The notes beneath the pieces are model-generated. The model did not search any database. It was not told where the DNA came from and saw only the letters and a list, made by a program, of their open reading frames with translations. Below, in pieces: positions 1-34,278 of a DNA stretch of 34,278 nucleotides (positions are counted from its first letter, which is position 1; each line of letters opens with the position of its first letter). The translations under genes were made by a program, and so were the position numbers. Location: NCBI GenBank assembly GCA_023261135.1, contig JALRJP010000004.1, positions 1-34,278 of the forward strand. Direction: 5' to 3'. The DNA is from Burkholderiaceae bacterium (lineage in GTDB: Bacteria > Pseudomonadota > Gammaproteobacteria > Burkholderiales > Burkholderiaceae_A).

Positions 1-344
1 TCAGCGATCTCGTCAAAGCCCTCGTCGCGTGCGTCTTTGGCCATACCGGGGTACATATCGGTGTACTCATGGGTCTCACCAGCAACAGCGGACTTCAGGT
101 TTGCGGCGGAATCGCCAATGGGAAGATCAGTTGCGGGGTCACCCACCTGAGCCAGGTAGTCGAGGTGCCCGTGAGCGTGACCTGTTTCGCCCTCAGCAGT
201 CGAACGGAACAGAGCGGCGACTTCGGGGTAGCCCTCAACGTCAGCCTTGTTTGCGAAGTAGAGGTAACGACGATTGGCCTGGCTCTCGCCAGCGAACGCA
301 TCTTTCAGATGCTGATGCGTCTTGCTTCCTTTAAGTTGGGGCAT
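1..344 (-). CDS. rbr: Rubrerythrin family diiron protein, N-terminal part (3' end outside window)
   Basis: A minus-strand reading frame starts with ATG at 344 and runs off the left edge, giving 114 residues. It carries the ferritin-like rubrerythrin helices: Glu20 in FAGESQANRRY, the EGETGHAHGH motif (Glu53, His56) and a second ExxHEY motif (Glu90, Glu93). These are the usual ligands of the non-haem diiron centre. Rubrerythrins reduce hydrogen peroxide in the cytoplasm using electrons from rubredoxin-like domains or partners. The C-terminal part, where a rubredoxin domain would lie, is outside the window, so its presence cannot be judged. A good ribosome-binding site (AGGAG at 351-355) sits 6 bases before the ATG. 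The gene is divergent from pdxH across a 304-base spacer. The family call is secure; peroxidase activity is inferred. Confidence 0.88.
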   Translation of the reverse strand, partial: MPQLKGSKTHQHLKDAFAGESQANRRYLYFANKADVEGYPEVAALFRSTAEGETGHAHGHLDYLAQVGDPATDLPIGDSAANLKSAVAGETHEYTDMYPGMAKDARDEGFDEIA

Positions 345-648
345 GACTATCTCCTAAGTGGTTGAACAAAAAAACATAGCGAAAGGAACTGCAAACTACT
401 ATTGTCTAGAACAAAAGCACATTCCAGCAACAGTTGGATTGTGCCTGCCAACGATTAGTCAAGTCCAATTGAAGCTTTCAAAGTCATTAATAAGAATAAT
501 CAATGACAAAGGCCTGGTTGATCATGTCTGGGGGCTGAACGCCTTCTTGAGCTTTCAGGGTCTAAGTCTGCAAATGAAACCATATTTCATCTAAAATTCA
601 TTAACTAGTGCTAAATTAACCCAAGTTTAAAATTTAAAAGGAGTCCTC
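345..648. promoter_or_regulatory. Divergent intergenic region between rubrerythrin and pdxH
   Basis: This 304-base AT-rich spacer holds no convincing gene. It must contain promoters for two divergent genes. Visible structure: TTGTCTAGAACAA (402-414), an imperfect dyad 58 bases before the rubrerythrin ATG; a perfect 6-bp inverted repeat ATGAAA-N5-TTTCAT (574-590) followed directly by TAAAAT (592-597), a possible -10 element; and a strong Shine-Dalgarno AAGGAG (638-643) for pdxH. No clean -35/-10 pair stands out. The two repeats could be operators, but I recognise no regulator consensus. Confidence 0.45.
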
Positions 649-1305
649 ATGACCTCGCTTGCCGACTTGCGTAAAGACTACTCCAGGGCGAGCTTAGATG
701 AGGCGACGGTTCAGAAAGACCCTTTTGAACAGTTTCGAATCTGGCTTGATGAGGCTCTGAAGGCTCAAATTCCCGAACCAAATGCCATGGTTTTGTCGAC
801 TGTAAATCCCGATGGAGGGCCCAGCAGTCGGGTTGTACTTATTAAGGGGTTTGATGCCCAGGGTGTTGTTTTTTATACCAATTACGAGTCGTCTAAGGGA
901 AGGCAAATCGCCCAGAATCCTCGGGCGAGCCTGTTGTTTTTCTGGCCAGAGCTCGAGCGTCAGGTTCGCATCGAGGGTGCCCTAGCGAAGGTCGCTCCGC
1001 AGGAGTCAGACGATTATTTTCACAGTCGACCGCTTGAGAGTCGAATCGGCGCCTGGGCCTCTGCCCAAAGTCAGCCCATTGGCTCTCGAGAAGCGTTGGC
1101 AGCAGCGTTTGACCATTTTCGCGAGCAACTTGGGCCGCAGCCTGCCCGGCCCGATCACTGGGGCGGTTATCGGCTTTCACCCAGTCGTTTTGAGTTCTGG
1201 CAAGGCAGGCCCTCTCGCCTGCATGACCGCATTGAGTTCCATGCCCAAGATGGCGAGGCATCAACCGCCCAAGGCCCGTGGCAAATTCGAAGGCTCTCCC
1301 CGTAA
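649..1305 (+). CDS. pdxH: Pyridoxamine/pyridoxine 5'-phosphate oxidase
   Basis: The 218-residue product matches PdxH in length and motifs. PdxH is a cytoplasmic FMN enzyme that oxidises pyridoxine or pyridoxamine 5'-phosphate to pyridoxal 5'-phosphate, the last step of B6 synthesis and salvage. Visible signatures are RVVLIKGFD (61-69, FMN phosphate contact), [16 protein letters not shown] (123-138) and the C-terminal family signature [14 protein letters not shown] (181-194). The ATG at 649 follows AAGGAG with 5 bases between. The gene leads a four-gene plus-strand run (MBL hydrolase, fpr, chrA) with short spacers of 30 and 14 bases and then an overlap, so co-transcription is likely. No anomalies seen. 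Confidence 0.96.
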
Positions 1306-1335
1306 AAACCCTTAGTCCAGATACACTTGGGGTCT

Positions 1336-1980
1336 ATGGACATTGAAATTATTCCGGTGACGCCTTTTGAGCAGAACTGTTCTTTTATTGTTTGTCCCCT
1401 GACTCGAAAAGCAGCGTTGATCGACCCCGGCGGCGATATCGATCAGCTCGAGGCGGTTGTTACTCAGTCGGGCGCGGAACTCGAGAAAATTCTTTTGACA
1501 CATGGACATATCGATCATTGTGGAGAGGCCGGCTTGCTTGCTCATCGGCTTGGTGTTCCTATCGAGGGGCCTCACCCTGACGATGCCTTCTGGATTGACC
1601 AATTGCCAGCGCAGTCAAAGATGTTTGGCTTTCCAGAACTGCAGGCCTTTCGCCCCGATCGCTGGTTGTTCGATGGTGAAACCGTGATGGTTGGGCAGCA
1701 GGCGCTTGAGGTTGTTCATTGCCCAGGGCATACCCCTGGCCACGTGGTGTTTGTTCATCTAGCCAGTCGAATGGCCTTCGTGGGTGACGTTCTTTTTGCA
1801 GGATCCATAGGGCGTACTGACTTCCCAAGAGGCAATCACGACGACCTTTTGCGCTCGATCAGAAAGCGACTCTTTCCTTTGGGTGATGATATTGAGTTTA
1901 TTCCCGGCCACGGGCCCATGAGTAGCTTCGGGCAGGAGAGACTAACCAATCCCTACGTGGGAACCTCCAACGACGAATAA
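1336..1980 (+). CDS. Metallo-beta-lactamase-fold hydrolase, glyoxalase II-like
   Basis: A 214-residue metallo-beta-lactamase-fold enzyme. The zinc motif HGHIDH (His56, His58, Asp60, His61) is complete, with His132 in CPGHTPGH, Asp151 in FVGDVLF and His192 in IPGHGP providing the remaining ligands. The short single-domain form resembles the YcbL/GloC type II glyoxalases, which hydrolyse S-D-lactoylglutathione, more than the longer GloB, which has an extra C-terminal domain. Substrate is therefore inferred. I chose the ATG at 1336; an in-frame TTG nine bases upstream would add three residues. It lies 30 bases after pdxH and 14 before fpr, in one probable operon. Confidence 0.85.
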   Translation: MDIEIIPVTPFEQNCSFIVCPLTRKAALIDPGGDIDQLEAVVTQSGAELEKILLTHGHIDHCGEAGLLAHRLGVPIEGPHPDDAFWIDQLPAQSKMFGFPELQAFRPDRWLFDGETVMVGQQALEVVHCPGHTPGHVVFVHLASRMAFVGDVLFAGSIGRTDFPRGNHDDLLRSIRKRLFPLGDDIEFIPGHGPMSSFGQERLTNPYVGTSNDE

Positions 1981-1994
1981 GGATGTAACTGTTC

Positions 1995-2771
1995 ATGGCA
2001 TCGAACACCACCGAGACGGTCACCAGCGTGACCCATTGGAACGACACACTTTTCTCCTTTACAACAACGCGTGAGTCGGCTTTTCGATTTCGTAATGGGC
2101 ATTTTGTAATGATTGGCCTTGAAGTCGAAGGCAAGCCACTGATGCGCGCCTACAGTGTCGTGAGCCCCAATTACGAGGAGCAGCTTGAGTTCTTATCCAT
2201 TAAGGTGCCCGATGGGCCACTGACATCGCGTCTTCAGCATATCAAGGTCGGTGACAGTTTACTGGTGGGCCAAAAGGCGACGGGAACCTTGGTTCTTGAC
2301 GATCTTCGTCCTGGAAGACATCTCTACCTTTTCTCAACAGGTACAGGGCTTGCCCCGTTCATGAGTATTGTTCGTGATCCTGAAACCTATGAGCGCTTTG
2401 AGAAAGTTGTGCTCATTCATGGTGTGAGGCTGGTAAGTGAGCTGGCTTACTCGAACTACCTTACGAAGGAATTACCCGTGCACGAGTTTCTTGGTGACAT
2501 GGTTCGCGATCAGCTTATTTATTACCCTACGGTAACCCGTGAGGCGTTCACGCATACCGGTCGCTTAACAACAGCAATAGAGTCAGGCAAACTTTTTGAA
2601 GATATTGGGCTGCCTATGCTTGACGCCCCGGTTGACCGCGCCATGATCTGCGGAAGCCCTTCCATGCTAAAAGAGACTGCCGAGATGCTTGATCAACGGG
2701 GCTTTCAGGTCTCTCCGGGGCTTGGCCAGCCGGGGGATTACCTTATTGAACGGGCCTTTGTTGAGCGATAA
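1995..2771 (+). CDS. fpr: Ferredoxin--NADP+ reductase (FAD-dependent)
   Basis: A 258-residue soluble flavoenzyme of the bacterial Fpr type, which moves electrons between NADPH and ferredoxin or flavodoxin in the cytoplasm. The FAD-binding RAYSVVSPN (51-59) and the NADP-binding STGTGLAPF (114-122) are plain, followed by VVLIHGVR and a C-terminal aromatic near the end (ERAFVER), as in subclass-I bacterial reductases. The length is typical. AAGGA lies 11 bases before the ATG. The 3' end probably overlaps the start of chrA, implying translational coupling. A role in oxidative-stress defence is known for some Fpr proteins; here it is only inferred. Confidence 0.93.
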   Translation: MASNTTETVTSVTHWNDTLFSFTTTRESAFRFRNGHFVMIGLEVEGKPLMRAYSVVSPNYEEQLEFLSIKVPDGPLTSRLQHIKVGDSLLVGQKATGTLVLDDLRPGRHLYLFSTGTGLAPFMSIVRDPETYERFEKVVLIHGVRLVSELAYSNYLTKELPVHEFLGDMVRDQLIYYPTVTREAFTHTGRLTTAIESGKLFEDIGLPMLDAPVDRAMICGSPSMLKETAEMLDQRGFQVSPGLGQPGDYLIERAFVER

Positions 2772-4086
2772 CCACGCCCAGTCTGGTCCGTCCTCTTCGC
2801 CGCCTGGTCCGCAGGACGGGTTTTCTGTAGCACAGGACGGTCTGCAGATCTCGGTTTGGACAGTCTTTCGTGTTTTCCTCAAACTGGGGCTAACTTCCTT
2901 CGGTGGTCCTGTTGCCCATCTGGGTTACTTTCGTAACGAGTTCGTTGAGCGCCGCAAGTGGTTCGGCGACCAGGCCTATGCGCAGCTTGTTGCCTTATGT
3001 CAGTTTCTGCCAGGTCCATCGAGCAGCCAAGTGGGCATGGGGATTGGGCTGGCAAAGGCGGGTTACGCGGGTTGTCTGGCCGCCTGGATAGGGTTCACGC
3101 TGCCTTCGACAATCGCCATGATTCTAATCGGGCTTGGCCATAGTCTTTTGAATCAGGGCCTGGCCTACGGGCTGCTTTCTGGCATTAAGCTTGTTGTTGT
3201 GGCTGTCGTAGCTCATGCCCTATGGGGTATGGCCAGATCGCTTTGCCCCGACAACCCACGTGCCACTATTGCAGGCCTTGTAGCTGCCTTCATGCTTAGC
3301 GCAGGCAGCGGCCTTGGTATCTGGGGACAGCTCGTGGCGGTTCTCCTTGCGGGTTTTGCCGGCTGGGGGTTGCGGTTGGGCAGGTCTGAGGCTACTGCGG
3401 TGTCGAATACCTGTGAAGGTCTTGAATTCCAGACTCGGCAAGTGAATGGCGCTGCGGGGCTCTTCTGGCTGGGTCTTTTTACCTTGCTTTTAACAGGACT
3501 GCCTTTGTTGAATTGGTGGACGGACGGTGAGTTCCTCGTGCGGCTTGCCGATGCTTACTTTCGAGCCGGTGCCATGGTCTTTGGCGGTGGGCATGTTGTT
3601 CTGCCCGTTCTACAGTCTCAAGTGGTTACCCCGGGATGGGTATCAAACGAATCGTTTCTTCTGGGATACGGAGCTGCCCAGGCCATGCCTGGTCCTTTGT
3701 TCGCCTTCGCGGGTTTTCTTGGAGCTGCAACATCAGTCCCTGCTGGCCTCGTTGAGAATTTTAGTTCCCCTTGGGCCATGATCTCGCTGGGTCTGTTCGC
3801 GCTCTTTTTTATCTTTCTACCTTCGTTCTTGCTGCTCGCTGGCAGCCTGCCTTTTTGGCAAAGCATTCAGCGGCTACCGTCACTTCAGTCTGTGTTTCAA
3901 GGTGTGAATGCCGCTGTGGTTGGTCTTTTATTTGCGGCGTTTTACGACCCAGTGCTTACTACTGCAGTGACCTGGTCGCTGGATCTCGCAATCTCACTCT
4001 TATTTTTTCTTGCTTTGGTTTACTGGAAATGGCCAGCCTGGTTGGTTGTTGCCTTCGGCGGTTTGGTGGGCGTCGCGTTTCTTTGA
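2758..4086 (+). CDS. chrA: Chromate transporter, two-domain ChrA family
   Basis: A polytopic membrane protein of about 440 residues with the duplicated CHR architecture. The first copy begins at FLKLGLTSFGGPVAHLGYF, continues through the FLPGPSSSQ loop; the second begins near FRAGAMVFGGGHVVLPVL with the matching loop QAMPGPLFAF. ChrA-type proteins export chromate, probably by proton antiport; native substrates of many members are unknown. The start is uncertain: there is no ATG or GTG near the N-terminus, and the frame is open upstream to 2689. TTG at 2758 or 2761 would overlap the fpr stop at 2769-2771; TTG at 2746 or 2689 are alternatives. The overlap implies coupling to fpr. Family confident; start and physiological substrate are not. 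Confidence 0.86.
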   Translation: MLSDNHAQSGPSSSPPGPQDGFSVAQDGLQISVWTVFRVFLKLGLTSFGGPVAHLGYFRNEFVERRKWFGDQAYAQLVALCQFLPGPSSSQVGMGIGLAKAGYAGCLAAWIGFTLPSTIAMILIGLGHSLLNQGLAYGLLSGIKLVVVAVVAHALWGMARSLCPDNPRATIAGLVAAFMLSAGSGLGIWGQLVAVLLAGFAGWGLRLGRSEATAVSNTCEGLEFQTRQVNGAAGLFWLGLFTLLLTGLPLLNWWTDGEFLVRLADAYFRAGAMVFGGGHVVLPVLQSQVVTPGWVSNESFLLGYGAAQAMPGPLFAFAGFLGAATSVPAGLVENFSSPWAMISLGLFALFFIFLPSFLLLAGSLPFWQSIQRLPSLQSVFQGVNAAVVGLLFAAFYDPVLTTAVTWSLDLAISLLFFLALVYWKWPAWLVVAFGGLVGVAFL

Positions 4087-4109
4087 CTACCTCAAGCGAT
4101 ACGCCAAGC

Positions 4110-4131
4110 CCCCAAGCCTTGCGGCCTGGGG
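4110..4131 (-). terminator. Hairpin between convergent chrA and small-protein gene, possible terminator
   Basis: On the minus strand a 9-bp stem (one G-U pair) closes on a GCAA tetraloop, 12 bases beyond the stop of the small exported-protein gene. On the plus strand the same stem has one mismatch and lies 23 bases after the chrA stop. Position between convergent genes and the stable GNRA loop suggest termination, but there is no T-tract on either side, so this is tentative. Confidence 0.4.
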
Positions 4132-4143
4132 ATTATTGCTGCT

Positions 4144-4293
4144 TTACTTCTTAACGCACTCTTTCTTTTCAGCATTCTCTTTTTTGCTGCAGTCAACCTT
4201 CTCGCCTGCAATCGCTGAGGAGGCCGTAGCCATACCAGCAAGCATGGAGAGGGACACCATCAGAGCAGAAACAACAGAAACAAAGCTTTTCAT
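4144..4293 (-). CDS. Small exported Lys/Cys-rich protein, function unknown
   Basis: A 49-residue reading frame begins with ATG at 4293 after AGGTGAA, a reasonable ribosome-binding site 4 bases upstream. The N-terminus (MKSF, then a hydrophobic stretch to about residue 23, then ATASSAIAG) looks like a Sec signal peptide. The mature part would be about 20 residues, highly charged, with two cysteines (DCSKKENAEKKECVKK). It could be a small periplasmic or secreted peptide with one disulfide. The frame is open 19 codons further upstream, but the RBS and signal peptide favour 4293. It lies between convergent chrA and divergent greB. I do not recognise the family. Confidence 0.6.
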   Translation of the reverse strand: MKSFVSVVSALMVSLSMLAGMATASSAIAGEKVDCSKKENAEKKECVKK

Positions 4294-4442
4294 GTATTCA
4301 CCTAAAAGATGGGTTGAGAAAATTGGCACTTGCCTCATTAGTAAAGACATTTGCCACCATGCATTCTGCGCCTTTCCATGGCAGAGTCAAGAAAAAAATC
4401 TTTTAAAATCAATGCATTTACAACAATCTTTCCGCAAATAGA

Positions 4443-4925
4443 ATGCTGTCAACCAACTACATCACACCAACAGGCTATCGGCGACTGCTGGCGGAAATGC
4501 AGCAACTTATTACCGTCGAGAGACCTGCCGTTACCGAGACTGTCCGTTGGGCTGCCTCCAACGGTGATCGGTCTGAAAACGGTGACTACATTTATGGAAA
4601 ACGACGACTACGCGAGATTGACCGGCGTATTCGTTTTCTTACAAAGCGACTCGAAATCGCACAGGTCGTTGACCCCGCTATTCACAAGGGTAGTGACCAG
4701 ATCTTCTTCGGGGCTACCGTTGTCTATTTGCGAAACGACAGTGCAGAGGAGACGGTTCGTATTGTTGGTCAAGACGAGGTTGACCCTGGGCGTCGCTGGG
4801 TGAGTTGGGTTTCGCCGATTGCAAGGGTTCTTATTAAAGCGCGGGAGGGAGATCGTCTTCAGCTTAGGACTCCCTCGGGTTCTGACTCCATTGAGGTGTT
4901 ATCGGTGTCTTATTGCGATGAATAA
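4443..4925 (+). CDS. greB: Transcription elongation factor GreB
   Basis: A 160-residue GreA/GreB family protein, which enters the RNA polymerase secondary channel and stimulates cleavage of the backtracked transcript. The N-terminal coiled coil carries the acidic tip in NGDRSENGDY (Asp42, Glu45, Asp48), and the basic stretch GKRRLREIDRRIRFLTKRLE after it is typical of GreB rather than GreA. The C-terminal FKBP-like domain includes WVSPIARVLI. The ATG at 4443 is immediately preceded by an AT-rich region without a strong Shine-Dalgarno. Its last 62 bases overlap the 3' end of the convergent SDR-like gene. Confidence 0.93.
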   Translation: MLSTNYITPTGYRRLLAEMQQLITVERPAVTETVRWAASNGDRSENGDYIYGKRRLREIDRRIRFLTKRLEIAQVVDPAIHKGSDQIFFGATVVYLRNDSAEETVRIVGQDEVDPGRRWVSWVSPIARVLIKAREGDRLQLRTPSGSDSIEVLSVSYCDE

Positions 4926-5931
4926 CCTCTTCTGTAGTGGGATGGCGCAGGGTTGCGCGGAGCTCTGTTGTTAAGCGTTGCGATATAACCTGACGAGAAT
5001 CACGCATGAAGCTCGCCATCATTGGGCTAACCGTTCCTTTCTTTATTTCGGTTCGCAGTTCCTCACGTGAGACACGAACAGGAAGAGGAAGCCCCTTGGT
5101 CTTTGCAACAAGATCGAAGTAGTCAGCCATTTTGAGCCGAGAGTTATTCACCGCATTGAAGACCCGGCCAGGTCGCCCGCGAAATAGACTTAGCCAGGCC
5201 AGACGTGCTAGATCCTCAGCATGAATGTGGTTAACCCAGACGTCGTCGTCTGCACGCAGGGCAGGCGCCCGTTGTTTAAGACGTTCAATGGGCAGGCGGT
5301 CTTCCGCAATAATGCCCGGCGCCCGAAGCACAGAAAAGCCAAGGCCCCGCCAGTACCCCTCTGCAGAGAGTCGCCGAACAGACCGAGGCTCTGTCGCTCT
5401 ACAAATTGACGTCTCATCTACCTCGTTTCCTTGATAGTCGCCGTAAACACCCGTGGTACTAACATAGACGCCACGGCTTCTTATAGGTGCTCTTTCAGAA
5501 TCACTTGAGAACGGTCTTAGTCTTCTGCGTCGAATAGCCAGGCTTAGCCTCTTTGATCGTCGGTCAATATTGCCGATGCCGCTGACGGTCAGACCTGTGA
5601 CCGAGCCCGTATCTTGAGGGGGCATGAGAACCAGCCAATGGGTAATTACGCGTGCAAGGCGTCGTTGGTCTTCTGGGCGGTCAAGGTCCCAGCCAAGAAC
5701 GGGACAGTTTCGCGCGGAGAGTCCTTTGCGGGCTTTGCGATCCCGGCTAAGAAGCCAGGGATCCTCGGTTGTTGGTGCGAACCGTCGTGCAACCCCTAAG
5801 AGTCGAAAGGCCAGTTGGCCAGACCTTGCCGATGCAGACTCTAGCTGTTGGCGTACAAGACGTTTACCGACATCGCCCAGACCTACAATGCCAATGCGCG
5901 GAGCGCGAAACCTACGGGGAAGAGCATGCAT
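4864..5931 (-). CDS. SDR-like NAD(P)-binding protein (YeeZ/epimerase type)
   Basis: A 355-residue protein with a Rossmann fold. The dinucleotide loop GIVGLGDVG is at 14-22, and the extended-SDR-like STTGVYGD is at 158-165, followed by GNEVDE and VNHIHAEDLARLAWL. This pattern matches the NAD-dependent epimerase/dehydratase superfamily, including E. coli YeeZ-like proteins of unknown substrate. The region between residues 55 and 155 is unusually arginine-rich (RRSKRLSLAIRRRRLRP). No canonical YxxxK pair is evident, so catalysis is uncertain. The start ATG at 5931 has no strong RBS. The C-terminus overlaps greB by 62 bases. It lies just beyond the cytochrome c terminator, so it needs its own promoter. 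Confidence 0.75.
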   Translation of the reverse strand: MHALPRRFRAPRIGIVGLGDVGKRLVRQQLESASARSGQLAFRLLGVARRFAPTTEDPWLLSRDRKARKGLSARNCPVLGWDLDRPEDQRRLARVITHWLVLMPPQDTGSVTGLTVSGIGNIDRRSKRLSLAIRRRRLRPFSSDSERAPIRSRGVYVSTTGVYGDYQGNEVDETSICRATEPRSVRRLSAEGYWRGLGFSVLRAPGIIAEDRLPIERLKQRAPALRADDDVWVNHIHAEDLARLAWLSLFRGRPGRVFNAVNNSRLKMADYFDLVAKTKGLPLPVRVSREELRTEIKKGTVSPMMASFMRDSRQVISQRLTTELRATLRHPTTEEVIHRNKTPITPQWSQNPRES

Positions 5932-6000
5932 GGCTAAAAGGGTACGAGATAAATGACCAAACTGCAGAACCTTTTTGAAAAAACGCCGAGAGGGTTCTCA

Positions 6001-6037
6001 ATAAAAAAGCCCTCGAGCAGCGTATGCGTCGAGGGCT
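6001..6037 (-). terminator. Rho-independent terminator of the cytochrome c gene
   Basis: Perfect 9-bp inverted repeat AGCCCTCGA (6008-6016) / TCGAGGGCT (6029-6037) with a 12-base loop. On the minus strand it is followed by TTTTTTAT. It lies 45 bases after the stop of the cytochrome c gene, so it is a textbook intrinsic terminator for minus-strand transcription. Confidence 0.92.
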
Positions 6038-6082
6038 CTTGTCGCCTCACGTTGAGCGAGGGCGCGCGGAAACGAAGCCGTA

Positions 6083-6385
6083 TTACTTAATGGTAAGAAT
6101 GTATTTCGCCAAGGTAAGCGCGTCGGCATCCGAGACCTGAGGATGGGCAGGCATGGGAATAGGACCCCAGACACCTGCACCGCCAGATTTAATTTTCTTG
6201 GCCAACTTTTCAGCAGCGCCACCGTCTTTGCTGTATTTGGCCGCAACGTCTTTGTAAGCGGGGCCCACCAATTTTCGTGCATCGGCGTGACACGCCACGC
6301 AGTTGTATTTTTTGACAAGGTCCGCGCTGGCCTGGGCAGCACCAGCAACGGCAAAGATTGAAGCAGCTAAAACGAATGAACGCAT
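6083..6385 (-). CDS. Periplasmic monohaem cytochrome c (class I, c551-like)
   Basis: A 100-residue precursor with a Sec signal peptide (MRSFVLAASIFAVAGAAQASA) and a mature protein of about 79 residues. Haem binding is by CVACH (Cys29, Cys32, His33), with Met78 in IPMPAH as the likely sixth ligand and the C-terminal helix ALTLAKYILTI. Small class I cytochromes of this kind carry electrons in the periplasm to terminal oxidases or nitrogen-oxide reductases; the partner is not shown here. A strong GGAGGAG precedes the ATG. It follows ilvD on the same strand after 208 bases, which likely hold its own promoter (a TATAGT at 6427-6422 read on the minus strand is a candidate -10), and ends in a clear terminator. 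Confidence 0.94.
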   Translation of the reverse strand: MRSFVLAASIFAVAGAAQASADLVKKYNCVACHADARKLVGPAYKDVAAKYSKDGGAAEKLAKKIKSGGAGVWGPIPMPAHPQVSDADALTLAKYILTIK

Positions 6386-6593
6386 GAATTACTCCTCCCC
6401 ATAAATTTCTTAAACAGACAGACTATATTCGAATCTCGGCATATTGTAGATCAAGAATGATCGTCTTCTAACAACCTTTTTAATTATTCATGGCTAGCCT
6501 TTAGCCACGAAGGGTCTTCCTTCAAGATGCTTGGCAAGGACCTTTGTGTCGGTAAAAGGCCCTTGGCAGGCAGTCGTTGCATGTAAAGGTAAT

Positions 6594-8285
6594 TCAGAGT
6601 GCCGAGGCGTCGGGGTCGGTGACTGCCCCTCGGCTTGCGGTGGAAGCGAGGGCGGCGAACTTTGCTAGCACCCCACGACTGTAGCGCGGTGCTGGTTTTT
6701 TCCAGGCGGCTTTTCGTCGGCCCAGTTCGTCCTCAGAGATATTGAGCTGAATAAGAAGCTGGTGGGCATCAATGGTGATACTGTCGCCTTCTTCAATTAA
6801 CGCAATGGGCCCACCCACATAGGCTTCCGGCGCGACATGGCCAACGACCATACCCCAGGTCCCTCCTGAGAAGCGGCCGTCGGTAATGAGTCCCACCGAC
6901 TCGCCTAGACCTTGGCCAATGAGGGCCGAGGTGGGTGCCAGCATTTCACGCATGCCAGGACCCCCTCGAGGACCCTCGTAGCGAATAACCACGACGTCAC
7001 CAGCTCGAATGGACTGCTTCATGATGGCGTCCATGGCCGCGTCTTCAGAATTGAAGACACGAGCAGGCCCAGTAATTACAGGGTTTTTAAGACCTGTGAT
7101 TTTGGCTACACAGCCTTCGGGCGAAAGATTCCCTTTGAGAATGGCAAGGTGGCCTTCCTTGTAAAGCGGCTCATGAATGAGGCGAATGATGGTCTGGTTG
7201 GCCGGTGGCTGATCAGGAACGTCTGCCAGTGTCTCGGCGATGGTTTTTCCTGTAATGGTTAAACAGTCCCCATGCAGAAGTCCTGCGTTAAGCAGCATCT
7301 TCATAACCTGAGGGATACCCCCGACCTTGTGAAGTTCTGTAATGACGTATTGCCCGGAAGGCTTTAGGTCGCAGAAGATAGGCGTGCGTTTACGAATACG
7401 CTCGAAGTCATCGATGGACCAGTCAATTTCAGCTGCATGCGTAATGGCCAGAAAATGAAGGACCGCATTGGTTGATCCGCCGGTTGCCATGATCACTGTC
7501 ACGGCATTCTCGATGGACTTTTTGGTAATGATGTCTCGGGGTCGTATCCCCTTCTTAATGGCCTCAACGAGAACCCGCGCTGACTTGGCAGCACTTTCAA
7601 TTTTTTCGCCGTCTTCATTGGCCATGGTTGAGGAGTAGGGCAGGCTCATGCCCATAGCCTCGAAGGCGGAGCTCATGGTGTTTGCTGTATACATACCGCC
7701 GCAGGAGCCTGAGCCTGGGCAGGCACGTTGCTCGATGGCTTTGAAGTCCTCGTTATTAAGACGCCCCGCTGTGAATTCGCCTACGGCTTCAAAGGCTGAG
7801 ACGATGGTGAGATCTTTACCTTTGTAGTGGCCAGGCTTGATGGTTCCGCCATAGACATAAATTGCAGGAACATTCGTTCGGGCAATGGCAATCATGCCAC
7901 CGGGCATATTCTTATCGCAGCCACCAATGACGACGACGCCATCCATCCATTGGCCATTCACGCAAGTCTCAATGCTGTCTGCAATCACTTCCCTTGAGAC
8001 CAAGGAATACTTCATGCCCTCGGTACCCATGCCAATGCCATCGGAGATGGTGGGCGTGCCGAACACTTGAGGGTTCGCCCCAGAGGACTTAACCGCCGCA
8101 ATAGCGGCATCGGCAAGCGGCTGAAGACCGCTGTTGCAGGGGGTAATGGTGGAGTGGCCGTTGGCAATTCCAACCATCGGTTTTTCGAAGTCTTCCTCTT
8201 TGTAGCCCATGGCGTAGTACATGGAGCGGTTAGGAGCCCGGGCCACGCCCTGGGTGACATTCTTGGATCGATTGTTGTAGGCCAT
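6594..8285 (-). CDS. ilvD: Dihydroxy-acid dehydratase
   Basis: A 563-residue IlvD, which dehydrates 2,3-dihydroxy-isovalerate and 2,3-dihydroxy-3-methylvalerate in valine, leucine and isoleucine synthesis. Three iron-sulfur cysteines are present: Cys50 in TPCNSG, Cys123 in [10 protein letters not shown] and Cys195 in [17 protein letters not shown]. The C-terminal [20 protein letters not shown], which follows [10 protein letters not shown], is also characteristic. Length is normal. ATG at 8285 has a modest GAAAGA upstream. It is divergent from lgt across 78 bases, so both promoters are in that short spacer. No other ilv gene is in the window. Confidence 0.97.
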
Positions 8286-8363
8286 AGTGTCTTTCAGTAG
8301 GAAGTAAAAACAGAGCTTAATAATAAGCTGGCTTGGTATGACTCATGGCACACTGAGACAATA

Positions 8364-9281
8364 ATGACTGCTGTTTTCGTCCATCCTCAGTTCGATCCTA
8401 TCGCTATCAGCCTTGGACCTTTGGCCCTTCACTGGTATGGCTTGATGTACCTGCTGGCTTTCGTCTCCTTTTACTTGCTGGGCCGCCTGCAAATTCAGCG
8501 GGACAGACAAGCCTCGGGTATGACCATGCGTGACTTGGAAGATATGTTGGTCTACGGCGTTCTTGGTGTCGTGATTGGGGGACGACTTGGTTATGTCTTT
8601 TTTTATCAACCTGGTTATTTCTTCGACCATCCTTTAGAGGCACTGGCGCTTTGGCAGGGAGGTATGGCCTTTCATGGGGGCTTGATGGGCGTGATTTTTG
8701 CCATGCTTCTTTTCTCGGCGCGAAGGGTGCACCTGGGTCAGCCGGTAATGCTCAATGACGAGGGAAGTCCCGTTATTAAGCGCAAGCTCTCTTTCGGTCA
8801 AAGATTCTGGGCGCTTGCTGACTTCGTTGCTCCCCTGGTGCCTCTTGGCCTTGCCTTTGGGCGGCTTGGTAATTTCATAAACGGGGAGCTCTGGGGTCGT
8901 CCGACCGATCCCAATGTCATTCCATGGGCAATGATTTTTCCGCAGTCTGGTTCGGACCTTGCCCGCCACCCCTCGCAGATCTACCAGCTTCTTGGAGAAG
9001 GCCTCCTTTTGTTTGCCTTGCTCTTTATCCTTAGCCTTAAGCCGCAAAAACGAGGGGTCCTTGCAAGTGGCTTTTTGTTGGGCTACGGCGTTTTTCGATT
9101 CCTTGCCGAGTTTGGTCGAGAACCGGATGCCTTTCTTGGCCTGTTAGCCGTGCTCGAGCCATTAGGCCTTGAGGCGAGCCTGTCCATGGGCCAGTGGCTA
9201 TGCATCCCCATGATGATTCTTGGCTGTCTGAGCCTCTACGTTGCCACGCGTTCAACGCCGTCCGAGCCCACGACTCGGTAG
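8364..9281 (+). CDS. lgt: Phosphatidylglycerol--prolipoprotein diacylglyceryl transferase
   Basis: A 305-residue polytopic inner-membrane enzyme. Lgt transfers diacylglycerol from phosphatidylglycerol to the lipobox cysteine of prolipoproteins, the first step of lipoprotein maturation. The hallmark sequences are [12 protein letters not shown] and [20 protein letters not shown], the Lgt signature. Hydrophobic segments cover the N-terminus ([15 protein letters not shown]) and the C-terminal helices. The loop [20 protein letters not shown] is longer than usual but the overall length is near the family's upper range. BamE, encoded in this window, is a predicted lipoprotein and so a likely client. 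A stem-loop with a T-run follows the gene. Confidence 0.95.
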
Positions 9282-9302
9282 GCTGGGCTGGTATTTCTAA
9301 GC

Positions 9303-9325
9303 CTCTAATTATTAGAGACTTTTTT
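9303..9325 (+). terminator. Intrinsic terminator after lgt
   Basis: A 6-bp stem CTCTAA / TTAGAG with a TTA loop (9303-9317), followed by AC and then TTTTTT (9320-9325), starts 21 bases after the lgt stop. The stem is AT-rich and short, so efficiency is uncertain, but the T-run and position fit. Confidence 0.6.
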
Positions 9326-9376
9326 GGTCCTTACCCGGCTTGTGTGACCAGGGGCAGGGAATATACCGACTGCGGA

Positions 9377-9416
9377 ATATAGAGGTTCTCGTTAATCTCT
9401 CTCGGGTCTATATAAA
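9377..9416 (+). promoter_or_regulatory. Candidate promoter/operator of the malonate cluster
   Basis: A perfect 7-bp inverted repeat, ATATAGA (9377-9383) and TCTATAT (9407-9413), brackets 23 bases. The right arm overlaps a -10-like TATAAA/TATATA (9409-9416), 25 bases before the malonyl-CoA decarboxylase ATG. No good -35 is visible. A repressor or activator dyad overlapping a promoter is plausible; the regulator is unknown and no regulatory gene is adjacent. Confidence 0.4.
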
Positions 9417-9440
9417 TCACCATTCATAGGTTCTAGGGAG

Positions 9441-10751
9441 ATGTTCGAGAGGTTCCGTTCCGGCCGCAGTCAAGGTCAAAACGAGCGCGCGCTCAAGGCC
9501 TTGCTGTCCAGTTGCGATCGTCTTATCAGCGAGGCTGGTGAGTCTGTCGGGCTTGAGATTGCTCGACAGATATTTCAAGCCTATGCCGACCTAAACCCGG
9601 AACTTAAAACGGAGTTTTTTAAGGCCATTGCGTCGGGTTTTAACCCCGACCCTGTTGCTGTTGAACAGGCGGCGAAACGCTATGCGCAGTCGCAAGACCC
9701 CACCGACCTTATTGCGATGGTCGATGCGGCACATCCCCCTCGTCAGGAATTGTTTCGTCGACTGAATCGTGTTCCCGAGGGCTGTGCAGCGCTTGTGAAG
9801 ATGCGCGAGGCTTTGTTGCAGAGCCTCGTCAAAGAGCGTGGCCTTAAGGCAGTGGACTCCGACCTAGAACATCTCTTAGCCTCTTGGTTTAACCCTGGCT
9901 TTTTAAGGCTTGAGCGAATCAGTTGGGAGTCGCCGGCCGGTCTGCTTGAGCAAATTATTCAACACGAGGCGGTCCATGAAATTGATGGATGGGGTGATTT
10001 GCGGCGGCGACTTGAGCCCGATCGACGTTTGTTTGCGTTCTTCCATCCCGCCCTACCGAAGGAGCCGCTTATTTTTGTTGAGGTGGCGTTGCTTCATGAA
10101 ATTCCAGGGTCCATTGCGCCCTTGCTCGATCGTAAATCAATGCCAGAACCCTCTACCAAGCCCTACAAGGTTGCAGCGTTTTACTCCATTTCAAACTGCC
10201 AGCCCGGCCTCAAAGGTGTGCATCTCGGCAATTTTCTTATTAAGCAAGTGGCGGAGGCCTTGAAGGCGGAGTTCCCTGACATCCGTCAGTTCTGCACCCT
10301 TTCTCCTGTGCCCGGATTCGTCCGTTGGCTACTCGCCAACGAGCCTTTCGACAGAGAAGCCTTCGCTGAAAAAGTATGGCTTCGTCTTGAAGATCGTCGC
10401 AGGCAGGTCATGGCGCGCGCGCAGTCTATGTCGGCTGCCTCCGATTTTGCTCGCCTTGCTCAGGACGAAGACTTGCGGCCTAGTATCTTGTCGCTTGCGG
10501 CAGCATTTCTAGGGCATGTCTCTGCCTCTGCGCGTCGGGCGGATCCGGTGGCACGTTTTCATTTGCATAACGGTGCCCGTCTTGAGCGAATTAACGACCA
10601 GGCCGATCTCTCGGTGAAGGGCCTCAAGCAGTCTTTAGGGCTCATGGTTAACTATCTCTACGACCTTCCTACTATCGAGCAAAATCACGACGCCTTTCTT
10701 CGTGGGGAGATTATTCGTTCTAAGTCCGTGGCTGACCTGATCACCCGATGA
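9441..10751 (+). CDS. matA: Malonyl-CoA decarboxylase
   Basis: A 436-residue MCD-family protein, which decarboxylates malonyl-CoA to acetyl-CoA and CO2. It has the family layout: a helical N-terminal domain and a GNAT-like catalytic domain. FCTLSPVPGFVRWL (about 283-296) contains the conserved catalytic serine region, and FHLHNGARLERIN (about 372-384) the conserved histidine. The ATG at 9441 follows AGGGAG. The stop overlaps the start of the next gene by 4 bases (ATGA), so translation is coupled. With matB downstream it forms a route from free malonate to acetyl-CoA. Some MCDs also accept methylmalonyl-CoA; that is not shown here. Confidence 0.92.
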   Translation: MFERFRSGRSQGQNERALKALLSSCDRLISEAGESVGLEIARQIFQAYADLNPELKTEFFKAIASGFNPDPVAVEQAAKRYAQSQDPTDLIAMVDAAHPPRQELFRRLNRVPEGCAALVKMREALLQSLVKERGLKAVDSDLEHLLASWFNPGFLRLERISWESPAGLLEQIIQHEAVHEIDGWGDLRRRLEPDRRLFAFFHPALPKEPLIFVEVALLHEIPGSIAPLLDRKSMPEPSTKPYKVAAFYSISNCQPGLKGVHLGNFLIKQVAEALKAEFPDIRQFCTLSPVPGFVRWLLANEPFDREAFAEKVWLRLEDRRRQVMARAQSMSAASDFARLAQDEDLRPSILSLAAAFLGHVSASARRADPVARFHLHNGARLERINDQADLSVKGLKQSLGLMVNYLYDLPTIEQNHDAFLRGEIIRSKSVADLITR

Positions 10752-11602
10752 ATGACCGACAATCTTCCCCGAGTCAGCCAAGCGTAGGTCGAGATTCGTC
10801 CGAGCCTAACGCGGGCCGCGTCTGGTGCAGTCGCACGGCGGCTGGGGATGTTGCCACCGTTTGGCTCTCGCATCCGGGTCGGCTGAATGCGCTATCGGCA
10901 GGTATGTGGAAGGCCTTGGCAGAGATTTTTACTGAGCTCGCCGCCGAAGAGCTCTTGCGTGCAGCTGTTATTCGTGGTGAAGGTGGTGCATTTGCCTCCG
11001 GGGCAGATATTACCGAATTCGCGCAGCTGCATAGCAGCCGTGACCAGGTGCGCCACTACCACGACACAATTCTTGGTGATGGGCTGCGCGCTGTCCTTAA
11101 CTGCCCTGTGCCTGTCATTGCGGCCATAGACGGCCCTTGTGTAGGCGGGGGGCTAGAAATTGCCTCTGCCTGTGACTTGCGTATCGCGAGTCGCCGGTCA
11201 AGCTTTGGCGTGCCGATCGGTCGGCTTGGTTTTCCCATTGCACCTATTGAAGCCGCCTGCGTCGTGGAGCTTATTGGCCGCGCCAACGCTCTAGAACTTT
11301 TACTCGAGGGACGTATTTGGACCTCTGACGAGGCCTATGCGAAGGGCCTAATTAACCGACTGGTGGACGACAACGACTGGGAGCGTGAGCTTGAGGCAAC
11401 CCTTCAACGCGTCTGTAGTTGCGCTCCCCATGCCTCGCGTCGAAGCAAATGGATTATTCGGCAATTAACCACCATTGATGATCGTCAGAAACTCTCTCAG
11501 GGTCAGCGGGAGGCCTGTTGGGACTTTGCTGACACGAGGGATTATGCTAAAGGCTTGGATGCATTTTTAACCAAGACACGACCTCAGTTCAAGAACGACT
11601 AG
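10748..11602 (+). CDS. Crotonase-fold (enoyl-CoA hydratase/isomerase family) protein
   Basis: A 284-residue member of the crotonase superfamily. The oxyanion-hole loops are present: SGADI (84-88) and DGPCVGGGLEIASACDLRIA (128-147). Glu137 matches the first catalytic glutamate of classical crotonase (Glu144 in the rat enzyme). The second (Glu164 in rat, within a PE pair) is replaced: the protein reads FGVPIGRLG, with Ile157 there. It is therefore probably not a standard enoyl-CoA hydratase; superfamily relatives include (methyl)malonyl-CoA decarboxylases and isomerases. It starts inside the malonyl-CoA decarboxylase stop codon and lies 69 bases before matB, so a role with malonyl-type thioesters is suggested by context only. 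Confidence 0.85.
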   Translation: MNDRQSSPSQPSVGRDSSEPNAGRVWCSRTAAGDVATVWLSHPGRLNALSAGMWKALAEIFTELAAEELLRAAVIRGEGGAFASGADITEFAQLHSSRDQVRHYHDTILGDGLRAVLNCPVPVIAAIDGPCVGGGLEIASACDLRIASRRSSFGVPIGRLGFPIAPIEAACVVELIGRANALELLLEGRIWTSDEAYAKGLINRLVDDNDWERELEATLQRVCSCAPHASRRSKWIIRQLTTIDDRQKLSQGQREACWDFADTRDYAKGLDAFLTKTRPQFKND

Positions 11603-11671
11603 ATTCGTTAGAGTTTCGTCTGCTCCTGCAACGGCAGGGTCTGTGGCCTTGGGTCTTTTTGAGTGGAAGTT

Positions 11672-13306
11672 ATGACAACAAGCCCCCAAGCTTTTTCTGA
11701 TAGTCGTTCGACGGTCTCGGCCGAAATCAAGCAGCTTCTTCAAGCGCGCTCCTCTGCCCAGGGCTTGAAGAATCTGTACACCGAGTTGATGCGCAAGGCT
11801 AACCCCCAAAAAATTGCCATTCGCACACTTCAAGGGCTGAATTACAGTTATCACGATCTTGCCGCGGCAAGCGCCCGTATGGCTCACTACATTGCCTCGC
11901 TGGGGCTTAAGCAAGGCAGCCGGGTGGCTGCCCGGGTTGAGAAGTCTCCTGAGGCTCTTATGCTTTACTTGGCCTGTCTTCGTTCAGGGATGGTCTTTCT
12001 GCCCTTAAATACGGGCTATCAGTCCGAGGAGCTGCGATATTTTTTCAACGATGCCAAGCCGGGGTTAGTGGTCTGTGATCCATCTGCACTTAGCTGGATT
12101 AAGCCTCTGGCCGAGGCCTCGGGATGCTCTTATGTTGAGACCTTAGGCAGCGATATCACCGGTAGTCTGCTTGATAAATCAGCCCCTTTCGCCGATGACT
12201 TTTCAACCATAGCCTGTGGTCCTGATGCGCTTGCAGCTATTCTTTATACCTCCGGCACCACGGGGCGTAGCAAGGGGGCCATGCTTACCCATGCAAACCT
12301 CGCTTCCAATGCGCTTGTTCTTCATCATGCGTGGCGTTGGCAAGAAGACGACGTCCTGATTCATGCCTTACCTATCTTTCATGTGCATGGACTTTTTGTG
12401 GCTATTCATGGTGCCCTATGGGCAGGTGCTCAGATGGTCTGGATGTCGAAGTTCGATCCGGCCGCAGTCATTAAGGAGGCTGCAACGGCCACAGTCCTTA
12501 TGGGTGTGCCTACCTTCTATGTGCGTCTGGTTGAGTCGGGGCTGCTTAGCGCTAAGGGTGTCAAGAACATGAGGCTCTTTATTTCAGGCTCGGCCCCCTT
12601 GTTAGCCGAAACGCATCAAGCCTTCACGAAGCTCACCGGACACGCCATCCTTGAGCGCTACGGTATGTCGGAGACCGTCATGTTGACCTCAAACCCCTAC
12701 GACGGCGATCGGCGAGCGGGAACGGTAGGCTTCGCGTTGCCCTCGGTCGAACTGCGTCTTGTCGATGACCAAGGTCATTCCATTTCCGTAACGCCGGGTC
12801 AGGAGTCTGCAATTGGAGGAGTTCAGGTAAGGGGACCGAATGTTTTTGTTGGCTACTGGAATATGCCAGAGAAGACTAAAGAAGAGTTTGCGCCAGGGGG
12901 GTGGTTTAAGACCGGGGATATGGGACAGTTTGCGGCCGATGGCTATTTAGTGCTTGTGGGTCGAAGTAAAGACCTCATCATTTCGGGCGGCTACAACGTT
13001 TACCCCAAAGAAATTGAGCTCCTGCTCGATGACCAACCTGAGGTGTATGAGTCCGCCGTTATTGGGCTCTCTCATCCCGATTTCGGTGAGGCGGTGGCGG
13101 CGGTTGTCGTTCCAGATCCCCCAGAGTCGGCAGTCAAAATGGGCAGTCAAGATGAAGCGCAGTTGCTCTCGCGGCTTCGATCGATGATTGCAAGCTTTAA
13201 GCTGCCCAAACGCCTCTTTTTCTTGCAGGAGTTACCTCGCAACGCCATGGGTAAGGTTCAAAAAAACCTATTGCGTGAGCAGTTTTCTTCCACGTTCAAG
13301 AGTTAA
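11672..13306 (+). CDS. matB: Malonyl-CoA synthetase (MatB-type AMP-forming ligase)
   Basis: An ANL-superfamily acyl-CoA synthetase of 544 residues. The phosphate-binding loop LYTSGTTGRSKGAMLTHANL, the ALPIFHVHGLF segment, ERYGMSETVMLTSNPYDGD, GWFKTGDMG, the hinge GRSKDLIISGGYNVYPKEIE and the C-terminal lysine in NAMGKVQKNLL are all visible. The ERYGMSE motif followed by NPYDGDRRAGTVG is typical of MatB, which makes malonyl-CoA (and often methylmalonyl-CoA) from the free diacid. Proximity to malonyl-CoA decarboxylase supports this. ATG at 11672 is preferred over an in-frame GTG at 11663. No malonate carrier is encoded in the operon; a TSUP permease lies convergent just downstream. Confidence 0.9.
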   Translation: MTTSPQAFSDSRSTVSAEIKQLLQARSSAQGLKNLYTELMRKANPQKIAIRTLQGLNYSYHDLAAASARMAHYIASLGLKQGSRVAARVEKSPEALMLYLACLRSGMVFLPLNTGYQSEELRYFFNDAKPGLVVCDPSALSWIKPLAEASGCSYVETLGSDITGSLLDKSAPFADDFSTIACGPDALAAILYTSGTTGRSKGAMLTHANLASNALVLHHAWRWQEDDVLIHALPIFHVHGLFVAIHGALWAGAQMVWMSKFDPAAVIKEAATATVLMGVPTFYVRLVESGLLSAKGVKNMRLFISGSAPLLAETHQAFTKLTGHAILERYGMSETVMLTSNPYDGDRRAGTVGFALPSVELRLVDDQGHSISVTPGQESAIGGVQVRGPNVFVGYWNMPEKTKEEFAPGGWFKTGDMGQFAADGYLVLVGRSKDLIISGGYNVYPKEIELLLDDQPEVYESAVIGLSHPDFGEAVAAVVVPDPPESAVKMGSQDEAQLLSRLRSMIASFKLPKRLFFLQELPRNAMGKVQKNLLREQFSSTFKS

Positions 13307-13389
13307 CCCCGAGCATACGGGCTGGTAGGCTATGAAAGCCTCTGGCATTCTCTTGCTCTAGAAACCCTGGGGGTCGCGTGTTGGCATAG

Positions 13390-14196
13390 CTAAAAGGCTC
13401 TTGTAAACATGTAGGTTGCAAGAAAAAACAAGAAATAGGCAAACAGTCGACGAAGAGAGTCGACATTGAGTGTGTGCGCAACTTTTGCTCCGAAGGGCGC
13501 TGTTGAACCGGCGCCAATCACTAAAATAATAAGGGCGGGCAAATAAATGTAGCCAATGGAGCCACCTGGCAGGCCGGTTACATCCCATCCGCTAATCGCA
13601 TACCCAATAAGGCCACCAAGTGCAATGGGAAACCCCATGCCTGCAGAGATACCAAGCGCTGTATGCAGTTTTACATTGCACCAGGTTAAGAAGGGAACTG
13701 TGATGAAACCCCCGCCTGCACCTAAGAGTGCACTCATGAAGCCAATGCCCGAGCCCACTAGTCCAAGACCTCGCGGAGATGGCGTCTCTCGACCCGGCTT
13801 GGGTTTCTTGCCACGCAACATCGATAGGGCGGAGTAGCCGACAAAGGCCGCGAATAACGCAGCAAGCACAGTACCTTTGAGCATACCCGCAAAGTTTGCC
13901 CCTACGAAAGTCCCAAGGAATGCGCCAAGTCCCATGGGCTTCAGGATGGCCATGTCGACCGCGCCCCTCTTGAAGTGCGCGCGCGTGCTCGAGAGCGAAG
14001 TAAATAAAATGGTGGTGAGCGAGGTCGCAATGGCGACCTTAATCGCAAGGTCGACCTCAACCCCTTGGCTAGAGAAAAGCATGGTCATGAAGGGGACCAT
14101 GGACATGCCACCGCCAATCCCCAGCAGGCCCGCAAGAAATCCCGTTGCAGCACCAAGCACGACAAGAGAAAAAACGGTCAGAAGATCCAAGTCCAT
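13390..14196 (-). CDS. TSUP (TauE/SafE) family membrane transporter
   Basis: A 268-residue, mostly hydrophobic protein with two related halves, each with a glycine-rich GxLGxGGG motif: GFLAGLLGIGGGMSMVPFM near the N-terminus and FMSALLGAGGGFITVPFL at about residue 155. This duplication defines the TSUP family of anion carriers, whose known substrates include sulfite, sulfoacetate and other small organic anions. It starts 25 bases after zapA on the same strand and may be read from that promoter. Its 3' end faces matB across 83 bases. Substrate unknown; malonate is a guess from position only. Confidence 0.87.
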   Translation of the reverse strand: MDLDLLTVFSLVVLGAATGFLAGLLGIGGGMSMVPFMTMLFSSQGVEVDLAIKVAIATSLTTILFTSLSSTRAHFKRGAVDMAILKPMGLGAFLGTFVGANFAGMLKGTVLAALFAAFVGYSALSMLRGKKPKPGRETPSPRGLGLVGSGIGFMSALLGAGGGFITVPFLTWCNVKLHTALGISAGMGFPIALGGLIGYAISGWDVTGLPGGSIGYIYLPALIILVIGAGSTAPFGAKVAHTLNVDSLRRLFAYFLFFLATYMFTRAF

Positions 14197-14221
14197 AAGT
14201 CGATGCGCCAGCTCGAGCCAA

Positions 14222-14548
14222 CTAGTCGAAGAGCTTTTCTTGGGGGGCCAGCGCCTCTTCAGTTATATCGATTAGGGATTGAATTCGAGACTTCAGTTCG
14301 CTGTCAGAAAGTCCGCCCGACTTTCCGCCAACCAGGAGTTCACGGGCAAGGGTAAGCGCAACCATGACTGCAATGCGGTCAGTTCCAGTGAGTCGACTGT
14401 TCTGCTTAATCTGTCGCATGCGGGTGTCGACAAGGCCTACGCACTCAAGCAGCAGCGGTTTTTCATCGGGCTCGCAGGCCAGCCTATAGGGTCGGTCCAT
14501 GATCTGGACTTCGATTTCGTGTTGCTTGGGGGTTCGGCTTGTTGGCAA
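14222..14548 (-). CDS. zapA: Cell division protein ZapA
   Basis: A 108-residue ZapA, a cytoplasmic protein that bundles FtsZ filaments at the division ring. The N-terminal beta region EVQIMDRPYRLAC and the helical region with TDRIAVMVALTLARELL fit the family. The only start that keeps the full N-terminal strand is TTG at 14548, with an AAGAG motif 7 bases upstream; ATG at residue 17 would remove part of the conserved domain. It follows a small coiled-coil gene by 44 bases. In many proteobacteria 6S RNA (ssrS) lies after zapA; here only 25 bases separate zapA from the TSUP gene, so ssrS is not at this site. Confidence 0.9.
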   Translation of the reverse strand: MPTSRTPKQHEIEVQIMDRPYRLACEPDEKPLLLECVGLVDTRMRQIKQNSRLTGTDRIAVMVALTLARELLVGGKSGGLSDSELKSRIQSLIDITEEALAPQEKLFD

Positions 14549-14592
14549 GTGTGACTCTTAAAGGTTGGGCTTGAAGGAGGATGAGCGTTTCT

Positions 14593-14781
14593 TCAGGCCT
14601 TGGTTTTAAGAAGGCCCTCGAGGCGCTCGCTTGCCTGGTCGATACGAGACTGAAGTCGACGGTTTTGCTCCTGCGAGGACAGCAAGGATTCACGCAGTTT
14701 CTTGTTCTCGGCTCGAAGACGTTGCAGCGTTGTTGAAACACTGGTTATACGGTCTTGCAGCAGATCAAGTTCTTTAATCAT
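14593..14781 (-). CDS. Small coiled-coil protein upstream of zapA (ZapB-like/TIGR02449 type)
   Basis: A 62-residue, almost wholly helical protein. MIKELDLLQDRITSVSTTLQ begins a heptad pattern that continues through LRAENKKLRESLLSSQEQNRRLQSRI, ending in a basic tail. The frame is open further upstream to 14940, but the ATG at 14781 matches the start of the coiled coil and avoids overlap with divergent dsbD. Small coiled-coil proteins encoded beside zapA are common in beta- and gammaproteobacteria and resemble ZapB, an FtsZ-ring stabiliser. Role in division is inferred from position and shape. Confidence 0.75.
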   Translation of the reverse strand: MIKELDLLQDRITSVSTTLQRLRAENKKLRESLLSSQEQNRRLQSRIDQASERLEGLLKTKA

Positions 14782-14839
14782 GGTTAAGATGGTATCAATT
14801 TGTCGTGCCCGATTAGATAGATAACTTAATTTTCTTCGA

Positions 14840-17446
14840 ATGACTCTTATGAAGCAGCAGCGCTTGGCTCTTCCTTGGCTCTCTTGGTGTCTGCAAGACC
14901 TTGGACATTTTGTGATTCTTATTGCGCTGGCGACTGTCATGCAGGGGCTCTGGGCCCAGTCCTTGCAGAGCCCAGCCTCCTCGCAGCTTCAGCCCGTGAG
15001 TCCCAACGCTGCCGATTCCGGGCTTCTGTCTCGGCTAACTCGGTCTGGAGCCTCTTCGAGTTTATCGGGCGACCCAACATCACTTCAGGCTATTCCTGGG
15101 CCCGTTGAAACCGATGAGGTCAGAGCCAGTCTTGTTTTCTCAAGTCGAGAGCTGATTTTGGGGCAGCCTTTTGAAGTTGGTCTCAGGCTTAGTCATGCTC
15201 CCCTCTGGCATACCTATTGGGTGAACCCGGGTGACTCGGGGCTGCCGACAGACTTTGAGCTTAATCTCCTTGATTCCTCCGGGGCACGTCTGCCGGTGCC
15301 TCTTCAGGCCATTCAATGGCCTGCGCCGCATAGGCTACCCGTCGGTCCCCTTGCTAGTTATGGTTTTGAAGGGGATTTGCTGCTTGTAAGGACTGCCGAA
15401 TTGCCGAGTGCCCTTGCTCGGGCTAATACGGCGCAGCCAAATTTTGTTGCCCAGGCCCTTGAGCTTCAGGCCAATTGGCTGGTCTGCAAAGATGTCTGCA
15501 TTCCCGGTGATGCACGTTTTGTCATTCCCTTAACGCAGGGGTCCATGCAAGGCGATGGGGCTACTGGACATGCGAACGCCACGGCGCTCGTTCTCGATGC
15601 CTCTGCAAGTCGTGTTGACAGTCAGGCGCTTGATCAGGCTAAGGAAGACCTTCCGGTGCTTGCTCCCAAGCCACTGGCCTACGCCCTGTCAAACGAGGGT
15701 AACAAGCTCCTTGTCTTTGGTGATGACCCTGTCCAGGCCGTCGAAGGCGGTTATTTATTCCTTGAGCTCGAGGGCCTGGTTCAGCCTGCCGCGGCTCAGG
15801 CTCTGTACCGGTCGTCGGCGGGGGGCTTCTGGCTTGAGGTCCCCTTGGGGGGATCGTCCGCTCGACTCCTGCAAGGCTTAAAGTCAAAGCCCACACCACT
15901 TTTCGCCGTTTTTCGTCCTCAGAACTCCAATGCAGAGCCGGTGCGTTGGAGGCTCTTACCTGTTCCACGGGGGGCCTTTCAGGGTCTTGCCTCAGAGCCG
16001 GGTTTGTATCAGGGACCTGTGCCTGAACGTGGGCCTATGTTTAGTGCGGGGATGACTGCCGAGCAGACCTATCAGGCCATCAAGCTTTCGAAGTCTACTG
16101 GCCAAGCTTCAGGCCTTGGTCTCGGCCTGGCCTTTCTCTTGGCATTGGTTGGGGGTCTGCTGCTTAATCTCATGCCATGTGTTTTTCCGGTACTCGGGCT
16201 CAAGCTTCTGGCACTGAGTCAGCATGCTCAGTCACCGGCTCATGCAAGGCGCCATGCCTTATTTTTTACCGCGGGCGTGCTGGTCTCCATGTTGGCCCTT
16301 GCTACGGTCTTGCTCGGACTAAGGGCTGCGGGAGAGGTCATCGGCTGGGGCTTCCAGCTTCAGAACCCCTTTGTTGTCATGGGGCTTGCACTTCTTTTTG
16401 TCGGCATGGCATTGAATTTTTTCGGGCTCTACGAATTGGGGCTTGGACTGGCCAGAGTGGGCTCACAGGCCGAGCTCGGCCTGAAGGGCTCCAGCGATTC
16501 TGGGGCCTTTGGTTCGGGTGTACTTGCCGTCATTGTCGCCTCGCCTTGCACGGCCCCTTTTATGGGTTCGGCTCTGGGTTTTGCCGTTTCTGCAGCCCAT
16601 TGGTCTTCAGGTCTTTTCGTGTTTCTGGGCCTTGGGCTTGGGCTTGCATTGCCGTTTCTTGTGCTGGCCTTTGTTCCTGGTGGTGCGCGTCTTCTGCCTC
16701 GGCCAGGAGCCTGGATGCAGACCTTTCGTCAGTTCCTGGGCTTTCCCATGCTTGCAACTGCCGCCTGGCTTGTCTGGGTGCTCGTTCAGCAGCAGGGTGC
16801 CGACGCCGGCCTTGGCTCGCTTATGGCGCTTGTTCTCCTCTCTTTTGCGCTATGGCTCTTTGGGCGCAGGCAGGCCGCCGTCTTGCAGTCCAAGCTTCCA
16901 TCGGGTCTTGGTCGTTTCCTAAGCCCGGCCTTTATTCTCATTAGCCTTGTTCTAGTGGCTTATCTTGTGGCCTTGGTTGCGGGACAACGACCAGTGGCAA
17001 CGCCTTCGGGGTCAGCGGTCATAGGCCCGGTAGTTAGTGAGTCTCTCGGGGGGACGCCAGAAAGCGAAAAGGCGCTTGGCTCTGAAATATCCCTTTCTGC
17101 GATCGCCTGGCGACCGGGCCTTCCTCAAGAGCTGGCTTCTCAGGGCAAGGTGGTTTTTGTGGACTTCACCGCGGCCTGGTGTATTAGCTGTCAGGCGAAT
17201 AAGGCTAGGGTTCTGAATCGAGGTGAGGTAGCAGAACGGCTGGGTTCAAGTGGCTATCAGTTGCTTGTTGCCGACTGGACGCGTCAAGACCCTGTCATTA
17301 CCGCAGAGCTGAACCGTCATGGTCGCTCGGGTGTTCCGCTGTATCTGGTTTATGGCCCTGCGCTTGCGCAGCCTTTGCTTCTAAGCGAATGGCTAACCGA
17401 GGACGAGGTCGTTAACGCCTTTGAACAGGTACGGGCGGCTCGGTAA
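14840..17446 (+). CDS. dsbD: Thiol:disulfide interchange protein DsbD, long ScsB-like form
   Basis: An 868-residue inner-membrane reductase, longer than E. coli DsbD (about 565). It passes electrons from cytoplasmic thioredoxin to periplasmic thiol proteins. Order: signal peptide (1-40); enlarged periplasmic N-domain with Cys216 and Cys220 in WLVCKDVCIP; eight-helix membrane core with reactive cysteines in LNLMPCVFPVLGLK (about 446) and VASPCTAPFMGSALG (about 570); C-terminal thioredoxin domain with WCISC (about 780-784). The large N-domain and its CxxxC resemble ScsB-type DsbD relatives. ATG at 14840 or 14849 are both possible. It is divergent from the coiled-coil/zapA genes, and its last 35 bases overlap convergent exbD. 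Confidence 0.92.
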   Translation: MTLMKQQRLALPWLSWCLQDLGHFVILIALATVMQGLWAQSLQSPASSQLQPVSPNAADSGLLSRLTRSGASSSLSGDPTSLQAIPGPVETDEVRASLVFSSRELILGQPFEVGLRLSHAPLWHTYWVNPGDSGLPTDFELNLLDSSGARLPVPLQAIQWPAPHRLPVGPLASYGFEGDLLLVRTAELPSALARANTAQPNFVAQALELQANWLVCKDVCIPGDARFVIPLTQGSMQGDGATGHANATALVLDASASRVDSQALDQAKEDLPVLAPKPLAYALSNEGNKLLVFGDDPVQAVEGGYLFLELEGLVQPAAAQALYRSSAGGFWLEVPLGGSSARLLQGLKSKPTPLFAVFRPQNSNAEPVRWRLLPVPRGAFQGLASEPGLYQGPVPERGPMFSAGMTAEQTYQAIKLSKSTGQASGLGLGLAFLLALVGGLLLNLMPCVFPVLGLKLLALSQHAQSPAHARRHALFFTAGVLVSMLALATVLLGLRAAGEVIGWGFQLQNPFVVMGLALLFVGMALNFFGLYELGLGLARVGSQAELGLKGSSDSGAFGSGVLAVIVASPCTAPFMGSALGFAVSAAHWSSGLFVFLGLGLGLALPFLVLAFVPGGARLLPRPGAWMQTFRQFLGFPMLATAAWLVWVLVQQQGADAGLGSLMALVLLSFALWLFGRRQAAVLQSKLPSGLGRFLSPAFILISLVLVAYLVALVAGQRPVATPSGSAVIGPVVSESLGGTPESEKALGSEISLSAIAWRPGLPQELASQGKVVFVDFTAAWCISCQANKARVLNRGEVAERLGSSGYQLLVADWTRQDPVITAELNRHGRSGVPLYLVYGPALAQPLLLSEWLTEDEVVNAFEQVRAAR

Positions 17447-17870
17447 TCAGCGCAAGTTTTGTCAGACCATTCTGGGTCGCCTTTGACATCACCCGCACAA
17501 TCGCCTCGTAGGTGGTTTGTTTATCCGCGCGAATCTGAATCACTGCCTCTTCATTACTCGTTTTTAGCCCAGCAAGCAGTGAATCAAGACGCTCTTCGGA
17601 AAGCAGTTCTGTTTTATAGAAGACCCCGCCCTGAGCATTAATTTCTAAAACAACGGGCTCGTTCTGGGGCTTGACTGCGGGGGCTTCTGCCTTGGGAAGG
17701 TTGAGGTTGATACCCTGGCTAATGAGTGGTGCAGTCACAATAAAAATAATAAGAAGCACGAGCATGACATCAACCAGGGGTGTGGTGTTGATGTCTGCCA
17801 TAAGTCCATCGGTCTCTGTGCCCTTTGAAAAGCCGGAATTTAGGCGTGGTGGAGACTGACGTGTTTGCAT
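17412..17870 (-). CDS. exbD: ExbD/TolR family biopolymer transport protein
   Basis: A 152-residue single-pass membrane protein. The signature ADINTTPLVDVMLVLLIIFI contains the conserved membrane aspartate (in LVDVML) that takes part in proton flow. A periplasmic domain follows (INLNLPKAEAPAV onwards), ending with KATQNGLTKLALITEP. ExbD works with ExbB and TonB to energise outer-membrane receptors; TolR is the close homologue of the Tol-Pal system. It follows exbB by 44 bases. Adjacency to fur favours an iron-uptake role, but no tonB is in the window, so ExbD versus TolR is not fully settled. The 3' end overlaps dsbD by 35 bases. Confidence 0.88.
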   Translation of the reverse strand: MQTRQSPPRLNSGFSKGTETDGLMADINTTPLVDVMLVLLIIFIVTAPLISQGINLNLPKAEAPAVKPQNEPVVLEINAQGGVFYKTELLSEERLDSLLAGLKTSNEEAVIQIRADKQTTYEAIVRVMSKATQNGLTKLALITEPPVPVQRR

Positions 17871-17914
17871 AGGAACCTTTAGGTCTTTGGGTACTGAATG
17901 AGCTTAATGAAACG

Positions 17915-18556
17915 TCAGTTCTTATTTGTTTGAAAAGCGGGATGCTGAAGAAGGTCGTCTGCAAAGGCCTCGATTCCTGCCATATGCTTCTGACTTAGCC
18001 TCTGAAAAGCGTTGTAGGCAAGGACAGCCGGTATGGCAACAAAGAGCCCAGCTGCTGTCATGACCAATGCCTCACCAACAGGCCCCGCGACTTGGTCGAT
18101 CATGACCTGCCCCTGCCCCTGAATACTGGTTAAGGCACGAAAAATGGACCAAACCGTTCCCAGCAGCCCCACGAAGGGAGCGGTACTTCCAATTGAAGCA
18201 AGTAGCCCTAGGCCCGCGGATAAATCGTGACGAATTAGAAGGAGTTCATCGCGAAGATGACGCAAAAGACGATCATGAATATCTCCACCAACCGCCGAGC
18301 AGGCCAACTCAGCCCGCTTCACGAGTCGCAGGAGCAGGCCCGAGCGGTCGGACTCTTGAATAAGCTGCAAGGCCTCTTGGCTATTGGCCTGTCCCCAAAA
18401 GGCATCGGGCGCCGTGGGTCGTTGTTTGAGACGCTGCCAGCCATAGAGGAGTCGGGCACCAATGGCGGCCCAACTCAGAACGGACATAACAAAAAGCACG
18501 AGCGCTACGGCCAAAATCACGCCGTCTGCGGATTCAATCATGTGATTCAGAGTCAT
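17915..18556 (-). CDS. exbB: ExbB/TolQ family proton-channel protein
   Basis: A 213-residue MotA/TolQ/ExbB protein with three membrane segments: one near the N-terminus (GVILAVALVLFVMSVLSWAA) and two in the conserved C-terminal half. The family core LGLLASIGSTAPFVGLLGTV is followed by GPVGEALVMTAAGLFVAIPA. It forms the proton-conducting pentamer that holds ExbD. An AAAGG motif precedes the ATG, and a near-identical one precedes exbD, consistent with one transcript. It starts 56 bases after the fur stop on the same strand, so a fur-exbB-exbD operon is likely. Confidence 0.9.
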   Translation of the reverse strand: MTLNHMIESADGVILAVALVLFVMSVLSWAAIGARLLYGWQRLKQRPTAPDAFWGQANSQEALQLIQESDRSGLLLRLVKRAELACSAVGGDIHDRLLRHLRDELLLIRHDLSAGLGLLASIGSTAPFVGLLGTVWSIFRALTSIQGQGQVMIDQVAGPVGEALVMTAAGLFVAIPAVLAYNAFQRLSQKHMAGIEAFADDLLQHPAFQTNKN

Positions 18557-18612
18557 TGTGAACCTTTAGTTCTGCTTCCGGTGGATTAGAGCGGTGCAGA
18601 TCGCGCTAAGAA

Positions 18613-19062
18613 TCAGCCCGTTTTGCCACGCCGATGAGGACAGGCCTTACGTTGGCACTGACCGTAAAGGGCAAGGGAATGGTCCTGAAGTTCAAAGCCA
18701 TGGGCTTCTGCAACCTTACGCTGACGCTCTTCAATGCGTGGGTCGAAAAATTCTTCAACACGTCCGCAGTCAAGGCAGACCAGGTGGTCGTGGTGACTGC
18801 CTTGGTCGAGTTCAAAGACCGACTTGCCCGACTCAAAGTTCGACCGACGCAAGATTCCAGCCTGCTCAAACTGCGTAAGTACTCTGTAAACCGTGGCAAG
18901 CCCAACGTCCAAGTCTTCAAGCAGCATTTGTTTGTAGACATCTTCTGCACTAAGGTGACGGGTCTTTGATTGTTCAAAAATCGTCAGAACCTTTAGCCTT
19001 GGAATCGTAACCTTTAGGCCAGTGTTTTTTAAGTCTGCTGCAAGCTGGTCAGTCGTCATCAT
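18613..19062 (-). CDS. fur: Ferric uptake regulator Fur
   Basis: A 149-residue Fur, the metal-dependent repressor of iron-uptake genes. The winged-helix domain includes the recognition region [20 protein letters not shown] (51-70). The [16 protein letters not shown] segment (90-105) and the two CxxC-like pairs (Cys97/Cys100 and Cys136/Cys141) fit the metal sites; the C-terminal tail is short and basic rather than His/Asp-rich. I chose ATG at 19062 (a second ATG follows directly); the frame extends upstream to 19137 but that would run into bamE. Divergence from bamE with a 43-base spacer is a common proteobacterial arrangement. Confidence 0.95.
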
Positions 19063-19105
19063 GGCTTTATCATAGCGGCAAATCTTTAATGGAATGGGAC
19101 TAGGT

Positions 19106-19528
19106 ATGAAGGCTATCTTTCGCGCGCGACACCGCAACGTTGCAGTTGCCCTGGGGTTAACTGTGGTTGTCGCTGGCTTAACAGGTTGCGGGCTCTCGAA
19201 TCAACTTGTGAACGATCCCCCATCGTGGCTCACACCCTACCGAGTTGACATTGGGCAGGGCAATCTCATTACCCAGCCCATGGTGGATCAACTCAAGCAG
19301 GGCATGAGCCGGGACCAGGTGCGCTCTATCCTGGGGACGCCATTGTTGGTTGATCCCTTTCGTTCCAACCGATGGGACTATGTATTTGAACTTCGAAAGG
19401 CCGGCAGGCCCGCCGAGAACCGACGTTTTTTTGTTGAGTTCGAGGGCGATAAACTGCGCAACTGGACGGGTGACACTCTCCCTAAAGACTTGAGCGATAT
19501 TGCCCTGCCAGCTCCTGCAGCCCGCTAA
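19106..19528 (+). CDS. bamE: Outer membrane protein assembly factor BamE (SmpA/OmlA lipoprotein)
   Basis: A 140-residue lipoprotein. After a basic N-terminus and hydrophobic core, the lipobox LTGC places the lipidated cysteine at residue 28. The mature part has the BamE fold signature: [31 protein letters not shown] and WDYVFELRK. BamE is part of the BAM complex, which inserts beta-barrel proteins in the outer membrane. An in-frame ATG at 19094 would add four residues; 19106 gives a more typical signal peptide. It is divergent from fur and 17 bases before dapB. Confidence 0.95.
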
Positions 19529-19545
19529 TTGAACGAGGTGCGTCT

Positions 19546-20370
19546 ATGAAAAAAGTCATTCGCGTTGCCGTTGCTGGTGCATCGGGAAAGATGGGCCAGG
19601 CGGTTATTGCTGAACTGCTCAACGCATCGCATCAGTTTGTACTTCACGCTGCTTTTGATCAGTCCGGTTCACCTCTTCTGGGGCGTGACGCAGCCGAACG
19701 GCTTGGTCTTCACTCGGGCGTCACAGTGACACAAGGTCCAGATTCTTGTCAGGGCGCGGATGTTCTCATTGACTTTACCCGCCCAGAAGCCACGATGGCG
19801 CATCTGCGGGTTTGCGAGCAGCATGGGGTTCGTCCTGTTATTGGAACCACAGGCTTTAGCCAAGAACAGCTTCTTGGGATTAAGGCACTTGCTCAAAAGC
19901 AGGCCGTGGTTCTTGCGCCAAACATGAGCGTGGGCGTTAATATTTTTTTTCGACTCGCCGAGATTGCGGCAGGGCTGCTCCATCAGGGCTATGACATCGA
20001 GGTTATCGAGGCCCACCATCGGGCCAAGGTCGATGCCCCCTCAGGCACTGCGCTGAAGGTGGGTGAGCGTGTTGCCAAGGCAGCGGGCCGGCAGTGGCCC
20101 CAAGATGCCGTCTGGCAGCGACATGGCCATACAGGCACACGCAGCGATCAGGAAATTGGTTTTTCGGTCATTCGGGGCGGTGACATTATTGGTGATCACA
20201 CCGTCATGTTTGCCGGCCAAGGTGAGCGCATTGAACTCACTCATCGCTCTTCATCGCGTACAACTTACGCAACAGGTGCTCTTCGGGCCGCAGCTTTTAT
20301 TGTCAACCATCCCTCGGGCTTGTTTGATATGCCCGAGGTCTTGGGTCTGTCGGAATTAAAGGCTCAGTAG
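19546..20370 (+). CDS. dapB: 4-hydroxy-tetrahydrodipicolinate reductase
   Basis: A 274-residue DapB, which reduces the product of DapA to tetrahydrodipicolinate in lysine and diaminopimelate synthesis. The nucleotide-binding GASGKMG is at 11-17; the substrate and catalytic loop HHRAKVDAPSGTA is at 157-169 with His157, His158 and Lys161. Length is normal for the family. Adjacent bamE and dapB share a strand with a 17-base gap. Its last 15 bases overlap the 3' end of convergent recN. Confidence 0.97.
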   Translation: MKKVIRVAVAGASGKMGQAVIAELLNASHQFVLHAAFDQSGSPLLGRDAAERLGLHSGVTVTQGPDSCQGADVLIDFTRPEATMAHLRVCEQHGVRPVIGTTGFSQEQLLGIKALAQKQAVVLAPNMSVGVNIFFRLAEIAAGLLHQGYDIEVIEAHHRAKVDAPSGTALKVGERVAKAAGRQWPQDAVWQRHGHTGTRSDQEIGFSVIRGGDIIGDHTVMFAGQGERIELTHRSSSRTTYATGALRAAAFIVNHPSGLFDMPEVLGLSELKAQ

Positions 20371-22026
20371 CTCTTTTGCCATTTTCACGGACGACTGTCT
20401 GACGCCCTCGTCGCCGAGCATGCGAGCAATTTCTTCGATGCGCTGATCACGGTCAAGGTTAACTACCTCGCTGGCATTGGTTCCGTCTTCTTGCTTTTGT
20501 TTTTGTACTCTTAGGTGCTGATGCCCGCGGGCTGCAACCTGGGGGAGGTGAGTTACGGCAAGGACCTGATGCTGCATACCTAGTTCTTGAAGCAGTCTGC
20601 CAACGACATGCCCGGTGTTGCCGCCAATGCCAACATCCACTTCATCAAACAGCAGGGTGGATGTCTGGGTCGCCTGTGCGGCTACGGCTGCAATGGCAAG
20701 GCTTACACGAGAGAGCTCCCCACCCGAGGCGACCTTAGCTAGAGGCAGTAGAGGGCCCTTGGCATGTTGGCAGACCAGAAATTCAAGCTGGTCCATGCCG
20801 AAGGAGGCAGGCTCTTGACGTGGCTCAAGCCGGATCTCAAACCGCATTCCCGTCATAGCAAGCTCATGCAGCCAGCGGGTCACTTCGTTTGCAAAGGGTG
20901 CAGCCGCCTTTTGCCTTTGAGCAGTTAACTCTTTAGCAAGTGTATTGTAGCGTTTGAAGGCTTCTTCGGCCTGTGCCTTGAGCTTGTCTAGGTCGGAGGC
21001 TGCGCCAACTGCCTCTTTTCGCTCATCCAGTGTTGTTTGCAGCGCGAAGAGGTTTTCGGGCCTTTCTTTAAGCCTCCTTGCCGCTTCAAAAATGGATTGA
21101 AGCCTAGCATCAAGCGTCTGAAACCGTCCTGGGTCAAGATCTGCTTTGCCCAGGTAATGCCGGCACTCGGAGGCGGCCTCCTCGAGGTTAATGACTGCGG
21201 CGTCAATAAGGCCTATGAGTTCGGCGAGCCGAGGGTCTTTATTAATGAGCCCAGCCAACCTTTGCTGCAGGCTCTGACCGATTCCAATGAGCCCCGAAGT
21301 CTCGTCACCTTCAAGCTGAGCAAGCGTTGATTCGACCGCCGAGAGGAGTTCAGCACCATAAGCCAGTCGCTGATGCTCGTCGTTGACCTGCTCCCATTCA
21401 CCATCCTGTAGATCAAGGTCATTAAGAATCTGAAGTTGCCATTCGATCTGGCTAAGTTCTTCAGAAAGCCGGTCGGCTTTGGTCTGAGCCTCGTTTAGTG
21501 CTTCCTCTTTTTGCTTCCATGTCTTAAAAGCAAGGGAAACTTCATCAACGCAATCGGTTAGGCCAGCATGGCGGTCGAAGAGTTCGCGCTGGGCCGAGGT
21601 CCGCAGAAGGGCCTGGTGGGCATGCTGGCCATGCAACTCCACTAACTGCTCACCTAGCTCCTTCAGCTGCGAGAGCGTTGCAGGCTGTCCGTTAATCCAG
21701 GCTCTTGAGCGACCGCTGGGTTCAAGGCTACGTCGAATAAGCAGGGTGTGATCAATAGCATCGAACCCAGCCTCGGCAAGCCAGGCTAGTCTCTCGGCAT
21801 TGCTTGCCTGGTTCTCAAGTTGGAACTCAGCCGTGAGATCGGCCCGGTTCGCGCCGGGTTTAATTTGCAGGCTGTTTGCGCGGTCTCCGAGCAGAAGGCC
21901 TAGCGCGTCAAAGAGAATAGATTTTCCTGCGCCCGTTTCACCAGTTAGAACGGTAAGACCGCCTTGGAAGTCTATTTCCAAGGCGTTCACAATCACAAAG
22001 TTTTGAAGCGAGAGTGTCTTGAGCAT
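20356..22026 (-). CDS. recN: DNA repair protein RecN
   Basis: A 556-residue SMC-like ATPase used in double-strand break repair. Walker A is GETGAGKS (29-36); the ABC signature LASGGELSRVSLA (written VASGGELSRVSLAIAAV in the sequence) and Walker B TLLFDEVDVGIGG are near residues 435-490. The middle (about 150-370) is a long coiled coil. It starts 14 bases after nadK on the same strand without a clear Shine-Dalgarno, so coupling to nadK is likely. It overlaps dapB by 15 bases at the 3' end. In many bacteria recN is LexA-controlled; I see no LexA box in the tiny nadK-recN gap. Confidence 0.96.
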   Translation of the reverse strand: MLKTLSLQNFVIVNALEIDFQGGLTVLTGETGAGKSILFDALGLLLGDRANSLQIKPGANRADLTAEFQLENQASNAERLAWLAEAGFDAIDHTLLIRRSLEPSGRSRAWINGQPATLSQLKELGEQLVELHGQHAHQALLRTSAQRELFDRHAGLTDCVDEVSLAFKTWKQKEEALNEAQTKADRLSEELSQIEWQLQILNDLDLQDGEWEQVNDEHQRLAYGAELLSAVESTLAQLEGDETSGLIGIGQSLQQRLAGLINKDPRLAELIGLIDAAVINLEEAASECRHYLGKADLDPGRFQTLDARLQSIFEAARRLKERPENLFALQTTLDERKEAVGAASDLDKLKAQAEEAFKRYNTLAKELTAQRQKAAAPFANEVTRWLHELAMTGMRFEIRLEPRQEPASFGMDQLEFLVCQHAKGPLLPLAKVASGGELSRVSLAIAAVAAQATQTSTLLFDEVDVGIGGNTGHVVGRLLQELGMQHQVLAVTHLPQVAARGHQHLRVQKQKQEDGTNASEVVNLDRDQRIEEIARMLGDEGVRQSSVKMAKELLSL

Positions 22027-22040
22027 AAGGGAAGAGAAGG

Positions 22041-23003
22041 CTAGCCATTGTTGGGTGGGGCAACCGGGTCAGGCCGGTCGCTAAGCACCGGGTTGGCGCT
22101 CCAGTGGAGTTTATGGCGCAGCATGGCGTAGTAGTCATAGCCCTTCGGATGGAGAAGCTTCACCGTGTGAGCGGAGTGTTGAATAAGGATCTGATCTCCA
22201 TCTTCGAGCGAGGTAAGCGCCTGCATGTCGCAATGCAGTTCGGTACCCGCACCGTCATTGACCACCACAGAGACTGCCAGAGGCTTGGGCAGGACGATGG
22301 GCCGGGCCGAGAGGGCTTGAGCCGCCACGGGGACAAGAATAAGGCCTTCGAGTCCCGGGTGAAGAATGGAGCCTGAGGCTGACAGGGCGTAGGCGGTTGA
22401 GCCAGTTGGGGTTGCCACAATAAGCCCGTCGGCGCGAAGGCTTTGTAAATAGCTCTCTCCGACGAAGACATCGATTTCGACCATTCGGCTCACCGCACCC
22501 CGACTGATCACGACATCGTTTAAGGCCAGCGCATGGAAGACCTGCTGCGCCTCCTGCGATGGGTGACCCTTGCGCCGCACACGAACCTCAAGCATTCCAC
22601 GATTCTCAACCAAGCCCTCACCCGCTAAGAGACCTGGAAGTTCATCATGAAGCCTCGCGATCTCAATGTCGGTCATGAAACCAAGCCGACCTTGATTGAT
22701 GCCAATAACAATGGTTCCCGAGGACGCCAGCTGACGGGCAACCCCAATAAGAGTCCCGTCTCCACCCAGGACGATCGCAAGGTCGAGTGATCCGATCATC
22801 TGGCTCATTGAGGCTACTGACATGCCACTTAGGGCTGTTACGCCTGATAACCCTTCGAGGCCTTGGGCGAATGCTTGTTCGATATGAATCTCGGATTCAG
22901 CAGAGTGGGCTTGCAGGCAGCGGAGCACTTGCTGCAATGCCCCGGTAAGCCCCGGGGATTTTGGGCGCCCGAAAAGACCAATACGTCGATAAGCGGGACT
23001 CAT
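22041..23003 (-). CDS. nadK: NAD kinase
   Basis: A 320-residue NAD kinase, which makes NADP from NAD with ATP. The catalytic GGDGT is at 80-84 and the conserved [10 protein letters not shown] at 103-112; [19 protein letters not shown] is the second family motif. Length is slightly above the usual 290-300 because of a longer N-terminus and a C-terminal tail. The gene is divergent from hrcA across 38 bases and followed by recN after 14 bases. The nadK-recN pair beside hrcA is widespread in proteobacteria. Confidence 0.96.
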
Positions 23004-23041
23004 GCCACGAATTAGATCACAGCCAATCTACAATAGGGTCC

Positions 23042-24100
23042 ATGGACGATCGTTCTCGCCAGCTGCTTAAAACGCTTATTGAGCGCTACATTTCCGAGGG
23101 GCAACCAGTGGGCTCGCGTTCATTGTCAAAATTCTCGGGCCTCGACCTGTCTCCGGCGACCATTCGAAATGTCATGGCGGACCTCGAAGAGCTTGGCCTC
23201 GTGGCAAGCCCCCATACCTCGGCGGGCCGGGTGCCCACCCCCAGGGGGTACCGGCTCTTCGTAGACTCCTTGCTTACCGTGCAGCCCATTGACCCGACTC
23301 AAGAACAGTCCATAAGTGGTCAACTGCAGGCCGATGCTCCGAGCCAGGTTGTTTCGCATGCTGCAAGCCTCCTCTCAAGCCTTTCCAGCTTTGCTGGGGT
23401 GGTCTGCACGCCCCGTCGGGCAGGTGCCTTTCGCCATATTGAATTTCTGCGACTCGGTGATCGACGTCTTCTTTTGATTCTTGTCACGCCCGATGGTGAT
23501 GTTGTCAATAAGGTGTTCCATGTCGATCAAGACTACCTCCCAGAGGCGCTTGTTCACGCTGGCAACTATCTAACAGCGCATTACGCGGGGCTGAGCCTTA
23601 CCGAAGTACGTAGCCGGCTGCATCGCGAAATTGCAGACCTTCGTCAGGACGTCTCCCGTTTAATGCTCAAGGCTGTCGAGGAAGGCGGGGCAGCCCTTAG
23701 TGACCCTGACGGTGCAATCGTAATCTCGGGAGAGCGTCGACTGCTCGATGTCACAGAACTCTCCGAGGATATGGGTCGTCTGCGCCAACTTTTTGATTTG
23801 TTCGAGAAAAAGACAAGCCTGGCCAAGTTGCTTGAGTTTTCCGAGCGAGCGCAGGGCGTGAAAATTTATATTGGCGGCGAATCAAACCTTGTTCCTGTAG
23901 ACGAACTCTCGGTCATTACCGCACCCTATCAAGTGAATGGACGCATTGTGGGCACCCTGGGCGTTATCGGTCCAACTCGCATGGCGTATGATCGTGTTAT
24001 TCCGATTGTTGATATCACCGCAAGGCTTGTATCAACTGCCTTGACCCATCTTTCTGCAGAATCCGGGCCTCAGACCAATCCTTCGGGCGCGGGGGCTTAG
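23042..24100 (+). CDS. hrcA: Heat-inducible transcription repressor HrcA
   Basis: A 352-residue HrcA, which represses chaperone genes by binding CIRCE elements (TTAGCACTC-N9-GAGTGCTAA) and is kept active by GroEL. The N-terminal winged helix includes [23 protein letters not shown] and [14 protein letters not shown] (about 23-70). The GAF-like core ends with [18 protein letters not shown] at 23042 is preceded by AGGG. No CIRCE element is visible upstream of hrcA, grpE, dnaK or dnaJ here, so its targets (probably groESL) are elsewhere. hemH follows after 28 bases. Confidence 0.95.
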
Positions 24101-24128
24101 GGTCTCATGTTTCGAATAGGTTTTTCTT

Positions 24129-25253
24129 TTGTCCAACTCGCTTCCAAAGCCATCCAACCAAGTTCTTGATGAGCCCAGCTACCGCCACGGCCAATCGGGC
24201 CGTACCGGGCTCTTGTTGGTTAATTTAGGTACGCCCGACGCACCAACAAGCTCGGCCCTGAGGCGTTACTTAAGGGAATTTCTCTCGGACCCCAGGGTTG
24301 TTGAAATTCCCCGCTTCATCTGGTGGCCGATTCTTAACTTCATCATCTTGTTGGTCCGTCCAGCCAAGTCCGCAGCTAAGTATGCCTCCATATGGTTAAG
24401 CAACGGTTCGCCACTTCGGGTCTATTCCGAGGAGCAGACCGCGCGGCTTAAGGCCTCGCTGCAGGCAGCAGGTCATCATGTTGAGGTGGCCTTGGCCATG
24501 CGCTATGGGCAGCCCTCCATTCAGGCGCAGATTCAGGCTCTTAAAGCGCGTCAAGTCACGCGTTTGGTGGTCCTTCCCATGTACCCGCAGTTCTCAGCGA
24601 CAACAACAGCCACCGTCTTTGACAAGGTCTTTGATGCGCTTGGCTCCTTGCGTAACCCGCCTGCATTAAGGCTCGTGCGAAGTTTCGCAGGCCATCCGTC
24701 CTACATTCAGGCCGTTGCAGCGTCTATTCAGAGGCATTGGGCAGAACATGGTCGCGGCGACCTCCTGCTTTTTAGTTTCCATGGTGTTCCAAAGCGCACC
24801 CTCCTAAAAGGCGACCCCTATCACTGTGAGTGCTACAAGTCGGCACGTCTTATTGCTCAGCAACTTGGCCTTGAGGACCATGAATGGAAGCTGTCGTTTC
24901 AGTCGCGGTTTGGTCGTGCGGAGTGGCTCAAGCCTTATACCGTTGAAACCCTTGAGTCCTTGCCAGGTCAGGGTATTCGTCGGCTCGATATAGCCTGCCC
25001 CGGGTTTGTGGTCGACTGCTTGGAGACCTTGGAAGAAATTGCCATGGAGGGGCAAGAAGAGTTTCTGCATGCAGGCGGCGAGCACTATGCTTACATCAAT
25101 TGTCTGAACGCCTCCGATGAAGCGGTGGCCATGTTAGAAACTCTCTTTCTTGAAGAGTCGCAGGGCTGGCCACTTGATGCGCCCAACGAGGCGGAGCAAC
25201 GGGAACTTCAGCAGGCTCGAGACCGAGCCCTTCGCTTGGGGGCGCAGGACTAA
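24129..25253 (+). CDS. hemH: Ferrochelatase
   Basis: A 374-residue ferrochelatase, which inserts Fe2+ into protoporphyrin IX in the last step of haem synthesis. Visible motifs: [14 protein letters not shown] near the N-terminus, [14 protein letters not shown], the catalytic histidine in [13 protein letters not shown] (about 219), and [15 protein letters not shown] followed by [18 protein letters not shown]. The only start upstream of the conserved N-terminus is TTG at 24129, with ATAGG 8 bases before it; a stop lies in frame at 24117-24119. Position between hrcA and grpE is known in betaproteobacteria. Confidence 0.95.
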
Positions 25254-25271
25254 AGGCCGGTTAGTTAGCCT

Positions 25272-25299
25272 CTTGAAATCGTTGGTGTTGCCCCAATAT
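25272..25299 (+). promoter_or_regulatory. Sigma-32 (RpoH)-type promoter of grpE
   Basis: CTTGAAA (25272-25278) and CCCCAATAT (25291-25299) with a 12-base spacer match the E. coli sigma-32 consensus (CTTGAAA, 11-16 bases, CCCCATNT) nearly perfectly. The -10 lies 36 bases before the grpE ATG. Confidence 0.85.
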
Positions 25300-25335
25300 T
25301 CCTCCCATAGTGTTCAAAACGTAGGCGTTTCTTTT

Positions 25336-26016
25336 ATGACCAAGTTTCCTCATGAGCTTCAACCGGGGCACCAAGACCCTAACCCAGATGAGCCATCTGC
25401 TTCCCCTGCGCAAGGAGCTGCCTCTTATGAACAGCAGGCCCATGGTGAGCCTCCTGCTTCTGAGTCTTCGTCTGTAGCTGCGGGAGAGCCCTCCATCACA
25501 GAAGGGGATCTGCGACAGGAGGCGGGTCTCAGCGACCAGCCTGCGGGCGAAGGCCCAACAGACTCAGCAGAGCCCAGCCTTCAGGCCAAACTCGCGGAGC
25601 GCGAAGATCAACTGATGCGGCTTGCTGCTGAGGTTGAGAATATGCGTAAGCGTCATGCCCAGGAGCTTGCCAACGCAAGCAAGTTTGCGATTGAAGGCTT
25701 TGCCGAGGCCTTGCTGCCCGTTGCTGACAGCCTCGAAATGGCCCTCCTTGTTCAAGAGCAGACCTACGAGGGCTTGAAGTCGGGGGTTGAGGTTACCTTG
25801 CGTCAGATGCAGCAGGCCTTTGAAAGGGGTCGTCTGTCCACCTTAAACCCAGCGGGCGAAAAGTTCGACCCCAACCGGCACCAAGCGGTGTCGATGGTAG
25901 AGGGTCAAACGCAAGATCCACCAGTACCCAGCGGGCACGTAGTTTCAGTGATGCAGAAGGGCTACCTCATTGGGGACCGTGTTTTAAGGCCTGCACTGGT
26001 TGCTGTTGCGCAATAA
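25336..26016 (+). CDS. grpE: Nucleotide exchange factor GrpE
   Basis: A 226-residue GrpE, the dimeric ADP-release factor for DnaK. The first 75 residues are a low-complexity Pro/Ser/Glu-rich extension, longer than the E. coli N-tail. The long coiled-coil helix runs through [20 protein letters not shown], followed by [13 protein letters not shown] and the C-terminal wing with RHQAVSMV and [20 protein letters not shown]. The frame is open upstream into hemH, but ATG at 25336 lies just after the sigma-32 promoter and starts MTKFPHEL. It precedes dnaK by 104 bases. Confidence 0.95.
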
Positions 26017-26040
26017 AAAGCAGTCGGGTCCTCGCCGAGT

Positions 26041-26069
26041 CTTGAATTTTTTTCAGCTGTCCCCAACTT
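26041..26069 (+). promoter_or_regulatory. Sigma-32 (RpoH)-type promoter of dnaK
   Basis: CTTGAAT (26041-26047), a 13-base spacer, then CCCCAACTT (26061-26069). This fits the sigma-32 pattern and lies 51 bases before the dnaK ATG. It gives dnaK its own heat-shock start in addition to read-through from grpE. Confidence 0.8.
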
Positions 26070-26120
26070 TTAACTATCGCAATTTAAGTGCCCCCTTATG
26101 GGGACGTGAGAGGATTAAAA

Positions 26121-28058
26121 ATGTCGAAAATTATTGGTATTGATTTAGGTACAACCAATTCATGCGTGGCCATTCTTGAAGCTGGCCAGCCCAAAGTTAT
26201 TGAAAACTCAGAGGGTGCGCGCACAACGCCCTCCATTATTGCCTACATGGAAGATGGCGAAATTCTTGTGGGTGCGCCTGCAAAGCGCCAGGCCGTGACC
26301 AACCCTAAGAACACGCTTTATGCCGCTAAGCGCCTTATTGGAAGAAAGTTCACGGACAAAGAGGTGCAAAAAGATATTGAGCTGATGCCTTTTGAAATTG
26401 TGAAGGCAGACAATGGCGATGCCTGGGTGCAGGTCCGCGACAAGAAGCTTGCTCCTCCTCAGGTTAGCGCCGAGGTGCTTCGCAAGATGAAAAAGACGGC
26501 CGAGGACTATCTTGGCCACGAGGTCACTGAGGCTGTTATTACCGTCCCTGCCTACTTTAACGATGCGCAGCGTCAGGCCACTAAGGACGCGGGGCGCATT
26601 GCCGGTCTTGATGTCAAGCGCATTATTAACGAGCCCACGGCAGCCGCGCTTGCCTTTGGTCTTGATAAATCCGGTGGCCGTGACAGGAAGATTGCGGTCT
26701 ATGATCTAGGTGGCGGTACGTTCGACGTTTCTATTATAGAAATTGCCGACGTCGATGGCGAAAAGCAGTTTGAAGTCCTGTCGACCAACGGTGACACGTT
26801 CTTAGGCGGTGAAGACTTTGATCAGCGCATCATCGACCACATTATTGATGAGTTTGAAAAGCTCAATGGGGTTGACCTGTCCAAAGATCCCATTGCCCTG
26901 CAGCGTATTAAGTCGGCTGCCGAGCGCGCAAAAATTGAGCTTTCATCGAGCCAGCAGACTGAACTTAACGAGCCCTACATTGCCATGTCTAATGGCGCGC
27001 CGGTTCACCTAACCTTTAAGCTCACCCGAGCAAAGCTTGAGTCCCTGGTGGACGAGCTTATTACTCGCACCATTGAGCCCTGCAAGGTGGCCCTGAAAGA
27101 CGCCGGAGTCTCTGCATCCGACATCGATGATGTGATTTTGGTGGGTGGCATGACCCGCATGCCTAAGGTTCAGGATGCGGTTAAGGCCTTCTTTGGCAAG
27201 GAGCCTCGTAAAGATGTCAACCCTGACGAGGCCGTTGCCGTGGGTGCTGCTGTTCAGGGCTCGGTTCTTGCAGGTGACCGTAAAGATGTTCTTCTACTCG
27301 ATGTCACGCCGCTTTCTTTGGGCATCGAAACGCTTGGCGGTGTTATGACCAAGATGATTCAAAAGAACACCACCATTCCAACTAAGTTTTCCCAGGTCTT
27401 TTCAACAGCCGACGACAATCAGCCGGCCGTGACCATTAAGGTCTACCAGGGCGAGCGTGAGGTTGCGAATGCCAACAAGAGCCTGGGTGAATTTAACCTC
27501 GAGGGTATCCCCCCTTCGCCACGTGGTACGCCGCAAATTGAGGTCACGTTTGATATAGATGCAAATGGCATCTTGCATGTCTCTGCAAAAGACAAGGCCA
27601 CAGGCAAGGAGAACAAAATCACCATTAAGGCCAACTCCGGTTTGTCTGAAGATGAGATTAATAAGATGGTGGCCGATGCCGAAGCCAACGCTGAAGAGGA
27701 CAAAAAGCGTGTTGACCTGGTTCAGGCTCGCAACACCGCAGAGGCTATGGTGCATTCGGTGAAGAAGTCGCTCGAAGAGCATGGCGATAAGGTTGAGACA
27801 GATGAGAAGGCCAAGATTGAAGAGGCTGTCAAGGAACTCGAGGCGGTGATGTCCGGTGAAGACAAAGATGCCATTGAGTCAAAAACCGACAACCTCATGA
27901 AGGCCTCGCAAAAGCTTGGGGAAAAAGTCTATGCACAGAATGCTCAAGATGGAGCAGCGTCGGCCGCAGCAGGGTCCGATTCCAGCGGCTCCTCGGGCTC
28001 GAAAGCCGATGCTGAAGATGTGGTCGACGCCGAATTTAAAGAAGTGAAGCGCGATTGA
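26121..28058 (+). CDS. dnaK: Chaperone protein DnaK (Hsp70)
   Basis: A 645-residue Hsp70. The ATPase domain shows [13 protein letters not shown] (5-17), [33 protein letters not shown] and [11 protein letters not shown]; the substrate-binding domain shows [14 protein letters not shown] and the helical lid. The C-terminal end is Ser/Gly-rich and finishes [13 protein letters not shown], as in proteobacterial DnaK. ATG at 26121 follows GAGAGGA; the 11-codon upstream extension is not expected. With GrpE and DnaJ in the same run it forms the complete KJE folding machine. Confidence 0.98.
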
Positions 28059-28123
28059 TCTCTCGTTTTTATTCCTGTGCCCATGCTAGGCGACCCATGC
28101 GACTGGCTGGGCTAGTCCCAATT

Positions 28124-28146
28124 ACGCCGGGTGCTTTACCCGGCGT
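28124..28146 (+). terminator. Strong hairpin between dnaK and dnaJ (terminator or attenuator)
   Basis: A perfect 9-bp GC-rich stem ACGCCGGGT / ACCCGGCGT with a GCTTT loop. It is 65 bases after the dnaK stop and only 16 bases before the dnaJ ATG. The following CTTCTATT is weakly T-rich. It may terminate or attenuate transcription after dnaK, or protect the dnaK 3' end, lowering dnaJ output. Confidence 0.65.
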
Positions 28147-28162
28147 CTTCTATTGATAAGCC

Positions 28163-29299
28163 ATGGCAAAACGTGATTACTACGAAGTCTTAGGCGTTGC
28201 AAAGAACGCTTCCGAGGACGATCTTAAAAAGGCTTATCGAAAGCTTGCCATGAAGCATCATCCGGACCGTAACCCCGGGGATAAGGCTGCTGAAGAAAAA
28301 TTTAAAGAAGCTAAAGAAGCATATGAAATGCTGTCCGATCCCGAAAAGCGAGCGGCCTACGACCGGTTTGGCCATGCTGGGGTAGATCCCAATGCAGGTG
28401 GCGCTGGCGGCCAAGACTTCTCAGGTTTCGCCGATGCCTTTGGCGATATATTTGGGGATATTTTCGGGGCAAGCCGTGGCAGGGCTGGTGGCTCTGGCGG
28501 TGGGCGAAGCAATGTTTATCGCGGCAGCGACCTGCGCTACGCTATGGAAATTACGTTGGAACAGGCGGCCTCGGGTTTTTCAACCGAGATACGTGTTCCC
28601 AGTTGGGAGTCTTGTACGACCTGTGAGGGGACCGGAGCAAAACCCGGAACCAAGGCCGAGACCTGTAAGACGTGCGGTGGCCAGGGCCAGGTGCGTATGC
28701 AGCAGGGCTTTTTCTCTATTCAGCAGACCTGTCCCAGTTGTCATGGGTCGGGCAAAACCATTCCACACCCATGCAAGGCCTGCGATGGCGTTGGACGGGT
28801 ACGTAAACAGAAGACGCTTGAGGTCAAGATTCCGGCGGGTATTGATGACGGCATGCGTATTCGTTCGGCAGGAAATGGTGAGCCGGGTCTTAATGGCGGC
28901 CCACCGGGCGATCTTTACGTGGAGATTTCTGTCAAGGTTCATCGCGTCTTTCAGCGTGATGGCGATGACCTTCATTGCGAGGTTCCGGTTAGCTTTGCCC
29001 GTGCTGCGCTGGGAGGCTCTATTGATGTTCCTACGCTCAACGGCAGAGCAAGTTTCGATCTCCCCGAGGGCACTCAGACCGGCAAGACCTTTAGGCTGCG
29101 CGGCAAGGGAATAAAAAATGTCCGTTCAGGCGTTCAGGGTGATTTGTACTGTCATGTGTTGCTTGAGACGCCCGTGAAGCTCTCCGACCAACAAAAGAAA
29201 CTACTTAAAGATTTCGAAGACTCTCTTGAGGAGGGTGGCGAACACCATAGTCCGCATAGTAAAAGCTGGATGGAAAAGGTGAGGGAGTTTTTTAACTAA
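28163..29299 (+). CDS. dnaJ: Chaperone protein DnaJ (Hsp40, class I)
   Basis: A 378-residue class I J-protein, co-chaperone of DnaK. The J-domain (1-70) has the HPD motif in [12 protein letters not shown] Gly/Phe-rich segment (about 76-115) follows. Four zinc-binding repeats are intact: [24 protein letters not shown] and CKACDGVG. The C-terminal substrate domain ends with the usual FFN region. The ATG lacks a strong Shine-Dalgarno and sits 16 bases after a stable hairpin. The stop is only 3 bases from the convergent MFS gene. Confidence 0.97.
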
Positions 29300-29302
29300 G
29301 CC

Positions 29303-30538
29303 CTAGGTGTTTGGCTGAGCGGTTAAGTTAAGTACTCTGGGCACAGCAGGAAGTTGACTAACAACCAGGAGCGTAAGGCAGGCAATGACCGCAAGGCCTA
29401 ACAAGGTGAATTGAAACCCTATAGCTTTCACCACGGGCCCTAGAAGTAAAACTGCGGCACTTCCAACGAAAAAAGAAATACCTAGGCGCATACCTGCAAC
29501 ACGTGAACGCAGCCGGTCGTCGATGAATCGAACCATAATGACATCGGAAAAGGGAATGGCACCGAAAATAGCAGCCATGAACCCAAGGCTTGCAGCATAG
29601 AAAAGCCATCCGTCAGCAAAGGCAGCCAGAAGCAGGAAAAATACCTGCAGGCTTACAACACCAAGAAAGAGTGGTCGTAGGGCAAACCGGTCGGTGAGAC
29701 GTCCCATAATGACTTGACTGACTCCCGCACCAGCATAAAGAAGGGCAAGTACGAAGCCAATCTGGGCAGGGCTCTCAAGAAGGCCGTCAAGCTTAACTTT
29801 AAAAAGTTCCGTGTTGCTGTTGGTCGTGAAGTTGAAAAGGATCGAGCTCGCACAGGCTGCAAGAGTCATGACAATGAGTGCGCGCTTGCAGTCACCGTTA
29901 AAGACAAAGGGGGCAGAATCTTTTTGCTGCTTTTGTTTGGCAGGGCTTACGTCCTCTCGGGGCGCTAGCCTCATGAAGGTAAATCCAAGTAAAAGAGCCA
30001 AGAGGCCAGGTAAAACAAAGGCGGCTCGCCAGCCTGCGATGCTTACGGTAATGCCTGTAATAAGCGCAGCCAAAGCCACGCCAAGGTTGCCCGCCAGGTT
30101 ATTCCAGCCAATAGCGGCGCCTGGGCGAACGGCGTGGCGCAAGAGCATGGGAATGCCAACAGGGTGGTAAATGGACGCAAAGATACCTAAGACCGTAAGA
30201 CTTATTGCCAGATGCCAGTCCTCTTGGCTTAGGGACACTAAAAAACACGCTGCGGCCGTTCCGAAAAAAAACAAGAGCATTGACTTTCGACGTCCCCATA
30301 AGTCACCAAGCCGGCCGGCTGGAATCGAGCCGAGCCCAAACATAAGGAAGGCACCGGCTGTGTAAGGCATAAGGTCCTCCCAGCGATCGACCCCAAGATC
30401 GATGGCTATAAGCGACACAGCCGAGGCGAAAATAAGTAGAACGAGATGATCGAGCGCATGGGCAGCGTTAAGCAACAACTGGACGGAGCGGCTTAAGGCG
30501 GGGGGCGATGAGGAGGGGGAAGAGTCTGAAACTGGCAC
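29303..30538 (-). CDS. Major facilitator superfamily transporter (Fsr-like)
   Basis: A 411-residue protein with about twelve hydrophobic segments. The MFS loop 2-3 motif is visible as GRLGDLWGRRKSM, with a second-half counterpart MGRLTDRFALRP. FASIYHPVGIPMLLRHA resembles the fosmidomycin-resistance (Fsr) branch, but substrate cannot be read from sequence. The likely start is GTG at 30538 with a poor Shine-Dalgarno; the upstream small ORF with a strong RBS overlaps it by 71 bases, so the start might depend on coupling. Its stop faces dnaJ across 3 bases. Confidence 0.87.
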   Translation of the reverse strand: MPVSDSSPSSSPPALSRSVQLLLNAAHALDHLVLLIFASAVSLIAIDLGVDRWEDLMPYTAGAFLMFGLGSIPAGRLGDLWGRRKSMLLFFFGTAAACFLVSLSQEDWHLAISLTVLGIFASIYHPVGIPMLLRHAVRPGAAIGWNNLAGNLGVALAALITGITVSIAGWRAAFVLPGLLALLLGFTFMRLAPREDVSPAKQKQQKDSAPFVFNGDCKRALIVMTLAACASSILFNFTTNSNTELFKVKLDGLLESPAQIGFVLALLYAGAGVSQVIMGRLTDRFALRPLFLGVVSLQVFFLLLAAFADGWLFYAASLGFMAAIFGAIPFSDVIMVRFIDDRLRSRVAGMRLGISFFVGSAAVLLLGPVVKAIGFQFTLLGLAVIACLTLLVVSQLPAVPRVLNLTAQPNT

Positions 30539-30797
30539 GCTCGCTATAGTAGCGCTTCTTCAGACTCCGTGATGAAGAGCGTTTTAGCCTCTTGCCGGGG
30601 GCTGAACAAACTGATGTGCGGGGTGTCCGAAGAGTTGGGACATGGACTGGCCCATCCATTGGCCAAGGCACTGAATCGATTCCGGAGAAAAAAAGGCTGG
30701 CAAGGCCCACAATGGCGAGCCCAAGACCCAGAACAAAGGTTGAAAAGCTGGCCTGTGAGAGGGATGGATTGCGGTAAAACAGTGGCCGAGTGGTCAT
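30468..30797 (-). CDS. Possible small membrane ORF overlapping the MFS start
   Basis: A 109-codon frame begins with ATG at 30797 after a near-perfect AAAGGAGGA, the strongest RBS in the area. Residues 1-50 hold one plausible membrane segment (FSTFVLGLGLAIVGLASLFF); the rest is Arg/Ser/Pro-rich, and its last 71 bases overlap the MFS gene in another frame. I do not recognise it. It may be a short membrane protein with a degraded tail, or a translated leader coupled to the MFS gene. Without it, the 352 bases between the MFS gene and prpE would have no gene. Confidence 0.4.
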   Translation of the reverse strand: MTTRPLFYRNPSLSQASFSTFVLGLGLAIVGLASLFFSGIDSVPWPMDGPVHVPTLRTPRTSVCSAPGKRLKRSSSRSLKKRYYSERASFRLFPLLIAPRLKPLRPVVA

Positions 30798-30890
30798 ACT
30801 GAAAGTCCTCCTTTGAAAAAAGAGAACTCTCAGCGCACTGGTTTTTAACTCCTATCGGCTATTAGGCTAAGGTGTGAAAATTACTGACGA

Positions 30891-32804
30891 CTAACGAGCC
30901 AGTGCATTGCGAATTTGTTCAAGGGCCGCAGGATCTTCAAGCGTAGTCATATCGCCTGGGTCGCGCCCTTCGGCCATGGCCTGCATAGCTCGCCGTAGAA
31001 GTTTTCCCGAACGTGTCTTCGGAAGTAGGCTAACAAAGTGCACCCTCGATGGTCTTGCGATTGCGCCAAGCTCTTTGTCTACCGTTGCCATGATGGCTTT
31101 TTCTTCGGCGGTCCGACTCTCAGGGGTTTCACAGACACTGGTATTTTTAAGCACAGCAAATGCAAGCGGCATCTGCCCTTTTAAAGCATCAGCAACACCG
31201 ACAACAGCAACCTCGGCCACGTTGGAATGGGCCTGAATGGCCTCTTCAATTTCACGGGTACCAAGTCGATGCCCCGCCACATTAATAACATCGTCGGTGC
31301 GACCAAGAATGAAGTAATAGCCGTCTTCGTCGCGCGTTGCATAGTCGAAGGTTGAGTAGAGCAATTGCTTGGGCACGGATGAGAAGTAGGTCTTAACGAA
31401 GCGTTCATCGTCGCCCCAGACCGTCTGAAGGCAGCCCGGGGGTAAAGGCGGCGCAATGCAGAGCATGCCTTTCTCGTTGGCACCGACCTCTTCAAAGCTG
31501 GATTCATGAATGAGCTTGATGTCGTAGCCATAGACTGGGAAGCTTGGGCTTCCGTATTTTGTCTCGGTATTTTCAATGCCATGCTGAGCTGAAAGAATGG
31601 GCCAGCCTGTTTCGGTCTGCCAGTAGTTGTCAATGATGCGTGCGCCGCCCAGGGCATCGGAGATCCACTTAGCCGTGGGCTCATCCAGAGGTTCTCCTGC
31701 AAGAAAAAGACGGCGAAGCGATGACGTGTTGCGCTCGGTCATGAACTTGGGGTCTTGTTTCTTGAGAACACGTGCCGCGGTGGGTGAAGAAAACATGGTA
31801 CTAACCTTGTAGTCTTCGACAATCTTCCACCAGATACCGGGGTCTGGACGAATAGGTAGCCCTTCATAAACCACTGTGGTCGAGCCGTTAATAAGCGGCG
31901 CGTAAACAATGTAGGAGTGACCCACAACCCAGCCAATATCGGAAGTACAGAAAAAGACCTCACCGGGCTTGCAGTCGTAAATATGTCGCATGGAAGCAGC
32001 AAGAGCCACCGCATAGCCACCCGTATCGCGCTGAACACCCTTGGGCTTGCCTGTTGTACCCGATGTGTAAAGAATATAGCTTGGATCGGTCGCAAGCATA
32101 GGCTCGCAGGCCACTTCAACGTTTTGATGTTGTTCACGCAGGCTTGCATAGTCGAGGTCGCGGCCAGCCTTTAGACTTAGGGGTACAAGGCCGCGGTTCA
32201 CCATGAGAACTCTCTCGGGTGGCGTCTGGGCAAGGTCGCAGGCGGTGTCCACCAGGTTCTTGTAGGGGACCTCTTTCCCGCCCCTCATACCAGCGTCGGA
32301 TGAGACCATCAGCTTAGGCTTTGCATCGTCAATACGAGCAGCCAGCGAAGGTGCTGCAAAACCACCAAAGACAACCGAATGAATCGCACCAATGCGTGCG
32401 CAGGCAAGCATGGCAAAAATAGCCTCGGCAATCATGGGCATGTAAATAAGCACGCGATCGCCTTTGCCAACCCCTAAAGACTTCATCACGGCGGCCATGG
32501 CCTGCACTTCCCGGTGAAGCTCGCTGTAGCTAAGCTCTCTTTTTTCGTTGGTTTCCGTTGAAAGGTAGACAAGTGCTAACTGATCGCTGCGCTCTTGCAG
32601 GTGGCGATCAATGGCATTAAAGCAAAGGTTGGTCTCTCCACCTTCGTACCAGTGGGTGAAGGGCGGCTTGTCGAAGCCTAGAACCCTTTTGGCAGGCTTG
32701 AACCAGTGAATAAGATTTGCCTGCTCTGACCAGAAGGCCTCACGCTCGGCAAGCGAGCGTTGATGAACAGCCGCGGTCTTTGTTTTGTTGTAAGCAGTGA
32801 CCAT
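30891..32804 (-). CDS. prpE: Propionyl-CoA synthetase (PrpE-type acyl-CoA synthetase)
   Basis: A 637-residue AMP-forming ligase of the acetyl/propionyl-CoA synthetase family. The phosphate loop YTSGTTGKPKGVQRDTGG (about 243-260), the NYWQTETGWP motif, the hinge GRTDDVINVAGHRLGTREIE and the regulatory lysine in TRSGKLLRRAMQ (about 599) are present. VQRDTGGYA and the neighbouring prpF favour propionate over acetate; the reaction feeds the 2-methylcitrate cycle. I chose ATG at 32804, which follows GGAGGAG; an in-frame ATG at 32840 has no such site. prpF lies 81 bases upstream on the same strand. Confidence 0.9.
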   Translation of the reverse strand: MVTAYNKTKTAAVHQRSLAEREAFWSEQANLIHWFKPAKRVLGFDKPPFTHWYEGGETNLCFNAIDRHLQERSDQLALVYLSTETNEKRELSYSELHREVQAMAAVMKSLGVGKGDRVLIYMPMIAEAIFAMLACARIGAIHSVVFGGFAAPSLAARIDDAKPKLMVSSDAGMRGGKEVPYKNLVDTACDLAQTPPERVLMVNRGLVPLSLKAGRDLDYASLREQHQNVEVACEPMLATDPSYILYTSGTTGKPKGVQRDTGGYAVALAASMRHIYDCKPGEVFFCTSDIGWVVGHSYIVYAPLINGSTTVVYEGLPIRPDPGIWWKIVEDYKVSTMFSSPTAARVLKKQDPKFMTERNTSSLRRLFLAGEPLDEPTAKWISDALGGARIIDNYWQTETGWPILSAQHGIENTETKYGSPSFPVYGYDIKLIHESSFEEVGANEKGMLCIAPPLPPGCLQTVWGDDERFVKTYFSSVPKQLLYSTFDYATRDEDGYYFILGRTDDVINVAGHRLGTREIEEAIQAHSNVAEVAVVGVADALKGQMPLAFAVLKNTSVCETPESRTAEEKAIMATVDKELGAIARPSRVHFVSLLPKTRSGKLLRRAMQAMAEGRDPGDMTTLEDPAALEQIRNALAR

Positions 32805-32885
32805 TTTTTTCTCCTCCACCCTCGTTATTGAAAAAGCCATGCGCTGTTGAGGGGGTAGTCGTCGTCAGCGCAAGTAAGGATTGAT

Positions 32886-34070
32886 TTACGGCACCGTCAC
32901 CCAGCCTTCCATAAGGCGGCGAGCAGAACGGCTCATAATGGCTTTCGTCACTTTCCATTCGCCATTGTTCTGGCTGGCCTCAGCGCCCACACGGAGCGTC
33001 CCCGAAGGATGCCCGAATCGAACGGACTGACGTGCTCCGCCACCCGCAGCTTCATTGACCAGCGTTCCTGGGATGGAGGCTGCAACACCAATGGCAACGG
33101 CCGCTGTACCCATCATGGCATGGTGAAGTTTGCCCATAGACATGGCACGAACCAAGAGGTCCACCCCGTTGGCTTCAATGAGACGACCACTTGAAGCGGT
33201 ATAGCTTTGGGGCTCTGCCACAAAGGCAATTTTGGGGGTATGTTGCCTAGTGGCTGCCTGGTCAATGGTTTCAATGAGCCCCATTTGAATAGCACCGTAG
33301 GCGCGTAAGGTTTCGAGTCGCGCCAGCGTTTTAGGGTTGCTATTGATGTCGTCTTGAAGCTCGGCGCCTGAAAAGCCAAGGTCGCGCGCGCGAAGAAAAA
33401 GGGTTGGAATGCCAGCATTAATAAATGTGACGTCCAGTTCCGGCTCATTGGGAACCTTAAGTTTGTCCATGAGCTTTCCCGTGGGGAAGAGGGCGCCTGC
33501 GGAGTCGTCTTCGGACTCGGCCGCTGGGTCCATAAACTCAAGCTGAACCTCAGCAGCCGGAAACGTCACCCCGTCAAGTTCAAACTCGCCAAGCTCTTGA
33601 ACCTCGCCATTGGAGATAGGCACATGGCTAACAATGGTTTTGCCAATGTTAGCCTGCCAGATACGAACTGTAACGTGACCATTTTCGGGAATACGCGAGG
33701 CATTAATTAGGCCGTTACGAATGGCAAAAGGGCCCACCGCTGAGGATAGGTTGCCGCAGTTACCTGACCAGTCGACGAAAGGCTTATCGATAGAGACCTG
33801 CCCAAAAAGATAGTCAACATCGTGATCAGGTCGCTGACTTTTTGAAAGAATAACGGTTTTACTTGTGCTCGAGGTGGCGCCACCCATGCCGTCAATTTGC
33901 TTGCCATAAGGGTCGGGACTGCCAATGACGCGCAAAAGTAGCGTATCACGTGCAGGGCCCGGAACCTGAGCCTCTGCAGGAAGATCTTGCAACAAAAAAA
34001 AGACGCCCTTACTGGTTCCACCGCGCATGTAGGTTGCTGGGATACGTCGTTGTTTGGCTGTCTGAGGCAT
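32886..34070 (-). CDS. prpF: 2-methylaconitate cis-trans isomerase PrpF
   Basis: A 394-residue PrpF family protein of the diaminopimelate-epimerase fold. PrpF isomerises the 2-methylaconitate made by AcnD in the AcnD/PrpF branch of the 2-methylcitrate cycle. The N-terminal PATYMRGGTSKGVFF and the GGATSSTSKTVILSKS loop are characteristic, as are DWSGNCGNLSSAVGPFAI and FINAGIPTLF. Length matches the family. It follows an unrecognised gene by 11 bases and precedes prpE by 81, so an operon is likely. prpB, prpC and acnD are not in the window. Confidence 0.94.
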   Translation of the reverse strand: MPQTAKQRRIPATYMRGGTSKGVFFLLQDLPAEAQVPGPARDTLLLRVIGSPDPYGKQIDGMGGATSSTSKTVILSKSQRPDHDVDYLFGQVSIDKPFVDWSGNCGNLSSAVGPFAIRNGLINASRIPENGHVTVRIWQANIGKTIVSHVPISNGEVQELGEFELDGVTFPAAEVQLEFMDPAAESEDDSAGALFPTGKLMDKLKVPNEPELDVTFINAGIPTLFLRARDLGFSGAELQDDINSNPKTLARLETLRAYGAIQMGLIETIDQAATRQHTPKIAFVAEPQSYTASSGRLIEANGVDLLVRAMSMGKLHHAMMGTAAVAIGVAASIPGTLVNEAAGGGARQSVRFGHPSGTLRVGAEASQNNGEWKVTKAIMSRSARRLMEGWVTVP

Positions 34071-34081
34071 TGTGCTGGGCT

Positions 34082-34278
34082 TTAAAAAGAGGGATAGGTC
34101 ATTACCTTATAAGGCAGAAAATCAAGCCGCTGCGCGCTCTTGAAGAAAGTCTTGAGCTTGGCAATCATCTTTGATACAACCATCGGATTGGCCTTAACGG
34201 CAGATGTCAGAACGTCCATCGCATCGAACGTCTTCTGAAGCCTGTTCTCCATGACCTCCGCGAAGTTTGAGATGTAGC
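34082..34278 (-). CDS. Unrecognised gene upstream of prpF, C-terminal end only
   Basis: An open minus-strand frame enters from the right edge and stops with TAA at 34082-34084, giving the last 65 residues. The visible end is basic, with residues such as NFAEVMENRLQKTF, MIAKLKTFFKSAQRL and the terminus YKVMTYPSF. The frame has no signal peptide or clear motif. It is 11 bases upstream of prpF on the same strand, so it is probably co-transcribed. It does not resemble the C-termini of AcnD, PrpB, PrpC or PrpD that I know, so I leave the product open. Confidence 0.6.
   Translation of the reverse strand, partial: YISNFAEVMENRLQKTFDAMDVLTSAVKANPMVVSKMIAKLKTFFKSAQRLDFLPYKVMTYPSF

Follow-up and report, generated by a model that had tools for sequence, protein, structure and literature searches.

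A Crotonase-Type Protein Without the Second Catalytic Glutamate Is Linked to Malonyl-CoA Synthetase and May Act on Malonyl- or Alkylmalonyl-CoA

A crotonase gene of the kind usually labelled enoyl-CoA hydratase, present in a 34,278-nucleotide stretch of DNA from a Burkholderiaceae bacterium (the window), belongs to a separate branch of its superfamily that travels with the malonate-activating enzyme malonyl-CoA synthetase (MatB). As it does so even in some genomes in which malonyl-CoA decarboxylase (MCD) was not found, its function may be decarboxylation in place of hydration. Our tentatively preferred reading is that the protein is a partner of MatB with malonyl- or alkylmalonyl-CoA as substrate, which it most likely decarboxylates. 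If the malonate-linked clade decarboxylates malonyl- or methylmalonyl-CoA, this would explain MatB-dependent catabolism without detected MCD, e.g., in Paucimonas lemoignei, it would add a non-homologous malonyl-CoA decarboxylase and it would open a new way for metabolic engineering to adjust malonyl-CoA pools. Were the enzyme a hydrolase instead, it would act as a pool-setting valve, and in either case the annotation as enoyl-CoA hydratase would be misleading.

The Malonate Operon

The gene of the PI-type crotonase (10748–11602, plus strand; open reading frame and translation of 284 residues; PF00378, 137.9 bits), the partner gene of matB, follows the gene encoding MCD (9441–10751, plus strand; 436 residues; PF05292, 312.1 bits; PF17408, 92.6 bits) and precedes matB (11663–13306, plus strand), the product of which scores 763.7 bits with NF005702 and thus lies above the cut-off of 558. 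The MCD stop codon TGA (10749–10751) overlaps the crotonase start ATG (10748–10750) as ATGA with four shared bases, and the coordinates confirm the overlap with MCD and the position of matB reported in the preliminary description. For matB itself, we judge an ATG at 11672 a likelier start than the listed GTG at 11663. MCD contains the motifs TLSPVPGF with S288 and FHLHNGA with H374, which we equate, by the motifs rather than by alignment, with the catalytic Ser329 and His423. Ser329 and His423 are given as the catalytic residues of MCD in excerpts of PMC3701320.

Upstream, the locus is flanked by lgt (8364–9281, plus strand; TIGR00544, 236 bits), which adjoins it in several families. Downstream, a gene for a TauE/SafE permease (13390–14196, minus strand; PF01925, 170.3 bits) converges on matB and is a candidate transport partner; such a permease also adjoins MCD in locus L112 and the crotonase in locus L104. 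Since in relatives the same frame of MCD and matB includes uptake genes (TctC or DctPQM), the locus is likely a malonate operon, and the earlier assignment is upheld at this strength. A crotonase in mcd-matB operons was not described in the titles and abstract openings searched, and the portions available of PMC6572756, PMC3701320, PMC6717113, PMC7501309, PMC3660561, PMC1431709, PMC12349661, and PMC4922564 contain no mention of a crotonase beside mcd. One scan of viral_contigs yielded no viral relatives of the crotonase.

Fold and Diagnostic Residues

The AF2 model of the 284-residue protein has a pLDDT of 93.6, and its top fold match among the PDB chains compared is 4k2n (Z 36.3, rmsd 1.3 Å, 43% identity), to which residues 23–284 align; together with the PF00378 match, this places the protein in the crotonase superfamily. 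The motif GGGLE comprises residues 133–137 and VPIGRLG residues 155–161, so that residue 137 is Glu and residue 157 is Ile. E137 (codon 11156–11158, plus strand) is the kept first catalytic glutamate at the site of Glu144 of classical enoyl-CoA hydratases and aligns with E113 of ScpB and E109 of PaaF. I157 (11216–11218, plus strand) occupies the Glu164 site, opposite E129 of Escherichia coli PaaF and E131 of CaiD in a stretch without gaps, opposite P133 of ScpB, and opposite the Glu of FGQPE in the Trypanosoma cruzi enoyl-CoA hydratase 9qwv, where the alignment around the site is likewise gapless. The claim that Glu137 is retained and that Ile157 stands at the second site is thus borne out, and a different acidic residue exactly at position 157, which would have spoken against it, was looked for and is absent from the alignments examined. 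Of the newly conserved acids, E168 (11249–11251, plus strand) comes closest; it lies 11 residues downstream and is the third residue of a modeled helix spanning residues 166–187.

The first oxyanion-hole position is putatively A86 (11003–11005, plus strand), as residue 85 aligns with ScpB G65 and residue 86 therefore with H66, and the second is putatively G134 (11147–11149, plus strand), which aligns with ScpB G110. At H105 (11060–11062, plus strand), part of a YH motif in the modeled helix 98–117, every one of the 28 malonate-clade rows described below has His, as do 16 of the 60 PI-type tree rows outside the clade.

A PI-Type Subfamily

For comparison, 132 rows were gathered by similarity, namely 41 of the 52 matches in genomes of the order, further loci of the window's family and 80 loci from at least 590 matching stretches; the 11 omitted matches, mostly weaker, were not retrieved with their flanks, except for G049 at a later point. 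L137 lies at the same place as L055 and was left out of the resulting count of 131 rows, the tree excludes L137, L105, and L154 (partial), and L052 and L122 are both counted with their aligned parts identical. Rows with PI, PV, PA, or PT at 156–157 and at least 150 bits were classed as PI-type (90 rows), next to 19 PE-type rows and 22 others, which include L160 (PI with Gly at 168) and L159, L163, and L174 (Glu at 168).

The nearest profiles name this type enoyl-CoA hydratase although every subfamily row examined lacks one of the two defining residues, which holds for PI-type rows by definition because the residues at 156–157 define the class. Among the matches listed and with the window included, Glu is absent from site 157 in 112 of 131 rows, and the first Glu is kept in 88 of 90 PI-type rows. 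Glu at the position of E168 occurs in 89/90 PI-type, 0/19 PE-type, and 3/22 other rows, again among the matches listed, where all 19 PE-type hydratase rows have Gly or Ala.

Within the window's family, the 17 rows including the window have Ile (14), Val, Ala, or Thr (one each) at site 157 and never Glu, and the residue is therefore no sequencing slip; a recent point mutation or frameshift in the draft genome was rejected on the same count and because the close relatives G203 and G205 (84–85% identity) also have Ile. The preliminary wording that the protein "has lost" the second glutamate stands as to the absence but not as to the private event that it implies: judged by the alignment, the replacement of the second Glu by a hydrophobic residue is ancestral to an old PI-type subfamily and not private to this gene.

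A Clade Linked to MatB and MCD

A phylogeny including crotonases from mcd-matB loci, as had been proposed, resolves within the PI-type rows a clade of 28 (node label 100/97, bootstrap/SH-aLRT, from a fuller search made later than the quick, SH-aLRT-only tree from which branch lengths are quoted) that unites every tree row with adjacent matB or MCD. By a fixed neighbor rule (same strand, within 4 kb, bit-score floors) and among the matches listed, it takes in all 21 tree rows with adjacent MatB, all three with a class III CoA-transferase and MCD, and one with MCD alone, and none of the 60 PI-type tree rows (of 88) outside it has MatB or MCD by the same rule. Flanks of 4 kb in both directions were complete for 67/90 PI-type, 17/22 other, and 12/19 PE-type rows, so that the PE-type control is small. 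Outside the clade, the stretches retrieved for L142, L144, and L148 include MCD at a greater distance or on the opposite strand, L175 has a distant MatB-like match of 152 bits, below the floor, and L063 (G010) and L068 (G048) have matB approximately 4–6 kb away. Two cases are absent from the tree, G092 with matB approximately 10 kb off and L206 (G049), which fits the pattern with GAGVE, PI, E168, and H105.

The linkage was seen in at least four coded families (f1, f3, f4, and f31; in f3 through MCD and the CoA-transferase, not matB) and in Noviherbaspirillum, Paucimonas, Bordetella, and Cupriavidus genomes, the families of which may coincide with the coded ones. Among the matches listed, 33 of the 90 PI-type rows have a class III CoA-transferase as a neighbor.

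Presence and Absence of MatB and MCD

The 26 genomes of the window's family, like those of the order largely drafts and many of them in 20–300 contigs, contain the crotonase in 17, MatB in 15, and MCD in 10. All 15 MatB-positive genomes contain the crotonase, and MatB is found in 16 of the 17 crotonase-positive genomes when one in which it is cut by a contig end is counted. The exception, G204 (83% complete), has no matB at the locus and a diverged crotonase on a long branch (length 0.62 in the quick tree). No MCD match was obtained in G184 (99% complete), G108 (98%), G147 (97%), and G200 (91%), all of which retain lgt-crotonase-matB. G064 and G209 encode MCD at another locus, and loss from the locus is therefore not always loss from the cell. 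A malonate decarboxylase of the Mdc type was rejected as the hidden partner of the MCD-less family genomes, since the MdcA profile matched in none of the 26. Beyond the family, neither MCD nor a full MdcA was matched in P. lemoignei (partial MdcA match, 26.5 bits); Noviherbaspirillum aerium has no MCD match but a full MdcA (981 bits) and is therefore not counted as lacking malonate decarboxylation.

Across 200 genomes of the order, including the window's, MCD occurs in 29/43 crotonase-positive and 19/157 crotonase-negative genomes (Fisher p 2.4e-12) and MatB in 22/43 and 28/157 (p 3.7e-5), values that carry little weight because the genomes are kin, larger genomes are richer in everything and the crotonase-positive group takes in every match at E ≤ 1e-40, whether or not it belongs to the malonate clade. 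MatB does not require the crotonase, since 8 of the 50 MatB-positive genomes of the order have MCD and no crotonase at this threshold and 20 have neither. The subfamily-wide change, the conserved E168, and the missing MCD in some genomes with crotonase and matB had not been foreseen in the preliminary description.

Possible Functions

MatB also forms methylmalonyl-CoA, owing to its loose substrate specificity. In the preferred scheme, in which we infer the substrate, the decarboxylation, the pocket geometry, and the proton donor, MatB would supply malonyl-CoA and some methylmalonyl-CoA, and the crotonase would most likely decarboxylate both. A86 and G134 would provide the backbone oxyanion hole for the thioester carbonyl, the carboxylate would lie toward a hydrophobic pocket opened by the loss of Glu164, and the enolate might be reprotonated by water or by an acid such as E137. 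In genomes with both enzymes the crotonase would serve as a backup for MCD, it would dispose of alkylmalonyl-CoA, and in genomes without MCD it would take the place of that enzyme. MCD is present and apparently intact in the window's operon, and a second malonyl-CoA decarboxylase would therefore be redundant for malonate itself. The wider proposal, that a crotonase-fold malonyl-CoA decarboxylase unrelated to the GNAT-fold MCD accompanies or replaces it, with E168 relocated for Glu164 and one clade standing behind both MatB and class III CoA-transferases, appears doubtful to us as a whole.

The main rival is hydrolase or hydratase chemistry through E168, which we regard as possible and as the next most probable reading. 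The glutamate would have been relocated, with E168 as the second acid, and the protein would be a hydratase/dehydratase or a CoA-ester hydrolase, e.g., one that hydrolyzes malonyl-CoA and so adjusts the malonate/malonyl-CoA pool. The near-invariant E168 of the PI-type rows, absent from PE-type rows, suggests retained acid-base chemistry that a plain decarboxylase would not need, and it counts against the decarboxylase. Moreover, positions near E168 belong to the active site in other crotonases: the Catalytic Site Atlas lists G172 of rat crotonase, eight residues past E164 (excerpt of PMC4922564), and in complexes of the DmdD E121A enzyme the Gly149-Gly150 peptide, 8–9 residues past Glu141, flips into the place of the Glu121 side chain (excerpt of PMC3660561). 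PI-type crotonases also often adjoin class III CoA-transferases, as CaiD shares the cai operon with CaiB. Such pairs recall CaiB/CaiD, the crotonase of which is a hydratase, and this speaks against a decarboxylase. However, E168 lies 11 residues past the Glu164 site, in the first turn of the predicted helix, DmdD E141A retains weak hydration alone with hydrolysis gone according to the same excerpt of PMC3660561, and malonyl-CoA has no double bond to be hydrated.

Less probable, and in our view unlikely, is an enzyme that only cleans up, i.e., a decarboxylase specific for methyl- or ethylmalonyl-CoA like animal ECHDC1, which would clear by-products formed by MatB or acetyl-CoA carboxylase and be inactive on malonyl-CoA. 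ECHDC1 does not appear among the 50 structure matches listed for the model, an absence that carries no weight. This would account for the coexistence with MCD and fits the match of accD in 25/26 family genomes and the ScpB-like residue pattern, but by itself it does not explain why genomes without MCD keep the crotonase together with matB. A match to methylmalonyl-CoA mutase was found in only 5/26 family genomes, and the draft genome containing the window is not one of them, so one source of methylmalonyl-CoA seems lacking. Finally, a general enoyl-CoA hydratase-like protein standing in the operon by chance and without malonate function is very improbable, for although the nearest NCBIfam profile, PRK06127 (NF004781), is named enoyl-CoA hydratase (193.1 bits against a curated cut-off of 291, which the crotonase does not reach) and other malonate operons, such as L207, L208, L209, and L210, chosen from genomes without the crotonase, lack it, the clade-wide linkage across families, the near-constant company of MatB in the window's family and the Glu164 site without Glu all disfavor it.

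Comparison With Known Systems

The closest structure among those compared is 4k2n, the Magnetospirillum magneticum "enoyl-CoA hydratase/carnithine racemase," which is the best match by sequence (E 3.8e-62) as well as by fold. It is likewise PI-type, with FGVPINKIS, GGGLE, and Glu at the position of E168, and differs from the malonate clade in being gapped at H105 in the alignment.

E. coli ScpB (YgfG), annotated as methylmalonyl-CoA decarboxylase, shares the crotonase fold and, like the window's protein, keeps the first Glu and lacks the second. His66 in its oxyanion hole and Tyr140 are functional residues of ScpB. The window's protein has A86 and I164 at these positions, and membership of the ScpB type is therefore unsupported. 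ScpB has Gly144 at the place of E168, its gene lies in an operon with a mutase and not with matB, and in the tree it sits on a long branch apart from the PI clade. The suggestion of a (methyl)malonyl-CoA decarboxylase thus gains from the shared residue pattern and from the tie of the clade to matB and MCD, but not from any kinship with the ScpB type.

Canonical enoyl-CoA hydratases (E. coli PaaF and the 19 PE-type rows, with rat crotonase and DmdD considered through the cited papers) share the fold, the oxyanion hole, and the first Glu, whereas the window's crotonase lacks their second Glu and has E168 where they have Gly or Ala. The CaiB/CaiD carnitine module likewise combines a crotonase with a class III CoA-transferase, as many PI-type relatives do, but CaiD retains both glutamates (E111 and E131), and the partner of the window's crotonase is a member of the ATP-dependent ligase family. 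With the MCD-matB malonate operons of L207 and L209 (lgt-MCD-TctC-matB and MCD-TctC-matB), the window's locus has the backbone in common; it differs in the added crotonase, which in some genomes is present without MCD.

Absence of the Second Catalytic Glutamate in the Crotonase

The crotonase (10748-11602, + strand) carries Glu137 in a GGGLE motif and Ile157 in FGVPIGRLG, as the preliminary description had read them. In phmmer alignments to solved structures, Ile157 faces the glutamate of enoyl-CoA hydratase 9qwv and the isoleucine of 4k2n, and in a MAFFT alignment with E. coli references it faces E129 of PaaF, E131 of CaiD, P133 of the methylmalonyl-CoA decarboxylase ScpB (YgfG), F136 of PaaG and G156 of MenB. 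Since the alignments around Ile157 are without gaps, there is no acid at the Glu164 site (rat crotonase numbering), and the second catalytic glutamate is absent as claimed, also in the alignment including ScpB. The wording "has lost" stands for the absence and falls as a private event: Glu occupies this site in 0/17 rows from the window's family (the window counted among them), which read Ile in 14 and Val, Ala and Thr in one each; judged from the alignments, the absence is a trait of the subfamily.

This PI-type subfamily is defined by Pro-Ile, -Val, -Ala or -Thr at 156-157. Among the matches listed, 131 rows were gathered by similarity (window included; L137 left out as a duplicate), comprising 90 PI-type rows at 150 bits or more (PI 73, PV 14, PA 2, PT 1), 19 PE-type hydratase rows that keep both glutamates and 22 other rows also without Glu at the second site. 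Within these listed matches the first glutamate is kept in 88/90 PI-type rows (Leu in two), and position 168 is Glu in 89/90 PI-type rows (Ala in one), in 0/19 PE-type rows (Gly 17, Ala 2) and in 3/22 of the others. The absence of Glu164 thus coincides with a new glutamate 11 residues downstream. In the predicted model (pLDDT 93.6), Ile157 lies within a short helix (156-160) and Glu168 in the first turn of helix 166-187. Sites near 168 are counted as active-site positions elsewhere: the consulted part of one source gives rat crotonase G172, eight residues after E164, in the Catalytic Site Atlas list (PMC4922564), and an excerpt on DmdD E121A complexes describes Gly149-Gly150, 8-9 residues after Glu141, flipping into the place of Glu121 (PMC3660561). 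In two PI-type rows of group f11, L063 (about 4992-5735) and L071 (about 5085-5849), Leu replaces the first glutamate and a Glu stands at residue 164 in the numbering of the window crotonase (LGLVE and LGLTE), apparently a second relocation of the acid.

The window crotonase is filed in the crotonase superfamily, PI-type subfamily. Three narrower assignments were ruled out: a two-glutamate enoyl-CoA hydratase (no Glu at the Glu164 site), NCBIfam PRK06127 (193.1 bits against a cut-off of 291) and an ScpB-type enzyme (by residues).

A Clade Associated With Malonate Genes

In a tree of 134 rows (the window, 128 relatives among the matches listed and five E. coli references), the window crotonase belongs to a PI-type clade of 28 rows labelled 100/97 (97 in a quick tree). 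With neighbours fixed as genes on the same strand, no more than 4 kb away and above bit-score floors, these rows stand beside malonyl-CoA synthetase (MatB) and malonyl-CoA decarboxylase (MCD) in 11 cases, MatB in 10, class III CoA-transferase and MCD in three, CoA-transferase in two, MCD only in one (L117, where a contig end truncates matB) and none in one (L104). By this rule and among the matches listed, neither MatB nor MCD was found beside the other 60 PI-type tree rows, 28 of which have a CoA-transferase neighbour, or beside any PE-type row (19) or any of the remaining 22. His105 in a YH motif occurs in 28/28 clade rows vs 16/60 PI-type tree rows outside. As the window's own family supplies 16 of the 28 rows, independent spread rests on families f3, f4 and f31 and on loci of Noviherbaspirillum, Paucimonas, Bordetella and Cupriavidus, which may belong to families already coded; L206 (f49), found later than the tree, adds to it.

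Operon Layouts and Distribution

The window contains lgt (8364-9281, +; profile match), MCD (9441-10751, +; both Pfam domains present), the crotonase and matB (from 11663 or 11672, two candidate starts, to 13306, +), which confirms matB downstream of the crotonase and the described ATGA overlap, the crotonase start falling within the MCD stop. A TauE-type permease gene (13390-14196, - strand) converges on the operon from the right. TauE/SafE permeases stand beside matB here, beside MCD in L112 (3916-4650) and beside the crotonase in L104 (4324-5169), and are candidates for the malonate or sulfonate transporter of the locus. Near the operon lies a chromate efflux transporter family gene (2689-4086, +; TIGR00937, 283.6 bits); the window also encodes a DsbD-like protein of 868 aa (14840-17446, +; PF11412, PF02683, PF13899; under the PRK00293 cut-off) and an ORF of 355 aa (4864-5931, -) with no Pfam or NCBIfam match at E<=0.001.

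The order lgt-MCD-crotonase-matB is found in the window and six family-mates (matB of G205 cut by the contig end), and lgt-crotonase-matB in own-family loci and L118, with an M48 peptidase gene ahead of matB in L119. Uptake genes enter as lgt-MCD-TctC-crotonase-matB (L206), lgt-MCD-TctC-matB (L209, same family as L206), MCD-TctC-matB (L207) and lgt-MCD-DctPQM-matB (L208); crotonase and MCD are each optional beside matB, in a gene order that otherwise recurs across families. L045, L049 and L051 read MCD-TctC-crotonase-CoA-transferase (class III), apparently an ATP-free malonate module with CoA-transferase in place of matB. Judging by the uptake genes together with MCD and matB, the route probably takes malonate as its substrate.

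In the window's family (26 genomes; matB by NF005702, crotonase at E<=1e-40), matB was found in 15, the crotonase in 17, MCD in 10, accD in 25, methylmalonyl-CoA mutase in five and MdcA, of Mdc-type malonate decarboxylase, in none. All 15 genomes with matB have the crotonase, and it occurs without a full matB match in G205 and in G204, where matB is absent at the locus and in the genome search. Searches for MCD gave nothing in G184 (99% complete), G108 (98%), G147 (97%) and G200 (91%), all with lgt-crotonase-matB, or in the less complete G206, G208, G210 and G204 (75-83%). G064 and G209 do have MCD, at a distance from the crotonase and matB, and in G209 it is split into two pieces at contig ends. 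By these searches G211 has MCD with neither matB nor crotonase, and all three are missing from the eight genomes of a third genus. No MCD match was obtained in Paucimonas lemoignei, with only a partial MdcA match (26.5 bits), or in Noviherbaspirillum aerium, with a full MdcA. The G204 locus (L104) reads ilvD-lgt-crotonase-TauE, matB and MCD missing. The crotonase there has diverged, with LGMPTGRLGLPL, PT at the position of the second glutamate and a branch of 0.62 in the quick tree, which would fit decay after matB loss.

No crotonase of mcd-matB operons was described in the titles and abstract starts of the open-licence literature searched, and the locus tag that we expect for the gene in between, H16_A2979, had no match in the literature search. 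According to the portion consulted of a study on an mcd mutant, growth on malonate was seen with neither mutant nor parent, and the role remained uncertain (PMC6572756).

Possible Function and Comparison With Known Enzymes

To decarboxylate a malonyl thioester, an enzyme needs an oxyanion hole, must seat the carboxylate in non-polar surroundings and must have the enolate protonated. In the crotonase superfamily the enolate is stabilised in the oxyanion hole, as stated in the consulted part of PMC1431709, and the absence of Glu164 would remove a negative charge that would repel the carboxylate. We tentatively read the window crotonase as a decarboxylase acting on malonyl- or alkylmalonyl-CoA. 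A hydrolase or hydratase using Glu168 is only somewhat less probable, and an alkylmalonyl-specific clean-up enzyme is unlikely. The window crotonase has its PI-type pattern in common with 4k2n. ScpB likewise keeps the first glutamate (E113) and lacks the second (P133). This pattern and the absence of Glu164 favour decarboxylation without proving it, since His66 and Tyr140 of ScpB are unmatched in the window crotonase and the conserved Glu168 may restore acid-base chemistry; the protein may work like a malonyl/methylmalonyl-CoA decarboxylase.
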